Shown: piece after piece, positions 1-64,000 of the stretch
How positions within the stretch are numbered: position 1 is the first letter of the stretch
How the letters are laid out: each line of letters begins with the position of its first letter
From: Truepera sp. bin119
GTDB taxonomy: Bacteria; Deinococcota; Deinococci; Deinococcales; Trueperaceae
NCBI GenBank assembly: GCA_002239005.1
Contig: MPNL01000013.1
Location: 1-64,000 of the forward strand
Direction: 5' to 3'
Length of the DNA: 64,000 nucleotides
Notes under the pieces: generated by a model
The model's database searches: none
What the model was told of the DNA's origin: nothing
The model's input: the letters and a program-made list of their open reading frames with translations, nothing else
Translations under genes and position numbers: made by a program

Positions 1-32
1 CTGCTCGAGATCGTGACCAAACCCGAGGGGAA

Positions 33-165
33 GACCCGAAGAGTCCGTCTTTAGGGTTTTACCGTGCTATCTCGTCGCTGGGTGGTTGACCCGAAGAGTC
101 CGTCTTTAAGGACCTTCGCATGGCTGGATCGCTGTCGACCCGAGCGGAAGCGAGAATCCGTCTTT
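33..165. repeat. Short direct repeats at left edge
   Basis: A 21-bp unit starting GACCCGAAGAG and ending CCGTCTTTA occurs exactly at 33-53 and 88-108, 55 bp apart. A third, degenerate copy at 136-165 keeps GACCCGA and ATCCGTCTTT with an insertion between them. The first copy can form a small AAGAC/GTCTT stem. The spacing is not constant enough, and the copies too few, to call a CRISPR array. The rest of 1-463 holds no gene I can support. Confidence 0.6.
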
Positions 166-463
166 CGATTGGCCAAGGACTTCGAGTGGACTATAGCAAG
201 TCCGCTAGCGTGAGTGAAACTGGCCATATGTTGGTCTCCAATTAGGCGGGTTATCCGAAGCTTGTACAACAGGAAGTACCCAGAAATCCTCTCGGCAATG
301 ACTTGTAGAATAGACTCTGACATTGCGAAAGGCAGCCTTCTTTGTTGCCTTCCCTGACGGCCTCACCGCAAGTAACGTCAGGACGCATCCTCGATGTTGT
401 GCCACTTGATCAGCAAGTCCGGGGCAATCAGGGCAAACCGACAGGTTGCCAATCGTTGGCCCC

Positions 464-995
464 TCATCTATCCCGATTCCATGGTAATCGTCCCGACCGA
501 TTCAGGAGGAAAGCCCCAGCCAGAATCAAGAGCATAGGCACCTGGAAGCTGTCTGAGGCACTCTCAGAAGATCGGCTGAAAACTACGAACTCGAAGAAGA
601 TGCCAAAGATCACGAACATGGTGAGGCCGAAGATGACGAGCCGAAGCCCCAAACGCTCCTCCTCCGCATCGTCCTTCAGAGCAGCATGAAGGAAGATGCC
701 CGCCCCCACACTCGCGAGGACTAAGGCCCAAGTGTAGGACTAAGTCTCAAACCTTCCAGTGACGTTCTGTAGGAATAGGATCGCACTCACCGTGGTCACA
801 ATACTCCCCGGCACAGCTAGACCACTCGCCCCGCCTCTGGACAGGAATGCAACGATGAGCATAAGGATCCCAGAGACAATGCTGTAAAGAGGCCAACCAA
901 GGTTCCCAGAAGTACTGGCGAGGCCTCGACCCACTAAAATCTAGAGCACCGATGATGATGAGGACGACCCCGATGGTCTGTAATCCCAAGCTCAT
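464..995 (-). pseudogene. Decayed multi-spanning membrane protein
   Basis: Read on the minus strand, this encodes a hydrophobic protein of about four membrane helices in three pieces. The first piece begins MSLGLQTIGVVLIIIGALDF (ATG at 995). Around 935 the frame changes and continues through TSGNLGWPLYSIVSGILML to TGRFET. An in-frame TAG at 740-742 then interrupts the protein, and the same frame resumes as SYTWALVLASVGAGIFLHA through to about 464. A tryptophan would fit the stop position (TGG to TAG), because small bacterial membrane proteins of this look commonly have an aromatic-rich Trp motif there. Either the gene is dead or the assembly has errors; two separate lesions favour real decay. 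I do not know a function. Confidence 0.55.
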
Positions 996-1056
996 CAGCC
1001 TTCCAACCGCTCTTGCTCTAGCATAGAGTTTCGACCCCTAGTGCGCAACCCAGCCA

Positions 1057-2064
1057 TCACCTTGCAAGGTCGGCCTCATGCCCCACAGAGGGTTCTTCGA
1101 ACCGCCTCGCAAGGTGCTCCATGGCCCTGGCCGCATGAACGAGACCGTTTTCGATGAAGACGTCGCTTGTCCGGGATCCATAGCCAGCGGAGCCGACTAG
1201 ATAGAGCCCCGGGACCGTGGTCTCGAAGTTCTCAGTGAGTTCCGCAGCAAAGGTGTCAGGATCGTAAAGGGCCCCTGGTGCCACGAGGAGTTTCGGCGAG
1301 GCAAAATACCCAGTGAGTGCGAAGGTCTGATCGGTGGGGATCTGGAGCGTGCGCCCCTCCCTCTCCACAACTACCTCCTTGGCCGTGATTTCACGAACGA
1401 CGGTCTGGAAGTGGACCCTGATCGATCCCTCTCTCACACGATTTTCTAGATTGGGGCGGATCCAATACTTCAGGCTGTGGCGGAAGCCAGAACCACGATG
1501 AACGATTGTGACGTTCGCACCACTGCGGAAGAGGTCGAGTGCGGCATCGGCTGCACTGCTCCCGGCCCCAATGATGGTGACGTTGCGGCCATAGAAGGGG
1601 TGGGCCTCCGTGTAGTAGTGGCTGACGTTAGCCCTTTCTTCCCCAGGCACTCCCAGCAACTTGGGATTATCGAAGTACCCTGTGGCCAAGGCAACCCTGC
1701 GGGCGAGAACCGAGCCAGCTTCACCCCCTGAGGATCGGGTGACAACCTCGAAGACAGGTTCCTTGCGACAGACCTTGGTGACCTCCGTATAGGTCCGGAC
1801 ATTGAGGCTCTCGTTATGCACCACCTTCCGGTAATAGTCGAGCGCTTCCTTACGGGTCGGTTTATCGGTGGCCGTCACGAGCGGATGCCCCCCAATCTCA
1901 AGTCGTTCGGAGGAGGTGAAGAAGGTCATGTAGGTCGGATACCTGCGGATGGACTCTACGAGGCAACCCTTCTCCAGAACAAGGTAGTGAAGGCCAGCAC
2001 GCTTGGCAAGGATGGCGGTCTCGAGGCCGATGGGCCCCCCCCCGACGATGACAAGGTCGAACAT
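1057..2064 (-). CDS. ypdA: YpdA-family FAD/NAD(P) oxidoreductase (putative bacillithiol disulfide reductase)
   Basis: Flavoprotein of the YpdA family, which is thought to reduce bacillithiol disulfide with NADPH in the cytoplasm and so maintain thiol redox balance. The N-terminal Rossmann motif VGGGPIG (residues 7-13) binds FAD and the central IIGAGSSAADAAL motif binds NAD(P)H. The segment YPTYMTFFTSSERLEIGG is characteristic of YpdA and separates it from ordinary thioredoxin reductase, whose CxxC disulfide is absent. The protein is about 335 residues, the family's usual length. I chose the ATG at 2064 because the Rossmann strand begins right there; a GTG/ATG extension to 2109 adds only non-conserved residues. 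It lies 63 bp downstream of nth on the same strand and may be co-transcribed. Confidence 0.85.
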   Translation of the reverse strand: MFDLVIVGGGPIGLETAILAKRAGLHYLVLEKGCLVESIRRYPTYMTFFTSSERLEIGGHPLVTATDKPTRKEALDYYRKVVHNESLNVRTYTEVTKVCRKEPVFEVVTRSSGGEAGSVLARRVALATGYFDNPKLLGVPGEERANVSHYYTEAHPFYGRNVTIIGAGSSAADAALDLFRSGANVTIVHRGSGFRHSLKYWIRPNLENRVREGSIRVHFQTVVREITAKEVVVEREGRTLQIPTDQTFALTGYFASPKLLVAPGALYDPDTFAAELTENFETTVPGLYLVGSAGYGSRTSDVFIENGLVHAARAMEHLARRFEEPSVGHEADLAR

Positions 2065-2127
2065 CGTTCCAAGGGTAGCAGAACACCGCTGGAGACGGGG
2101 GTCGCTCAACCTATCTGCACCAAGAGT

Positions 2128-2775
2128 TCACACAAGACGGCTGGGGCAATGAACGCCTAATGAGCAGGAACCGCAGTTCGGGGAGCGCGCTTGGCACACC
2201 CGTCGGCCGTGGAGGACTAGGGCGTGATGAACGAGTATCCAGGAGTCCTCAGGAAAGAGGGATTCGAGATCGTCTTCCACTCGGTCAGGATGGTCCTCGC
2301 TGCTGAAACCCAACCTCCGCGCGAGCCTGCCCACGTGGGTATCGACTGCGATGGCGGGACGGCCGAAGGCGGTGGCCAGTACAACGTTTGCGGTCTTCCT
2401 TCCCACCCCTGGAAGGGCAAGGAGGGTGTCAAAGTCATTCGGAACAACACCCCCATGGTCTGCCATCAGTTTCCTCGCCACCAAAATGATATTGCGTGCT
2501 TTGGTCCGGTAGAGACCGATGTGATGAATCAGTGACATCACGACTTTGGGGTCAGCTGATGCCAGGCTAGGGGCATCCGGGTAGATTTGGAACAGAGTGG
2601 GCGAGACCTGGTTGACACTTTTGTCGGTAGCCTGAGCCGAGAGGATCGTCACGATTAGGAGTTCGAATGTATTACGATACTTCAACTCGGTGGTCGCATC
2701 TGGATACGCATCCCTTAACAGCTCGAGGACGGCGGCCGCTCGAGCGCGCCGATCTGCAAAGGCCTCTCTAGCCAT
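2128..2775 (-). CDS. nth: Endonuclease III (DNA glycosylase/AP lyase)
   Basis: Base-excision-repair enzyme that removes oxidised pyrimidines and cuts the abasic strand. The 215-residue protein has the helix-hairpin-helix LPGVGRKTA with the catalytic lysine K127, the catalytic aspartate D145 in VDTHVGRLARRLG, and the C-terminal 4Fe-4S cluster ligands C194-x6-C201-x2-C204-x5-C210, all at family spacing. The ATG at 2775 is only 35 bp from the divergent cyclo-ligase-like gene, so the two promoters must overlap. Downstream on the same strand is ypdA. Confidence 0.95.
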   Translation of the reverse strand: MAREAFADRRARAAAVLELLRDAYPDATTELKYRNTFELLIVTILSAQATDKSVNQVSPTLFQIYPDAPSLASADPKVVMSLIHHIGLYRTKARNIILVARKLMADHGGVVPNDFDTLLALPGVGRKTANVVLATAFGRPAIAVDTHVGRLARRLGFSSEDHPDRVEDDLESLFPEDSWILVHHALVLHGRRVCQARSPNCGSCSLGVHCPSRLV

Positions 2776-2810
2776 GATCCCAGTCTATCCCCCAGGTAAA
2801 CTTGAGCCTG

Positions 2811-3419
2811 ATGAATCTGTCCAGGCCCGGGGACGTGCGAGAGAGGATCTGGGCAACCCTCATGCGCTCCCGTGAAGCCATCTACCCCCTGCCGTGCCAC
2901 GGGCATCACCCTAACTTCAGAAGCGCCGGGCGCGCTGCAAAGAGGCTCGCATCCCAGCTCTTTAGGAGCGGCATGATCGCTGTTGGAGAAGCCGTTCTCA
3001 GCTTCCCCGATTACGTCCTCAAGCCGGTGCGCAGGGAGCTTCTGGAGCGGGGCGTGAATGTGGTCGTTCCCGCGAAGTATGGAGGCGGATATCGCTGGTT
3101 GAGGAGCGGCAAGGTCGATGCTGCGAAGGTCTCCAGCATCGCTGGAGCGGAGCGCGAGGGGGACGCCATGAGCGAACTCCCCACCGTGAGGATGACCATC
3201 GTCGCCTGTGTTGCCCTCGACCGAAAGGGACGTTACCTTACGAAGGGATACGGATTCCGCCCTCCCGACGAAACAGTTCATCTAGATGCTGCAACCATCG
3301 TCCACCCCCTCCAGTTGGTTGACACTCTGAGGGAGCACGACGGAAGTGTCGAGATATTTGCTACCCCAGGCAAAGTGGTAGATCTGTCAGAGAGCCCAGC
3401 CCGAAGGGTCGTGGTGTGA
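2811..3419 (+). CDS. 5-formyltetrahydrofolate cyclo-ligase family protein
   Basis: Protein of about 202 residues resembling the 5-FCL/MTHFS-like group. The N-terminal RERIWATLMRSREAIYPLP and HPNFRSAGRAAKRL segments, the central LKPVRRELLERGVNVVVP and the distal VACVALDRKGRYLTKGYGF correspond to conserved blocks of that fold. True MTHFS converts 5-formyl-THF to 5,10-methenyl-THF with ATP; members of this divergent branch are often of unproven activity, and a folate link would suit the nearby glycine-cleavage operon. The ATG at 2811 is preferred over an in-frame TTG at 2802. The last codons and the TGA stop (3417-3419) fall inside the terminal repeat of the adjacent mobile-like element, so the natural C-terminus may have been altered. 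Confidence 0.7.
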   Translation: MNLSRPGDVRERIWATLMRSREAIYPLPCHGHHPNFRSAGRAAKRLASQLFRSGMIAVGEAVLSFPDYVLKPVRRELLERGVNVVVPAKYGGGYRWLRSGKVDAAKVSSIAGAEREGDAMSELPTVRMTIVACVALDRKGRYLTKGYGFRPPDETVHLDAATIVHPLQLVDTLREHDGSVEIFATPGKVVDLSESPARRVVV

Positions 3420-3676
3420 GGTTATCTTACACCCCCTTCAAGCCGTTCTCTAAAACGAAGTTATCCCCGTCTGGACAGCGATTTCTCAATGATTTTCCGT
3501 TCCCTGGTGAAGGCACAACTCGGTGGAAACCTATTCGAGAACCACCCCTTCAATCCTCATTGTGCCCCCCTACCAGCGCAGTTCCAAAACCACAGGTTCT
3601 GCCAAGCCCGGCACCCATCTCCAAGGACGGATTCGCTGGATCTGGTAGGGGTACGGGTTGGTCTCACGTTACGACC
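3407..3676. mobile_element. MITE-like element, copy A
   Basis: About 270 bp bounded by imperfect terminal inverted repeats: left end GGTCGTGGTGTGAGGTTATC from 3407, right end ending TCTCACGTTACGACC at 3676. The interior aligns throughout with copy B at 25893-26142, with shared blocks such as CCCCCTTCAAGCC, CCCCGTCTGGA, GCGATTTC and TCGAGAACC. It contains no credible coding sequence, so it would depend on a transposase supplied elsewhere. Its left end overlaps the 3' end of the cyclo-ligase-like gene. No clear target-site duplication is visible for this copy. Confidence 0.7.
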
Positions 3677-3755
3677 GCTCTGCTGCCTTGGCGATAATTA
3701 CCAAGATCTTAAATTTAGAGAACCCCGCCACACGGTACCAAGAGAGGAATACCTC

Positions 3756-4784
3756 ATGTCTGCCGAACCAGTCAAAGCGTGCCTCATAGGTGCCGGGGGA
3801 AAGGCCCGCAACCACCTGCGCCAAATCCTCCAGAGTCCTGAGTCAACCGAGTTCGTTGTGATCTCTGAGCCCTCAGAGAGCGCCTACCAGACTACCTCTA
3901 AACTTTTCGGGGAGAGGGGGCTGGCGGTGCCCTCCAACCAGCCAGATCTCAAGAAGCTCCTTGCCGACCACGGTGCCGAACTCGACGCAGCCATCATTGT
4001 CACACCACATATGTACCACTTCGAACAGGCGAAGGCCTGCCTCAAAGCGGGCCTCGATGTCCTCCTGGAAAAACCGATGGTGATGAACGCGGCCGAGGCC
4101 CTCGCGCTCATCAAGACACAGGAACGGACTGGAAAGCTCCTGGTCGTCTCCTTTAACGGCAGCCTCTCCCCGAAAATCCGCAAAGCTGTGGAGTTGCTCC
4201 GCTCTGGCTCGCTAGGTGAGATCCTCAACGTGCACGCAGCTGTGTGGCAGAACTGGAAGGAATCAACCATGGGGCTTTGGAGGCAGGTGCCTGAGATCGC
4301 TGGCGGCGGGTTCCTGTTCGATACGGGTGCCCACATGCTCAACACCATCACTGACCTCCTCGGAGAGGACTTCGTCGAGGTTGCTGCCCGACTCGACAAC
4401 CGCGGGACCCCCGTGGATATTCTCGGCTCGGTCATGACCCGCACTGTATCGGGCGTTCTGGTCACAATGAACGGATGCGGCGAGGCAATCGAAACCTCCT
4501 CTGACATCCGCATCTTCTGCTCCAAAGCAATCATCCGGACGGACGTGTGGGGTAAATTCCTCGAGCTTCAGAGGAACGGTGAGGAGACCCTGACTCCTGT
4601 GGACACCCCCCTATCTCTCGGCCCGTGGGATCAGTTCCTCAGAGTCCACCGCGGCGAGATGTCAAACCCCTGCCCGCCGGAGGTGGGCCTGCGCATGGCT
4701 CAACTCTGGGACGCCATCAAGAGGTCCGCTGCTAGCGGCGGCGCGCCGGTGCAGGTCGGAGGTGGCGCTCAGGCGAAAACCTGA
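3756..4784 (+). CDS. Gfo/Idh/MocA-family NAD(P)-dependent oxidoreductase
   Basis: Cytoplasmic dehydrogenase of about 342 residues. The N-terminal Rossmann fold has [13 protein letters not shown] for nucleotide binding, and the conserved EKPM motif (in [11 protein letters not shown]) carries the catalytic lysine. The C-terminal alpha/beta domain includes [21 protein letters not shown], the usual substrate-binding helix with its histidine. Substrates in this family are sugars, inositols or related polyols, but I cannot specify one. The ATG at 3756 has the Shine-Dalgarno AGAGAGGA at 3741-3748; the open frame extends upstream into the repeat element but that part is not protein-like. It appears monocistronic. 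Confidence 0.85.
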
Positions 4785-5214
4785 GCTAAAGCGTTGTCCA
4801 ACGAACGAAAGCCCGATGTGGCTAATAGGTGGCCTCGCCACGAGCACCAGTTCGCTGCCCAGCTACTCGACCATCGCCACACCCCAGCGGCCAAATTGGT
4901 CGACGGCCAACCTCTCGAATCCTGCCCCAGTCGGCAAGCATCTAGGTCACGAACCACAACTGATCCGGGGGAGCAACCACAAGGCAGCACTCAGCAAGGT
5001 TGGGCGCCGGGCAAGCCTGTCATAAACACTTGCTGAGTGGCCTCTTACATCGGCCAAGCCAACCCCTCACATCATCCGAACAACGTGCCAGCGGCTCACT
5101 GCCCTGCTCAGCGAACTCGGCCTAAAGCCCCGTAGCTCCCTTCCTAAAACCACCCGCATGCTGGGAGTGAGAGCGTCGTGAGCGAGTGCGTGGGTATGGT
5201 ATCTTCAGGAACGA
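4785..5214. other. Intergenic region before gcvT
   Basis: About 430 bp with no gene I can support and no recognisable glycine riboswitch core. A TATGGT box at 5195-5200 lies 15 bp before the gcvT start and could be a -10 element, but no convincing -35 accompanies it. A short plus-strand frame ending at about 5180 reads RLTALLSELGLKPRSSLPK, too short to assign. Confidence 0.4.
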
Positions 5215-6267
5215 ATGAACCGGACCCCGTTAAACGCACTCCATCGCAACCTCGACGCGCGGATGGTGAATTTCGCAGGGTGGGAGATGCCACTCCACTA
5301 CCCGACTGGGATCAACCAGGAGCACCTGGTTGTCCGGACGGATGTAGGTATCTTCGATGTAAGCCACATGGGGGAGTTCCGCGTTCTCGGCGACCGCGCC
5401 ACCGAATTCCTGCAATATGCCACGCTGAACGACCCAGACAGGCTGGTCGTCGGCAGGGGGCAGTACTCGATGTTGCCTAACGATCACGGGGGCCTTGTCG
5501 ACGACCTCTACATCTACCGAGACGGCAAGGCACAGTACCAGATCGTGAGCAATGCGGCTAACAGTGAACGAGTTAGGAGGCAGCTGAAGGGACAGGCGGA
5601 AGCCTTCGACTGCCACGTGGTAGACGAAACCCCGATCTGGGCTCTCCTCGCTCTTCAGGGCCCAGGGAGTGCGCTCCTGCTCGACCGCCATCTCAACGAG
5701 GATCTTACGCGGTTGAGGAAGAACCAGTTTGTAGACACCGTCCTATCAGGCTGTCCGATCCGTTTGGCCCGTACAGGTTATACCGGGGAGGATGGCTTCG
5801 AAATCTTCTGTAAGCCTAAGGAGGCCAAGGCTCTCTGGAATCTTCTCACCAAGGCGGGAGCGGTCCCTTGTGGGCTTGGCGCCCGCGAGACCCTCCGACT
5901 CGAGGCCGGGTTTCCACTGTACGGTCGGGAGTTCACTGAAGAGACTAATCCCTTGTGTAGCGGCTATCGCTGGGTTGTCAAGGACAAACCGTTCTATGGG
6001 CGCGAGGCGATGTGGAATCCGAAATGTCGACGCATGCTTGTCGGCCTCAAACTCCGCCAGCGGGGAATCGCCCGTCATGGCTACCGTGTCCTTGACGGAG
6101 AGCGGGAGATCGGCAAGATCACTTCAGGAACTATTTCCCCTCTCACTAGGGAGGGCATCGCCCTCGGTTGGGTCGACCGCAAGCGCGCCGACGAGGGAAC
6201 CCTTGTCGGGATCGAGATCCGGGGGCGGAGCCTGCCCGCAATCGTAACCAAACCCCCTTTCTACTAG
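5215..6267 (+). CDS. gcvT: Glycine cleavage system T protein (aminomethyltransferase)
   Basis: Transfers the methylene group from the aminomethyl-lipoyl arm of GcvH to tetrahydrofolate, releasing ammonia. The 350-residue protein shows the N-terminal [15 protein letters not shown] and [11 protein letters not shown] blocks, the folate-site [14 protein letters not shown] segment and the [14 protein letters not shown] motif, all typical of GcvT, and a C-terminal barrel with [10 protein letters not shown]. An AGGA at 5207-5210 precedes the ATG. It is the first gene of the gcv operon; gcvH follows after 50 bp. Confidence 0.96.
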
Positions 6268-6317
6268 ATCTGAGAACCGCTGGACTAGTAGCTAACAGAG
6301 TTCACCAAGGAGAGATT

Positions 6318-6704
6318 ATGGAGATTCCCGGCGACCTGCGGTATAGCGCCACCCACGAGTGGGTCTCCTCCATCAGCGAGGGGATCGTGACCGTGGGAAT
6401 CACAGATTTCGCCCAGGACCAACTCGGTGATGTTGTGTTCGTCGAGCTCCCTAAGGTAGGCGCCAGTGTGACCCAAGGGGATGCGGTGGCTGTGGTGGAA
6501 TCGGTCAAAACCGCCTCTGACATCTACGCGCCCGTGGGGGGCAAGATTGTCGAGGTAAATGGGGACCTCGAGAACAGTCCTGAGAAGATCAATCTCGGAC
6601 CGTACACTGGGGGATGGATCTTCAAGCTCAGGGTCGACAACCCCAACGCGCTCAAAGGCCTCCTCGATGCAGCCACCTATCAAGCGACTACCGAGGAGAG
6701 TTGA
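6318..6704 (+). CDS. gcvH: Glycine cleavage system H protein (lipoyl carrier)
   Basis: Lipoylated shuttle that carries the aminomethyl group between the P, T and L proteins. The 128-residue protein has the biotinyl/lipoyl fold with the modified lysine K64 in ESVKTASD, and the H-protein signature HEWV near residue 13. The ATG at 6318 is preceded by AAGGAGAG (6307-6314) at good spacing; the longer upstream frame overlapping gcvT is not protein-like. Its stop nearly touches gcvPA, indicating translational coupling. Confidence 0.96.
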
Positions 6705-6706
6705 CG

Positions 6707-8029
6707 TTGGAGTTTCTGCCTCACACCGAGGAGGACATCAGGAGGGCACTGGCCACCATAGGAGTCGAAACAGTCGACGATCTTTTTCGCGATCTCCCCT
6801 CTGCCCTCCACCTTCCGAATCTCAACCTCCCTGCGGGTATGGATGAAGACGAACTCCTTCGTCACCTGCGGGGCCTCGCCGCACGCAACCAAGGCGACCG
6901 ACCGAACTTCCTTGGTGGGGGGGTCCGTCGCCACTTCATCCCCAGTGTTACCCCGCACCTTGCGATGCAGTCGGCGTTTGTCACAGCTTACACCCCCTAT
7001 CAGCCAGAGGTCTCCCAGGGGCTCTTGCAAGCGACATTCGAGTACCAGACCATGATGTCAGAGTTGGCCGGCTTACCCGTGTCCAACGCAAGCATGTACG
7101 ACGGAGCGACGGCAGTCGCCGAGGCCGCTCTCCTCGCTGTTCGGGCAACCCGGCGCGAGCGAGTTATCGTCGCCCGGGGAGTGCATCCAGAGACCCTCGA
7201 GGTCGTCACCACGTACCTGCGCCCCCTCGGTGTTGAGGTGACGCTCCTCGAACTCGACGGGCTCACCTCGACGATCCCGGAAGCTGACGAAGGCATCGCC
7301 GGGATTATTGTCCAGAACCCGAACTATCTCGGCTATCTTGAACCCGTGGCGGACCTGGCAGCGGTAGCTTGCGAGGCCGGGGGGCTCTACATCGCGGTGG
7401 CCGACCCGGTCAGCTTGGGGCTCCTAGAGCCGCCGGGGGAACTCGGGGCGGACGTTGTAGTTGGGGAGGGTCAGACGCTCGGCAACCCGGTGAACTTTGG
7501 TGGTCCGGGGTTCGGCTTCATGGTCGTGTCTGAGGTGCTCCTAAGGCAAATGCCAGGGCGCCTTGTCGGCGAAACTGTGGATAGCGAAGGACGTCGAGGG
7601 TACGTCCTTACGCTCCAGGCAAGAGAGCAGCATATCCGCAGGAGCAAGGCCAAATCGAACATCTGTACCAATCATCAGCTTACCGCCCTAATGGCAGCGG
7701 TCAACCTCGCAGCACTTGGACCGCAGGGGCTCCGAGAGATTGCAGAGCAAAGCGTTTTTGCAGCCCATGAGCTCGCTGACGCCCTCGAGAGCACGGGGGT
7801 ACGTGTGCGACGCGAAGCGCGCTTCTTCAATGAGTTCGTCATTGAAACTCGGACTCCTCCCGGGGAACTCCGCCGACGACTCTCCGAGCTGGGTCTAAGC
7901 GCTGGTGTGCCCGTCCCTAGAGCGTACGGCATAAGCAACGGATCCCTGCTCGCCGCCACGGAACTCACCACCGACAAGGACATTGCCACCCTGCAGGGTG
8001 CACTCGCAGCCATCGAGGGTCCTTCGTGA
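6707..8029 (+). CDS. gcvPA: Glycine dehydrogenase (decarboxylating) subunit 1
   Basis: First half of the split P protein, which decarboxylates glycine with PLP and loads the aminomethyl group on GcvH. About 440 residues, the normal length for the two-subunit type, beginning with the family's FLPHTEEDIRRAL motif and containing the HFIPSVTPHLAMQSAF and YTPYQPEVSQGLLQATFEYQ blocks. I chose the TTG at 6707 because the Shine-Dalgarno GAGGAG at 6693-6698 lies 8 nt upstream; a TTG at 6701 is also in frame but too close. The stop overlaps the GTG start of gcvPB. Confidence 0.93.
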   Translation: MEFLPHTEEDIRRALATIGVETVDDLFRDLPSALHLPNLNLPAGMDEDELLRHLRGLAARNQGDRPNFLGGGVRRHFIPSVTPHLAMQSAFVTAYTPYQPEVSQGLLQATFEYQTMMSELAGLPVSNASMYDGATAVAEAALLAVRATRRERVIVARGVHPETLEVVTTYLRPLGVEVTLLELDGLTSTIPEADEGIAGIIVQNPNYLGYLEPVADLAAVACEAGGLYIAVADPVSLGLLEPPGELGADVVVGEGQTLGNPVNFGGPGFGFMVVSEVLLRQMPGRLVGETVDSEGRRGYVLTLQAREQHIRRSKAKSNICTNHQLTALMAAVNLAALGPQGLREIAEQSVFAAHELADALESTGVRVRREARFFNEFVIETRTPPGELRRRLSELGLSAGVPVPRAYGISNGSLLAATELTTDKDIATLQGALAAIEGPS

Positions 8030-9507
8030 AGACGCCCCCCGAACGCACCATCCTCCAGAAGGGAGTCGGGGATCCCCCACTCATCTTCGAGCGGTCGAAG
8101 CCGGGGCGTCGGGCGGCCTACCCACCACGCCGGCGGGTAGGTGACGTCACGAAGCTGATCGGCGGGGAAAACCTCAGGAAGGAGGCACCACGGCTCCCCG
8201 AGGTCTCCGAGCTCGACCTGGTGAGGCACTATACGGCCTTGGCTCGCCGCCAGACGAGCATTGACGGCAACGCCTACTTCCTGGGCAGTTGTACGATGAA
8301 GTACAACCCCAAGGTCAACGAGGAGGCTGCAAAGCTCTTTGCGAACCTGCACCCGTACCAGGACCCTAGCGAGGTGCAGGGAGCGCTGGAACTACTCCAT
8401 ACGCTCCAGTCGTTTCTCGAGGAGATCACAGGAATGGACGCCGTGACCCTACAGCCTGCAGCCGGTGCCCACGGCGAGTTGGCAGGGATGCTGATGATCC
8501 GCTCCTACCACGAAGCGAACGGTGAGGGGGAGCAGCGCCAGATCGTCCTGGTTCCCGATGCGGCCCACGGCACCAATCCGGCAACCGCTGCTATGGTCGG
8601 CTACCGGGTCGAGGAGATCCCTACGGGGGAGCGAGGTGAGGTTGACTTCAGTGCGTTCAGGGCCGCGTTAAGACCGAACGTGGCCGCGGTGATGCTCACC
8701 AACCCCAACACCCTCGGCATCTTCGAAACGAGCATCCTCGAAATCGCAGACGCTGCCCACGCTGCGGGCGCCCAACTCTACTACGACGGCGCCAACGCTA
8801 ATGCCATCGTCGGCCGCGTCCGGCCGGGAGACATGGGATTTGATGTCGTCCACCTCAATCTCCACAAGACATTCACTACGCCCCACGGAGGGGGTGGCCC
8901 GGGTACAGGACCCGTCGGGGTAAAGGCGCACCTGCGCGACTTCTTACCAGTCCCACTCATCCGTAGATCTGGAGAGGGCTACGATTTCAATTACGATGTG
9001 CCCCAATCGATCGGGCGCATGCGGAGTTGCTACGGTAACTTCGGGAACCTCGTTAGAGCGTACACCTATATCCGTGCTCTGGGCAGAGAGGGTCTAAAGC
9101 GGGTCTCGGAAATGGCCGTTCTCAACGCCAACTACCTGAGGGTGAGACTCAAGGAGGCAGGGTATTGCATCACCTTCGATCGCACCAATATGCACGAGTT
9201 CGTAGCTCAGCCGCCAGATGGCATCCGGACCCTCGACCTCGCCAAAGCAATGCTCGATTTCGGTGTCCACCCCATGACCATCTACTTCCCACTCATCGTC
9301 AGGGAGGCGATGATGATTGAGCCTACCGAGACCGAGTCGCTCGAGACTCTAGACGCCTACGCGGAGGTGATGAGGGAGGTCCTAGCCAGGGCTCGGACCG
9401 ACCCGGCGCTAGTACAAGAGGCACCGTACCACACGCCGGTGCGACGCCTCGACGAGGTAAGGGCAGCAAGAAACCCTGTGCTGCGCTACTCCTTCGACAG
9501 CGCTTAA
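8026..9507 (+). CDS. gcvPB: Glycine dehydrogenase (decarboxylating) subunit 2
   Basis: Second half of the split P protein, carrying the PLP-binding lysine K281 in the motif NLHKTFTTPHGGGGPG. The N-terminal ILQKGVGDPPLIFERSKPGR and GSCTMKYNPKVNE blocks and the PAAGAHGELAGM segment are diagnostic. It is 493 residues long. The GTG start overlaps the gcvPA stop by 4 bp (GTGA), so the subunits are coupled for equimolar synthesis. It ends the operon and is convergent with the A-type carrier gene 68 bp away; no strong terminator is visible in that gap. The L protein (lipoamide dehydrogenase) is not in this window. Confidence 0.96.
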   Translation: MKTPPERTILQKGVGDPPLIFERSKPGRRAAYPPRRRVGDVTKLIGGENLRKEAPRLPEVSELDLVRHYTALARRQTSIDGNAYFLGSCTMKYNPKVNEEAAKLFANLHPYQDPSEVQGALELLHTLQSFLEEITGMDAVTLQPAAGAHGELAGMLMIRSYHEANGEGEQRQIVLVPDAAHGTNPATAAMVGYRVEEIPTGERGEVDFSAFRAALRPNVAAVMLTNPNTLGIFETSILEIADAAHAAGAQLYYDGANANAIVGRVRPGDMGFDVVHLNLHKTFTTPHGGGGPGTGPVGVKAHLRDFLPVPLIRRSGEGYDFNYDVPQSIGRMRSCYGNFGNLVRAYTYIRALGREGLKRVSEMAVLNANYLRVRLKEAGYCITFDRTNMHEFVAQPPDGIRTLDLAKAMLDFGVHPMTIYFPLIVREAMMIEPTETESLETLDAYAEVMREVLARARTDPALVQEAPYHTPVRRLDEVRAARNPVLRYSFDSA

Positions 9508-9575
9508 CAAGCGCGGACTAGCCGCGCAGTCCACCCAAGGTACTGTCCTGCTTCGGGAATATGGGGGGAACGCGC

Positions 9576-9992
9576 TCAGTGGCAGCTGGCCGAACCCTCC
9601 CCCTCTGGGGCAGCTTTCCCATCTGTCCGGAAACTGTGGCCACACCCGCAGGCACTAGTCGCGTTCGGGTTGACCACGCTGAAACCGCCACCCATGAGGT
9701 TTTCGACGTAATCGACCTGAGAGCTTTGCAGGAGCGGCCAACTCATCTTGTCGACGACCATGCGAATGCCACGATCCTCGAACATCCTGTCACCATCAAG
9801 CGTCTTTTCGTCGATCGCCATCCCGTAGGTGTAGCCGCTACAACCCCCGGACTTCACGTACACCCGGATGGCAGCATGCTCCTTGCCGTTGACCTGCAGA
9901 AGCTCGGCCGCCTTAGCCGCAGCCGTCTCAGTAAAGGTCAACCGCCCTGTTTCTACATGCACCCTCTCCGCGTCCGCAATGACTCCGTTCAT
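9576..9992 (-). CDS. erpA: A-type iron-sulfur carrier/insertion protein (ErpA/IscA family)
   Basis: Delivers Fe-S clusters to target apoproteins. The fold is shown by VKSGGCSGYTYGMAIDE with the first cysteine C51 and the C-terminal ACGCGHSF with C115 and C117, the three invariant ligands. The 138-residue length includes a short N-terminal and a longer C-terminal tail (TDGKAAPEGEGSASCH), unusual but outside the core. ErpA, IscA and SufA cannot be told apart safely from sequence alone. It stands alone on the minus strand between gcvPB and tRNA-Trp. Confidence 0.88.
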   Translation of the reverse strand: MNGVIADAERVHVETGRLTFTETAAAKAAELLQVNGKEHAAIRVYVKSGGCSGYTYGMAIDEKTLDGDRMFEDRGIRMVVDKMSWPLLQSSQVDYVENLMGGGFSVVNPNATSACGCGHSFRTDGKAAPEGEGSASCH

Positions 9993-10086
9993 TAAAAGCA
10001 GTTATAGCACAGATCCGTCGGCATCGCTACGCGACGAGAAGGCTTGGCATGATGTGAAGAAGTTGCTATACTCCATAACCGCTCGT

Positions 10087-10162
<76 letters not shown>

Positions 10163-10359
10163 CAAGAAAATAATTAGCAGCCTAGAGGCGAATGGTCTCG
10201 TCATCGGTTCCCGGCCCTAGAAGCGTTCGTGGCACTCCATCACGAAGCCGTACAACTCGCGCTAGACATCGTCATAATAGTCGTTATGGGTAATTGGGGC
10301 GATTTTGGGGGTGTGAGGGTCGTGCAACAGGGCCGCCGTGTACATCTCTATGGGGGTGC

Positions 10360-10383
10360 GAGCCACGGGGGGGGCTCTTTTTT
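10360..10383 (+). terminator. Rho-independent terminator
   Basis: GAGCC (10360-10364) and GGCTC (10373-10377) form a short GC-rich stem around an ACGGGGGG-type loop, followed directly by six T residues. It lies about 200 bp after tRNA-Trp and before the ankyrin gene, so it may end the tRNA transcript. The stem is only 5 bp. The remainder of 10163-10465 holds nothing I recognise. Confidence 0.55.
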
Positions 10384-10465
10384 AGCGACCGCGTGTGGCC
10401 ACACTGGGCGCGATTTGAGCCACCGAGGCGAGCCACTAGTACCCTCACTAGGGGGGCAGTGGAGG

Positions 10466-11212
10466 ATGACCTTGAGACTAAGATACCTGCTGGTGGTCGT
10501 GAGCGTATTCACATTAGCGAGTCAGGGACTTGCCCAGGGGTGTGCGGAGTGGAACACGCAGGAGTTCTTCGAGTCGGCCACGCCCTACGAGGTAAGGGCT
10601 TGTCTCGAGGCCTGGTCGAGAGTGAATGCGCGAACCCTGAATGACACACTCCCCTTGCACTTTGCAGCCTGGTACACCCCCAACCCCGCCGTCATCGCGG
10701 TCCTGCTCGAGGTCGGGGCAGAGGTGAATGCTCGGAACGAGTTTGGCAACACTCCCTTGCACATCGCGGCCTGGACAGGGGGGGACATCAACAACATCAG
10801 AGTGATACACGAGGCCGGGGCGCGCGGAAGCTTCGCCGTCATCAGTGCCCTCAGAGTCCTGCTGTTGCTCGAGGCCGGGGCAGAGGTGAATGCTCTAAAC
10901 AAGGATGGCGACACCCCTCTGCACACAGCAGCTGGGGACAACAACAACCCCGCCGTCATCACGGCCCTGGTGGTTGCCGGGGCAGAGGTGAATGCTCTAA
11001 ACAAGGATGGCCGCACCCCCCTGCACTATGCAGCCCTGCACAGTATCTGGCCCTACGTCATAGAAGCACTGCTCAACGCCGGTGCTGCCGCGAGCGCTAG
11101 AGACCACGAAGGCAAGACCCCCTGGGACTACGCTCAGGACAACGAGGGCCTCAGTTGTTGTCACAGAGGTACAGACGCTTGGTGGCGGTTGCGGGAGGGG
11201 AGCCTCGAGTGA
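10466..11212 (+). CDS. Exported ankyrin-repeat protein
   Basis: A 248-residue protein with a cleavable signal peptide (TLRLRYLLVVVSVFTLASQGLAQ, split here by length rules: hydrophobic core VVVSVFTLAS, cleavage near AQ/GC) and about five ankyrin repeats recognised by the TPLHxAA and AGAEVNA motifs (for example GNTPLHIAA, GDTPLHTAA, GRTPLHYAA). It should fold in the periplasm or outside and bind a protein partner; no enzymatic domain is visible. Two repeats are nearly identical at the DNA level (AGAEVNALNKDG twice), pointing to recent duplication. The ATG at 10466 directly follows GGAGG, which is too close for ideal initiation; an AGGGGGG run further upstream might serve. The gene is alone in its orientation context. 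Confidence 0.75.
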   Translation: MTLRLRYLLVVVSVFTLASQGLAQGCAEWNTQEFFESATPYEVRACLEAWSRVNARTLNDTLPLHFAAWYTPNPAVIAVLLEVGAEVNARNEFGNTPLHIAAWTGGDINNIRVIHEAGARGSFAVISALRVLLLLEAGAEVNALNKDGDTPLHTAAGDNNNPAVITALVVAGAEVNALNKDGRTPLHYAALHSIWPYVIEALLNAGAAASARDHEGKTPWDYAQDNEGLSCCHRGTDAWWRLREGSLE

Positions 11213-11215
11213 GGC

Positions 11216-11315
11216 ACCACTGGTACCACTACTTTTCCTAGCACGTAGGGTGTAAAGACCTCCCGCAAACCCCATTCCTTACACCCTATGTGCCCTAAGG
11301 TACCACTGGTACCAC
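11216..11315. repeat. Inverted-repeat hairpin flanked by direct repeats
   Basis: The 18-nt arms at 11241-11258 (GCACGTAGGGTGTAAAGA) and 11276-11293 pair at 16 positions around a 17-nt loop. A 14-bp sequence ACCACTGGTACCAC occurs identically on each side, at 11216-11229 and 11302-11315, and contains the palindrome TGGTACCA. It may be a terminator for the ankyrin gene or a very small non-autonomous insertion with its target duplication. The remaining bases to 11620 show nothing further. Confidence 0.6.
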
Positions 11316-11623
11316 AGAGTGTCACGTGTGCTGCCCCGGCAACGATTCCAGAATCGGGGTTCACCCTGGCCGGAACCGACGGGATCGGCAGAAATGCCAA
11401 CCGGTACGCAGTGGCCTACACCATCCGGAACAATAGATCTCGTCTATATCGATAATCGGTGTTCGCCACCTAGGGCTGCTACAGAAACCGTTCTCAACAG
11501 CGCTTCTGCAGCGTACCCGACGACACCACCGAGACCCGCACAGAAACGATCCACCCGACACCACCATCGCGTCCATCGTGATGGTCATGTTCGGCAATCC
11601 CGCCGAGGTCAAAGGAGAGCGTG

Positions 11624-13594
11624 GTGTTATACTTCGGGCCGATACTGGTCCGCCAAGACAAAATCCTTGTCACGATTAGAGGCTTGATCGAAGTGAGAGA
11701 CGCGCTGGCTACATCCGCAGCTTCCACCACCCCTTTAACCGGCGATGAGATCCTTTCCATTCATCAGGGGGTGGAACTGGATACCCCCCAGTGGTTGCCA
11801 GACGGATCGGGGATCATCTTCCGAAGTAGCGTTGGCGGCAGTTCCGACTTCTGGTGTGTAGAACCCGACGGCGGCCCACTCAGACGCCTCACGGTCCACA
11901 GCGGTGGACAGGCTCCACGTGTGTCGCCGGATGGTCGGTGGCTCGCCTACCTATCAAACCGAAGCGGATGCCGAGAGGTGTGGATCCACCCATTGGCAGG
12001 CGACCTCGGGGCCGATGCTCTCCAGTTGACGGCATTCCGGGCCGATGTCAATACGGCCAACTGGGCGCCCGACAGCCGCTCCATGGCGATCTCGTGCAAC
12101 CGCTATGGCAGCTACGACACCTTTGAGGTCGATGTTCCAAGCAGCACTTGGCAGCGCCTCACCTCAAACTCGAACCGGCACGAGCAGTACCCGGTCTATC
12201 TGCCCGATGGCAATCGGATCGCCTTCGTGCGGCTCAGCGAGAATTGGGAAGATCACGAAATCGTCGTGGCCGACCGGCGGGGCTCAAGCCAGCAGGTCGT
12301 GGCCCGCAATGAGGATTTCTTCGATTACCAACTCGGACGCCGCTTCGGCCATCCCCTCATCTCGCCCGACGGCAGACGCCTCCTATTCAGGTCCCACCGC
12401 AGCAACTGGATCAACTACTGGCAGTTGGAACTTGGGGCAACCAGTGAACCGACACCACTTCACCCTGAAGACTTCGATCAGGCTTGCGAGAGCGGGTCGA
12501 TCACCTGTGGCGAGGCGTGTTGGTCGCCCGACGGTCGCCAGGTAGCGTTCCTTTCCAACCGGAACGGCAATGTCCAACTGCGCGTCGTATCTAGTGACGG
12601 TGGTGCTTCGACCGTGATCGCCGCAGATGGCGAGGGGGTCGCCTCACACCCGCAATGGTCACCCGATGGCCGCTGGATCGCCTTCTTATACCAGTCGTTT
12701 TTGGCTCCTGCCGACATATGGGTGGCCGAGGTAACCGAAGACGATAGGGGCATCATCGCCTCAGGATTACGACAGCTGACCGACTCGATGCCAGTGGGGC
12801 TGGCCCGGAAGTTCAACACGCCTGAGAAGGTCCACTACGAGAGCTTCGACGGCACCAGGATTCCGGCATACATATATCGCCCCACCCAAGTCTCCAAGGA
12901 CCCCGGGGCAGCCATCATAGAGGTGCATGGTGGACCGTGGGATCAGTTTCGAGACACGATGCATGTCGTGGTCCAGTTCTACGTTCAGCGCGGCTACACC
13001 GTCCTGCTGCCAAATATTCGCGGTAGCTCCGGGTATGGGAAGGAGTTCCAGGAGAAGATCCAGAGTGGCTGGGGCGTCGACGACCTAAAAGATCTCTTGG
13101 CCGGGGCCCAGTATCTAGTCGCGCGCGGCTTAGCCGACCCACACAGGATCGGCGTGACCGGGCAGAGTTATGGCGGCTCTATGGCGATGGCGGCAGCGGT
13201 GTTCGCTCCCCCGGGAATCTTCCAGGCAGCCGTGTCTCGCGTCGGCTACGCCGACTGGCATCACTACACCCTCCACGGTGGGCAAGCGAGTATCAAATTG
13301 CTACGACATGTCCTGGGTGATCCCCAGGCAAATCAGGACCTCTACATCAGATCATCCCCGCTAAGGTGGGTCCAGCAGGCGCACCTTCCCATCCTAGTGA
13401 TCGATCAGGAATCCCCGCCCGGCGAGCCGAGCCCAGACCAACGCGAGGCGTTCGTGAAGCGCTTAAAGAGCTTCAACAAACCCGCTTGGTACAAGAAGTA
13501 TGCTAGCACCGGTGGGCCGTATGCCAGATCCGAAGCGGGTGCGAAACAGATGCTCCCCGATGTAATCAAGTTCTTCAAGGCCTACCTCGGATAG
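11624..13594 (+). CDS. S9-type prolyl oligopeptidase-like protein, catalytic residues incomplete
   Basis: About 656 residues: an N-terminal TolB/WD-like beta-propeller with repeated SPDGRWLAY, APDSRSMAI, SPDGRRLLF, SPDGRQVAF and SPDGRWIAF blades, then a C-terminal alpha/beta-hydrolase domain starting at about residue 410 (VHGGPWDQF, LPNIRGSSGYGKEF). The nucleophile is present as GQSYGGS (Ser near 515). The usual HGxxDxxVP aspartate segment is replaced by VIDQESPPGEPSP, and the usual GHGF histidine by STGGPYARSE, so two members of the triad seem absent. There is no signal peptide, so it should be cytoplasmic. GTG at 11624 gives a 6-nt spacing from AGGAG; the adjoining GTG at 11621 is also possible. 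Confidence 0.8.
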   Translation: MLYFGPILVRQDKILVTIRGLIEVRDALATSAASTTPLTGDEILSIHQGVELDTPQWLPDGSGIIFRSSVGGSSDFWCVEPDGGPLRRLTVHSGGQAPRVSPDGRWLAYLSNRSGCREVWIHPLAGDLGADALQLTAFRADVNTANWAPDSRSMAISCNRYGSYDTFEVDVPSSTWQRLTSNSNRHEQYPVYLPDGNRIAFVRLSENWEDHEIVVADRRGSSQQVVARNEDFFDYQLGRRFGHPLISPDGRRLLFRSHRSNWINYWQLELGATSEPTPLHPEDFDQACESGSITCGEACWSPDGRQVAFLSNRNGNVQLRVVSSDGGASTVIAADGEGVASHPQWSPDGRWIAFLYQSFLAPADIWVAEVTEDDRGIIASGLRQLTDSMPVGLARKFNTPEKVHYESFDGTRIPAYIYRPTQVSKDPGAAIIEVHGGPWDQFRDTMHVVVQFYVQRGYTVLLPNIRGSSGYGKEFQEKIQSGWGVDDLKDLLAGAQYLVARGLADPHRIGVTGQSYGGSMAMAAAVFAPPGIFQAAVSRVGYADWHHYTLHGGQASIKLLRHVLGDPQANQDLYIRSSPLRWVQQAHLPILVIDQESPPGEPSPDQREAFVKRLKSFNKPAWYKKYASTGGPYARSEAGAKQMLPDVIKFFKAYLG

Positions 13595-13669
13595 CTGCTC
13601 TCTAGACCTCCACAGAGTCAAAATGGGGGCGGGTTTTCAGGGCTTCCGGATCATCCGCTTAAGCAGGAA

Positions 13670-13693
13670 GTTAAACGGCCTTGGTTGTTTAAC
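13670..13693. other. Perfect 7-bp inverted repeat
   Basis: GTTAAAC at 13670-13676 and GTTTAAC at 13687-13693 form a perfect hairpin with a 10-nt loop, about 75 bp after the S9 gene. No T-run follows, so it is a weak terminator candidate or a binding site. The surrounding 13595-13984 contains no gene I can support. Confidence 0.4.
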
Positions 13694-13984
13694 GTACCTG
13701 CAGTCGTCGCTCGTCTGTGTACGCAGCCCGGATCAGCAAGTAAAGTATAGGTCCTCGATCCTCAGTTCCCAAGCGGACTCGCAACCCACCTGCCCCAATC
13801 CTTTGCTAGACACAATGGCTCCAGGTGATGCACCCGCAACCCCTCTCAATTACCGAGATGCAGACCAGCAACATCCCGATAGCTATGCGCCCGGGCGTCC
13901 AAGTACCAACTCAGCCGCAAACTCGGCTGCATAATGGATGGAGGCTCGCGACATATGTGCAGGTGGATCCTCTAGTCAACTCTC

Positions 13985-14440
13985 TCACCGACAGCAGACT
14001 TGAACGGTGCAACCCGCAACGACTCGGCCAGTAACCGCTTCATCACCCTTCACCGAGGCGCTCGAGCAGGTTGCTCTTTCATCAAATGCCTCAATGGCCC
14101 GGAGGTGCTCGTCCATGGCCAAGGCGGCACAGGTCACCAGCGGGCGCCCCGACCGATTGACCTGAGTCGCCACTAGGGGAAAGAGCAGCGTCGAAATGTC
14201 AACCCGCCTCATGAAGCCACCCTCCCCCCGTGCCGGACCTCGATCATACCGAGGACCCCAAGGGTCCGTAGGGCTTCGCAAATGGGGTTGCGGCTGCCCC
14301 CTAACTGCACCGCCGGCTCTCACTCTGAGGAGAGTCGATCGCCAGGTTCAAGACGCCCCTCGACGATCAGGCGATGAAGGCCCGCAATGATCTTGCTCAA
14401 GAGCCTAAGGTCTCCTGATAGGTTCCAGCAAGTCAAAAAG
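13985..14440 (-). pseudogene. Decayed FadR/GntR-family transcriptional regulator
   Basis: The minus strand from about 14430 reads LSGDLRLLSKIIAGLHRLI, then VEGRLEPGDRLSSE, an in-frame TGA, then EPAVQLGGSRNPICEALR and TLGVLGMIEVRHGGR. This is the winged-helix DNA-binding domain of a FadR-type repressor, with the stop where the family has Arg (ERELA; CGA to TGA) and Cys where it has Arg (PIREALR). After a frameshift near 14211 comes MRRVDISTLLFPLVATQV, the start of the FCD effector domain. The remaining part is short and ends in AMDEHLRAIEAFDER, resembling the domain's last helix, so most of FCD is missing. It sits divergently beside the catabolic cluster that it may once have controlled. Confidence 0.75.
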
Positions 14441-14607
14441 CAAGTTGGTCCTCCAAGAGACACTATCCGGCTCCCACGATTGTCGGCAGTCATGGGCACG
14501 GAGGTCGAATGTCACTCCAAATCGCCCCTCACGGAGCGGAAATCGGCCTTGCCAGCACCAGACTTCCCCCCAAGATGCTAAACTAAAGTCATCACATCGG
14601 AGTCCAC

Positions 14608-14618
14608 TGGTAGTACCA
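14608..14618. promoter_or_regulatory. FadR-type operator-like palindrome
   Basis: TGGTAGTACCA is a perfect palindrome around one central base and fits the TGGTnnnACCA pattern bound by FadR-subfamily regulators. It lies 56 bp upstream of the HMGL-like gene and between it and the decayed regulator, as expected for the operator of that pair. Assignment is by pattern and position only. Confidence 0.45.
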
Positions 14619-14673
14619 CCGAACATGCCGATCAAACTCCTTTAAGAGCATATCGTGTAACGGGAGGCAGAGG

Positions 14674-15924
14674 ATGGCCAGAATCGCGATCAACCCGGAC
14701 AGCTGGAAGACCAACCCCCTGAACTTCGCACCTGAGGTCACGGGCGAGTGGAGCACACCCCCACAGATCGGCATCCTCGACTCGACGGTCCGCAAGATCA
14801 CAGGTACGCCTGGGGCGAAATACAACCCTCAAGACGTAGCGGAGTTGACCCAACTAGCCAGTAGGCTAGGTGTCCGTTGGATTGAGGTCAACCTCGTTCA
14901 CGGCAACATGCCTTCCTCACCGAAACTTCGCAAAATGTTCGCGGCTATCGCCGAGAAGCGGCACGATTTCATGTTGGTCGGGACCGCCTTCCGAAACAAG
15001 GAAACCATCGACCACGCAATCGACAACGGCGCTGACGCGGTGTCCATCAGCACCCGCGGAATCACTAGGGACAACCTCGACGATCTGAAACAGTGGCACG
15101 AGTATGCTGTATCGAAGGGGGTCAAGGTAACCGCTACCATGGGGGCGCGCATCGAAAACCTCACAGTAGCCGAGTTGGTGGAGCGGATCAACACCTTGGC
15201 CTCGACCGGGGTAGAGTATATCGGGATTCACGAGAACACCGGCGCCACCTCCCCAGATGCCTGGCGTTATCTCATGAAGCAGGTTCACAAGAAGCTGATC
15301 CGCAACCTACCTATCTGCCCTCACATCCACAATATGTATGGCCAGGGGACCTTGGCTGCGGTAAACAGCGTTCTGGGAGGGTGCCAGGGAGTCGATGTCG
15401 CCATCAATGGCATCGCCATCCACTGCGGTCTGCCCGCCCTGGAAGAGGTTGTCGCCTGTCTCGAAATCCTCTACGGTGTGGACACAGGGATCGACATGAG
15501 CCTGCTCCGAGCCTATTCCACAATGCTGGCCGATGTGTTCCGCCTGGATGTGCACCCGAACAAGGCCATCACCGGCAAAGAGGCCTTCATTGAGGAGCTC
15601 GAGCCCTTCGTCAAAGAGGTCCTGGAAACTCGCGAGACAGGCGAGGTGCGCCTCCACGGTTTCAATCCTCGCATTTTCGGGGGCGAATTCTACGTTGCGT
15701 GGGGTGAGAACACTGTCCACGGGGACGCGACGGAGTTGAAGCTGCGGCAGATGGACCTGCCGCACGATCCAGATTCCGTGACTAGGATGATTCGAGCACT
15801 GAAACAGGCCCTAGCAGACAAGGAGGCCAGAGACGAATACCCCTACTACCTGCCCGAGGGGGAGTTCGAACAGCTGGCCAGGAAGGTGTTCCAAAGCACC
15901 GAGGTGGACGCTGCCCATGACTGA
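14674..15924 (+). CDS. HMGL-like (DRE-TIM) lyase/transferase family protein
   Basis: A 416-residue protein of the HMG-CoA-lyase/isopropylmalate-synthase superfamily of metal-dependent TIM-barrel enzymes that make or break C-C bonds next to a carboxylate. The N-terminal IGILDSTVRK matches the strand-1 metal-binding aspartate of the family, and PICPHIHNMYGQGTLAAVNSVLGG carries the HxH metal ligands with the usual following helix. GLPALEEVVACLEILYGVDTGID resembles the helix-8 segment of isopropylmalate synthase. It lacks the LeuA regulatory domain. The substrate is unknown. GGGAGG at 14662-14667 gives a good start at 14674. It opens the catabolic cluster and its stop overlaps the next gene by 8 bp. 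Confidence 0.75.
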   Translation: MARIAINPDSWKTNPLNFAPEVTGEWSTPPQIGILDSTVRKITGTPGAKYNPQDVAELTQLASRLGVRWIEVNLVHGNMPSSPKLRKMFAAIAEKRHDFMLVGTAFRNKETIDHAIDNGADAVSISTRGITRDNLDDLKQWHEYAVSKGVKVTATMGARIENLTVAELVERINTLASTGVEYIGIHENTGATSPDAWRYLMKQVHKKLIRNLPICPHIHNMYGQGTLAAVNSVLGGCQGVDVAINGIAIHCGLPALEEVVACLEILYGVDTGIDMSLLRAYSTMLADVFRLDVHPNKAITGKEAFIEELEPFVKEVLETRETGEVRLHGFNPRIFGGEFYVAWGENTVHGDATELKLRQMDLPHDPDSVTRMIRALKQALADKEARDEYPYYLPEGEFEQLARKVFQSTEVDAAHD

Positions 15925-17017
15925 CCTTGCAGGACGCTGGGCAAAAACCCGGGCTGCTCTGCACAATGCTGCCCTCGACGGAATGCTACTGACCACCGAA
16001 CCCTCTATCTTCTACCTCTCGGGAACGGTCGGGAGCCGGCCTCCGGGCCTAATCGTCAGCGCCGATCCCGAGACCGAACCCATCTTGGTCTGTCGCGGGG
16101 GTGAGCGCGACTCGGTCGCCGCGCTCACCAGCCTCCAGGTTCTGGGGGCAGACCCCCGGAATCCCGCAGCCACATTGAGAGAGGCTTTCGGCACCATGGG
16201 GCTCACCAGGGGCACAATCGGCTTTGAGGATACAGCGATAACCTACACCGAAGCGGTAAATCTCAAGATGGCCCTGCCCGAGACCGACTTCAGACCGGCC
16301 ACTCAGTTGATCAACCGCCTCCGGCTGGTGAAAGACGAGGAAGAGATAGCGCACATGCGCAAGGCTGGCGAGGTGTCAGACCTAGCTATGATGGCCGCCA
16401 TCGAGGCCCTGAAGGCCGGTAAGAGTGAGACCCTGGCCGCAGCGGCTGCAGAATCCACCATGCGCGAGCACGGTATGTTCATAGCCTATGAGACTTTGAT
16501 CGGTAGTGGCTTCCGCTCGGGTCTCTTACGGCGCTACCCGAACTTCACCGTCCCGGACCCGGACGATATCATCAAGATCGACCTCGCCGCAAAGCTCTCA
16601 TTTGCCTCCGGTTACGGCTATCATACCGATCAGACCCGGTCCATCACCATCGGCAAACCCTCCCCTGAGAAGCAGGCCTTGCTCGAGGCAACACGTGACG
16701 TTCAGGAGGCCATCGTCGCCGCCCTCAAACCCGGAAAGACCGTTAGAGAAGTCAGTCTCGAAGGCCTGGCGGTGGTCAAGGGAACCAGCTTCGAGGGGCT
16801 CACCTCGATGTCCGGCCACGGCCTCGGCCTGGACATCCACGAGTGGCCCTCGTTCAACACCACCTCTGAGGTGATCCTCGAGCCCGGACAGTGCTATGCC
16901 ATCGAACCGCACATCATCGTTCCTGGCAGGCACACCGCCTGCCTTGAGGACACCCTAATCATCACTGAAAACGGCCACGAGCGCATCACCCATCTCCCCT
17001 ACGAACTCTGGGGCTAA
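15917..17017 (+). CDS. M24-family metallohydrolase (Xaa-Pro peptidase/creatinase-like)
   Basis: A 366-residue protein with a creatinase-type N-terminal domain and a C-terminal pita-bread domain. All five metal ligands of the M24 peptidases can be placed: Asp in IKIDLAA, Asp in YHTDQTRS, His in SGHGLGLDIHEWP, Glu in YAIEPHI and Glu in CLEDTLII. Members cleave Xaa-Pro peptides, or in the creatinase branch the guanidino C-N bond of creatine; creatinase lacks metal ligands, so a peptidase-type reaction is more likely here. The start overlaps the stop of the HMGL-like gene (ATGACTGA), showing one operon. Confidence 0.85.
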   Translation: MTDLAGRWAKTRAALHNAALDGMLLTTEPSIFYLSGTVGSRPPGLIVSADPETEPILVCRGGERDSVAALTSLQVLGADPRNPAATLREAFGTMGLTRGTIGFEDTAITYTEAVNLKMALPETDFRPATQLINRLRLVKDEEEIAHMRKAGEVSDLAMMAAIEALKAGKSETLAAAAAESTMREHGMFIAYETLIGSGFRSGLLRRYPNFTVPDPDDIIKIDLAAKLSFASGYGYHTDQTRSITIGKPSPEKQALLEATRDVQEAIVAALKPGKTVREVSLEGLAVVKGTSFEGLTSMSGHGLGLDIHEWPSFNTTSEVILEPGQCYAIEPHIIVPGRHTACLEDTLIITENGHERITHLPYELWG

Positions 17018-17039
17018 ACCGTAGCGAGGATAACAGGGC

Positions 17040-18404
17040 ATGCAAGCTGATCAGATCTTCACCAACGCGACCATCGTCGCCGATGTGGAACGGGGCGAGG
17101 TAATTCAAAATGGCTTCATCGCCCTCACCGGAGACCGTATCTCTGCATTCGGTTCGATGGCCGATGCAGGGACTTGGCTGGAGCGCTCGGAACGGACGAC
17201 AGACGTTCCCTGGGCCCTCATCCTGCCCGGTCTGGTCAACGCCCATACCCACCTGGCCGCTCCCATCTTCCGCGGGTTGCTCGACGAGGGGGTGATGGGC
17301 CGCGGCCTCTACGATATCGCTTTCCCCATGGAGCAACTCCTTGAACCTGACGATATCTACTGGTTGGGGATGCTCGGCTGCATCGAGGTGCTCAGGGCCG
17401 GCTGCACCACAGTCAACGACATCTACTACTACGCCGACCGGCTCGCTGACGCCATCGATGAGATTGGGGTCAGAGCAGTCCTAGCGGAGAAGGTGTTCGA
17501 CGCCGAACTGCCACGGGTCGGGCAGGGTGACTACCGCCGTAGCGCCGAACGGCGCAGACGCAAGCTCAAAGCCAACCTAGAGTTGATCGAACGGCGCCAC
17601 GGCTCGGCCGACGGGCGGATCCGCTGTCTCATCGGCACACACGCCACTGATACCTGCTCCGAAGAGCTCCTTAGGGAAGCGATGGCGCAGGCAGAGCAAC
17701 TCGGCGTGGGCCTGCACATTCACGTGGCGCAATCTCCAACGGAGATGAAGTATATCGAGGAGACTCAGGGCTGCACACCCGTCGAATACCTCGACCGACT
17801 GGGATTTCTCGGGAGCCGGACACTAGCGATCCACTGCTCGAACAATAGCGACAGTGACATCGATCGGATGGCAGAGACGGGGACTCGCTACGCCTGTTGT
17901 CCCACCATCTACCCCCGGCGCGGGCGGTTCCCAAGGCTATGGGAGTTCTTGCAAAGAGGGGTTGCCACCGGCTTCGGGACCGACTGGATAAGAATGGACC
18001 CCTGGGAGGGAATGCGCAACGCCCTCGCGGCCGTGCGGACCCTGACATCGGACCCGGAAGCTCTGCCTGCCCGGGAGCTCCTGTCGCTGCACACTATGGG
18101 CAGTGCCAGAGTGCTCGGTCTGGAGCAGGATATCGGTAGTCTCGAAGCCGGCAAGAAGGCCGACCTGATCCTCATCGACCTGCAGCGGCCCCACATCCAG
18201 CCTTTCTACAGTACCCTCCCCGGAGTGATCTATACGGTCTATCCTTCCGATGTTCACACCGTTATCGTCGATGGCCGAACCGTGGTCAAGGGTGGCAAAG
18301 TTATCACCGTCGACGAGCGAAAGGTGATCGACGAGGTGAAAGCCCGTATCCCCCGCTACCGATCCTGGCTTGCAACCACAAGGACTCGACAAGGGAGTGC
18401 CTAA
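17040..18404 (+). CDS. Amidohydrolase of the TrzN/SsnA/MtaD group
   Basis: A 454-residue metal-dependent hydrolase of the cytosine-deaminase-like amidohydrolases, which deaminate or dechlorinate N-heterocycles. Metal-site motifs are complete: VNAHTHL (HxH), GLHIHVAQSPTEM (His), LAIHCSNNS (His) and GFGTDW (Asp). The C-terminal GSLEAGKKADLILID is the family's composite-domain signature. The residues around FRGLLDEG resemble guanine/SAH deaminase relatives, but substrate cannot be told. The Shine-Dalgarno GCGAGGA lies 9 nt before the ATG at 17040. The permease gene starts 1 bp after its stop. Confidence 0.85.
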   Translation: MQADQIFTNATIVADVERGEVIQNGFIALTGDRISAFGSMADAGTWLERSERTTDVPWALILPGLVNAHTHLAAPIFRGLLDEGVMGRGLYDIAFPMEQLLEPDDIYWLGMLGCIEVLRAGCTTVNDIYYYADRLADAIDEIGVRAVLAEKVFDAELPRVGQGDYRRSAERRRRKLKANLELIERRHGSADGRIRCLIGTHATDTCSEELLREAMAQAEQLGVGLHIHVAQSPTEMKYIEETQGCTPVEYLDRLGFLGSRTLAIHCSNNSDSDIDRMAETGTRYACCPTIYPRRGRFPRLWEFLQRGVATGFGTDWIRMDPWEGMRNALAAVRTLTSDPEALPARELLSLHTMGSARVLGLEQDIGSLEAGKKADLILIDLQRPHIQPFYSTLPGVIYTVYPSDVHTVIVDGRTVVKGGKVITVDERKVIDEVKARIPRYRSWLATTRTRQGSA

Positions 18405-18405
18405 G

Positions 18406-19296
18406 GTGAGCCAGCCGCCCCTCGAATCCACCCTCCATTCATCGGCGATCCAGTCCGCCCGAGTCCGGGTCGCGCTCGCCCTGATCAAGAGGTTCCTGAG
18501 ACATCGGTCGGCCACGGTCGGTGTCACAATCCTCCTAATCCTTATCATCCTCGCTGTCGCTGCACCTGCGATCGCACCCTTCGACCCCCTAAAGCAAAAC
18601 CTCCGGCAGGGGTTGGCCCCGCCTAGCGCCGAGCACCCTCTGGGAACAGACGAGTTCGGCCGTGACATCCTAAGCCGGATCCTCTACGGTGCTCGTATCT
18701 CCCTTCGAGTCGGGGTAATGGTGGTGCTGCTATCGGGCACCATAGGTGTCCTGCTCGGTATGGTTGCCGGATACTACGAGGGTCGAATCGACACGATTAT
18801 CTCGCGGGCGGTCGATATTCTTCTGGCCTTCCCGAGCCTCCTACTCGCCATCGCCGTCATCACCATCCTAGGTCCTTCCCTCATCAACGCGCTGTTCGCC
18901 ATCGCCATCGCTCAAGTGCCACGTTACGCCCGGGTCACGCGCGGCGTGACCTTATCGCAGAAACAAAGAGATTACGTCGACGCCGCCCGGGCACTCGGCG
19001 GGAGTCCCCCGCGCATCATGTTCATCCATCTGCTGCCCAATGTCATCGGGCCGGTGGTGGTCCTAGCCTCGCTGGGCGTCGCTACCGCTATTCTGACAAC
19101 AGCCTCGCTCAGTTTCCTCGGGTTGGGGGCACAACCCCCCGAACCGGAGTGGGGCGCCATGCTCTCAACCGGGCGGAGCTACATGAGGCAGGCGTGGTGG
19201 ATCACCCTGTTCCCAGGCCTAGCCATCATGATCACCGTACTCGCCATCAACCTGTTCGGAGACGGACTTCGCGACGTCCTCGACCCCAAAACCTAG
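18406..19296 (+). CDS. Peptide/opine-type ABC transporter permease (DppC-like)
   Basis: Inner-membrane permease of the oligopeptide/nickel ABC family, about 296 residues with six predicted helices. It starts with the N-terminal cytoplasmic segment and helix GVTILLILIILAVAAPAIAP typical of DppC/OppC. The HPLGTDEFGRDILSRILYGAR motif is diagnostic, and VDAARALGGSPPRIMFIHLLPN is the EAA loop that contacts the ATPase. The GTG at 18406 follows GGGAG at 18393-18397 at 8-nt spacing. The partner permease is at 21067, after the binding-protein gene; no ATPase gene is near. Confidence 0.93.
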   Translation: MSQPPLESTLHSSAIQSARVRVALALIKRFLRHRSATVGVTILLILIILAVAAPAIAPFDPLKQNLRQGLAPPSAEHPLGTDEFGRDILSRILYGARISLRVGVMVVLLSGTIGVLLGMVAGYYEGRIDTIISRAVDILLAFPSLLLAIAVITILGPSLINALFAIAIAQVPRYARVTRGVTLSQKQRDYVDAARALGGSPPRIMFIHLLPNVIGPVVVLASLGVATAILTTASLSFLGLGAQPPEPEWGAMLSTGRSYMRQAWWITLFPGLAIMITVLAINLFGDGLRDVLDPKT

Positions 19297-19401
19297 GCAC
19301 GCCGACACCAGAAAGGAGGAGTTAGCAAATCCGACCAGACTCGGGATCCAAAGCCAACCATGCGCGGGTAGTAACCACCCCTGGAAAAGGAGCATGTCTC
19401 G

Positions 19402-20994
19402 ATGAGAACCCATCGCGCTATAAAACCGTTACTCCGCACAATTGTGGTGTCCGCCCTGCTTATCACAGGAGGCACATCCATCGCCCAAGAGGAGTACGAT
19501 CTTCTCAGGGTAGTCCTTAACAACGCAGGTACCGGCAACCTCGACGTAGTCACTGCCCGGCATACTAAGGCGACTCTTTACGCCCGGATGTTCGGCGACT
19601 TCTTGGTCAACATCGACCCGAATGACCTCACGGTTCAGCCTGGTTTAGCCACTGAGTGGACCGTGAATGACGATGCCACGGTCTACACCTTCACCCTGCG
19701 CCAGGACGTCACCTTCCATGATGGAACACCGTTCAGCGCCGAGGCGGTAAAGTTCAACTTCGACCGCATCGCTGAGGCCAAAGCTGGAGCAGGCTACGCC
19801 GCGCTGGGAGCCGCCAGGTACGCGGACACAACCGTATTGGATGAATTCACTGTGCAGGTCACCTTCCACGAGACCTATGTCCAGTTCCTAAACCAACTCG
19901 GCCTCCGGCTCTGGTTCGACTCTCCCACAGCGGTCGCGCAACATGGTGAAGACTACGGTACCCTCGTTGTCGTAAGCACCGGACCTTACAAGGTCGTTGA
20001 GTGGGTTGCTAACGATCACGTCCTGCTCGAGCGGAACGAAGATTACACCTGGGGACCCGACATCTACAAGATCCAGGGACTGCCCTATGCCCGGCAGATC
20101 GAGATCCGGGGTATCCGAGAATTTGCCACGCGACGCGCTGCCCTCGAATCGGGGCAGGCTGATATCGTTATGATCGGCGAGAGCGATGTTGCAGGCTTAG
20201 AAGCTGACCCGCGGTTTCGTGTTGAACTCGAGCCCAAGGCTGGCACCGTTCGCCAACTCCAGTTCAATCTGAGACGCGCACCTATAGACGATCTCAACGT
20301 CCGCCTAGCGATCGCCCACGCTATTGACCGAGAAGGACTAGTTGCCGCACCAAGGTACTCGGGCGCCGCCAATGTCGCCATCGGCATTCTCGGTCGCAAA
20401 AACATGGGGGGAGATTTCCCTCAAGCGGTACACGACGCCCAACTCCACTACGATCCGGAACGGGCTGCTGAACTGCTCGAGGCGTCGGGCTGGATCATGG
20501 GCTCGTCCGGAATCAGGGAGAAGGACGGGGAACCGCTCACCATCGAGATGATCTTCCCCTCAGCTGCCCTGTCGGAGGTTCAGCCGATCCAGGCGATGCT
20601 ATCTGAGGTCGGAATCGATGTTGACCTAGTCGAGCTCCAAACCCAGGCTTGGTTCGACGCTGAAGAGGCTGGCAACTTCGACATGACCATCGGGTCGAAT
20701 TCGGGGACCGGGCTGAACCTCATGAACCGGATCTATCAGTCAGGCGGCACCAACAACTGGTGGGGGCTCTCAGATGCAACTCTCGATGGCTACTTCGATA
20801 CCATCGAGTCTGCCCTGACCGCCGAGGAGCGCTACCAGGCAGCAGTGGATGCCCAAGTTCACATGCTGGAAAACGCCTATGCGGTGCCGCTAGTCGATGT
20901 CTTCTACCCCTTCGCCATGCGTAACGAGGTCAACGACGTCTTCTACCCCGCGTTCAGCTGGCCCAGCTTCTACCAGGTCTGGATTTCGAACTAG
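19402..20994 (+). CDS. ABC transporter periplasmic substrate-binding protein (family 5)
   Basis: Extracytoplasmic solute-binding protein of the DppA/OppA family, 530 residues. It has a signal peptide (hydrophobic core TIVVSALLITGGTSIA, cleaved near AQ/EE) with no lipobox cysteine. Family blocks include VQPGLATEWTVNDDATVYTFTLR and DVTFHDGTPFSAEAVKFNF, then STGPYKVVEWVANDHVLLERNEDYW-like text. AAAAGGAG at 19385-19392 precedes the ATG. It binds the transported solute, probably a peptide, amino-acid amide or related compound, for the permeases on each side. Confidence 0.93.
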   Translation: MRTHRAIKPLLRTIVVSALLITGGTSIAQEEYDLLRVVLNNAGTGNLDVVTARHTKATLYARMFGDFLVNIDPNDLTVQPGLATEWTVNDDATVYTFTLRQDVTFHDGTPFSAEAVKFNFDRIAEAKAGAGYAALGAARYADTTVLDEFTVQVTFHETYVQFLNQLGLRLWFDSPTAVAQHGEDYGTLVVVSTGPYKVVEWVANDHVLLERNEDYTWGPDIYKIQGLPYARQIEIRGIREFATRRAALESGQADIVMIGESDVAGLEADPRFRVELEPKAGTVRQLQFNLRRAPIDDLNVRLAIAHAIDREGLVAAPRYSGAANVAIGILGRKNMGGDFPQAVHDAQLHYDPERAAELLEASGWIMGSSGIREKDGEPLTIEMIFPSAALSEVQPIQAMLSEVGIDVDLVELQTQAWFDAEEAGNFDMTIGSNSGTGLNLMNRIYQSGGTNNWWGLSDATLDGYFDTIESALTAEERYQAAVDAQVHMLENAYAVPLVDVFYPFAMRNEVNDVFYPAFSWPSFYQVWISN

Positions 20995-21066
20995 ACCTCA
21001 TTCAGGGAGGGGGTGGGCGGTAGGTCGTCAGCCCGACGATCCGTTTGCCCCTTCCCTTCCCCGATC

Positions 21067-22002
21067 ATGCTGAAGTACGGCCTGAAGCGACTTGTAAGCA
21101 CCATCCCGGTCCTTCTCGGGGTCACCGTGTTGGTGTTCTCACTTATGCACCTAGTGCCCGGAGACCCGGTGAAGGCGATGTTTCGGATGACGGGAGAATC
21201 GGTCGAGATCCCGCCGGAAGTGTACGAGTCCATTCAGAAGGAGTATGGTTTCGACAAGCCCGTACCGGTACAGTACCTGATCTACATGTCTCGCTTGTTT
21301 AGAGGCGACATGGGCAGATCCACTATCCGTAACCGGCCGGTCTCCGAACTGATCCGTCAGAACTGGCGGTTCACAGCGGAGCTGGCCATTACTGCGATTA
21401 CCTTCGCCATCGTGCTAGGCGTCCTGCTTGGGGTGGCTGCTGCCGTGAACCGAGGTGGCTGGTGGGATACCCTGTCGATGATGGCCGCCACCTTCGGCGT
21501 CTCTATGCCCAACTTCTGGTTCGGCCTGATGGCCATGTTGGTCTTTGCAGTACAGTTGGGGTGGTTGCCTGCTTCAGGCGTGGGGGGCTTTGAGTTCGTC
21601 ATCCTCCCCGCCCTTACCCTTGGCATCTCGGCCTCGGCCATCATCGCCCGACTCACCCGCAGCAGTCTGCTCGAGACCTTGGGCGAGGATTACATACGGA
21701 CTGCCCGCGCCAAGGGCATAAGAGAGCGGCGGGTGACTCTCATCCATGCACTGCGCAATTCACTGATCCCTGTCGTCACCCTAGTCGGGCTTCAGTTTGG
21801 CAGCCTGCTAGCCGGCGCGGTCGTATCCGAAACCGTCTTTGCCCGGCGCGGCCTAGGGTCACTCACGCTCGAGGCCGTCACCAGCAAAGATTTCCCTCTG
21901 GCCCAAGGCCTGATTCTGATCATCGCCCTCATCTACGTGTTAGTGAACATAGTGGTGGACATGCTCTACGCAACCCTCGACCCGCGCATCCAATACGAGT
22001 AA
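21067..22002 (+). CDS. Peptide-type ABC transporter permease (DppB-like)
   Basis: Inner-membrane permease of about 311 residues with six helices. It starts MLKYGLKRLVSTIPVLLGVT as DppB proteins do, contains LVPGDPVKAMF and PVPVQYLIYMSRLFRGDMG, and has the EAA loop DYIRTARAKGIRERRVTLIHALRN. The ATG at 21067 lacks an obvious Shine-Dalgarno; an upstream GTG would add only a basic, non-conserved tail. It completes the membrane pair of the transporter encoded from 18406. The order permease C, binding protein, permease B is unusual for the family. Confidence 0.92.
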   Translation: MLKYGLKRLVSTIPVLLGVTVLVFSLMHLVPGDPVKAMFRMTGESVEIPPEVYESIQKEYGFDKPVPVQYLIYMSRLFRGDMGRSTIRNRPVSELIRQNWRFTAELAITAITFAIVLGVLLGVAAAVNRGGWWDTLSMMAATFGVSMPNFWFGLMAMLVFAVQLGWLPASGVGGFEFVILPALTLGISASAIIARLTRSSLLETLGEDYIRTARAKGIRERRVTLIHALRNSLIPVVTLVGLQFGSLLAGAVVSETVFARRGLGSLTLEAVTSKDFPLAQGLILIIALIYVLVNIVVDMLYATLDPRIQYE

Positions 22003-22024
22003 CGCCGCTGATGGAGGTCCGAAC

Positions 22025-23644
22025 ATCCTCAAAGCCCTAGCGAACCTCGGTTGGGACCGAGACGAACACGTTCCTCGACGTGGCGCCCTGATCGCCTGCA
22101 ACGGGATGACAGCCTCGACCAATCCGGTAACCAGCCGCGTCGGCCTTGAAGTCCTGCAAAGTGGGGGGAATGCCGTCGACGCCGCCGTAGCCATGGCTGC
22201 AACCCATGTTGTGGTCGAGCCCCACACGGGTCACTTGGGTGGTGACAGCTTCATGATGTTCCACCTTGCCCGGAGTGGAACGACGTTGGCGCTCAACGCC
22301 AGCGGTGCAGCGCCGTCGGGAGCGACCCGGGAACACTTCTGCAACCTTGGGGGGATTCCCGAAAAGGGACCCCTAGCCTCCTGCGTGCCGGGCACGGTCG
22401 ACGGCTGGGCAGAGGCAAGTCGGCAGTTCGGAACAATGCCCTTAGCGGACCTCCTGGGTCCGGCGGTCGAGGTAGCACGCCAGGGCTTCCCGGTCCAGAA
22501 TCGATTGGCCCGCAGCCTGAAACGTGCCTCAAGTACTTTCCGCCACTATGAGGGCTCTGCAAGGCAGTATCTGAATTCGAACGGCGACCCGCCCAGGATC
22601 GGAGAGATTCTACGGCAACCCTGGTTAGCCGACACGCTCGAAACTATTGGACAGCAGGGAGCCGACAGCTTCTATCGCGGCGCACTGGCCCAAGAAATCG
22701 TCGATTACTGGCAGGGTATCGGCGGACTCTTTACTCTCGATGACTTCGCCAGCCACCACTCTTCCATCGAGAAACCCCTGACGGTTACCTATCGGGGCTT
22801 CGATGTCATGCAACAGCCCCTGCCATCGCAGGGGCTATTACATCTGTTGATGTTGAACATAGTCGAGACATTCCCCCTAAAGGAATGGGGACTCCACAGT
22901 CCCGATGCGGTCCACTGCATGCTCGAAGCGAAGAAGCTCGCCTTCCAGGTCAAAGACCACCACCTCGGCGATCCCGAACGCATCTACGTTCCCGTCGAAC
23001 GGCTGCTCGACAAGGATTTCGCTGCCGAACTTGCTGAGGGCATCGATATGAATCGGGCCCGGAACCTCACCACCGAAGAGACCACCATCTCCTCCGACAC
23101 GGATTTCCTGTGCGTAGTAGACAAGGATCGCAACATTGCCTCTAATATCCATAGTCTCTTTCCGGGCTGTGGGGTGACCGTCCCCGGTGTCGGAGCCCTA
23201 TTCAACAGTCGCATGCTCAGCTTCAGCCTGCAAGAGGGACATCCCAACGCCGTAGAACCTGGCAAGCGGCCGCTGCACACCTTAAACACCTGGATGCTGT
23301 TCCACGAGGGCCGACCGTTGGTCGTAGGTGGCGTTACTGCCGGTGACCTTCAAGTCCAGTTCAACCTGCAAATTATCACTCAACTGATCGATGGCGGCGC
23401 TCAACTCCATGAAGCCCTAGATGCTCCAAGGTGGGGCAACCTGAGAGATCGGGAGATCACCCTGGAAGATCGCAACGCAGGCGGTCTCTTTGACGAACTT
23501 GGACGCCGGGGTCATCAACTTACAGCTCAGTCGGCCTGGGGAGCGACGGGAAGAGCCCACGCCATCGCTATCGATTACAATCGGGGAATCCTGATCGGGC
23601 ACAGCGAATCCAGGGACGATGGGGGATTCGTGATGGGCTACTGA
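22025..23644 (+). CDS. Gamma-glutamyltransferase-like (GGT/YwrD-type) amidohydrolase
   Basis: Ntn-hydrolase of the gamma-glutamyltransferase superfamily, 539 residues from this start, without a signal peptide. Autoprocessing should occur before the nucleophile Thr in SSDTDFLCVVDKDRN; the second Thr and His of the classical TTH motif are replaced by Asp-Phe. The usual GSxGG loop reads GGVTAGDLQVQFNLQ, as in cytoplasmic GGT-like acylases. Homology to the family begins at RGALIACNG, upstream of the first in-frame ATG (22106). A strong GGAGGT at 22013-22018 is followed after 6 nt by an in-frame ATC at 22025, which I take as the start; ATG 22106 is the conservative alternative. Cleavage of amide or lactam side chains fits the cluster. 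Confidence 0.8.
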   Translation: MLKALANLGWDRDEHVPRRGALIACNGMTASTNPVTSRVGLEVLQSGGNAVDAAVAMAATHVVVEPHTGHLGGDSFMMFHLARSGTTLALNASGAAPSGATREHFCNLGGIPEKGPLASCVPGTVDGWAEASRQFGTMPLADLLGPAVEVARQGFPVQNRLARSLKRASSTFRHYEGSARQYLNSNGDPPRIGEILRQPWLADTLETIGQQGADSFYRGALAQEIVDYWQGIGGLFTLDDFASHHSSIEKPLTVTYRGFDVMQQPLPSQGLLHLLMLNIVETFPLKEWGLHSPDAVHCMLEAKKLAFQVKDHHLGDPERIYVPVERLLDKDFAAELAEGIDMNRARNLTTEETTISSDTDFLCVVDKDRNIASNIHSLFPGCGVTVPGVGALFNSRMLSFSLQEGHPNAVEPGKRPLHTLNTWMLFHEGRPLVVGGVTAGDLQVQFNLQIITQLIDGGAQLHEALDAPRWGNLRDREITLEDRNAGGLFDELGRRGHQLTAQSAWGATGRAHAIAIDYNRGILIGHSESRDDGGFVMGY

Positions 23645-23688
23645 GGGTAGCAGGCCGACCTCATCGCCATTCACAGAGGAGGGATTTC

Positions 23689-25068
23689 ATGGATCTTGTC
23701 ATTCGCCACGGCACCTTGGTGACAGCGAGCGACACCGTTACTGCGGACCTGGGGATCAGAGCCGGGAAGATCGCTCAGGTCGGTGGTGCCCTTCCCAAGG
23801 CCAAGCGGGAACTCGACGCTGCCGGCATGCTGGTGATGCCTGGGGCCATCGATGTCCACACCCACATGGAGATGCCGTTCATGGGCACGTCCACCGCCGA
23901 CGATTTCCTGACAGGTACCCGGGCGGCCGCGGCGGGAGGAGTGACCTGCCTCATCGACTTCGCTATCCAACCTCCCCAAACCTCTCTACTAAAGACCCTG
24001 GAGATCTGGAAACAAAAGGCCGAAGGGAAGGCGACCATCGACTACAGTTTCCACCTCGCGCTTACCCATTGGGACGACACCATCCCACAACAGGTGAAAA
24101 CCCTGATCGAACTCGGCTTCCCCAGCCTAAAGGTGTTCATGGCCTACAAGGGTGCGTTGATGCTTGAGGACGCCGGATTGCTGCAGCTGTTGCAGACATC
24201 TAGGGAGCTAGGAGCGCTCGTGATGGTCCATGCCGAGAACGGCGACGCCATCTTTACACTTCAGCAGCAGGCCCTGGCCCGCAACGAGACCTCACCGAGA
24301 TACCACGCCCTCACCCGGCCTCGCATCGCCGAAGGAGAGGCGACTGCGCGCGCCATTGCCCTAGCCGAAATCGCTGGTGCCCCACTCTACGTCGTCCACG
24401 TCTCTTGCCAGGAGGCGATGGACGCCATCGCTGCAGCCCGCCGCCGGAAGGTGCCAATCTACGGTGAATCCTGTCCCCAATACCTGGGGGCGATCAGTGT
24501 CGATAACTACGAGCGCCCAGATTTTGAAGGGGCCAAGTTCGTCTGCTCCCCCCCACTTCGCGAACCCGATCAGGCCAAGCAGCTGTGGAGCGGGCTTGCG
24601 GGCAACCTGTTGCAGGTGGTTTCCTCCGATCACTGCCCCTTCCGAATGGAGCAGAAGCGAGCAGGCTTCAACGACTTCACCCTGATCCCAAATGGTGTCC
24701 CAGGGATTGAGACCCTGGTCCCTCTAGTGTGGACGCTCGGAGTTGAGGCAGGGCACATCTCTTCTAACCGCTTCGTCGATCTGATCTCCACCAGACCCGC
24801 CAGACTGTTCGGCCTCGCCCCCCGTAAAGGGAGTCTGACAGTCGGTGCAGATGCCGATATCATGATTTTCGATCCTCAGCGTGAGGTCACCCTTCATCAC
24901 ACGGGACTGCATCAGAACCTGGACTATACGCCCTACGAAGGTTTTCGCGTCACCGGTTATCCGGCCACCACCCTCTCACGAGGAGATATCGTTTGGCACG
25001 AGGGAGAGATTACAGCCGCAGCAGGGCGCGGAGAGCTGGTGCAGCGCAAATCCTTTAGTGGGGATTGA
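23689..25068 (+). CDS. D-hydantoinase/dihydropyrimidinase
   Basis: Cyclic amidase that opens hydantoins or dihydropyrimidines to N-carbamoyl amino acids. The binuclear site is complete: H57 and H59 in DVHTHMEMPF, the carboxylated lysine K154 in FMAYKGALM, His in VMVHAENGD, His in LYVVHVSCQEA and Asp in SSDHCPFR. The 459-residue length is normal. AGGAGG precedes the ATG. The carbamoylase at 26834-28072 would take its product to the free amino acid, so the two probably act in sequence. Confidence 0.93.
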   Translation: MDLVIRHGTLVTASDTVTADLGIRAGKIAQVGGALPKAKRELDAAGMLVMPGAIDVHTHMEMPFMGTSTADDFLTGTRAAAAGGVTCLIDFAIQPPQTSLLKTLEIWKQKAEGKATIDYSFHLALTHWDDTIPQQVKTLIELGFPSLKVFMAYKGALMLEDAGLLQLLQTSRELGALVMVHAENGDAIFTLQQQALARNETSPRYHALTRPRIAEGEATARAIALAEIAGAPLYVVHVSCQEAMDAIAAARRRKVPIYGESCPQYLGAISVDNYERPDFEGAKFVCSPPLREPDQAKQLWSGLAGNLLQVVSSDHCPFRMEQKRAGFNDFTLIPNGVPGIETLVPLVWTLGVEAGHISSNRFVDLISTRPARLFGLAPRKGSLTVGADADIMIFDPQREVTLHHTGLHQNLDYTPYEGFRVTGYPATTLSRGDIVWHEGEITAAAGRGELVQRKSFSGD

Positions 25069-25102
25069 TGTCGACCCGACCAGCTCAATACAAGGAGATC
25101 CA

Positions 25103-25873
25103 GTGAGGAGCCGAGTCACCATCGACGGACTGCCCCTGTCCTATCTGTCCGGAGGCAAGGGTTCGACAACCCTCCTCCTTCACACCATCGGTGGCAGCGC
25201 TTCGGAGTGGACACGCATCACTCCAATCCTCAACGAGCAACTGACCACCATCGCCCTCGATCTGCCCGGGCACGGCGAGTCCGGTCTCCTCGATGAACAC
25301 TTGCCTGTTCCCGACATCGCCGCGCTGATCACGAAATTCCTAGATCTGGTAGGGCTCGATCGGGTCAATGTAGTCGGCAGTTCGATGAGCGGAACCAACG
25401 CCCTCGAGTTCGCCATTCTCTATCCAGATCGCGTCGACCAAGTAGTGCTGATCTCCGGCACCGGCCCCTGGGCCGACCAGCCGGGACTTCCTGTTAGGAA
25501 GAACCTCCCCACTCACACGTCAGAGAACAAGGAGATCACTTGGTTTCGCTCCCAGTTCCATGACCCAGCCGTCGCTGATGAACCGGGCTTTTTCGAATGG
25601 TGGGTTATGACTCGCAGCAAGGCGGATGACCAGATGATCCGCGCCTGGCGCAAGCGCCCGCTCCTCAAGCGCTCTCTGAGCGAGTGCAGGGCCCCAGTGC
25701 TGTTGATTCGGGGGGAGCATGATCCCCTTCACCCTGCTGCCTGGTCCCAGGCTTGGGTCGACCTGCTGCCACAAGGTGAGGTCGCCACCATTGGCTCGGC
25801 TAGGCACTTCTTGAACCTGGAAGCGCCTCGGGAACTGGCCACCTTGATGATTCGGTTCCTAGTCCACCGATAA
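25103..25873 (+). CDS. Alpha/beta-fold hydrolase
   Basis: A 256-residue single-domain hydrolase. The catalytic triad can be placed: nucleophile S94 in VVGSSMSG, Asp in RGEHDPLHP and His in SARHFLNLE. The oxyanion region reads LHTIGGSASEW, and ALDLPGHGES is the usual strand-4 motif. The GTG at 25103 follows AAGGAG at 25092-25097. The family includes esterases, lactonases and amidases, so the substrate is open. It follows the hydantoinase gene by 34 bp and is followed by the second MITE-like element. Confidence 0.88.
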   Translation: MRSRVTIDGLPLSYLSGGKGSTTLLLHTIGGSASEWTRITPILNEQLTTIALDLPGHGESGLLDEHLPVPDIAALITKFLDLVGLDRVNVVGSSMSGTNALEFAILYPDRVDQVVLISGTGPWADQPGLPVRKNLPTHTSENKEITWFRSQFHDPAVADEPGFFEWWVMTRSKADDQMIRAWRKRPLLKRSLSECRAPVLLIRGEHDPLHPAAWSQAWVDLLPQGEVATIGSARHFLNLEAPRELATLMIRFLVHR

Positions 25874-25892
25874 CCTGTTTCCGTCAACTATA

Positions 25893-26142
25893 GGTCGTAG
25901 CGTGAGATTATCTCATGCCCCCTTCAAGCCTCTCCTAAAATGAAGCCTTCCCCGTCTGGAAAGCGATTTCCTGATGATTCTCCCTACCCCTAATAAGGGT
26001 ACAACCCGGTGGGAGTCTACTCGAGAACCGCCCCTTCACTCCTCATCATGACCCCTCTATCGGCATCAATTACGAAACCACGGGCTCTGGTCTGGTACGC
26101 ACCTCCTCTAGTAGAGGTATGGGATAATCTCACACCACCACC
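25893..26142. mobile_element. MITE-like element, copy B
   Basis: A 250-bp element with good terminal inverted repeats: the left end GGTCGTAGCGTGAGATTATC from 25893 and the complement of the right end (GGTGGTGGTGTGAGATTATC) agree in at least 16 of 20 positions. The interior aligns along its full length with copy A at 3407-3676. The bases just outside, CAACTATA on the left and CAACTGTG on the right, may be a degraded 8-bp target duplication. There is no coding potential. Confidence 0.75.
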
Positions 26143-26217
26143 CAACTGTGCTATTTCTACCGAATAACGCAATGCTCCCAACTTGCCACCGGTGGGGGAC
26201 ATCCCATATTGTGGACT

Positions 26218-26658
26218 ATGCCCCGAACCCAGACCACGGTGGTTTATCATCTCGTCGACAAGCGCTTTGTCGGTATCACTCCAGACGAGCAGCGCGTGTT
26301 GATCGACGGTGAGGAAACCGCCAAGACCGGTATGCGACCTATGCAGTTGCTTCTAAACGCCCTAGGTGCCTGCGCCGCCTACGACATCGTCGAGATCCTT
26401 GGGAAGCGGCGACTGAACATCCTCAATTACCGGATCGAACTCTCTGGAATCCGCGCTGACAGCCCGCCTAGATCCTATACCCACATCCACGCCCGGCACG
26501 TCTTCGACATCCCCGGCCTCGACCAGAAGAGCGCTGACCGCTTCGTCGAGTTGGCCATGACGAAGTACTGCTCGGTCGCGGCCAGCCTCAGCGCTCAGAT
26601 TACCTTCGAAACGGCCCTCGAGCACGACCCCGCACGGGGCCGCTGCGAAAGTGCGTGA
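26218..26658 (+). CDS. OsmC/Ohr-family peroxiredoxin-like protein
   Basis: A 146-residue OsmC-fold protein with the two conserved reactive cysteines, C52 in LLNALGACAAYDIVEIL and C118 in AMTKYCSVAASL, which in the family reduce organic hydroperoxides. The text resembles the YhfA-like branch rather than Ohr. The ATG at 26218 is chosen over an in-frame TTG at 26209. No Shine-Dalgarno is visible, and CATATT at 26205-26210 could be a -10 box for a nearly leaderless message. It is convergent with the carbamoylase gene. Confidence 0.85.
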   Translation: MPRTQTTVVYHLVDKRFVGITPDEQRVLIDGEETAKTGMRPMQLLLNALGACAAYDIVEILGKRRLNILNYRIELSGIRADSPPRSYTHIHARHVFDIPGLDQKSADRFVELAMTKYCSVAASLSAQITFETALEHDPARGRCESA

Positions 26659-26710
26659 GGGTGCCCCCTGCTCAACCTGGAACAGGCATGTCTGAAGTGC
26701 TGATCGGGCG

Positions 26711-26748
26711 GGCCCGCGGCAGGGTTGGGCTCGGCCTGAGCCCGGGCC
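26711..26748. terminator. Candidate bidirectional hairpin
   Basis: GGGCTC (26727-26732) and GAGCCC (26738-26743) form a perfect stem with a 5-nt loop, with outer GGCCC/GGGCC arms able to extend it. It lies between the convergent OsmC and carbamoylase genes, where a shared terminator is expected, but there is no T-run. Confidence 0.4.
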
Positions 26749-26833
26749 TACTCCGCCTGCACAACACATAATCCACGTCAGTATTCTAGATGCTGAGTAG
26801 AGTCGGACTAGGTACCGGTGCCCATGCCCGCGC

Positions 26834-28072
26834 TCAGGTTGTTGCAAGCCTTGCTAGCGTCCGCGCCAATACCCTCACCCCGGCAGCGATAGCTTCTGGT
26901 TCGGCATACTCATCAGGCCGGTGGCTCACACCACCACGGCAGGGGATGAAGATCATACCGCTGGGGCACAGTTGCGCCATGAACAGCGCGTCGTGATAGG
27001 CACGGCCGAAAAGCGGTCGAGTCCAGAAACCGGCCTCTTCAGCAGCCGCAGTGATGGCCTGGATCACTTCCGCATCACAGATCACAGGCGGGTCGGCATT
27101 GATCACCTCGACCTCGGTGGCAACACCACGGGCTTCCTCAGCGGCGATAGCAGCCCGGATCGCTACCACCATAGTGTCGCGGCGCGCCAGCTCGGTGTCG
27201 CGAGCGTCGACCGTTAGGAAGACCTCGCTAGGGATCGAGTTGGCGGCCCGTGGGTGCACGTCGAAAATGCCTACGGTGGCAATGCTGTTGCCGCTACCGG
27301 TTCCCCTGGCCGCTTCCTCTACCGCCTGAGCGATCCGTGTCCCCGCCAGCAGTGCATCCCTGCGTTCCGACATCAGAACCGTGCCGGCATGTCCCCCTTC
27401 GCCACGCAGCTTAACGTGCAATGTCGTCGGCGCAGCGATGGCTTCAACCACGCCGATAGAGACTCCTTCGCGCTCGAGCAGGGGTCCCTGCTCAATGTGC
27501 AACTCGACAAAGGCGTGGTAATGACCCTTCGGCAGCCGAACATCCTCCAAGTCACCACGAAAGCCGGCTTGGCGGCGAACCTCATCGAGGTTGCGTCCCT
27601 CCTCATCCTCAAGGCGCCGGAGCTGCGGCGGCGTGACCGCTCCAGCCATAGCCCGGGAGCCTATACAGCCCAGGCCGAATCGGGTGGGCTCCTCAGAGGT
27701 GAACAGGATCAACTCGATTGGGCGCCCTGGCGAGAAGCCTGCAGCCTGGAGCGCCCGGATCGCCTCGAGCGCACCCAGCACGCCGACGGTGCCATCGAAG
27801 CGGCCTGAGTGGGGGACGGCGTCGATGTGGGAGCCGCTGGCCACTGCTGGGAGTCCCGGCTCGCAACCCTCCCAGCGGGCGAAGGTGTTGCCCAAGGCAT
27901 CCTCACGTAGGCGCAAGCCGGTGCCAGCCAGTAGGCCCTTGAGATAGGCGCGAGCAGCCAGATCGGTGTCGCTGTAGAGCACCCTGGTGACCGCCGGAGC
28001 AGGAGCGTCAGAAAGGCCAGCAAGATGCTCGAGCTCATCCGACAGGCGTGGCTGGTCGATGTCTATTTCCAC
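26834..28072 (-). CDS. Zn-dependent N-carbamoyl-L-amino-acid hydrolase/allantoate amidohydrolase (M20)
   Basis: Hydrolyses N-carbamoyl amino acids or ureides to amino acid, CO2 and ammonia. About 412 residues. The dinuclear metal site is visible: His in ASGSHIDAVPHSG with Asp in RFDGTVGVL, the Glu pair in FTSEEPTRFG, His in VELHIEQGP and His in FGRAYHDALFMA. The closing IPCRGGVSHRPDEY is typical. The GTG at 28072 is chosen since homology begins near IDQPRLSDELEHLAGL and GGTAGG lies upstream. It would complete the pathway begun by the hydantoinase at 23689, although encoded on the opposite strand. A second copy of the family starts at 63910. Confidence 0.92.
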   Translation of the reverse strand: MEIDIDQPRLSDELEHLAGLSDAPAPAVTRVLYSDTDLAARAYLKGLLAGTGLRLREDALGNTFARWEGCEPGLPAVASGSHIDAVPHSGRFDGTVGVLGALEAIRALQAAGFSPGRPIELILFTSEEPTRFGLGCIGSRAMAGAVTPPQLRRLEDEEGRNLDEVRRQAGFRGDLEDVRLPKGHYHAFVELHIEQGPLLEREGVSIGVVEAIAAPTTLHVKLRGEGGHAGTVLMSERRDALLAGTRIAQAVEEAARGTGSGNSIATVGIFDVHPRAANSIPSEVFLTVDARDTELARRDTMVVAIRAAIAAEEARGVATEVEVINADPPVICDAEVIQAITAAAEEAGFWTRPLFGRAYHDALFMAQLCPSGMIFIPCRGGVSHRPDEYAEPEAIAAGVRVLARTLARLATT

Positions 28073-28769
28073 GACTAGCCTACCCCCACGGCCGTGCTGC
28101 AAGGGATGGTGGTAGCACCTCCCCGCGACCATCGCACCACAGCACAGGCGTGGCGGACTTATGAGGACTTAGGCTCCTTATGAAAGATACGGCACACTGC
28201 TCCTGTGCGCCAAGTGATAGCCGGCACCGAAGTTGCACCTTACGACCTTCGACCACCCCTTCACACCTCCCAGCGGAAGCTCTATGAGAGCTTATTCCAA
28301 CAGATTAGAGAGTCGCTGGAACTGTTCGCGCATATGTTCTGAGTCTGACACCTAGTAGGCTTAACCAGTACTTCAGGCTTCGAAGCTCTGCTGATGGGGG
28401 CTCTCTTGAGCCAAAGACAACGGTGAACTGCGCTCTTGCTGACGCCCAGTTCTGGGAAACGACGCACCGGCCCCGCTTGTGGAGCCCGAGCATCAGTATT
28501 CTTGCCAGCCACCGGGCGTGTCGCTCTTGCAGCCCAACGTAGTAAGCCTAGCAGAACAGAGCCCTGCAAATCGACCTTCCCGAGGGGTGTCGGACGATAT
28601 ACAGCTAGAGCGGAGTCCCGCCAGCTATAGTCATTGCCGGCAAGGAGGCTGGAACCCCACGCGACCGGCCACCCTACCGGAAGGCGCTGAACCCATGCTG
28701 GGGTTCTAGGCAGCACGCCCCGAAGCACAAAGCTGTCCGAGCGGATCCGGGTACGAAGCGGGAGGGATT
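28073..28769. other. Long intergenic region between divergent genes
   Basis: About 700 bp between the carbamoylase (minus) and the exporter (plus). It contains two modest hairpins: ATGAGGACTTAGGCTCCTTAT near 28160 (split stem AGGA/TCCT) and GAACCC...GGGTTC at 28689-28706. A minus-strand frame from 28866 to 28282 has no stop for 194 codons but overlaps the exporter start and matches no family I know; the segment ELGVSKSAVHR looks faintly like a helix-turn-helix. I do not call a gene. Confidence 0.4.
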
Positions 28770-30551
28770 GTGACACTTTCGAAGCGAGACAGAGTATATA
28801 CCCTGGTAGGGATACTGCTCGCACTCTTCCTGGGTGCCCTGGATCAGACCATCGTATCGACAGCACTGCCGAAGATCGCCGAGGACCTACGCGGCCTCGA
28901 CCGCTTCACCTGGGTCGCCACCGCCTACCTGCTCGCCTCAACTGTGCTGGTTCCCATCTATGGGAAGCTCGCCGACACGTACCCCAGGAAGACAATTGAA
29001 CTCATAGCCATCTCTATCTTCCTTGCGGGCTCGTTCCTATGCGGGTTGTCGGGAGAGTTCGGCAGCCTGCCCCTCTTAGGGGACGGAATGACGCAACTCA
29101 TTCTCTTTCGGGCTCTCCAGGGCGTAGGCGGAGCCGGACTGTTCTCGCTTGCTTTCATCATCATCGCCGATCTGTTTCCTCCCAATGTCAGAGGGCGATA
29201 CCAGGGGCTTCTCGGAGCAACCTTCGGGATCGCCAGCGTAGTCGGGCCGTGGGTCGGCGGGCTACTGACGGATTACGGCAGCAATATCATCCCCGGTATC
29301 GAGGGCTGGCGCTGGGTGTTCTATGTAAACGTTCCCTTCGGCGCCTTGGCCCTCTGGTTTATCGTCCGGAGGATGCCTCAACTGCAGCCGGGGGGGGAGC
29401 GGGCACCCCTTGACGGCCTGTCCGCAGTCTTCCTCGTCCTCGGTCTCGTGCCCCTCGTCCTCGGGCTCCAACTCGACAAGAACGATTTTCCTTGGGCAGG
29501 AGCGGTGACGCTGAGCCTGCTCGGCACCTCCCTGATATTCCTGATTCTCTTCGTGCTCCGCTCGCTCATGTCGAGCAACCCGATCCTCGACATGAGGCTA
29601 TTTGGGAATCGAGTATTCAGCCTGTCAAACCTCGCAGTGCTCCTCCTCGGGGCAGCCTTCTTGGCGACGATTATCTTCCTCCCTCTATACATGGTGAACG
29701 TGGTGGGGGTCTCCGCGACCCGAGCGGGTGTCAGCCTCATCCCACTCTCTCTCGGTCTAGTATTCGGCGCCATCGTTGCAGGCCAACTGGTCTCGTTTTT
29801 CGGGCGCTACCGGCTACTTATGCTCATCGGCGGGGCGATACTCTTTGTTGGCCTGTGGCTACTTTCAAGCATGACAGCAGAGGTGCCCTACTGGAGGGTC
29901 ACCCTGTACATGGTGATCTGCGGCTTGGGCATAGGCCCTTCACTTCCCCTCTATACGCTGGCCATCCAGAACGCTGTCGAGGTGCAGAAGTTGGGGCAGG
30001 CGACGAGTACTGTGCAGTTTTTTCGCCAGATCGGGGGCACCGTCGGGGCTGCTGTCATGGGCACGGTGTTCGCAACGAGCCTCGCCACCTCGTTCGACTC
30101 ATTCTCCGCTGCAGGGGGCGTCCCAGGGGAGGTCGTCCTCTTCAGCAGTGAGGAACTCGCGGCGACGGGCGGGGCGGACGTAGGAGCACGGATACACACC
30201 TCCTTCGAAACCCAGTTCGAGGCGGTCTCTGCGGCAGCCCGGGCCGGCGACGAGGTTGCACTCAGGAGAGCACTCGAAGCCAGTCCCATGCCGGACCTCG
30301 CCCAAACTCTGGCCCTCCAACAGGACCGGCAGCTCCAGGGAGATCCCGACCGGATGGCCTCTTTCCTCGAGCAGCAGCGAGCCCTGTTCGATCAGGAGGC
30401 AGCCAACCTGATCGAAAGCATCACCGGACAGATCCGCGAGGCGTTCAACGCGGCCATCACCCTGATCTTCCGCTACCTGATCTGGGTCGTAATCGCGGGC
30501 TGGCTTGTCACGATTCCGATTCCGGTGTTAAGCCTCCGGACCACTAACTGA
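28770..30551 (+). CDS. DHA2-family (EmrB/QacA-type) MFS drug exporter, 14 TM
   Basis: Proton-driven inner-membrane exporter of 593 residues. The DHA2 signature [17 protein letters not shown] lies in the first helix, followed by the motif-A region [10 protein letters not shown] and the [13 protein letters not shown] segment that marks 14-helix members. A roughly 120-residue hydrophilic, glutamine- and glutamate-rich stretch sits between the last two helices (about residues 440-560), longer than usual. The GTG start has GGGAGG directly upstream. No adjoining regulator or periplasmic adaptor is present, so the substrate is unknown. Confidence 0.92.
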
Positions 30552-30691
30552 TGTGGTTGCGGTTGCCGTCGACTGAGGGGGTTTTAGTTAGGTGCGGTGC
30601 TTGCTCTCTCATAATTTTGGGACGAAGTGAGCCGTCGGAATAGCTGCGCCGGTAACGGTGTCGTCGAATCCGGAATAACCTCCCCACCGTG

Positions 30692-30697
30692 CTATCA
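30692..30697 (+). promoter_or_regulatory. Probable -10 box before nfeD
   Basis: TATCAT lies 10 bp before the ATG at 30707, so a transcript would be almost leaderless. No clear -35 hexamer is present. The same arrangement, a -10 box within about 10 bp of the start codon, recurs at 37659. Leaderless messages are common in Deinococcota. Confidence 0.4.
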
Positions 30698-30706
30698 TCT
30701 ACGGGT

Positions 30707-32032
30707 ATGACAGTGAAGTTGTGGCGTGCAGCCATCCCCCTCTTCGCTGCCGTAACACTCACTCTATCTGCTGGCCAGTCACAGGGAACCGGCAACAGCG
30801 TGTGGCTCATCCCCATTGAAACCGATATCACGCCGGCCACCGCTGAGTTCGTCGTCTCGCGGGTTCGTCAGGCCAACTGGGAGCAGCCGCTCGCGGTCGT
30901 GTTCCTCATCGATACCAACGGGGGACAGGTGGCCGCCATGCAACGTATCGTCGATACCATCTTAACGCGAGCGGAACTCCCTACCATAGCCGTAGTAGAA
31001 AAGGCGTTCAGCGCTGGCGCGCTGATCGCAATGAGTGCCGAACAGTTAGCCATGCTCCCAGGCGCCTCCATCGGCGCGGCCCTACCGATCGTCGCGACTC
31101 CGATCGGTGCAAACCCCGTCGGCGAGAAGTTCAACTCGGCTGTCCGTGGACAGTTCCGAAGCGTGGCCGAGGCGAGGGGCCGAAATGCCCGCATAGCCGA
31201 GGGGATGGTCGACCAGAGGATCGAAATTCCAGGACTGTCCACTAGCGAGGAGTTGATCACGCTCACCAGTTCGCAGGCCGTGGAGCATGGCATTGCAAAT
31301 ATCGAAGCGAGAACCTTGCGGGACGCCCTTAACGCATTCGGTTACGGAGGTGTGTCGGTGGTCCGGCTCGAGCCGAACCTCACCGAACGGGTGGGAACCG
31401 CCCTCGCCAATCCGATCCTGGCGGCGATCCTCATTGCCATCGGGATAGGAGGAATCCTCATCGAGGTCTTTACCCCTGGCTTTGGCATCCCCGGTGCGGC
31501 AGGAATCCTGGCATTGGTACTCCTCGGGATGGGCGCCTTCGTAGCAACCCCGGCGGGCCCCATCGACCTGATCCTGATCCTCGCGGGCATCCTGCTCATC
31601 GCCCTCGAGGTACTGGTCATCCCCGGCTTCGGGGTGGCGGGCATTCTAGGCATCGCGGCTATCGTGGTCGCCGTGTTCCGAATCTTCCAGGGCAACGCGG
31701 TGATAGTGGTATCGCTCTCAGCTGTGTTTGGAGCAACACTACTCGCTCTCGCGTTCTGGCTCCTCCCTAATATCCGCATCGGCAAAGTGCTCATGTTAAA
31801 CACCCGTCTCACAAACGAGACCGACGACCCCAAGAAGGCGAGACTGGTAGGCGAAAAGAGCCACCTTCTCGGCCAGTTCGGGGTGGCGCTCTCCGACCTG
31901 AGACCTGCGGGGATCGCCCGCTTCGATAGGGAGCGGGTGGACGTGATCACGGAGGGGGATTTCATCTCCGCCGGATCGGAGATTGAGGTGTTGCACGTCG
32001 AGGGCAATCGGGTCACCGTGCGTGCAGCCTAG
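30707..32032 (+). CDS. nfeD: NfeD family membrane protease (ClpP-class, SppA-like)
   Basis: Long-form NfeD of 441 residues. It has a signal/anchor segment, a periplasmic ClpP-class serine-protease domain with nucleophile S102 in [13 protein letters not shown] and general-base K141 in PVGEKFNS, four or five membrane helices (about 225-360), and a C-terminal OB-fold. In characterised archaeal relatives the protease cuts a stomatin-type partner; the SPFH protein encoded next supports the same pairing here. It is the first gene of the operon nfeD-floA-(33042 gene)-phoH and onward. Confidence 0.9.
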
Positions 32033-32070
32033 GACCAGGACCTGATTCCAGAACTCACGAGGAGACGAGA

Positions 32071-33045
32071 ATGGACTTCACCCTACTCATCATCGCAAGC
32101 GCCGCAATCCTGTTTTTCTTGGTCCTATTTACGATCATCCCGGTGGGCCTGTGGGTCTCGGCACTGGCCGCTGGTGTCCGGGTCAGCCTGATCAGTCTCG
32201 TCGCAATGCGGCTGCGGCGGGTGCCCCCCCGCAGCATCATCTTGCCGCTGATCAAGGCCGACAAGGCCGGTATCAGCGTCGAGCAGAACCAACTCGAGGC
32301 GCACTTCCTTGCTGGCGGCAATGTCGACCGGGTCGTCGACGCCCGGATCGCGGCGGACAAGGCGCGCATCACCCTGCCTTTCGACCGTGCCGCCGCTATC
32401 GATCTAGCCGGTAGAGATGTACTCGATGCCGTCAAGGTGTCGGTGAACCCCAGGGTCATCCAAACGCCAAACGTCTCCGCAGTCGCCAAAGACGGGATCG
32501 AACTGATCTCCACCGCGCGAGTCACGGTGCGGGCCAACCTCGAGCGGCTGGTGGGGGGTGCCGGGGAGGAGACCATCATCGCCCGAGTCGGTGAGGGTAT
32601 CGTCTCCTCGATCGGCTCGACCAACAGCCATAAGTCCGTGCTCGAGAACCCTGACACGATCTCAAAGACCGTGTTGGCCAAGGGCCTCGACAGCGGCACG
32701 GCATTCGAGATCTTGTCGATCGACATCGCCGACGTGAACGTCGGGCGCAACATCGGGGCGACCCTACAGACCGATCAGGCGGAGGCGGATAAGAATGTCG
32801 CCCAAGCCAAGGCTGAGGAGCGCCGCGCCATGGCCGTCGCGGCTGAGCAAGAGAATCGGGCCCTAGTTGAGGAGATGAGGGCCAAAGTGGTTGAGGCCGA
32901 GGCCGAGGTACCGCTGGCGATTGCGGAGGCATTCCGGGACGGCAATCTCGGCGTTATGGACTACTACAACATCCAGAACATCCAATCGGACACTCGCATG
33001 CGGTCCAATATCGCCCAAGCCACCGACATCGAAGTAGAAGAATGA
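32071..33045 (+). CDS. floA: Flotillin-like SPFH protein (FloA/YqfA)
   Basis: A 324-residue membrane-associated protein that organises lipid-microdomain assemblies. The hydrophobic N-terminus ([22 protein letters not shown]) anchors it, the SPFH domain spans about 40-220 with the YqfA-specific [27 protein letters not shown], and the alanine/glutamate-rich coiled-coil follows ([20 protein letters not shown]). GAGGAGACGAG precedes the ATG. Pairing with NfeD is conserved widely, so function in envelope quality control is likely. Confidence 0.93.
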
Positions 33046-33641
33046 GTCTCGACTCCCTTATCAGCCTGCTTATCCTCATCTTCTTCATAGGACTACCCCT
33101 GCTGAGTCGACTGAGCAGGAGGGGTGGTCGGTCCCCCTCAGTTCCGTCACGCCCACCAAGCCACCCCCGAGTGATGGGCAAGAGGCAGCAGGAGATCCCA
33201 CAACAGCAGCCAGCTGACGAGGACTTCTTGCGCCGACTCGAGGAGGCTAGGCGCCGGGTGCAAGAGGCCATGAACCAGAGCGGTCGGACGGAAGCGCGAC
33301 TCCCGCAGCGGTCTGGGCAAACCCAAACCCCGCCGTCGCCTCCTCCTCCGGTGCCCTCTGCTGCGCCCGCTGGCCCGATCAGGATACCAGCCCCCTTGCA
33401 GGTGCCGTCAGGTCCCCTCTTGCAAACCTCGGTTCCCCCACCAGCAGAGAGAGAGGTTCCCGAAAGGCGCTCCGACCTGCCGGTCCGGAGGGTCCGCCGG
33501 GCAGCCGGACAGGGGAACGAGGGTCGAAACAGGCAGATCTCGGCAGATCGACAAGATATCATCAACGGCATCATCTGGAAGCAGATTCTGGATAGGCCGC
33601 CGTGGGAACGCAGAGGGAGGACGCCATCGCCACGACGGTAA
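33042..33641 (+). CDS. Proline-rich single-pass membrane protein, unknown function
   Basis: I do not recognise a family. The 199-residue protein begins with one hydrophobic helix ([17 protein letters not shown]), then an Arg/Ser/Pro-rich region, a short charged helix ([19 protein letters not shown]), a proline-rich linker and a basic C-terminal segment ending [15 protein letters not shown]. The ATG overlaps the floA stop by 4 bp (ATGA), and its 3' end overlaps the proposed phoH start, so it is translated in the same operon. Overlap at both ends and steady codon pattern favour a real gene; a role with floA/NfeD is inference from position only. Confidence 0.7.
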
Positions 33642-34543
33642 CGTTGAAGCTCCACAGTCCGGCCGAGGCAATGAGCCTCTTCGGTCACAACGACCAAAAC
33701 CTCAAAGCTCTACGGAGCCGTCTGAACGCCAAGGTCGTAGCGCGTGGGGATGAGCTCCGCCTCACGGGTGCCGATCAGGATGTCGAAGAGGCGGCGCGGA
33801 CCTTCCAGAGCCTGCTACGCACAATCCGCCAAGGGGGCGAACTCAGCCTCACCGAGCTCGAACACGCCGACCTCACGACTATCGTGTTGGAGGAAGAACC
33901 CGACCCTGCGCTTCCGCGGAGGGCGCAACCACAAACCTCAGGACAGCGCCGCTACATCCGGGCCATCCACAAAAGCGCCATCACCTTTGGGATCGGACCC
34001 GCCGGAACGGGCAAGACCTACCTTGCCGTCGCCATGGCCGTACAAGCCCTTGCTCACCGGCGAACCAAGCGGATTATCCTTACCCGCCCGGCTGTCGAAG
34101 CGGGCGAGCGGCTCGGCTTCCTGCCTGGGGACCTACAGGCGAAGATCGATCCCTACCTCCGCCCCCTCTATGACGCCCTTTACGACATGCTTCAGGGAAA
34201 CCGCATAGACCAGCTCATGGATCAGGGGAGTATCGAGGTCGCTCCACTGGCCTTCATGCGCGGACGGACGCTGAACGACGCCTTTATCATCCTCGATGAA
34301 GCCCAGAACACGACCCAGGAGCAGATGAAGATGTTCCTGACCCGGATGGGTTTTAACAGTAAGGTCGTGGTGACGGGGGATGTGACCCAGACCGACCTCC
34401 CAGGCTCCGTACAGAGCGGATTAACCGTAGCGGAGAAGATCCTGAAGGGAATCGAGGGCATCGAATTCCTATACTTCACGGAGCAGGACGTTGTCCGTCA
34501 CCCGCTCGTGGCTCGTATTATCAAGGCGTATGAGGGCAGCTAG
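33602..34543 (+). CDS. phoH: PhoH-like ATPase
   Basis: Cytoplasmic P-loop NTPase of about 313 residues, related to helicase cores and thought to act in RNA metabolism, often beside ybeY as here. Walker A is GPAGTGKTYLAVAMA and Walker B is FIILDEAQN, followed by the conserved TQEQMKMFLTRMGF and GDVTQTDLP. The first possible start is GTG 33602, which overlaps the previous gene by 40 bp. A better Shine-Dalgarno, GGAGG at 33616-33620, is followed by an in-frame ATC at 33626, an alternative that starts just before the conserved [10 protein letters not shown] give the GTG coordinate but consider the ATC possible. Confidence 0.92.
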   Translation: MGTQREDAIATTVTLKLHSPAEAMSLFGHNDQNLKALRSRLNAKVVARGDELRLTGADQDVEEAARTFQSLLRTIRQGGELSLTELEHADLTTIVLEEEPDPALPRRAQPQTSGQRRYIRAIHKSAITFGIGPAGTGKTYLAVAMAVQALAHRRTKRIILTRPAVEAGERLGFLPGDLQAKIDPYLRPLYDALYDMLQGNRIDQLMDQGSIEVAPLAFMRGRTLNDAFIILDEAQNTTQEQMKMFLTRMGFNSKVVVTGDVTQTDLPGSVQSGLTVAEKILKGIEGIEFLYFTEQDVVRHPLVARIIKAYEGS

Positions 34544-36482
34544 GCCAAAAGCGCTGAGAGTGCGGCTAGCGGGGCTCTACCTGCTGACGGTGTTGTCCCT
34601 CGCGGGCTTGCTCTATAACGTCTATGGCCAGCGCCAGAGGACGCTCCTCACCGCAGGGCAGACGAGCCCGGTAACATACACCTCGCCGATCGACATTCGT
34701 GTAACCGATCAAATCGCCACGGAGCGGGAGCGACAGGCCGCCCGGTTGCAGATCGAGCCGGTCTTCACCACCGATCTGGAGATACAACGCCTGATCGTCA
34801 GCACCGTGATCTCTGCCAACCTGCCGGCAGAGGTAACCGCTGTGGTGCTCGATGCCTACCAAAACCCCAGGGGGGTACGTGCCGAGGACATACCCGCTCT
34901 GATCGCTCGAGCCGTTCTAGAAGCACCTGCAGACAGGCTGGGGGAGGCCCGCCTCGTCCTCGAAAGGAACCTGCTACCCACCTCCTCGCCCAATCTCCAG
35001 CTCACGGAGGCGGCCCGGGATGCGGCCGCACAGGCGGTTCCCCCAGCGATGAGGGAGCTCCAGGTCGGACAGGTCATTGTCCTTGAGGACGAACCCCTAA
35101 CCGAGGAACACCTGCGGACCCTCGAGGCGGTCGGCCTGTACAGTGCCCGTTCTGACGCCTTCAAACAGACGATCTGGATCGTAATCGGAAGTCTCCTGCT
35201 CGCCAGCCTCTTCGGCCTCGCCATCCTGTATGCATCGCGCCACCTGGAGACCGTAAGTTGGCTACAATTGGCCTTCCTTGTACTCCTCTCACTCGCTACT
35301 TTGGCTGTGCAGCGCCTCGCTTTCCTTGCCACGGAGAATTTCCTCTTCCTCGCCCTAGTGCCGGTCCTCGTCGCTGTCCTGGTCTCCGAGACCGCAGCCC
35401 TCTTATGGTCGGGGTGGCTCGCCCTGATGGCGATGCTGCTGGCCCCTGCCCTCCCAGCCGCAACCCTGCTCACAGTTCTGGTCGGAGGCGTCAGTAGCGT
35501 CCTGCTGGTTCGGGCCGTCCCGACGCGTCTGTCGCTGCTCGTCGCAGCGACCGTGGGGGGGTTGATAGCCGGCCTGTGCCAAGTGCTTATAGGGATCGTC
35601 ACGGGGGCCAGCGCTCCGCTCCCTGCACTGACAGGGGCAGCTCTGGTCCTCGCCGGCGGTCTGGTAGCGGGAATCGGTGCCCTAGGGATGGTCCCGGTCG
35701 CAGAGAGCGCCTTCGGCTTCCTTACAACCTTTCGCCTCCTCGAGCTATCGAACCCCGCCAGTCCACTACTCCAGCGACTCCTGCTTGAGGCCCCTGGAAG
35801 CTATCAGCACAGTCTGATCATCTCGAATCTTGTCGAGCAGGCGGTCCAGAATATCGGTGGGAATGCCCTGCTCGCCCGCGTGGGGGCGCTGTACCACGAT
35901 GTCGGCAAGATCAGGAGGCCGCAGTTCTTCATTGAGAACCAGTTCTCCGGCGAGAACCCTCATAACAGCCTGAGTCCGCACCTGAGTTACCTAATCATCA
36001 CCAGCCACGTCCGCGACGGGTGCGAACTGCTGCGCGAGTACCGCCTACCTAGGGAACTCGAGCCGTTCGTCGCAGAACACCATGGCACCACAGTCCTCAG
36101 CTACTTCTACAAGCGTGCTCTCGAAGAGACCCCCTCGCTCGAGGAGTTGAATTTCCGCTACCCCAGCTCCAAACCGCAGACCACCGAGACAGCTGTGCTG
36201 ATGCTGGCCGACGCTGTCGAGTCAAGTTCGCGAACGTTGGTCGATCCGGGCACGTCAACTATCCGAGCGCTAATCGACCGAATCATCGAACAGCGGCTGC
36301 AAGATGACCAACTCTCAGAAAGCCCTCTCAATCTCCGTGACCTCGAGACCATTGCAAACACATTCGAACGCACATTGACCGCCATCTTACACAGGCGGGT
36401 CCGCTACCCGAATGTGCAAGAGATTCGGAGCCTACGACGTGGTGGAGATCCTCGACGAGACGTGCCGGTATCCGTTTCATAA
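34530..36482 (+). CDS. pgpH: 7TM-HD family cyclic di-AMP phosphodiesterase (PgpH-like)
   Basis: A 650-residue membrane protein. One N-terminal helix (GLYLLTVLSLAGLLYNVY) leads to an extracytoplasmic 7TMR-HDED domain, then about seven helices (residues 215-400), then a cytoplasmic HD domain with HSLIISNLVEQA, ALYHDVGKIRRP, HDxxK-type ligands and EHHGTTVLSYFY. PgpH proteins hydrolyse c-di-AMP, linking to osmotic and cell-wall control. The ATG at 34530 lies inside the 3' end of phoH (14-bp overlap), and ybeY begins before its stop, so the group is translationally coupled. Confidence 0.93.
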   Translation: MRAARPKALRVRLAGLYLLTVLSLAGLLYNVYGQRQRTLLTAGQTSPVTYTSPIDIRVTDQIATERERQAARLQIEPVFTTDLEIQRLIVSTVISANLPAEVTAVVLDAYQNPRGVRAEDIPALIARAVLEAPADRLGEARLVLERNLLPTSSPNLQLTEAARDAAAQAVPPAMRELQVGQVIVLEDEPLTEEHLRTLEAVGLYSARSDAFKQTIWIVIGSLLLASLFGLAILYASRHLETVSWLQLAFLVLLSLATLAVQRLAFLATENFLFLALVPVLVAVLVSETAALLWSGWLALMAMLLAPALPAATLLTVLVGGVSSVLLVRAVPTRLSLLVAATVGGLIAGLCQVLIGIVTGASAPLPALTGAALVLAGGLVAGIGALGMVPVAESAFGFLTTFRLLELSNPASPLLQRLLLEAPGSYQHSLIISNLVEQAVQNIGGNALLARVGALYHDVGKIRRPQFFIENQFSGENPHNSLSPHLSYLIITSHVRDGCELLREYRLPRELEPFVAEHHGTTVLSYFYKRALEETPSLEELNFRYPSSKPQTTETAVLMLADAVESSSRTLVDPGTSTIRALIDRIIEQRLQDDQLSESPLNLRDLETIANTFERTLTAILHRRVRYPNVQEIRSLRRGGDPRRDVPVSVS

Positions 36483-36873
36483 GGAGCTGAAGCTCGCCCT
36501 GACACAGCTCAAGGCCGAACTCGGGGCCTCAGAGCACGAACTGACGCTAATCCTCTGCGGAGACGAGCAAATCCGGAAGTTCAACCTCACATACCGGCAG
36601 GAGGACTCCACTCCGGATGTCCTCTCCTTTCCTCTAGCCGAGCCCGAGGATGCGGGAGTTCCCATTGTCTCCCACCTCGGGGATATAATGATCGGTGTCG
36701 ACGTAGCTGCTCGCCAGGCCCCTGCACACGGTCACGACCTCCGACAGGAGGTCCTCACTCTCGCCGCCCACGGCCTGATGCACCTACTTGGCCACAACCA
36801 TCCTTCGGAGGACGAATGGATAGCATTCAGAACGGCGCAGGCCCGGATCCTCGAGTTGAGTGATCGGCCTTGA
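36439..36873 (+). CDS. ybeY: Endoribonuclease/rRNA maturation factor YbeY
   Basis: Zn-dependent RNase for 16S rRNA 3' end maturation and ribosome quality control. The motif HGLMHLLGHNH supplies the three zinc histidines, and SFPLAEPEDAGVPIVSHLGDIMI matches the family's central sheet. I chose the GTG at 36439 because GGAG lies 8 nt upstream and homologues start close to this point; an ATG at 36412 would add nine residues. The gene overlaps pgpH by 44 bp and dgkA by 4 bp. Confidence 0.93.
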   Translation: MVEILDETCRYPFHKELKLALTQLKAELGASEHELTLILCGDEQIRKFNLTYRQEDSTPDVLSFPLAEPEDAGVPIVSHLGDIMIGVDVAARQAPAHGHDLRQEVLTLAAHGLMHLLGHNHPSEDEWIAFRTAQARILELSDRP

Positions 36874-37235
36874 AATCGCCCCGCCTGATTAGATCCTTCC
36901 AACTCGCTAGCCGGGGCCTGACTCTGGCCTGGAGAGAACAACCGAACTTCCGGACCGAGATCGCCATCGGGGTGGCGGCGCTGGCGCTGGCGCTATGGCT
37001 TGGAACCGGTCTCATCCCGGTACTTATCTGCGCAATGGTAGTCTTGGCGCTCGAACTGATTAACAGCTCACTCGAGGCGGCTGTCGACCTCGCTTCCCCA
37101 GGGGTCGAGCCCCTCGCCAAGCAGGCCAAGGATTACGCAGCCGCCTCCGTACTGATAGCAGCAATTGGTGCCGTGGCTGTGGGCCTGGTCGTCCTCGGAC
37201 CACCTCTTCTTCAGCAGATCCTGGTATGGTTCTAG
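36870..37235 (+). CDS. dgkA: Diacylglycerol/undecaprenol kinase (DgkA family)
   Basis: A 121-residue membrane kinase with three helices that recycles lipid carriers by ATP phosphorylation. The signature ELINSSLEAAVDL and the QAKDYAAASVL segment are those of the Gram-positive type undecaprenol kinases. TTG at 36870 overlaps the ybeY stop (TTGA). The cytidine deaminase gene begins 10 bp before its end. The ybeY-dgkA-cdd order is known from Firmicutes and Deinococcota. Confidence 0.92.
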   Translation: MKSPRLIRSFQLASRGLTLAWREQPNFRTEIAIGVAALALALWLGTGLIPVLICAMVVLALELINSSLEAAVDLASPGVEPLAKQAKDYAAASVLIAAIGAVAVGLVVLGPPLLQQILVWF

Positions 37236-37630
37236 TGGTACCCGAAGACTTACTCGAGGCCGCCAGTGGGGCTCGCGAGAACGCCTACGCGCCGTTCTCT
37301 GGATTTAAGGTCGGGGCCGCCCTGCGAACGGCGTCCGGCCTGATCATCACTGGAGCGAATGTCGAGAACACCTCGTATGGCCTGTCAAGGTGCGCCGAGC
37401 AGTCAGCGGTCACCGCGATGGTTTCTGAGGGCGACCGCTCCTTCTGCGAGATCGTAATCTGCACAGAGGCCGATCCTCCAGTGACACCCTGTGGCGCCTG
37501 CAGGCAGATCCTTCTCGAGTTCTCTCCCGAAGCGGACCTATACACGGTAGGTCTATCGGGGGCTGTCCGTCACTACAGGGTGTGCGACCTGTTACCCGAT
37601 GCCTTCGCCCTCGACCGACATCAAGGGTAG
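37226..37630 (+). CDS. cdd: Cytidine deaminase
   Basis: Zn-dependent deamination of cytidine and deoxycytidine to uridine forms in pyrimidine salvage. The 134-residue length is that of the tetrameric type. Zinc ligands are C56 in RCAEQS, C89 and C92 in PCGACRQ, and E58 is the catalytic proton shuttle. Most tetrameric enzymes have CAER here; the Gln and Ser after Glu look like the dimeric enterobacterial HAEQS motif, a hybrid feature. FSGFKVGAAL is the substrate-site loop. Confidence 0.95.
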   Translation: MVLVVPEDLLEAASGARENAYAPFSGFKVGAALRTASGLIITGANVENTSYGLSRCAEQSAVTAMVSEGDRSFCEIVICTEADPPVTPCGACRQILLEFSPEADLYTVGLSGAVRHYRVCDLLPDAFALDRHQG

Positions 37631-37658
37631 GGGTTCATCTCTCTCACCCGAAGGAGAG

Positions 37659-37664
37659 TATACT
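37659..37664 (+). promoter_or_regulatory. Probable -10 box before the TPR gene
   Basis: TATACT, one mismatch from consensus, ends 4 bp before the ATG at 37669, with AAGGAG just before it at 37651-37656. No good -35 is present at normal spacing (TTCATC at 37634 is 19 bp away). A leaderless transcript starting at about the ATG would result, or the box is fortuitous and translation uses the AAGGAG. Confidence 0.4.
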
Positions 37665-37668
37665 CCGC

Positions 37669-39837
37669 ATGGTTATGAGGATGGCTATTAACGTCAGGAG
37701 CGGGGTTGCCCTGCTTCTGGCGTTAGCCTGTGTGGCGCTGGCTCAGGGGCCGACCCGCATTGTCGTTCTTCCGTTCAGCGAGTCAGCGACCCTGCCAGGC
37801 CTCGGCCTAGGTCTGGCCACCGGCCTCCAACGCAGCCTCAACACCATCGACGGTCTGTACGTCCCTGCAGTAGGAGATGCTGCCCTTTTCGTGCGGCGGG
37901 CCCTGGACGCCGGACTCGACCCGGTCGCGTCCACTGCGAGGACATTCGAGGCAGAGGCCTTGATCAGCGGTCGCGTAGAGGATTCTGGACCCGGGTTTGC
38001 CGTCATCGTCAGCTTCACCGGGTCACGATTCGCTGAGCCGCTCGCGGTTCAAGTCACACCTCGCAGCAATGCCCCGGACGAAATCCTGCTCACCCTACTG
38101 GACCAAGTCATCACAGCCCTGGGGCTCACCCCATCTAGTAGCGATCTTCGAGAGGCTGCAAGGAGCGCCGAGCAGGCTCCCTCACTGCCGAGCCTAGGGC
38201 CGGTAGGACTCGCCATGGCCCGACTCCCGGTAGTGGAGCTTGAGGACCTTGAGGCCGCTGCCCAACTCGATCCAGACTCCAGCTGGGTACTCACTGAGTA
38301 CGCTAGGTCTCTCAGCCTCTCAGGCGAGCAGGGGCCAGCGATCGAAGCATCGATCCGCGCCACAGAACTCCTCCCCACGGACGTGGAGGCGTGGGTGGTG
38401 CGCGGTGCTGTCCACCTTACAACTGGCGACACCCGCCAAGCCGCTTTTGCTTTCACCGAAGCATTGAGGCTGAACCCCGCTCACGCCCTCGCCCTCGCCG
38501 GCATCGCCAGAGCTAGCCTCGACACCCCGGGTCCAGCCGCAGACACCTACGAGGCCGCAATCGAGAGCTCTCCTCGTCTCCTCAACGCCTACCTCGGCCT
38601 AGCGAATCTTCAGGAAGATGACCAGCGCACCCTTCAGGTCCTCAGGCGGGCGGTGGATAACCTTCCCGATTCGATTCAACTCCACCGCAGCTTTCTGGAA
38701 AGGACTGTGCACCTCGGCGATATAGATGGGGCCTTTTCGTACCTCCAACAGACGGTTGAAAATCCTATCGCGGCCTCCCCTGCCACCTTTGCACTCGTCA
38801 ATACTCTTCCGCTCACCAACTCCGAAGCCATCATCGATTTCCTCGAAGGAGGGCTCGACCTCTTCCCCGGCAATCCTACGCTGATCGCTGCGATCGCAGA
38901 GGTTCGGCTTCGTACCGGCGAGTCAGAGCTCGCTGAAGACCTCCTTCGTGCTGCCCTCGCCCAGCTACCTGCCGACCCAGGGCTGACCAACGCGCTGGCC
39001 ATTGCCTTGGCTCAGCAGGGGCGAGTCGAGGAGGCCTTTCTGGCGTTCAGATCGGTCGCAGAGGCCGATGAGGAGTTTCAGGTGAACCTAGCCCAGACCC
39101 TCCTTGAAGCGGGGCAGCCGCGGGCGGCCATCGAGACCCTCGCGGAGATCACCGACCTCCAAGAGGACGCAGTTGCTCTCACCCTGTACGGCATCGCCTT
39201 GGGAAGAATCGGTCGCTTCGCCGAAGCAGATTCTGCCCTCGGCCGCGCCTTGGAACTGAACCCCGACTCCCCCCTCGCTTCTCAGGCCCGGGTGCTGCTC
39301 ACGCAGCAGCGCGAGATCACGGGAGGGGCCACCATCGAACTCTCACAGGAGGCTGCCTCAAATTTCGACAGGGGTCTATTTGCTCTCGATCAGCGCCTCT
39401 GGGTCGACGCCGCCGACGCCTTCGCCCGAGCGATGGAGCTCCAGCCCACCCCCCTTATCGCCTTCTACGAGGCCTATGCCCTCCAACTCACAGGGCGCCA
39501 CCGGGACGCGCTCAGCGGTTATATGCTGGCGGCGGAGGCTTATCCCAACAGCGACATTGTGCTCAACAATCTTGGCTACACCCACCTCCAACTCGGGCGC
39601 TTCGATCTCGCCCTAGAGGCGCTCGAGTACGCTACTGAACTGAACCCAGGAAACGCAAGCGCACTCCTCAATCTCGGGCTCGCCCACTTCAGCCTTCACC
39701 GCTACTGCAAGGCCCTCGAGTTGTGGGACACCGCCACCAGCCTCGACCCGAGTCTGGAGTCGAGTTTGACAGAACTCCGCGCCGCGGCCCGCGAGCGGGC
39801 CAATCCGTGCAGGGGAAGTTCCACAGCGGTAGACTGA
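37669..39837 (+). CDS. Exported TPR-repeat protein with TolB-like N-terminal domain
   Basis: A 722-residue protein. After a signal peptide (hydrophobic core VALLLALACVALA, cleavage near AQ/GP) comes a TolB-like segment RIVVLPFSESATLPGLGLGLA with LISGRVEDSG, as in many proteins that assemble from periplasmic modules. From about residue 190 to the end there are tetratricopeptide repeats (for example ADSALGRALELNPDSPLASQ, NLGYTHLQLGRFDLALEALE, NLGLAHFSLHRYCKALELWD). Such proteins act as scaffolds; no partner can be named. hisC starts 5 bp after its stop. Confidence 0.85.
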   Translation: MVMRMAINVRSGVALLLALACVALAQGPTRIVVLPFSESATLPGLGLGLATGLQRSLNTIDGLYVPAVGDAALFVRRALDAGLDPVASTARTFEAEALISGRVEDSGPGFAVIVSFTGSRFAEPLAVQVTPRSNAPDEILLTLLDQVITALGLTPSSSDLREAARSAEQAPSLPSLGPVGLAMARLPVVELEDLEAAAQLDPDSSWVLTEYARSLSLSGEQGPAIEASIRATELLPTDVEAWVVRGAVHLTTGDTRQAAFAFTEALRLNPAHALALAGIARASLDTPGPAADTYEAAIESSPRLLNAYLGLANLQEDDQRTLQVLRRAVDNLPDSIQLHRSFLERTVHLGDIDGAFSYLQQTVENPIAASPATFALVNTLPLTNSEAIIDFLEGGLDLFPGNPTLIAAIAEVRLRTGESELAEDLLRAALAQLPADPGLTNALAIALAQQGRVEEAFLAFRSVAEADEEFQVNLAQTLLEAGQPRAAIETLAEITDLQEDAVALTLYGIALGRIGRFAEADSALGRALELNPDSPLASQARVLLTQQREITGGATIELSQEAASNFDRGLFALDQRLWVDAADAFARAMELQPTPLIAFYEAYALQLTGRHRDALSGYMLAAEAYPNSDIVLNNLGYTHLQLGRFDLALEALEYATELNPGNASALLNLGLAHFSLHRYCKALELWDTATSLDPSLESSLTELRAAARERANPCRGSSTAVD

Positions 39838-39842
39838 ACCCA

Positions 39843-40904
39843 ATGGCTGTTCGGGATGATATCCAGAATCTCTCCGGCTACCGCTATTCGAGGCGGAAGG
39901 CGCAAACGAAGCTGGATCAGAACGAGTCTCCAGACGATCTCCCTATGAAGGTCAAGGAGGCACTACTCACCCGGTTGGCTGAGATCCCGTTCAACCGCTA
40001 CCCTGAACCCGACGCCCGTCAGCTGCGCCGCCGCATCGCAGCGAAACACGATTGGGAAGAGCCCGGCGTCGTCGTGGCTGGAGGATCGAACGAACTCATC
40101 CGTTCAGCCGTAATCACAGCGGGAATCGGGCGATCTGTCGTCACGGTCAAGCCTACCTTTCCCGTCTACGCAGACCAGGCCCGCATCCTCTCGGCGGAAT
40201 TGATCGAGATCCCTCTCACCGAAACCTTCGAGCTTCCGCTACAGGCTATCGCGGAGGCTCTTGAGGGTCGTAGAGGGGTAGTCTTCATCGCCAACCCGGC
40301 AGCACCTACAGGAAACCTGTTTGGTCGGGAGCAACTCGAGCACCTCGCGCAACGCACGGCGAGGGATTGGATTTTGATCCTCGATGAGGCCTACCACCAG
40401 TTTGCCAGCAGCGACTCCCTCTCCCTCGTAAGGCGCCACCCCCACCTAGTAAGTTTGAGGACGTTTAGCAAAGCATTCGGCCTTGGGGGCGTTCGAGTCG
40501 GATATGGATTCGCCCACCCCGACCTCGCAACCGAGATGAGAAAGACGGTGATGCCCTTCGCCCTATCAGCACTCCAAGTGGCCGCCGCAGAGGCTGCCCT
40601 CGACCTCGATCACTTGGTACGGGAGCGGGTCGAGGCGACCCTTCGCGAGCGCAAGAGGCTCCATCAAGCGCTTGCATCGCTCGGAACCCACCCCTATCCT
40701 TCGGAGACGAACTTTATTCTCTTCCGGGTTCCCGATCCGGAGGCCGTATTCGAAGGACTGGTGCAGCGGGGGGTTCTAGTCCGCAGACAGGACCACCTAG
40801 ACAGCCTCGCGGGGGCGCTGAGGGTCACGGTCGGCCGACCGGAGGAGAACGAGAAGTTCCTTCAGGCGCTAGCGACCGTTCTGGGGGTGAAGGCCGGTGA
40901 CTAG
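39843..40904 (+). CDS. hisC: Histidinol-phosphate aminotransferase
   Basis: PLP-dependent transaminase of histidine synthesis, 353 residues, fold type I. QTKLDQNESP (N-terminal substrate loop), NRYPEPDARQLRRRIA, FIANPAAPTGN and LILDEAYHQFA (the PLP-ring aspartate) are present; the PLP lysine is in SLRTFSKAFGLGGVRVGY. The ATG at 39843 is chosen because upstream text belongs to the TPR gene. hisB overlaps its end by 8 bp. Confidence 0.92.
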   Translation: MAVRDDIQNLSGYRYSRRKAQTKLDQNESPDDLPMKVKEALLTRLAEIPFNRYPEPDARQLRRRIAAKHDWEEPGVVVAGGSNELIRSAVITAGIGRSVVTVKPTFPVYADQARILSAELIEIPLTETFELPLQAIAEALEGRRGVVFIANPAAPTGNLFGREQLEHLAQRTARDWILILDEAYHQFASSDSLSLVRRHPHLVSLRTFSKAFGLGGVRVGYGFAHPDLATEMRKTVMPFALSALQVAAAEAALDLDHLVRERVEATLRERKRLHQALASLGTHPYPSETNFILFRVPDPEAVFEGLVQRGVLVRRQDHLDSLAGALRVTVGRPEENEKFLQALATVLGVKAGD

Positions 40905-41478
40905 AATGGCGTCCGTACAGAGAGAGACCAATGAGACGCAGGTCGAGGTGGACCTCGACCTAGACAGCGGGCCGAACGGCCAGGCCGAAACGGGTCACGG
41001 CTTCCTCAACCACATGCTCGACCAGTTGATCCGGCACGGCCGTTTCACGCTCAACGTGAGTGGCAAAGGGGACCTGCATGTCGACACACACCACCTCGCA
41101 GAGGATATCGGAATCACCCTCGGAGAGGCGTTCCGGTCTGCACTCGGGGCACGCGAGGGTATCGATCGCTTCGCCAGCGCCTGGGCCCCCATGGATGAGA
41201 GCCTCGTGCATGTCGTCATCGACCTCTCCGGTCGACCCTTCCTGGCCTTCGATCCAACCGGTTTCGAGGGGCCAGCTGGTGACTTCACAACCTACCACCT
41301 TAGGGAGTTGCTTCGCGGCTTCGCCAACCACGCGGGGGCCACCGTGCACGTGCGAGTGCTCTCCGGTTCGGAGGCCCATCACGTCTGCGAGGCCGTGGTC
41401 AAGGCGTGGGCCCGGGCACTATATGGGGCGACGCGAGTCACCACCTCTGGGGTGCCATCGACCAAGGGCAGTCTGTAG
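40897..41478 (+). CDS. hisB: Imidazoleglycerol-phosphate dehydratase
   Basis: Mn-dependent dehydratase of histidine synthesis, 193 residues. The metal-binding repeats are clear: GFLNHMLDQL, DTHHLAEDIGITLGEAF, and the second set SEAHHVCEAVVKAWARAL. The N-terminal phosphatase domain of enterobacterial HisB is absent, as usual. GTG at 40897 overlaps the hisC stop; ATG at 40906 is an alternative. The stop codon lies within a 20-bp tandem duplication. Confidence 0.95.
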   Translation: MTRMASVQRETNETQVEVDLDLDSGPNGQAETGHGFLNHMLDQLIRHGRFTLNVSGKGDLHVDTHHLAEDIGITLGEAFRSALGAREGIDRFASAWAPMDESLVHVVIDLSGRPFLAFDPTGFEGPAGDFTTYHLRELLRGFANHAGATVHVRVLSGSEAHHVCEAVVKAWARALYGATRVTTSGVPSTKGSL

Positions 41479-41508
41479 GCCCTAGTTTCAGTCTGTAGGC
41501 CCTAGTTT
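41469..41508. repeat. Perfect 20-bp tandem duplication across the hisB stop
   Basis: The 20 bases CAGTCTGTAGGCCCTAGTTT occur twice in direct succession, 41469-41488 and 41489-41508, with no mismatch. The first copy encodes the last codons and TAG stop of hisB; the second lies in the spacer before hisH. Perfect identity implies a recent event. Confidence 0.9.
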
Positions 41509-41520
41509 AAGGTTGAGGTC

Positions 41521-42153
41521 ATGAAGATTGTCCTTATCGACTACGGAGGGAGCAACCTGCACAGCGTCGCCAAGGCGCTCACAATGGCAGGACTGGGGGC
41601 GCAGCGCTGCTCCGAACCAGATGAGGCGCGCGACGCCGACGCTCTGGTCTTGCCGGGACAGGGGCATTTCCGTCAGGTCATGGAGTCGTTCCTCGAGTCG
41701 GGTTTCGAGCCCGTGGTTCGGTACCACTTAGCTAACCAGCGGCCCTTCTTAGGGATCTGTGTGGGCCTTCAGCTACTCATGGAGGCTTCCGAGGAGGCGC
41801 CGGACCTCCCAGGTCTCGGCCTCCTAAGGGGCACCGTCCGGCGATTCCTCGACCCGAGGGTCAGTATCCCGCAGATGGGTTGGAACCAGATCTTCAGGAG
41901 GGGAGATCCTCCCCTCCTCCGGGGTCTTCCCGACGGGGGATTCGTCTACTTTGCAAACTCCTACTATCCTGACTTCCGAAACCATGACCTTTCAGGAGCT
42001 GTGACCCGCTACGGCAACGTGGAGTTCACTAGCCTAGTGAGTGACGGGAACTTGCACGCTACCCAGTTCCACCCCGAAAAGAGCCAGACGTACGGGCTCA
42101 AGATCCTCCACAACTTCCGCAAGGTCGTTTACGGAGGAGAGTCACAGGCATGA
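41521..42153 (+). CDS. hisH: Imidazole glycerol phosphate synthase, glutaminase subunit
   Basis: Supplies ammonia from glutamine to HisF. Class-I amidotransferase of 210 residues with the nucleophile C80 in FLGICVGLQLL and the His-Glu pair in TQFHPEKSQ. IDYGGSNLHSV at the N-terminus and MGWNQI in the middle are HisH blocks. GAGG lies before the ATG. The partner hisF and also hisA are not in this window. Its stop overlaps the next gene by 4 bp. Confidence 0.94.
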   Translation: MKIVLIDYGGSNLHSVAKALTMAGLGAQRCSEPDEARDADALVLPGQGHFRQVMESFLESGFEPVVRYHLANQRPFLGICVGLQLLMEASEEAPDLPGLGLLRGTVRRFLDPRVSIPQMGWNQIFRRGDPPLLRGLPDGGFVYFANSYYPDFRNHDLSGAVTRYGNVEFTSLVSDGNLHATQFHPEKSQTYGLKILHNFRKVVYGGESQA

Positions 42154-42833
42154 GGGACTCACCGTACCTTCTCTTCACTGCCTTCTCCCTCCTGATCAGC
42201 ACCCTCCTGGGGTTGGCTCAAGCCGATGGGTGGACCATCCAGACGGCTTCGTTCCGCGACTTCAGGCAGGCGACCGAGAAGGTAGAGATCCTGGAGAGTC
42301 TCGGATACGACGCCTACACCGAGTTTGCAATGTCTGGGGGGCACCAGTACGCCAGAGTTCGAGTCGGGTGCTTCCAAACCCTAAGCGGGGCGGAGCAGAT
42401 GGCGAGACACCTCCGCGACGCCGTGACTGCTGAGGCAGTCCCGCAGCTTCTCACGGAGGGGGCAGCCGTCGAAAGTTGCACCTCGGTGACGGTGGGCTTC
42501 CTCAAGCCGCAGAGTTGGTCGATCTTCAACCTGAGTTCGGATCGCGTGGTCTTCGAGGTGGTCGTTGCTGGCCGGGTGGCGTTTGTTCAGCACCGTGAGG
42601 GCCGCTGGTCGGTCCTGCAGAGTGCCCCGACCCCTTCCAGCGAGCAAGGCGACCCGGAGGGTCCCTTCGTGCAGGAGCAGGTCGTAGGGCGACCTTTGGT
42701 AATGCTCCAGCGGGGAGACAGGGTCGTCGCCACCTGCCCCGGCCACCTCCTCTGGCAAAGTGCAGGAGTAGTCGTAGTGGACGACGGTAACGCGATCCTC
42801 TCTTGCCAACCCGGGTCAGTCGCCGCACCATGA
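42150..42833 (+). CDS. Exported SPOR-domain protein
   Basis: A 227-residue protein with a signal peptide (hydrophobic core LLFTAFSLLISTLLGLA) followed by a SPOR domain (about residues 28-100: WTIQTASFRDFRQATEKVEILE and YARVRVGCFQTLSGAEQMARHL). SPOR domains bind glycan strands that lack stem peptides and locate proteins to division or remodelling sites. The C-terminal part (about 110-227) matches nothing I recognise. ATGA overlaps join it to hisH and rapZ. Confidence 0.75.
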   Translation: MRDSPYLLFTAFSLLISTLLGLAQADGWTIQTASFRDFRQATEKVEILESLGYDAYTEFAMSGGHQYARVRVGCFQTLSGAEQMARHLRDAVTAEAVPQLLTEGAAVESCTSVTVGFLKPQSWSIFNLSSDRVVFEVVVAGRVAFVQHREGRWSVLQSAPTPSSEQGDPEGPFVQEQVVGRPLVMLQRGDRVVATCPGHLLWQSAGVVVVDDGNAILSCQPGSVAAP

Positions 42834-43684
42834 AGCGCCTCGTGATCGTCTCGGGCCTCAGCGGAGCAGGAAAGACTACCACCCTCCACACCCTCGAGGA
42901 TCTCGGCTTCTTCGTAGTGGACAACACCCCCCCTAGCCTATGGGGAAACCTGACCGCCACCCTCGTCGGGGGAGGTGTGCAGGCCGTAGCCCTCGCCATC
43001 GACATTCGGGCCGGGCCCTTCCTAGCGGAGGCGGTGGAGGGGATCGCCTCCCTTCGCAAGACCGGGTGGCCCGTGGAGGTGCTATTTCTAGACACCCCCA
43101 ACGAGATCCTTTTGGGTAGATTCAACCTGACCCGGCGCACCCATCCCCTAAATGAGGGAAGCCTCTCCGAAGATCTGGACCGCGAGCGCACAGCCCTGCT
43201 GCCGCTCCGATCTCTAGCGGATACACTCCTGGACACCTCCACCTTGTCAGTGCGGGAGCTGGCGAATCGTATCCAGGACAGGTTCGCCGCTGCTACCCCC
43301 TTCACGCTCCGCCTAGTCTCGTTCGGCTTCAAACGGGGCCTCCCACGAGACGCGGACGTTGTCCTCGACGCGCGCACCCTGCCCAACCCCTTCTACGACC
43401 CCATCCTCTGCTCCCTCTCCGGCACAGATCCTAGGGTCCAGGCCTGCATCTTCTCTCCACAGGGACTGGAATTCTACGGGAACTTGCGGAGTACGGTCCG
43501 CATGCTTGCGGGGCGGGCGGCGAGTTCGGGTCGGCAGGGGTACACGATCGCTATCGGCTGCACGGGTGGCCAACACCGCTCCGTCGCTGTCGCGGACAGG
43601 TTAGGCCACGACCTTGCCAAACACTTCCGTGTGAAGATCGACCATAGGGATCTCGACCTCGCCCTCGCGGAGCACCAGGTATGA
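42830..43684 (+). CDS. rapZ: RapZ/YvcJ family nucleotide-binding protein
   Basis: A 284-residue P-loop protein with Walker [19 protein letters not shown] and the C-terminal [14 protein letters not shown] motif. In Enterobacteria RapZ guides RNase E to the GlmZ small RNA; in Firmicutes the homologue YvcJ is an NTPase of less clear role, and next to yvcK the latter kind of function is likelier. ATG at 42830 overlaps the SPOR gene stop. Confidence 0.93.
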
Positions 43685-45018
43685 GCCTACGGGAGCGCCT
43701 CATCCACCTGAACTCTATGCGCCTCTGGCTTACGCCGGGCATGGGCGTAAAACGGCACGTCCTAGTTGCCGGGGTTGGGATGGTGATCCTCATCGGTGGA
43801 GCTATCGCCGGCCTCCTATGGCTCTTCTCGGGGAACCGCCAAGTCCTCTCCGCTCCAATCGAGGCGGTGCTCGTAAGCGACTCCTGGGATCGCCTAGGGA
43901 GCTGGCTATCACTCTTGGTCATCCTTGCGGGACTAGCCACGACCGTAGTGGCGATTCAGCGCCTGAACCGCTCCCTGCTGTCGAACTGGACATCGCACCC
44001 GGAGGATGCGGCGGTCGTGCTACACAGAAGGCTATTACTGGCCAGAGGACCGAGGATTGTCGCCTTTGGAGGTGGGACGGGCCTCTCCAATCTCCTCAGG
44101 GGTCTACGGAATCACACCTCGAACCTCACGGGGGTAGTGACGGTGAGTGACGACGGTGGTTCTTCAGGCAGGCTACGTGCGGCCTTCGACATTCCCGCAC
44201 CCGGAGATCTCACAGACTGCCTCGCAGCACTCTCGGGGAACGAACAGGAACTCGGGCGTCTGCTTGGATACCGATTCCACCGAGGGGGTGAGCTTGAGGG
44301 TCACACCTTCGGGAACCTCCTCATCACAACCCTTGCAGAGGTCGAAGGTGACTTTGGACAGGCGCTGCGGGCTCTCAACACCCTGCTCAATCTGCAAGGT
44401 GCGGTCTACCCGGCCACCTCCGAACCCATATCGCTGGTGGTGCAAAAGGAGAGTGCCGCGTGGGTCGCCGGAGAGAGTCAGGCTCGCTCCGTACCGGGGC
44501 CAATCCGATCGGTAGGACTTCGACCGGAGGCCCCGGAAAGCCTTCCCGAGGTTATTCAGGCGACTCACGAGGCCGACCTCGTGGTCCTCGGCCCCGGGAG
44601 CCTGTTCACCAGTACCCTTCCACCTCTCCTCATTCCCCGTATCCGCTCTACGCTCCACCGCGTGAACGTTCCCATCGTCTACGTCACGAATATCATGACC
44701 GAGGCAGGTGAGACCGACGGATTCAACACCTTTGATCATGTCGAGGCTCTGCACGTCCACCTCGGACGCTATCCAGATCAGGTGCTCGTCAACACTGCAA
44801 TCGTCGACGAACTCCGACAGGAGGCCTACCGCTCCGAGGGCGCCGACGTAGTCCGCCACGACCCAGAGCCATTCTCGAAGGTCGGAATCAGAACCGTTGA
44901 ACTTGACCTCCTCGGTGCAGGCACCTACGCCCAACACGATTCCGACAGGCTCGCTGAGAAGCTGATAGAACTCTCTCAGGAAGGGCGCCTACACCTACAC
45001 CCATCGGGCGCAGCATAG
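43681..45018 (+). CDS. yvcK: YvcK/CofD-like gluconeogenesis factor with N-terminal membrane anchor
   Basis: A 445-residue protein. Two N-terminal membrane helices ([20 protein letters not shown] and [18 protein letters not shown]) precede a CofD-fold domain starting at [20 protein letters not shown] with [14 protein letters not shown] and [10 protein letters not shown]. YvcK binds UDP-sugars and is needed for normal cell shape and growth on gluconeogenic carbon in Bacillus. The membrane-anchored form is seen in Deinococcota and a few other phyla. ATG overlaps the rapZ stop by 4 bp. Confidence 0.92.
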
Positions 45019-46008
45019 ATGATCCTCCTCCTGACCCTCGCGAACCTCCTAGTTCTGAACGATCCGATCGGGGACGCACTCGGCGACGGCACGCTGACCC
45101 CCCCAACGGCAGCAGTCCTGGAGACCGTGGGCGGCTTTGACCTTGAGACCGTGGAGGTCCTCGCAGAGGACACGCTCGCCGTTCGTGTAGGGCTCGTCTC
45201 CATCCCGAGCCAACTGACCCTAATCGAGGTATACCTCGACACTCTGAAAGGCGGGGTAAACGCCACCCTTCCGGGATCCGGAATGGTCCTACCCAGCGGA
45301 TCGGGCTGGGAATATGCACTCCAGATTACCCGCGACGGTGCCACGGCATTTTTGGCCTCATCCCCAAATCCCAGGGCCGAAGAGGAAAGTCCGTACGACG
45401 AGTTCCCTGTGGTGATCGACCGGAGCGAGCGGACCTTAACCGTCTGGACCCCATTCGACGCGCCAGAAAGGGTGCAGGTTTATGCCCTTGTCGGGCTGTA
45501 CGACCCCTTCGGGGCTACGCCTTGGCGACCCCTCGCCAGCCAACCGTCGCCGTGGGCCTTCTCTAGCCCCGACGACGCCATCCACCCTGCCGTGGATCTC
45601 CTCGCAGTCAGCGACGCCGCCCAGAGGGCGGCTATCAAGACGGGGACCCTCCCCTCACCTGGCAGTCCACGACAATGGTCATTCTGGATGGTGGTCATGA
45701 TACTGGGACTGCTGCTCGCTCTTTCAGGGGTCGCTCTGAAGGTGCTGCTGCCAGGGTTCGACCCTCCACAGGCAGCGGCAGACAACAAAGTGAGACCCGA
45801 ACTCGCTCTCGGCGGGAGGGAGGGTGCGATCGATACGTATGAGGAGGGGAACATCGAAACAAGAGCCAGGAGAGAGGGAAACCCAAGCGAACTCTTCACT
45901 GCAGGCCGGGCGGATCTATCGGGCGACGCTCCAACCGCCACCGCACCGACGCAAAGGAAAGGAGGCTGGAAGGAGCGAGACCCCGCATCTCGGGGAAGAT
46001 TGGGATAG
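45019..46008 (+). CDS. Glucodextranase-like C-terminal-domain membrane protein
   Basis: A 329-residue protein that starts immediately after yvcK. The N-terminal LLLTLANLLVLNDPIGDALGDG gives a short signal followed by DPIGDxxGDG, the calcium-type start of the glucodextranase-like C-terminal (DOMON-related) domain that runs to about residue 190. One helix (WSFWMVVMILGLLLALSGVALKVL, split by length: WMVVMILGLLLALSG) then anchors it, leaving a charged C-terminal cytoplasmic tail. Carbohydrate or haem binding is possible for this fold; I do not know the ligand. Confidence 0.65.
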   Translation: MILLLTLANLLVLNDPIGDALGDGTLTPPTAAVLETVGGFDLETVEVLAEDTLAVRVGLVSIPSQLTLIEVYLDTLKGGVNATLPGSGMVLPSGSGWEYALQITRDGATAFLASSPNPRAEEESPYDEFPVVIDRSERTLTVWTPFDAPERVQVYALVGLYDPFGATPWRPLASQPSPWAFSSPDDAIHPAVDLLAVSDAAQRAAIKTGTLPSPGSPRQWSFWMVVMILGLLLALSGVALKVLLPGFDPPQAAADNKVRPELALGGREGAIDTYEEGNIETRARREGNPSELFTAGRADLSGDAPTATAPTQRKGGWKERDPASRGRLG

Positions 46009-46070
46009 ATTCGTGAGGAATCAGGCGCCGTCCAGAAGTATACAGAGAGATGATATAGGGGGTAGGTGCC

Positions 46071-47582
46071 TTGTCTAGACTGTCTGTTTTTCGTACGGAT
46101 TACGGGGTTAGTGCTCTGGCGAGCCTTATCCTGGGGATCACCATGCTGGCAACGAAATGGCTGGCTGCCGCCGCGTTGCCGCCGGAAATGCTGTTCAACT
46201 TCACCGCGAAGCTGCTCGGCGTCCCCGCAATCTTCAACTTCGTACACAGCCTGCCATTCGGCGTGGACCGGTATGCGAAGTTTGTTCTCTTCGGCGTGAC
46301 CGTTGCCCTGTTCCTAATCGCCTGGCTAGCATTAGGCCTGCTCTACCGTCGACTCGCGGCTCGAATCGGCAACCTGCCGTCCATCGCCCTCTACGGCATC
46401 GTCATGGTCGCCTCAGTTGCGTTCATCCTGTTACCGATCCAGGGGCTCGGCCTGTTCGGCCTCTCGGCCGGAAACTTCCTCTACCCTCCCCTCTCCACGC
46501 ACTTATGGGCCGCAACCTTCGGCCTAGTGTTTGGCATCTCCAGGTGGGCTCTGGAGCCGCGCCCGTTCACCCGCGAACGCAGGGAGGCCCTACGCGGTGT
46601 CGCCCACGGCCTACTCGCCATAACCTTCGGAGCCTCGCTCGTCGGGTTGCTGCGCACCGGTCTGGCTCGAGCCCAGGAACTAATGGGGTTCCTCGGCAGC
46701 GTGGTGGGCCTAAGCCCGGAGATCACCCCTACCCAAGACCATTATGTGGTCTCTAAGAACGTGTTCAATCCATCGGTGTCCGAGAGAGGTTGGAGCCTCA
46801 AGATCACCGGCATGGTCGATAATGAACTCGTGCTCACCCTCGACGACCTTAAGGCTCTTCCCTCGGTCGAGCGTGCAAGCACCCTGACTTGTATCTCCAA
46901 CACGGTCGGGGGCAAACTCATCGGCAACAGTGTCTGGACTGGCGTCCGGCTCGCCGACCTGCTGAGAACAGCCGGAGTCCAGAGGGGGGCGAATGAGTTG
47001 ATCCTGCGCGCCGCCGACAACTACAGCGACTCCTTCGTGCTGGATGAAGCCCTGCGCGAGGGCACCATTGTGGCCTACCTCCAAAACGGTGAGCAGCTTA
47101 CGAGAGATCATGGATTCCCTGCACGAGTCCTAGTGCCTGGAATCTACGGGATGAAAAATGTGAAATGGGTCCAAGAGATCGAGCTGGCCGCCGAAGACCA
47201 CCTCGGCTACTGGCAGACCCGCGGCTGGAGCGATCTGGCCACCGTGCTAACCATGAGCCGTATCGACACGGGCAAGGCCACCCTCCTTCCGGACGGGACA
47301 GCGGCCATCGGCGGCATCGCCTTCGCGGGTCTCCGCGGTGTCGACAGGGTTGAGGTGTCCGTCGACGGCGGCACGACCTGGCAGCGTGCCACTCTGGACG
47401 AACCCGTGAACGACCTCTCCTGGACGCTGTGGGGGTTCCGCTGGGAAGCCGACCCGGGCACTTACGAGGTGCTGGTCCGGGCGACCGACGGGGGTGGCAT
47501 AACCCAGACCTCTAAGAGGCAGCGTGCCCTTCCAGACGGCGCCACGGGGTATCATCGGCGGAGGGTCACCGTTCCCGGGTAG
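46071..47582 (+). CDS. Membrane-anchored sulfite-oxidase-family molybdopterin oxidoreductase
   Basis: A 503-residue protein. The first 220 residues hold about five membrane helices. The rest is a sulfite-oxidase fold: the molybdenum cysteine is C274 in STLTCISNTVGG, followed by SVWTGVRLADLLRTAGV, GYSDSF-like text and the Ig-like C-terminal dimerisation domain with VEVSVDGGTTWQRATL. The molybdopterin-binding part would face the outside. The electron acceptor cannot be given and no haem subunit is next to it. TTG at 46071 has a GGGGGTAGG before it. Confidence 0.88.
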   Translation: MSRLSVFRTDYGVSALASLILGITMLATKWLAAAALPPEMLFNFTAKLLGVPAIFNFVHSLPFGVDRYAKFVLFGVTVALFLIAWLALGLLYRRLAARIGNLPSIALYGIVMVASVAFILLPIQGLGLFGLSAGNFLYPPLSTHLWAATFGLVFGISRWALEPRPFTRERREALRGVAHGLLAITFGASLVGLLRTGLARAQELMGFLGSVVGLSPEITPTQDHYVVSKNVFNPSVSERGWSLKITGMVDNELVLTLDDLKALPSVERASTLTCISNTVGGKLIGNSVWTGVRLADLLRTAGVQRGANELILRAADNYSDSFVLDEALREGTIVAYLQNGEQLTRDHGFPARVLVPGIYGMKNVKWVQEIELAAEDHLGYWQTRGWSDLATVLTMSRIDTGKATLLPDGTAAIGGIAFAGLRGVDRVEVSVDGGTTWQRATLDEPVNDLSWTLWGFRWEADPGTYEVLVRATDGGGITQTSKRQRALPDGATGYHRRRVTVPG

Positions 47583-47916
47583 GCCCTAGTAAGCTCGGTC
47601 CCCCTACCCTCCTATTAGTCTCTACCGATCCTCACTTCCGGTAACGGGGATCCGTCGCCGTAGGTTCCCGTCACGAGGGGGAGAGAAGGGCGATCAGAGA
47701 AAGCTCCTGGGAGACCTCGAGGAAGTGGGGGCTTGGCTCGATAGAGAGTCGCCCCGCCTCTAAAGCTGGCCCCATCGATGCCGAAGAGGTCACGGCACGG
47801 ACTCAAGTTGACCACTGTGTTAAGTACGGTGACTGTATTCAGCACAGCACCCCTGCACGGCGAACACGCACATTAACACATACTGAGGATCAACAGAGTG
47901 GCGATGGGCCTGTGGA

Positions 47917-47946
47917 TTGTCAAGGAAATAACTCAGATGCTACAAT
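47917..47946 (+). promoter_or_regulatory. Sigma70-type promoter for the RHH-kinase pair
   Basis: TTGTCA at 47917-47922 and TACAAT at 47941-47946 are each one mismatch from consensus and are 18 bp apart. Transcription would begin near 47953, about 80 bp before the RHH start. The rest of 47583-48033 contains no gene I can support. Confidence 0.6.
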
Positions 47947-48033
47947 CGGGCCACTCGCACACGATACTCACTCTCTCTAACACAGATCTCCATAGGAGCA
48001 CTGCGGGCGTGGGAGTGCAAGAGGAGGCAATCG

Positions 48034-48249
48034 GTGCCGAAACGCGAGAAGAGCAAACGGCTTCAGGTGGTGATCACTGAGGAGCAGGACTCGATGCTGA
48101 CCAAGACAGCCTACCAGCTGTCGAACCCCGAGCGCTTGGTCTCCAAGAGTGAGGTCGTGCGGCTCGGGATTGAAATGCTCAATCGAGCAGTCGAGGGCGG
48201 GGAGCTCGACCCTGAGCTGCTGAAAGCTCTCGAGAACGAAGAATCCTGA
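48034..48249 (+). CDS. Small ribbon-helix-helix-like DNA-binding protein
   Basis: A 71-residue protein with a basic N-terminus, a putative beta-strand (KRLQVVITEEQ) and two helices (DSMLTKTAYQLS and SKSEVVRLGIEMLNRAVE), the pattern of RHH/CopG regulators. The start is the GTG at 48034 with AGGAGG at 48022-48027. The kinase gene begins 13 bp after its stop. It may regulate its own operon or be a kinase target; it does not look like an antitoxin of a toxin encoded here, as no toxin is adjacent. Confidence 0.7.
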   Translation: MPKREKSKRLQVVITEEQDSMLTKTAYQLSNPERLVSKSEVVRLGIEMLNRAVEGGELDPELLKALENEES

Positions 48250-48262
48250 CAACTCAACTGGG

Positions 48263-50119
48263 ATGTTCAACCCCGGCGACGTCATCGACGAACGATACGA
48301 GGTCACAGGAGTCTTGGGCCAGGGTGGAATGGCTCACGTGTTCCATGTCCGGGACCCGATCCTTGAGCGTGACGCTGCCGTCAAAGTTCTGCGCCCTCAC
48401 CTAACCGAAGCCGACAGCGGACGTTTCCGGAGGGAGATTCGTGCCCTCGCGCAGCTGAATCATCCGGGCGTGGTAAGCATTTTCGACCTAGGCAGGTCGG
48501 ACCTTGTGTACTTTGTTATGGAACTCGTTGCAGGGGGAATGGTTACAGACCTCGGTCCTCTGGAAGGGGATACAGAGGCCCTGACCCGGCTCCTCGACGC
48601 GGCGATCGAAATCGCTGACACCCTCGGCTACATCCACCGACTGGGTATGGTCCATAGAGATCTCACCCCGAGGAACATCCTTCTTACTAGCTCGGGAAGG
48701 CCCAAGGTGATGGATTTCGGCCTAGTCCTGCTTGCTGAAACGAGCAAGAGTCTCACCCGTACGGGCCTCACCCTGGGGACCCCCCACTACATGGCCCCAG
48801 AGCAGGCGATCGGGCAGGCCACAGGCTTCCAGGTGGACCTATACGCCTTCGGAGCTGTCCTCTACAAAATGGTGACCGGTTCGACTCCATTCGATGCAGA
48901 CAACGATCAAGCGGTCCTTTACCACCACGTGTACACCGAACTGACCCCCGCCAGGGAGCTCAACCCCGAGACCCCTGAGGACCTAGAGCGCCTGCTCGGA
49001 CGCCTCCTTGCCAAGACGCCCGAGTCGAGGCCCACATCGGCCTATGCGGTGGCGGACACCCTCCGGTCGATCCGCTACAAGGCGCTGTCGGCCAAGGCCA
49101 GCGAACCTCTGGGAGGCCCCTCCCGACTGGGCGTGTACCCCGAAGGACCGGCCGCTACTCTAGGATTGTCGAAGCGCTGGGCAGCGAAACTCGCTTCGGG
49201 GCCGCAGTGGCCTTCAGGGCTCAGTGTAGGAGAGGGATTCTTGCTCGTCGGACAGAGGGGGGATTCTGTCACCTCCCTGTGGCCGCCAGATGGCAGTGTG
49301 CACTTAGAGATCGCCACGTCTGATGAGGTCCATCTTCCTCCCCTAGTCCACCGCAGGCAGCTCTATATCGCCAGCAGGGATGGGGGATTTCAGGTGCATG
49401 GTTGGCCCGAGGGCAACGCGGTGCTGAGCCAGGAGGGGAGTAACCTCGCGGGCATGCTCCCCTACGGTCTCGGGATCGTGTTCGCTATCTCGGATGGCCG
49501 AATCGAGTACCAGTCTCCGGCCGAGGGTAGGGCGTGGAAGGTGGCGCTGCCTTCCGGCGTGACCGCTCCGCCGATCGCCCACCGCGGCACGCTCCTCGTG
49601 ACTACCGACGATGGTTGGCTTTACTGCCTCGACGCCCTGTCCGGGAAAGAGCGCCTGCGCGTTAAGGTCGGTACCATGCGGGCCGCTCCAACAGCGCATC
49701 GGGGGGTGGTTCTGCTGGCGGAGCGTGACGGCGCCCTCCACGCCTTCAATCTCGATTCGCACGAGGTCTTGTGGACCTACGACCTCGGTGGCGACCTATG
49801 GGCCTCGCCAGCTGCTTGGCGAGGTCTAGTGTTCGCCACCTCATGGGACAAGGATCTCAGGTGCCTGGCTCACAAGACGGGGGACGATGTCTGGGCATGC
49901 ACCCTCCCCGGAGCAGTTACCGGCACACCGGTGGTAGCTGACGGGATTCTCTACCTGACCACGGAAAGCGGTCACCTGCTCGGCTTCGACGCGCGGAGCG
50001 GAGAGGCGCTATTCGAAGAGCAGGTATCGGCAAGCCCGATACAGGCTAGTCCTCTAGTCGCCGCTGGCCGGGTCTATGTCGCCTCCTTGGACGGCACCGT
50101 GACCGCCTTCGAGGCCTGA
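48263..50119 (+). CDS. Ser/Thr protein kinase with PQQ-type beta-propeller (RqkA-like)
   Basis: A 618-residue soluble protein. Residues 1-280 form a Hanks-type kinase: glycine loop GQGGMAHVF, Lys K41 in AAVKVL, catalytic D133 in HRDLTPRN, DFG in MDFGLVLL, and APE in YMAPEQ. The usual lysine of HRDLKPxN is a threonine. Residues 330-618 are PQQ-like propeller repeats (for example DDGWLYCLDALSGKERLRVK and ESGHLLGFDARSGEALFEE). Deinococcus radiodurans RqkA has the same kinase plus PQQ-domain order and acts in radiation resistance; the same role here is inference. No membrane helix is present, unlike most PknB-type kinases. Confidence 0.9.
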   Translation: MFNPGDVIDERYEVTGVLGQGGMAHVFHVRDPILERDAAVKVLRPHLTEADSGRFRREIRALAQLNHPGVVSIFDLGRSDLVYFVMELVAGGMVTDLGPLEGDTEALTRLLDAAIEIADTLGYIHRLGMVHRDLTPRNILLTSSGRPKVMDFGLVLLAETSKSLTRTGLTLGTPHYMAPEQAIGQATGFQVDLYAFGAVLYKMVTGSTPFDADNDQAVLYHHVYTELTPARELNPETPEDLERLLGRLLAKTPESRPTSAYAVADTLRSIRYKALSAKASEPLGGPSRLGVYPEGPAATLGLSKRWAAKLASGPQWPSGLSVGEGFLLVGQRGDSVTSLWPPDGSVHLEIATSDEVHLPPLVHRRQLYIASRDGGFQVHGWPEGNAVLSQEGSNLAGMLPYGLGIVFAISDGRIEYQSPAEGRAWKVALPSGVTAPPIAHRGTLLVTTDDGWLYCLDALSGKERLRVKVGTMRAAPTAHRGVVLLAERDGALHAFNLDSHEVLWTYDLGGDLWASPAAWRGLVFATSWDKDLRCLAHKTGDDVWACTLPGAVTGTPVVADGILYLTTESGHLLGFDARSGEALFEEQVSASPIQASPLVAAGRVYVASLDGTVTAFEA

Positions 50120-50122
50120 CGC

Positions 50123-53100
50123 CTAGCTACCGTCGAGCCACGAAGCCTGTTCCATCTCCACAAGGAAGCTCCTGAGCACTGCAGCCTCCCTATCGCGTCT
50201 GCCTGCGGCGTCGGGCGCCTCCGCACCTTCTACACGCGGGACGACCTTGCAGAATCGCCCCCTCGTCCGCTCCCAGTCCGAGAGAAGTGCCGCCGCTTGA
50301 GGGCTACCGGTAAGCGCCTCGTGGCGCCCCACTAGGAGTCGCAACAGGGCATCGTCCACCCTACCTAGGGAACGCTGGACCTCCACCATCTCGGTATTCA
50401 CCCTCGCCTGGAGCTGACCGTCTTCGTCCAAGAGGTAGGCCACACCGCCACTCATGCCCGCACCGAAGTTGCGGCCCGTGGCGCCGAGCAAGACGACGAT
50501 TCCACCGGTCATATACTCGCAGCCGTGATCGCCGCAGCCCTCTACAACAGCCCTACCCCCGGAATTCCTTACGGCAAGTCTCTCACCAGCTCTACCGGCT
50601 ACAAACAGCGTGCCACCGGTGGCGCCGTAGAGCACAGTGTTGCCCACAAGGACATCGGATCCCCTACCCCCAGGTGGAGCAGAGATGACGATCTCACCTC
50701 CGTACATCCCCTTGCCGACATAATCCTGAGCCTCTCCGATCAGGGAGAGGTTAACCCCACGATTATTAAAGGCCCCGAAGCTCTGCCCCGCCACGCCGGT
50801 GAAGGTGACATTCACCGTCCCTGCCTTCAAACCGGCACCGCCGTGAAACCGGGCGATCTCACCGGAGAGCCGTGCTCCGACGGTGCGCTCGCTGTTACTG
50901 ATACGGTACGCTAGGTCCACACGGTCGCCGGAACGGATAGCGTCGCGAGCATCTTCCAGGAGCCGCTCGTCTAAAGGAACCATCGGCTCCGGTCGGTCGT
51001 TGCGCTCCTGCTGCGATCGACGCGGCCTGGTGCCTCCGGGGTCGGGATCGCGGAGAATCGCGGAGAGATCGATCGAGACCGCCTTGGGAAGGTCGAGCTT
51101 TCGCGGTACGAGAAGGTCGACCCTACCAACAATGTCATCGAGGCTGGCCACCCCCATCTCAGCCAGGATCATCCGGACCTGCTGAGCGACATAGGTAAAA
51201 AACCTGATGACATGTTCCGGAGTCCCATGGTATTTCTCACGGAGTTCCGACCGCTGGGTCGCCACACCTACAGGGCAGGTGTTCAAGTGGCACTGCCGAA
51301 TCATCGCGCAGCCAGCAGCCACGAGTGCCGCAGTACCGAAGCCGAACGCCTCCGCCCCGAGGAGTGCGGAGATAACGACATCCCGACCCGTCTTCAGGCC
51401 ACCGTCGACCCTGAGAGTGACCCTGCTCCTAAGGTCGTGCTCGACCAGAACCTGCTGCGTCTCCGCAAGCCCCAGCTCCCAGGGGACCCCTGCGTGCTTG
51501 ACACTCGAGAGGGGCGAGGCACCGGTGCCCCCTTCGTGTCCTGAGATCTGGATGGTGTCCGCGTACCCCTTGGCCACTCCAGCAGCGATCGTGCCGACCC
51601 CGGCAATAGCCACGAGCTTCACACCCACGCGCGCACGGCGGTTCACCCGTTTCAGGTCGTAGATCAGCTGTGCTAGATCCTCGATCGAATAGATGTCGTG
51701 GTGTGGTGGTGGGGAGATCAGTGTCACGCCCGGCACGCTCCGGCGAATCCGGGCAATCTCATCGCTAACCTTGTGCCCGGGGATCTGGCCACCCTCCCCC
51801 GGCTTCGACCCCTGGGCCATCTTGATCTCCAACTCGGAGGCGCTCACAAGATAGTCGGGCGTGACGCCAAAGCGGCCGGAGGCGACCTGCTTAATGGCGC
51901 TGTTGCCCCAGTCGCCCTCGCGGGGGTGCCAATCCGCTTCGCTGAGGTCGGGTCGGTCCCGCTCGTACGGTCGGAACCGCACCGGGTCCTCACCCCCCTC
52001 GCCCGAATTGCTCTTTGCACCGAGTCGATTCATGGCGACCGACAGGGTCTCGTGGGTCTCTCGTGATACCGACCCGTGACTCATCGCCTGGGTCGTAAAC
52101 CGCCGCACAATCCCTTCCACAGGCTCGACCTGGGTGAGGGCAAGAGGTGCACTAGCCCTCTTGTAGGTGATGAGGTCACGCAGCGCACTGACAGGGCCGT
52201 TATCAACATGCCCCACATACTCCTCGAAGTCCTCGAAGCTCTCCTTCCGAACGGCCTTATGAAGCGCCTTGAACACCATAGGATTTAGTGCGTGGTATTC
52301 GCCCGCCTTCCGGAAGCGGTAGATCCCGCGGTCGCGAAGCTTATCATCCTCACCATAGGCCTCTGCGTGGAAGCGGAGAGCATCAGTCCCGAAAGCCTCA
52401 AGGCTCACACCGGCGATGCGACTCGGCGTCCCCGTGAAGTACCGATCGATCACGCTACGGTCCACGCCCACGGCCTCGAAGATCTGGGCACCTCGGTAGC
52501 TCGAAAGAGACGAGATCCCCATCTTCGACATGATCTTGAGGAGTCCCTCCTCGATGGCTTGGATATAGTTGCGAACGCTCTCCTCAGGGGTGATGATCTC
52601 CCCCCTGCGCGACTTGTCGGGCACGTCCCGTGCGGTGGCGAAGGCTAAGTAGGGGTGAATAAGCGCGACCCCGTAGCCGATCAGACAAGCATAGTGATGG
52701 TCCTCACGCGGCTCGCCCGTATCGCAGACGATGGCGGTCCGGGTTCGGAGGCCGACCTGCAGAAGGCGGTGATGCACGGCCGAGGCGGCGAGGAACATAG
52801 GGATAGGCACCCACTCGGGCCCGATCTCACGATCACTCAGGATAATAAGGCCAGACCCGGACCGCACCGAGGCCTCAGCTGCATCCCTGAGCTCCTCCAG
52901 CCTAGGCTCCAACCCCTCGGGGCCGGCGGAGACGGGGAACCTGGCCTGGAGCAAGACCGGTTTAAAGGTGTCCTGCGCCTTGAGCCAGGCGAACTCCGCC
53001 TCCCTGATAATGGGTGAATCGAACTTGATGAGTTTGGCCGCAGCCGGTTGCTCGTCCAGGAGCTGCCCGCGTGGACCGAGCACGGTCTCGAGCGACATGA

Positions 53101-54697
53101 CCAACCGTTCCCGGTAGGGGTCGATCGGCGGATTGGTGACCTGCGCGAAGCGCTGCTTGAAGTAGCGGTAGAGGAGCTGCGGCTGCTCGGAGAGGACGGC
53201 GAGCGGAGTGTCATCTCCCATCGACCCAATAGGAATCGTGCCATCAAACACCATCGGTTCGAAGATGCGATCGTAGTCCTCTCTTCCGTAGCCGAACACC
53301 TTTTGCACTCGCCTCAGGGCCTTCAGTTCCCAACCGCGCTCCACAACAGGGTCGGCGGGCGGGTGGCTCGGTCTGACCAAGTTGCTCTCCACCCAGGCGC
53401 GGTATGGTCGCCTCCTCGCGTAGCGACCCTTAAGCTCACGGTCCTTGAGAATTCGGCCCTCGGCTGTGTCGACGGCGAGCATCATGCCCGGCCCCAGCCT
53501 GCCACGTTCGATCACTCGCTCGACCGCTACCGGTATGAGACCGACCTCGGAACCGACGATGACGAGGTCGTCATCGGTAACCCAGTAGCGCTGGGGACGC
53601 AGGCCGTTGCGGTCGAGCGCTGCGACCGCGTAGCGACCGTCTGTCAGAGCCAGCGCGGCAGGACCGTCCCAGGGTTCCATCAGCGTAGCGTGGTACCGAT
53701 AGAAACCCTGCAGGTCGGGATCGTTCTCGGGGTTGCCCTCGAACGCCTCTGGAACCAACATCATAAGGGTGTGTATCAGATCGCGACCGGAGAGATGAAT
53801 GAGCTCGAAGGCGCTATCTAGAGCAGCCGAGTCGCTCGACTCCGGAGCAACGATAGGAAGGAGGTCCCGGATATCCTCCCCCCAGACCTCACTAGCCAGG
53901 ACCGGCTCCCGCGAGCGCATGAAGTTGACGTTGCCCTGAAGTGTATTGATCTCCCCGTTGTGGGCCAGGAAGCGGAACGGTTGAGCCAGAAACCAGGTGG
54001 GCGTGGTGTTGGTGCTGTAGCGCTGGTGGAAGAGAGCGATAGCCGTCTCGTAATCGGGGTCGCTGAGATCGTGGTAGAAGCTGGTGAGCTGATCAGCTAC
54101 CATCAGACCCTTGTAGCACACGGTCCGACTCGAGAGCGAGGGCACGTAGACGCCCCCCAGATCCGCAGAGGTGAGACGGGCCTCTATCCTCTTCCTCGTG
54201 AGGAACAGGAGCCGCTCAAAGGCACCATCATCGAGCCCCTCAGGTCGGCCGAGGATGAGCTGCTTCACGAGCGGACACCTCTGCCGGGCCCGGTCCCCAA
54301 GCACCTCAAGGTCGATCGGGGGATCACGCCACATCAGGTGCTGAAGGGTGGACACCCCTATCTCGGCATCGATCTCCCCGACGATGCGCTCCCAGGGTGC
54401 CGAATTCTCAATAAAGAAGACCCCCAGGGCTAGGTCACACCCCGCCACCTTGAGCCCCGCCGCACCGAGCTCACGCTGCAGCAGACGGTAGGGAAGCTGG
54501 GTGAGCACACCTGCCCCATCCCCTGTGAGCCCGTCTGCGCTCACAGCTCCCCTGTGTGCAAGGTTGGCAAGGGCCCCCACAGCAAGCTTTATGATCCTGT
54601 GATTCGGTCGCCCGTGCAGGTCGGCGATGAACCCGACGCCACAGGAGTCCCGCTCATGGGGCCAGGACAGGGTACGAACATCGGAAAATCTAGGCAT
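50123..54697 (-). CDS. gltB: Glutamate synthase large subunit (NADPH or ferredoxin type)
   Basis: Converts glutamine and 2-oxoglutarate to two glutamates. The 1,524-residue protein is cut before C19 in DSCGVGFIADLHG, the class-II amidotransferase nucleophile. Order of domains: amidotransferase (to about 410), central domain, FMN-binding domain (IQISGHEGGTGASPLSSVKHAG), the 3Fe-4S ligands in CAMIRQCHLNTCPVG, and a C-terminal beta-helix with NVTFTGVAGQSFGAFN. No gltD is found in the window. It is convergent with the kinase, with only 3 bp between stops. Confidence 0.96.
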   Translation of the reverse strand: MPRFSDVRTLSWPHERDSCGVGFIADLHGRPNHRIIKLAVGALANLAHRGAVSADGLTGDGAGVLTQLPYRLLQRELGAAGLKVAGCDLALGVFFIENSAPWERIVGEIDAEIGVSTLQHLMWRDPPIDLEVLGDRARQRCPLVKQLILGRPEGLDDGAFERLLFLTRKRIEARLTSADLGGVYVPSLSSRTVCYKGLMVADQLTSFYHDLSDPDYETAIALFHQRYSTNTTPTWFLAQPFRFLAHNGEINTLQGNVNFMRSREPVLASEVWGEDIRDLLPIVAPESSDSAALDSAFELIHLSGRDLIHTLMMLVPEAFEGNPENDPDLQGFYRYHATLMEPWDGPAALALTDGRYAVAALDRNGLRPQRYWVTDDDLVIVGSEVGLIPVAVERVIERGRLGPGMMLAVDTAEGRILKDRELKGRYARRRPYRAWVESNLVRPSHPPADPVVERGWELKALRRVQKVFGYGREDYDRIFEPMVFDGTIPIGSMGDDTPLAVLSEQPQLLYRYFKQRFAQVTNPPIDPYRERLVMSLETVLGPRGQLLDEQPAAAKLIKFDSPIIREAEFAWLKAQDTFKPVLLQARFPVSAGPEGLEPRLEELRDAAEASVRSGSGLIILSDREIGPEWVPIPMFLAASAVHHRLLQVGLRTRTAIVCDTGEPREDHHYACLIGYGVALIHPYLAFATARDVPDKSRRGEIITPEESVRNYIQAIEEGLLKIMSKMGISSLSSYRGAQIFEAVGVDRSVIDRYFTGTPSRIAGVSLEAFGTDALRFHAEAYGEDDKLRDRGIYRFRKAGEYHALNPMVFKALHKAVRKESFEDFEEYVGHVDNGPVSALRDLITYKRASAPLALTQVEPVEGIVRRFTTQAMSHGSVSRETHETLSVAMNRLGAKSNSGEGGEDPVRFRPYERDRPDLSEADWHPREGDWGNSAIKQVASGRFGVTPDYLVSASELEIKMAQGSKPGEGGQIPGHKVSDEIARIRRSVPGVTLISPPPHHDIYSIEDLAQLIYDLKRVNRRARVGVKLVAIAGVGTIAAGVAKGYADTIQISGHEGGTGASPLSSVKHAGVPWELGLAETQQVLVEHDLRSRVTLRVDGGLKTGRDVVISALLGAEAFGFGTAALVAAGCAMIRQCHLNTCPVGVATQRSELREKYHGTPEHVIRFFTYVAQQVRMILAEMGVASLDDIVGRVDLLVPRKLDLPKAVSIDLSAILRDPDPGGTRPRRSQQERNDRPEPMVPLDERLLEDARDAIRSGDRVDLAYRISNSERTVGARLSGEIARFHGGAGLKAGTVNVTFTGVAGQSFGAFNNRGVNLSLIGEAQDYVGKGMYGGEIVISAPPGGRGSDVLVGNTVLYGATGGTLFVAGRAGERLAVRNSGGRAVVEGCGDHGCEYMTGGIVVLLGATGRNFGAGMSGGVAYLLDEDGQLQARVNTEMVEVQRSLGRVDDALLRLLVGRHEALTGSPQAAALLSDWERTRGRFCKVVPRVEGAEAPDAAGRRDREAAVLRSFLVEMEQASWLDGS

Positions 54698-54906
54698 GTA
54701 GCGACCTTTCGAAGGAGGGGCGACGAGGAGCGAACTCGAGCAGGGGGCCCAGAGGTGAGGTTCTGGCGAGCAGACTATAGCGAATCCAGCGGCCTCTTCA
54801 CCGCGGCGCTGACCATGCCCACCTCACCCCCTCTCAACAGAGAAATCTTGCAAAACGATACATCACACCATGTCATCCCGCTCTCCACGGGAGTACATGA
54901 TGAAAG

Positions 54907-54936
54907 AGCATACAGCCCGCCCATTCACCCTGTCAA
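54907..54936 (-). promoter_or_regulatory. Probable gltB promoter
   Basis: On the minus strand TTGACA (54936-54931) and TATGCT (54912-54907) are separated by 18 bp. The -35 is perfect and the -10 matches 4 of 6. The transcript would have a leader of about 200 nt before gltB. The rest of the 367-bp gap before cimA shows no gene. Confidence 0.55.
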
Positions 54937-55064
54937 TTTAACCCCGCACTCAAGAAACGCGTCCCGGACAGGCACCCTACCCCGGGCTCGAGGTTCCGAC
55001 CCTGCCTCTGGTTTCGAAGGAGGAGCTTCGCCGACAGATACGATGAAAACGCGTCACCGGCTGC

Positions 55065-56660
55065 TCAGGCCCCAATCCTGGCCAACCGAACCGGATCGGG
55101 AGGCTCAACCCCTGCAAGGAGGAGCTTATATTCGATGGCGTCGGTCAGCGCCTCATACGAGGCGTCGATGATGTTGGTACTCACCCCGACCGTGCTCCAC
55201 CTAGAGTGGCCGTCCGACATCTCCACCAAAACGCGCACGACGCTCGCGGTACCGGTCTCGGGTCCGGCTAGGACTCGCACCTTGTAGTCGACAAGCTCGA
55301 CCTCAGAGAGACAGGGAAAGAACGGAATCAACACCTTGTCGAGCGCCCGGGCGAGGGCGTTTACCGGCCCCTCTCCGTCGGCAGCAGTGTGCTCGAATAT
55401 GCCGCCCACCTCGACCCGGATGGCGGCTTCACATCTGGGTTCCGGATCGACGTCGCGCTTGTCGATGACGACCGTGTACCCGTGCAACTCGAAGAAGGGT
55501 CGGTATTCGCCCCTAACCCTCTTCATCATAAGTTGGAACGAGGCCTCGGCGCTCTCGAAGGCGTAGCCGCGATGCTCTAGTTCTTTAAGCCGCTCCACCA
55601 CCTGCACGGCCGCATCACCTTCAGGAAGGGCATCACCGAACTCGACGGCCTTGGTAACCACGTTGGCCCGCCCCGAGAGCTCCGACACCAGGACTCGACG
55701 CCCGTTCCCCACGCGGTCCGGCGACACGTGCTCGTAGGTTTCGCTCCTCCTGTTCACAGCCGAGACGTGCACGCCCCCCTTGTGGGCGAAGGCAGCGTCC
55801 CCAACGTACGGGGCGCGGGGATTGGGCTGGATGTTGGCCCGCTCATCGATATAGCGAGACAGCTCCCGCAACTGTTCGAGCTGCTGAGGCTGTTCGAGAC
55901 CGAGTTTCAAGACCAGGTTCGCAAGAATACTGATCAGATTGGCGTTCCCGCAGCGCTCCCCGTAGCCGTTCATCGTGCCCTGAACGTGACTGGCCCCCGC
56001 CCCGACCGCGCTCAGGGTGTTCGCTACGGCGAGGTCACTGTCGTTATGGGCATGGATTCCGATAGGGACAGCGTACTCCGCCACCGCGCATCGCACCCTC
56101 TCCGCAATGACATCGGGGAGCGACCCGCCGTTCGTATCGCAGAGGACGATGCGGTCCGCACCTCCGTCGACCGCAGCCGCCAGCGTAGCCTCAGCGTAGG
56201 CGGAATCGGCCCCCCAGCCGTCGAAGTAGTGCTCGGCGTCGAAGATGACCTCCTTGCCCTGCTCCTTGAGAAAGGCCACCGATCTGCGGATCATCTCGAG
56301 GTTCTCGTCCAGTGTGGTCCCGAGCGCCTCCGTGACGTGGAGCGTCCACGACTTCCCAAAGATCGTCACCACGGGCGTCTCAGCCTGCAGCAGAGCCTGG
56401 ATGTTAGCGTCCAACTCGGGCATGACGCCCTTCCGGCAGGTCGCCCCAAAGGCGGCAAGTCTGGCCCGGACCAGCGGGACCTGCTTCATGGTTTCGAAGA
56501 AGATCTTGTCCTTCGGATTCGATCCGGGCCAACCCCCCTCAACGTAGTCGACCCCGAAGGCATCGAGACGCTGGGCGATAGCGATCTTGTCCTGGCTGGT
56601 GAGCGTGAACCCCTTGCCTTGGGTGCCGTCCCTCAGGGTAGTGTCGTAGACCTCAATCAC
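55065..56660 (-). CDS. cimA: (R)-citramalate synthase
   Basis: Condenses pyruvate and acetyl-CoA to citramalate, giving isoleucine without threonine. A 531-residue DRE-TIM enzyme with VYDTTLRDGTQGKGF, the metal-binding IGIHAHNDSDLAVANTL, and MNGYGERCGNANL; the C-terminal regulatory domain spans about 380-510. The TLRDGTQ and VEGGWPGSNPKD segments mark CimA type rather than LeuA. It is the last gene of the ilvB-ilvN-ilvC-leuA-cimA operon, 25 bp after leuA. Confidence 0.93.
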   Translation of the reverse strand: MIEVYDTTLRDGTQGKGFTLTSQDKIAIAQRLDAFGVDYVEGGWPGSNPKDKIFFETMKQVPLVRARLAAFGATCRKGVMPELDANIQALLQAETPVVTIFGKSWTLHVTEALGTTLDENLEMIRRSVAFLKEQGKEVIFDAEHYFDGWGADSAYAEATLAAAVDGGADRIVLCDTNGGSLPDVIAERVRCAVAEYAVPIGIHAHNDSDLAVANTLSAVGAGASHVQGTMNGYGERCGNANLISILANLVLKLGLEQPQQLEQLRELSRYIDERANIQPNPRAPYVGDAAFAHKGGVHVSAVNRRSETYEHVSPDRVGNGRRVLVSELSGRANVVTKAVEFGDALPEGDAAVQVVERLKELEHRGYAFESAEASFQLMMKRVRGEYRPFFELHGYTVVIDKRDVDPEPRCEAAIRVEVGGIFEHTAADGEGPVNALARALDKVLIPFFPCLSEVELVDYKVRVLAGPETGTASVVRVLVEMSDGHSRWSTVGVSTNIIDASYEALTDAIEYKLLLAGVEPPDPVRLARIGA

Positions 56661-56685
56661 ACCTCAACCTCCCACCGCTGCCTAC

Positions 56686-58233
56686 TCAGGGGGTACCGAT
56701 CGCTCGGCTCTCACCTGTCGGGCGACTCACCCCGACCGCGAGTCTGTTAAGGGCATCGACATAGGCCTGCGCCGAGGCCTCGACCACGTCGGTAGACAGA
56801 CCCCGACCATGTGCCGTCTGCCCGTCGCTGGTCACTCGGATGCTTACCTCGCCGAGCGCGTCCTTCCCACTGCCGACGCTCCGGATCTCGTACGATTCGA
56901 GCCTGAGGGGGACCTGGGCGATCCGCTCGATGGCACGGTAGGCGGCGTCGACCGGTCCATCGCCCGTCGCAGCCTCCTCGTAGATACCGGTGTCGGTGGC
57001 CAAGCGCACCGTAGCCACCGGGGTTAACCGGGTACCTGACTGGAACTGTACAGCGTCGAGGCGGTAGGTCTCGGGAACGCGTGTCGCCTCCGCCTCAGCG
57101 AGGACCCGGATATCCTCGGTCGTTACGGACTGCTTTCTGTCGCACAGGTTCTTGAACTGCCGGAACAACGCGTTGACCTTGTCATCCTCGAGTTCAGAGT
57201 AGCCGAGTTCCTCCAGGGTGCGACGGAACGCCCGGCGTCCTGAGTGCTTGCCCATGACCAGCACCCCAGCGTCGCGCCCAACCATCTCCGCACTCATAAT
57301 CTCGTAGGTCTCAATCGCCTTGATCACACCGTCCTGATGGATCCCCGACTCGTGTGCGAAGGCGTTGTCTCCAACGACCGCCTTGTTCGGAGGCACCATA
57401 GTGCCTGTGTACATAGATACCATCCGCGAGGTCCGGTAGATCTCCCGGGTATCGATGCCGTGGGTGTGCCCCCAGTGATCCCGGCGGGTGTCGAGCGCCA
57501 TCACTACCTCTTCGAGCGAGGTGTTCCCCGCCCGCTCTCCGATGCCGTTGATCGTGCACTCCACCTGGGTAGCACCCGCCGCAACGGCCGCAAGTGAGTT
57601 GGCCACCGCCAGCCCGAGATCGTCGTGGCAGTGGGTACTGATGGCAACGTGGTCGACTCCCTGGGTGTTCCGCCGGATCTCCCGGATTAGCGCGGCGTAC
57701 TCCTCCGGCATGCCGTAACCGACGGTGTCAGGGATATTGATGGTGGTAGCACCAGCCTCAATCGCCGCCCCGTACAGACGGTACAGGAACTCGGGGTCGC
57801 TGCGAGTGCAGTCCTGCGCGGAGAACTCGATGTCGTCGGTGAACTCCCCCGCCAGCCGGACGCACTCGACCGAAGTGGCAATGACCTCCTCCTCAGTCTT
57901 ACGAAGCATATGTTCGAGGTGAATCTTCGAGCCCGATGTGAAGATATGAATCCGCCTTCTAGCGGCGGGTTCGAGCGCCTGGGCGGCCCGTTCAATATCG
58001 GGCTTTGCGGTCCGCGCAAGCCCGCAGATGACGAGTCCCTGCACCTCGGTGGCGATCCGCCGAACGGCCTCGTAGTCGCCGGTACTGGCGATAGGGAACC
58101 CCGCCTCGATAATATCGACGCCGAGGCGGGCGAGCTGCTTCGCTATTGCAACCTTCGCCTCAGTGTTGAGAGCTACGCCCGGTGTCTGTTCTCCATCCCT
58201 GAGGGTGGTGTCGAAAATTCTGATATGGCTCAT
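56686..58233 (-). CDS. leuA: 2-isopropylmalate synthase
   Basis: First committed enzyme of leucine synthesis, 515 residues. IRIFDTTLRDGEQTPGVAL, STHCHDDLGLAVANSLAAV and INGIGERAGNTSLEEVVMAL are the classical LeuA motifs, and the C-terminal domain (about 395-500) carries the leucine-binding regulatory fold ending in AYVDALNRL. In operon with ilvC, 31 bp upstream. leuB, leuC and leuD are not in the window. Confidence 0.95.
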   Translation of the reverse strand: MSHIRIFDTTLRDGEQTPGVALNTEAKVAIAKQLARLGVDIIEAGFPIASTGDYEAVRRIATEVQGLVICGLARTAKPDIERAAQALEPAARRRIHIFTSGSKIHLEHMLRKTEEEVIATSVECVRLAGEFTDDIEFSAQDCTRSDPEFLYRLYGAAIEAGATTINIPDTVGYGMPEEYAALIREIRRNTQGVDHVAISTHCHDDLGLAVANSLAAVAAGATQVECTINGIGERAGNTSLEEVVMALDTRRDHWGHTHGIDTREIYRTSRMVSMYTGTMVPPNKAVVGDNAFAHESGIHQDGVIKAIETYEIMSAEMVGRDAGVLVMGKHSGRRAFRRTLEELGYSELEDDKVNALFRQFKNLCDRKQSVTTEDIRVLAEAEATRVPETYRLDAVQFQSGTRLTPVATVRLATDTGIYEEAATGDGPVDAAYRAIERIAQVPLRLESYEIRSVGSGKDALGEVSIRVTSDGQTAHGRGLSTDVVEASAQAYVDALNRLAVGVSRPTGESRAIGTP

Positions 58234-58264
58234 GAAGGACCTTCCTCCGAAGATCGTCGCCCGT

Positions 58265-59798
<1,534 letters not shown>

Positions 59799-59802
<4 letters not shown>

Positions 59803-61505
59803 CCGACCTTAACCTCTTTGGTCGCGAGATCGGCCTCTTCGGGCTCCTGATCACCGATGATCATCTCGTCTACCCCCGCACCCGCCGGGATCATCGGGAA
59901 CACCTTCTCGGACTCGTAGACGACGAAATTCATCACGGCGGGCTTGCCCCTGGCAAGGACCTCGGGGATAAGTTCGGCAGCGGTCTCGCGATCGAAGATA
60001 TTGAACCCGTCGATCCCGTAGGCCTCTGCAAGTCTGGCAAAGTCGGGGTTGGAGTCGGCCAGGTAGACTTCGCTGTAGCGCTGGGCATGGAACATCTCCT
60101 GCCACTGGCGGACCATACCGAGCATACCGTTGTTGCAGATCGCAATGATGATTGGGAGCTGATGCCTATAGATCGTGGCCAACTCCTGGATGTTCATCTG
60201 GACGCTCCCATCGCCCGCGATGCACACCACGGGTTCTCCGGGTCGAGCGAAGGAGGCTCCTATGGCCGCCGGGAGGCCGAAGCCCATGGTCCCCAACCCG
60301 CCCGACGTGATCCAGGTGCGAGGGCGGTTGGTCGGAAACAGCCGGGCGGCGAACATCTGATGCTGCCCCACCTCCGTGGTGACGACGCAGTCGCCTCCGG
60401 TGGCCTCGCGGAACATCTGAATCACCTCTTGCGAGACGAGCGGCTTGTCCAGCTTAAAGCGTTCTGGATAGCGACCTTTCCACTCCTCGAGGGTCTCCCA
60501 CCACTCGTCGATGTCGAGTCGCCCCAACTCCGCAGTCAGGCGCGGCAATACGTCCCGGAGATCTCCGACGACCGGCACATGAGCCCGCACCAGTTTAGAG
60601 ATCTCGGCCGGGTCGATGTCGATATGGACCACCTCGGCGTTGGGAGCGAAGCGGCTGATCTTACCCGTCACCCGATCGTCGAAGCGGAGTCCCGCCCCGA
60701 CGATCAGATCGCAGTGGGTGATCGCCCGGTTCGCGGTCACGGTGCCGTGCATACCGGGCATGCCGAGGGATTGAGGGACCCCAGCGGGATAGGTACCGAT
60801 CCCCATCAGGGTGGTGATCACCGGGATCCCGGTCTTCTCGGCGAAGGTGTTGACCTCCTCGAAAGCGGTCTGTCCCCCACCACCGACCATCATGATCGGC
60901 TTGCGGGCACCGCGAATAGCCTTCGCAGCCCTCTTGATCTGCCCCGCATGCCCCACGACCGTGGGCTTGTAGCCCGGGAGGTCGACCTCCACCTCGAAGC
61001 TGCCGGTGAATTCCGCGAGCTGGATATCCTTGGGAACATCGATAAGGACCGGTCCCGGACGCCCGCTCGAGGCGATGTAGAACGCCTCAGCGACGATTCG
61101 GGGGATGTCGTTGACCTCCTTGACCAGGTAGTTGTGCTTGGTGATGGGCCCGGTAATGCCGTAGACATCGGCCTCCTGGAAGGCGTCGGTACCGATCAGA
61201 GGAAGAGGGACGTTCCCGGTCACGGCAACCACCGCCGAGGAGTCCATCTGGGCTGTCGCAAGGCCCGTCACCAGATTGGTAGCCCCCGGACCGCTGGTCG
61301 CGAACACGACCCCGACCCTGCCACTAGCCCGGTAGTAGGCATCGGCTGCGTGAGCACCGGCCTGTTCGTGACGTACCAGCACGTGGCGCAGCTTCTCATC
61401 GTAAAGTGCATCGTAGACAGGCATAATCGCGCCACCGGGGTGTCCAAAAATCACCTCGGCGCCCTGCCTCTCAAGCGCTTTTAGGACTACCTGTGCACCC
61501 TTCAT
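59799..61505 (-). CDS. ilvB: Acetolactate synthase large subunit
   Basis: TPP- and FAD-dependent condensation at the head of branched-chain amino-acid synthesis, 568 residues. The catalytic glutamate lies in VRHEQAGAHAADAY, and the TPP motif GDGSVQMN...ICNNG is near the C-terminus. FAD-domain text includes GMPGMHGTVTANRA and LIVGAGLRFDDR. ATG 61505 is chosen since GGAGGG lies 5 nt upstream; the ATG at 61517 overlaps that Shine-Dalgarno. First structural gene of the operon, preceded by an attenuator leader. Confidence 0.95.
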
Positions 61506-61535
61506 CTTTCCCTCCATCGTGCGAACCCGTTACAC

Positions 61536-61565
61536 AAAAGCCCCGTCAAGAGGACTTGACGGGGC
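61536..61565 (-). terminator. Attenuator hairpin in the ilvB leader
   Basis: GCCCCGTCAAG and CTTGACGGGGC form a perfect 11-bp stem with a 4-nt loop (61540-61565), followed on the minus strand by TTTT (61539-61536). This is an intrinsic terminator situated 30 bp before the ilvB start and after the leader peptide, so it should control read-through into ilvB rather than end an upstream gene. Confidence 0.85.
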
Positions 61566-61588
61566 GGGCGCTTCGGTCGTTTGCGTGC

Positions 61589-61642
61589 CTAAGCGACGTC
61601 CCCCCTCCCTACTAGGAGAATTCGGGCGAGTCTGCCAGGCAT
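61589..61642 (-). CDS. ilvB leader peptide
   Basis: A 17-codon frame, MPGRLARILLVGRGDVA, starts with ATG 18 bp after the presumed transcription start and stops 23 nt before the terminator stem. It contains Leu, then consecutive Ile-Leu-Leu-Val codons (ATT CTC CTA GTA), the three end products of the pathway. This is the layout of the leader peptides for ilv/leu attenuation in other bacteria. The Shine-Dalgarno is weak. Translation is inferred, not shown. Confidence 0.7.
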   Translation of the reverse strand: MPGRLARILLVGRGDVA

Positions 61643-61667
61643 ACACGGAGTAGCACTCACTAATAGA

Positions 61668-61697
61668 AGTATACGAAGTGGTATTCTACAGTGTCAA
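61668..61697 (-). promoter_or_regulatory. ilvB operon promoter
   Basis: Minus-strand TTGACA (61697-61692) and TATACT (61673-61668) with an 18-bp spacer. The -35 is perfect and the -10 has one mismatch. The transcript would start near 61661 and carry the leader peptide and attenuator. Confidence 0.8.
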
Positions 61698-61908
61698 GCG
61701 GCTTTAGCGCACCCCGAAAACCGAAAACGTGTTGGGGAGATCCGGTTCTCGGTGGTGGGCAACCCTGGTGAGGAGGTATCATAGCTGAGGTGGACCCCCT
61801 GTTCATCAACGTACTTTAGGACCTCACTGGCCGCTGGGGAGTCCCTCTCTCTCATCGGCCTTGCACCTACACACCGCTCCTACACCGCGTTGCCTGAGGA
61901 GGTCGATC

Positions 61909-62184
61909 ATCGCAGTCTTGAGAGTCTCGGGGTCATCCCGACCCAATTCCGTAGCCGGAGCCATCGCGGCACTGTTACGCAGCGAAGGGGAGGTCGAGAT
62001 CCAGGCAATCGGGCCGCTCGCCGTCAACCAGGCGGTGAAGGCCATCGCCATCGCCCGGAGCTACATCTCGGAGGAGGGGCTCGACCTGGTGACCCAACCC
62101 TCGTTTGTGAAGCTCGAGCTGCAAAACGAGGAACGGACGGCCGTGCGCTTTACGGTCCACTCGATGCAGGTTCAAGGGGAGTAG
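61909..62184 (+). CDS. spoVS: SpoVS-family protein
   Basis: Small Alba-like nucleic-acid-binding protein of 91 residues. VLRVSGSSRPNSVAGAIAAL, EIQAIGPLAVNQAVKAIAIA and FVKLELQNEERTAVRF match SpoVS nearly throughout. In Bacillus it affects septation in sporulation; homologues occur in non-sporulating Deinococcota and Thermotogae. AGGAGG at 61897-61902 is followed after 6 nt by ATC (61909), which aligns with the initiator Met of homologues (METLRVS-type start); no ATG, GTG or TTG is near it except TTG 61918, which would remove the first strand, and a TTG at 61861 with no Shine-Dalgarno. I take ATC as the start. Confidence 0.85.
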   Translation: MAVLRVSGSSRPNSVAGAIAALLRSEGEVEIQAIGPLAVNQAVKAIAIARSYISEEGLDLVTQPSFVKLELQNEERTAVRFTVHSMQVQGE

Positions 62185-62189
62185 CTTCG

Positions 62190-63455
62190 ATCACCGATCG
62201 CCCGGTTGCCGAGGGCCCCCCCACCCCGCGTCGCGTCGCCCTCAGCCTGCTAGGCCGGGTCATGGGCGGCGCCCACGCCACACCGGAGCTGGACCAAGCT
62301 CTGAGATCCAGACCGCTGCGGAGCGACCGGACCCTCATCACCGACCTCTTGTACGGAACCCTGCGGCACCTTATCTTCCTTGAGACAGCCCTCCGGCCCC
62401 GGTTACGGGCCCCCGACCGACTTCCAGCCAGGGTCCGGCACGGCCTGCTCCTCGGCAGCTATGAGGTGCTAGTCCGGGGAACCCCGACGCATGCCGCGGT
62501 CGACCAATGGGTCGAGACCATCAAATCGGTAGTGCCGCAGTTCGCGGGGCTGGCCAACGCCGTCCTGAGGAGGATCATCCCACCCCGGAAAGCGAAGATC
62601 TCCGAGCAACTCAGCCTCCCCAGTTGGCTCTATGACGAGTTCGCCGAGGGGCTGGGCACCGAGGTGGCCGAACGGTCGGCAAGGGCGATGCTCGAGGCGG
62701 GACCGCTCTGGCTTGCCGGCATAAGGACGGGGGCCCAGCGCCGCCTCGAAGCGGAGGGCTGTGAGGTCCGACCCGGCCCGCTCGCCGACACCTTCGCCGT
62801 CCGCTGCCCCTCCCCCCTCAGGCGGCTCAGCGCCTTTCGCGACGGTCTCGTCCAGCCCCAGAACCCCTCCTCGCGCCTACCGGCGCTCCTGCTCAAGGCC
62901 TCTAGGGGAGAGCGCGTCCTCGACCTAGCGGGGGGAGGAGGGGTAAAGGCTGCGCAACTCGCAGCCCAGGGGGCGAAGGTCGTGAGCGTGGACTTAAACC
63001 CAGCGCGGCTGCGGCGAGCCGAGGAGAACTTTGCCCGACTCGGTCTCCAGGCTAGGCACATCCAGGCCGACCTCACCACAGTCCCGAACCTGGCACCGGC
63101 CATGAAGCTCCTCCTCGACGCTCCTTGTAGTGGGAGCGGCACCCTTCGCGGCCATCCCGAGATCAAGCTTAGGCTCAAGAGTCAGGACCTCCCCAAGCTG
63201 GCCCAACTCCAGTCCACCCTGCTCAGCACGGCCGCTGCCCTTACCGCCTCCGGTGGGACCCTCGTGTACGCCGTCTGCTCCCTCACGAGAGCGGAGGGAC
63301 CGGAGGTGGTGCGCAGCTTCCTTGAGGCGACAGCAGACTTCGAAGCAGAGCCGTTGGACCTGCCCCTCCCCCACCGGACTACCCCCTACGGGAGCTTCGT
63401 CCTCCCTGAAGCTGGGCTCGACGGCTTCTTTGTTGCGCGACTTCGGAGGGGTTAG
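62190..63455 (+). CDS. rsmB: 16S rRNA (cytosine-967-C5)-methyltransferase-like protein (RsmB)
   Basis: SAM-dependent RNA methyltransferase of the NOL1/NOP2/Sun family, about 421 residues. A NusB-like N-terminal domain (to about 140) starts TPRRVALSLLGRVMGGAHATPEL, and the Rossmann domain has VLDLAGGGGVKAAQLA (SAM), VVSVDLNPARL, the motif-IV LDAPCSGSGTLRGHP and the motif-VI cysteine in YAVCSLTRAEGPEV. In-frame there is no ATG, GTG or TTG from the spoVS stop until ATG 62262, which would cut the first helix. GGGGAG at 62176-62181 and ATC at 62190, 8 nt on, are the best start. Confidence 0.88.
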   Translation: MTDRPVAEGPPTPRRVALSLLGRVMGGAHATPELDQALRSRPLRSDRTLITDLLYGTLRHLIFLETALRPRLRAPDRLPARVRHGLLLGSYEVLVRGTPTHAAVDQWVETIKSVVPQFAGLANAVLRRIIPPRKAKISEQLSLPSWLYDEFAEGLGTEVAERSARAMLEAGPLWLAGIRTGAQRRLEAEGCEVRPGPLADTFAVRCPSPLRRLSAFRDGLVQPQNPSSRLPALLLKASRGERVLDLAGGGGVKAAQLAAQGAKVVSVDLNPARLRRAEENFARLGLQARHIQADLTTVPNLAPAMKLLLDAPCSGSGTLRGHPEIKLRLKSQDLPKLAQLQSTLLSTAAALTASGGTLVYAVCSLTRAEGPEVVRSFLEATADFEAEPLDLPLPHRTTPYGSFVLPEAGLDGFFVARLRRG

Positions 63456-63619
63456 GGATCTCGGCAGGCCGTCCCATTCTGGCACCGTGGCCAAGCTGCC
63501 TGAGGCCCAGTTCCTGCGCTTCACCATACCCGTGGTTGCAGAAGGTTTGCTCGGGGATAGTCTTTGGACAATCGACGAGTGAGCTGTGCTCAACGCCTTT
63601 CGGCATCATTAGGTTGTTG

Positions 63620-63640
63620 CGCCTATATTCGTAATAGGCG
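63620..63640. other. Hairpin after rsmB
   Basis: CGCCTAT (63620-63626) and ATAGGCG (63634-63640) form a perfect 7-bp stem with loop ATTCGTA. It lies 165 bp after rsmB and 38 bp before the next small gene. No T-run follows; a weak terminator or a regulatory site are both possible. Confidence 0.45.
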
Positions 63641-63677
63641 TGCTGACAGCGAAGCGATCAACCGTGAGGAGGAGTAT

Positions 63678-63779
63678 ATGGTGTGTGATCTGAGTCCCTT
63701 GCTCGAGTTCGGAAGCGAACCCGTACCTGAGTCTGAGTACTCTGGTGAGGTCACTGACCTCTTGAGGCGGCTCAGGTGA
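63678..63779 (+). CDS. Small 33-residue ORF with strong ribosome-binding site
   Basis: The frame reads MVCDLSPLLEFGSEPVPESE through YSGEVTDLLRRLR. GAGGAGGAG at 63666-63674 directly precedes the ATG. The peptide is acidic in the middle with a basic end and matches no family I know. It is followed by 130 bp and a carbamoylase start, so it could be a leader or a small protein. Confidence 0.45.
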   Translation: MVCDLSPLLEFGSEPVPESEYSGEVTDLLRRLR

Positions 63780-63909
63780 AGACGTTCTTGTCGCTATACC
63801 CGGAGAGTCCGACTTTGGACGCGGGTGAATCTCAGGATTGCAGCCTTCAACCTGCTCCATTCGAGGGTGTTGTTCGGGTGGCGAGCGGGGTAATTCAGGG
63901 GAGATCACC

Positions 63910-64000
63910 ATGCTGGAAATCAACGCAGAGCGATTGCTGGCTGACCTAGACGAACTGTCCAAGATCGGGAAAACACCCGAAGGCGGTGTTTCCCGCCTCG
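63910..64000 (+). CDS. M20 carbamoylase/allantoate amidohydrolase, N-terminus only
   Basis: Partial gene cut by the window edge. LEINAERLLADLDELSKIGK and TPEGGVSRL are the normal beginning of Zn-dependent N-carbamoyl-amino-acid hydrolases of the HyuC/AllC group. GGGGAG at 63898-63903 precedes the ATG by 6 nt. It is a second member of the family encoded at 26834-28072 but differs from it in this N-terminal region. Confidence 0.75.
   Translation, partial: MLEINAERLLADLDELSKIGKTPEGGVSRL

Follow-up and report, generated by a model that had tools for sequence, protein, structure and literature searches.

The closest described system is infC, which in E. coli and most bacteria starts with AUU, AUA or AUC (together with one another, AUH) and is autoregulated by its product IF3; AUH codons are poorly initiated and are discriminated against by IF3, which is the basis of this autoregulation. 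E. coli pcnB starts with AUU. In Deinococcus deserti, Baudet et al. reportedly found non-canonical start codons by proteomics in 2010. The first-pass annotation of the present locus had referred to such starts in Deinococcus, and a report of this kind does exist, being cited in PMC3305630 and PMC3564903. In S. aureus, infC, cvfC1 and ccpN have conserved AUA or AUU starts with strong Shine-Dalgarno (SD) sequences, and these starts cut translation of cvfC1 and ccpN; the same study also describes IF3 discrimination against AUH as the basis of infC autoregulation (PMC13009471).

The window analysed here is a stretch of 64,000 nucleotides from a Trueperaceae MAG of the Deinococcota (G000, a draft of 91 contigs). 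The proposal that its rsmB gene starts at AUC holds in our analysis, but its restriction to rsmB was too narrow: spoVS, phoH, hflX and infC also start with AUH. The set resembles infC elsewhere in its AUH codon, strong SD and conserved avoidance of AUG, and infC itself belongs to it; the difference is that in Trueperaceae four more genes share the AUH start, with autoregulation by their products hypothetical. A conserved AUH codon and an extended SD are likewise common to this set and to ccpN (AUA, in S. aureus and B. subtilis) and cvfC1 (AUU, in S. aureus), although these encode a transcription repressor and a small protein, respectively, and are other genes in another phylum; that the start codon limits translation is an experimental result for ccpN and cvfC1, whereas in Trueperaceae we infer it (PMC13009471). 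The pcnB case is similar in being an AUH start in a gene of RNA metabolism, but in another gene and phylum, while the D. deserti work concerns the same phylum, and ours the family Trueperaceae, with conservation compared over about 39 genomes. As AUH initiation is known already from infC, pcnB, ccpN and cvfC1, each single start adds a member to a known class, of which the family-wide set is a new form. A limited search of part of the literature found no paper naming hflX, phoH, spoVS or rsmB as AUH-start genes.

Features of the window bearing on AUH initiation, in order of position
Feature	Position	Strand	Evidence
gamma-glutamyltransferase CDS, probable AUC start 22025	22025..23644	+	PF01019, TIGR00066; GGAGG at 22013-22017
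GGAGG Shine-Dalgarno of phoH	33616..33620	+	sequence
phoH (PhoH-like ATPase) CDS, AUC start 33626	33626..34543	+	PF02562; AUH in 30/30 Trueperaceae
GAGGAGG Shine-Dalgarno of spoVS	61896..61902	+	sequence; GGAGG kept in relatives
spoVS CDS, AUC start 61909	61909..62184	+	PF04232; AUH in 24/30 Trueperaceae
GGGGAG Shine-Dalgarno of rsmB	62176..62181	+	sequence; overlaps the end of spoVS; 8 nt before AUC
AUC start codon of rsmB	62190..62192	+	sole plausible in-frame start; start score; AUH in six other Trueperaceae genomes
rsmB CDS, 421 aa, 16S rRNA m5C967 methyltransferase family (NusB-like and RsmB/F domains)	62190..63455	+	Pfam PF01189, PF01029

The absence of any ATG, GTG or TTG between the spoVS stop and ATG 62262, which the first-pass annotation had pointed out in the rsmB frame, is confirmed to the nucleotide, and reading the frame through shows that it extends from 61893 to 62261; canonical codons flank this stretch at TTG 61890, which precedes spoVS, and at ATG 62262. 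The SD and the in-frame ATC also lie where they had been placed: the stop codon of spoVS (TAG, 62182-62184) follows GGGGAG directly and opens the 8 nt spacer TAGCTTCG (62182-62189), and the ATC is in frame with the rsmB stop at 63453-63455. In a model of coding potential and start sites that was fitted to this genome, the ATC outscores the best canonical start by about 11 log units. A CTG at 62247 falls within the conserved helix. We are highly confident that this AUC is the real start of rsmB. The product itself matches both the NusB-like N-domain (PF01029) and the RsmB/F catalytic domain (PF01189) above cut-off, and carries the motifs DAPCSGSGT and VYAVCSL; among NCBIfam models those for RsmB rank at the top, ahead of RsmF, with their best scores (201–212 bits) below the equivalog cut-offs (269–375).

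Aligning rsmB starts across relatives, the check that had been suggested, favours the AUC reading. In six other Trueperaceae genomes rsmB has no usable canonical start and shows AUH at the matching place, shortly downstream of a stop or an SD-like stretch: AUC in two (G016, GGG CAC ATC AGC ATC; G017, ATC ATC TCA), AUU in two (G011, TAA AAA ATT AGC; G001, TAA ACC ATT TCA) and AUA in two (G021, AAG ATA ACC; G007, AAA ATA ACT). Other Trueperaceae start rsmB with ATG (G012), TTG (G002, G008) or GTG (G014), so that evolutionary avoidance of AUG does not extend to this gene. In the genus g11 (L055, L059, L078, L079) a CTG overlaps the upstream stop (CTGA) in the rsmB frame; no canonical start precedes the conserved helix there, and CTG is the likeliest start in several of its members. 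The start codon of rsmB thus drifts among weak starts within the family.

This pattern lends itself to a reading in which rsmB starts at AUC with no regulatory meaning, reinitiation from the adjacent gene having relaxed selection so that the codon drifts. The variation of the rsmB start among ATC, ATT, ATA, ATG, TTG, GTG and perhaps CTG speaks for it, as does the position of the start, in the AUH species, mostly close behind an upstream stop. We put the chance of this reading a little short of even. It leaves unexplained hflX, phoH, infC and spoVS, all of which retain AUH while hflX, phoH and infC also avoid AUG. Since AUH is not maintained at the start of rsmB, relaxed selection under coupling is about as likely for this gene as regulation, and is a serious rival.

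The remaining alternatives deny the AUC start altogether. Initiation at ATG 62262, the first canonical start past the spoVS stop, would give a shorter RsmB lacking the first helix of the NusB-like domain. A helix conserved among RsmB proteins, however, starts upstream of this ATG, as had been claimed, and the segment that would be lost, PRRVALSLLGRV, has coding signal and aligns in RsmB homologues; moreover, 62262 lacks a clear SD, and several relatives also have no canonical start at this place, which makes initiation there very improbable. Since the rsmB frame stays open back across spoVS, a SpoVS–RsmB fusion through a −1 frameshift, or a start at TTG 61890 through the overlapping frame, can also be envisaged; but the junction contains no slippery heptamer, the open frame within spoVS is an out-of-frame reading of a conserved gene, yugP and not spoVS lies directly upstream in several relatives, and two of the yugP-preceded relatives have a stop in the rsmB frame just before the AUH, so that we give a fusion scarcely any credence. 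An ATG turned into ATC by sequencing or assembly error, for which the draft state of the genome might be invoked and which had been named as one outcome that would overturn the AUC start, is the least credible of all: independent relatives also show only AUC, AUU or AUA in rsmB, and for the AUH set such error is, on the genomes compared, already refuted by AUH in the same genes across dozens of separate genomes, including the single-contig G012 and G016.

The gene preceding rsmB in the window, spoVS, also lacks a good canonical start, a point overlooked by the first-pass annotation. The ATC of spoVS stands 6 nt behind its SD with no well-placed canonical alternative, and the product matches PF04232 (122 bits against a cut-off of 24). 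At the aligned position the 30 Trueperaceae have ATC in 22 cases, ATA in two and ATG in six, GGAGG precedes 22 of the 24 AUH-type starts, and the other Deinococcota families examined have GTG. In phoH an in-frame GTG at 33602 sits upstream of the SD; outside Trueperaceae we saw no clear conserved AUH in this gene.

Two further members lie elsewhere in the genome. For hflX (confirmed by TIGR03156), AUH is found in all 30 Trueperaceae and extends beyond the family, with ATC in the Deinococcota family f2 and ATT in one f3 genome, whereas f4 has TTG or GTG. In f5 an ATT lies one codon upstream in three genomes (ATT-ACG-GAA; the fourth of L306–L309 reads CTT-ACG-GAA), and the hflX start there may be AUU or even ACG. 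For infC, AUH is found in 28 of 28 Trueperaceae, a count that leaves out two divergent infC-like copies without the usual AUH (L155 in G009 and L171 in G020, the latter genome with two IF3_N matches), which are possibly foreign contigs or second copies. GGAGG precedes spoVS, phoH and infC in nearly all genomes, and an SD core precedes hflX in 25 of 30, the other five having AUH without a clear SD. The closed genome G012 has AUC in spoVS and hflX, and AUA in phoH and infC.

Three lines of evidence argue that the AUH codons in these genes are starts and not internal isoleucines. Firstly, 14 hflX and 14 phoH genomes lack any ATG, GTG or TTG from the preceding in-frame stop to the AUH. Secondly, ATA accounts in hflX for 11 of 30 codons (37%) at the start and for 8 of 265 (3%) at internal Ile positions (Fisher p = 8e-8; p = 1.5e-7 for hflX and phoH pooled), p-values that are optimistic given that related genomes are not independent. 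Thirdly, mapped onto a tree of HflX and PhoH sequences, the third base has undergone at least eight changes in hflX, seven in phoH and four in infC, at least 19 in total, none of them to G. If change to any other base were equally frequent, the chance of 19 changes avoiding G would be about (2/3)^19 = 5e-4, and A-to-G, being a transition, is expected to be commoner than this model assumes. Selection thus appears to forbid AUG at the starts of hflX, phoH and infC, a strict rule outside which rsmB falls, given its use of ATG, TTG, GTG and perhaps CTG elsewhere. Two control genes beside spoVS start canonically: ilvB has ATG or GTG in all readable genomes but one, and, with few exceptions, yugP has an ATG close by; the exceptional ilvB (L092, in G021) reads CTA at this place. 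The start-site anatomy and the conservation of AUH are direct observations, and we are as good as certain that the conserved AUH set is real.

How general such starts are was addressed by a scan of 400 kb of closed G012 (3.26 Mb) and about 430 kb of G000, the window included, from which hflX emerged, later extended to 1.6 Mb of G012, which yielded phoH. Few AUH-start candidates stand out among about 1,870 genes, and in the scanned DNA of G000 ATC is not enriched behind an SD (39/465 against 7.7% overall), on which grounds we reject a genome-wide loosening of start codons. An automatic filter of 178 ortholog pairs between G000 and G012 flagged spoVS alone convincingly; for the remaining three hits a canonical start lies nearby in the alignment, and phoH was probably missed owing to a one-codon gap. 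With ATC behind an SD at background and only spoVS convincingly flagged, the AUH set appears small and specific; for the same reason its functional theme could be due to chance. Folding of the mRNA at the starts is not unusual (z-scores 0.5 to 1.5).

Some further genes show AUH behind an SD. That of gamma-glutamyltransferase has no canonical start from the upstream stop to ATG 22106 and probably starts at its AUC, 7 nt behind GGAGG. In an amino-acid ABC transporter permease gene (L152, G000 C82, around 30196) ATC stands behind GGGGGAG, with no canonical start near the N-terminus. The ribosome silencing factor gene rsfS has ATT or ATA behind AGGAGG in L214 (G012) and L215 (G021); we did not admit it to the set, as ATT/ATA behind an SD is the pattern of genus g13, with mostly ATG or other starts elsewhere.

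How AUC would be read is suggested by the tRNA complement. The initiator-type tRNA of the genome has a CAU anticodon, a 1–72 mismatch and a GGG:CCC stem; a search for an initiator with a GAU anticodon found none, the only GAU tRNA detected being an ordinary tRNA-Ile. A special GAU initiator is therefore rejected, and the standard CAU initiator would decode AUC with a third-position mismatch. Three low-scoring tRNA-like genes (L039, L040 and L041, on G000 C80, C6 and C9) have odd anticodons (AGC, GAC) or are unrecognised by ARAGORN.

We envisage that ribosomes are recruited to rsmB by pairing with GGGGAG, probably together with termination–reinitiation from spoVS, whose stop lies 5 nt upstream of the AUC; in the Trueperaceae compared, too, an upstream stop is usually close to the rsmB start, and for this reason reinitiation probably contributes to rsmB translation there. 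The CAU initiator tRNA would place formyl-methionine on AUC, and initiation at AUC, AUA and AUU would be weak through rejection by IF3 and an accurate P site. The RNA- and ribosome-linked proteins of the set would then be kept low and rise as initiation becomes lax. HflX we take from its family name to be a ribosome-rescue GTPase, and for SpoVS and PhoH we know of no proven role in initiation. In E. coli the fidelity of initiation is affected by RsmB and RsmD, whose methylation targets in the P site are C967 and G966, respectively (review PMC7949028). By methylating 16S C967, RsmB could throttle its own mRNA in the way that IF3 does, a feedback that we consider unlikely. That the set is under initiation-fidelity control has, in our estimation, an even chance. 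A translational regulon defined by AUH starts (infC, hflX, phoH, spoVS and often rsmB), in which synthesis would follow the condition of the initiation machinery and feedback loops would be closed by IF3 and perhaps by the P-site methylation that RsmB carries out, is a tentative proposal that we are inclined to doubt. As a whole, an AUC-started rsmB within a wider AUH set, weakly initiated and sensitive to fidelity, seems to us the likely explanation.

Gene finders limited to ATG, GTG and TTG would misplace or miss AUH starts. Should the set prove real, a group of ribosome-linked genes would carry a regulatory signal in the start codon itself, for which only a few scattered genes have been documented until now. 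The AUH start of rsmB would also connect a P-site rRNA methyltransferase with the translation of its own mRNA in a way that can be tested.
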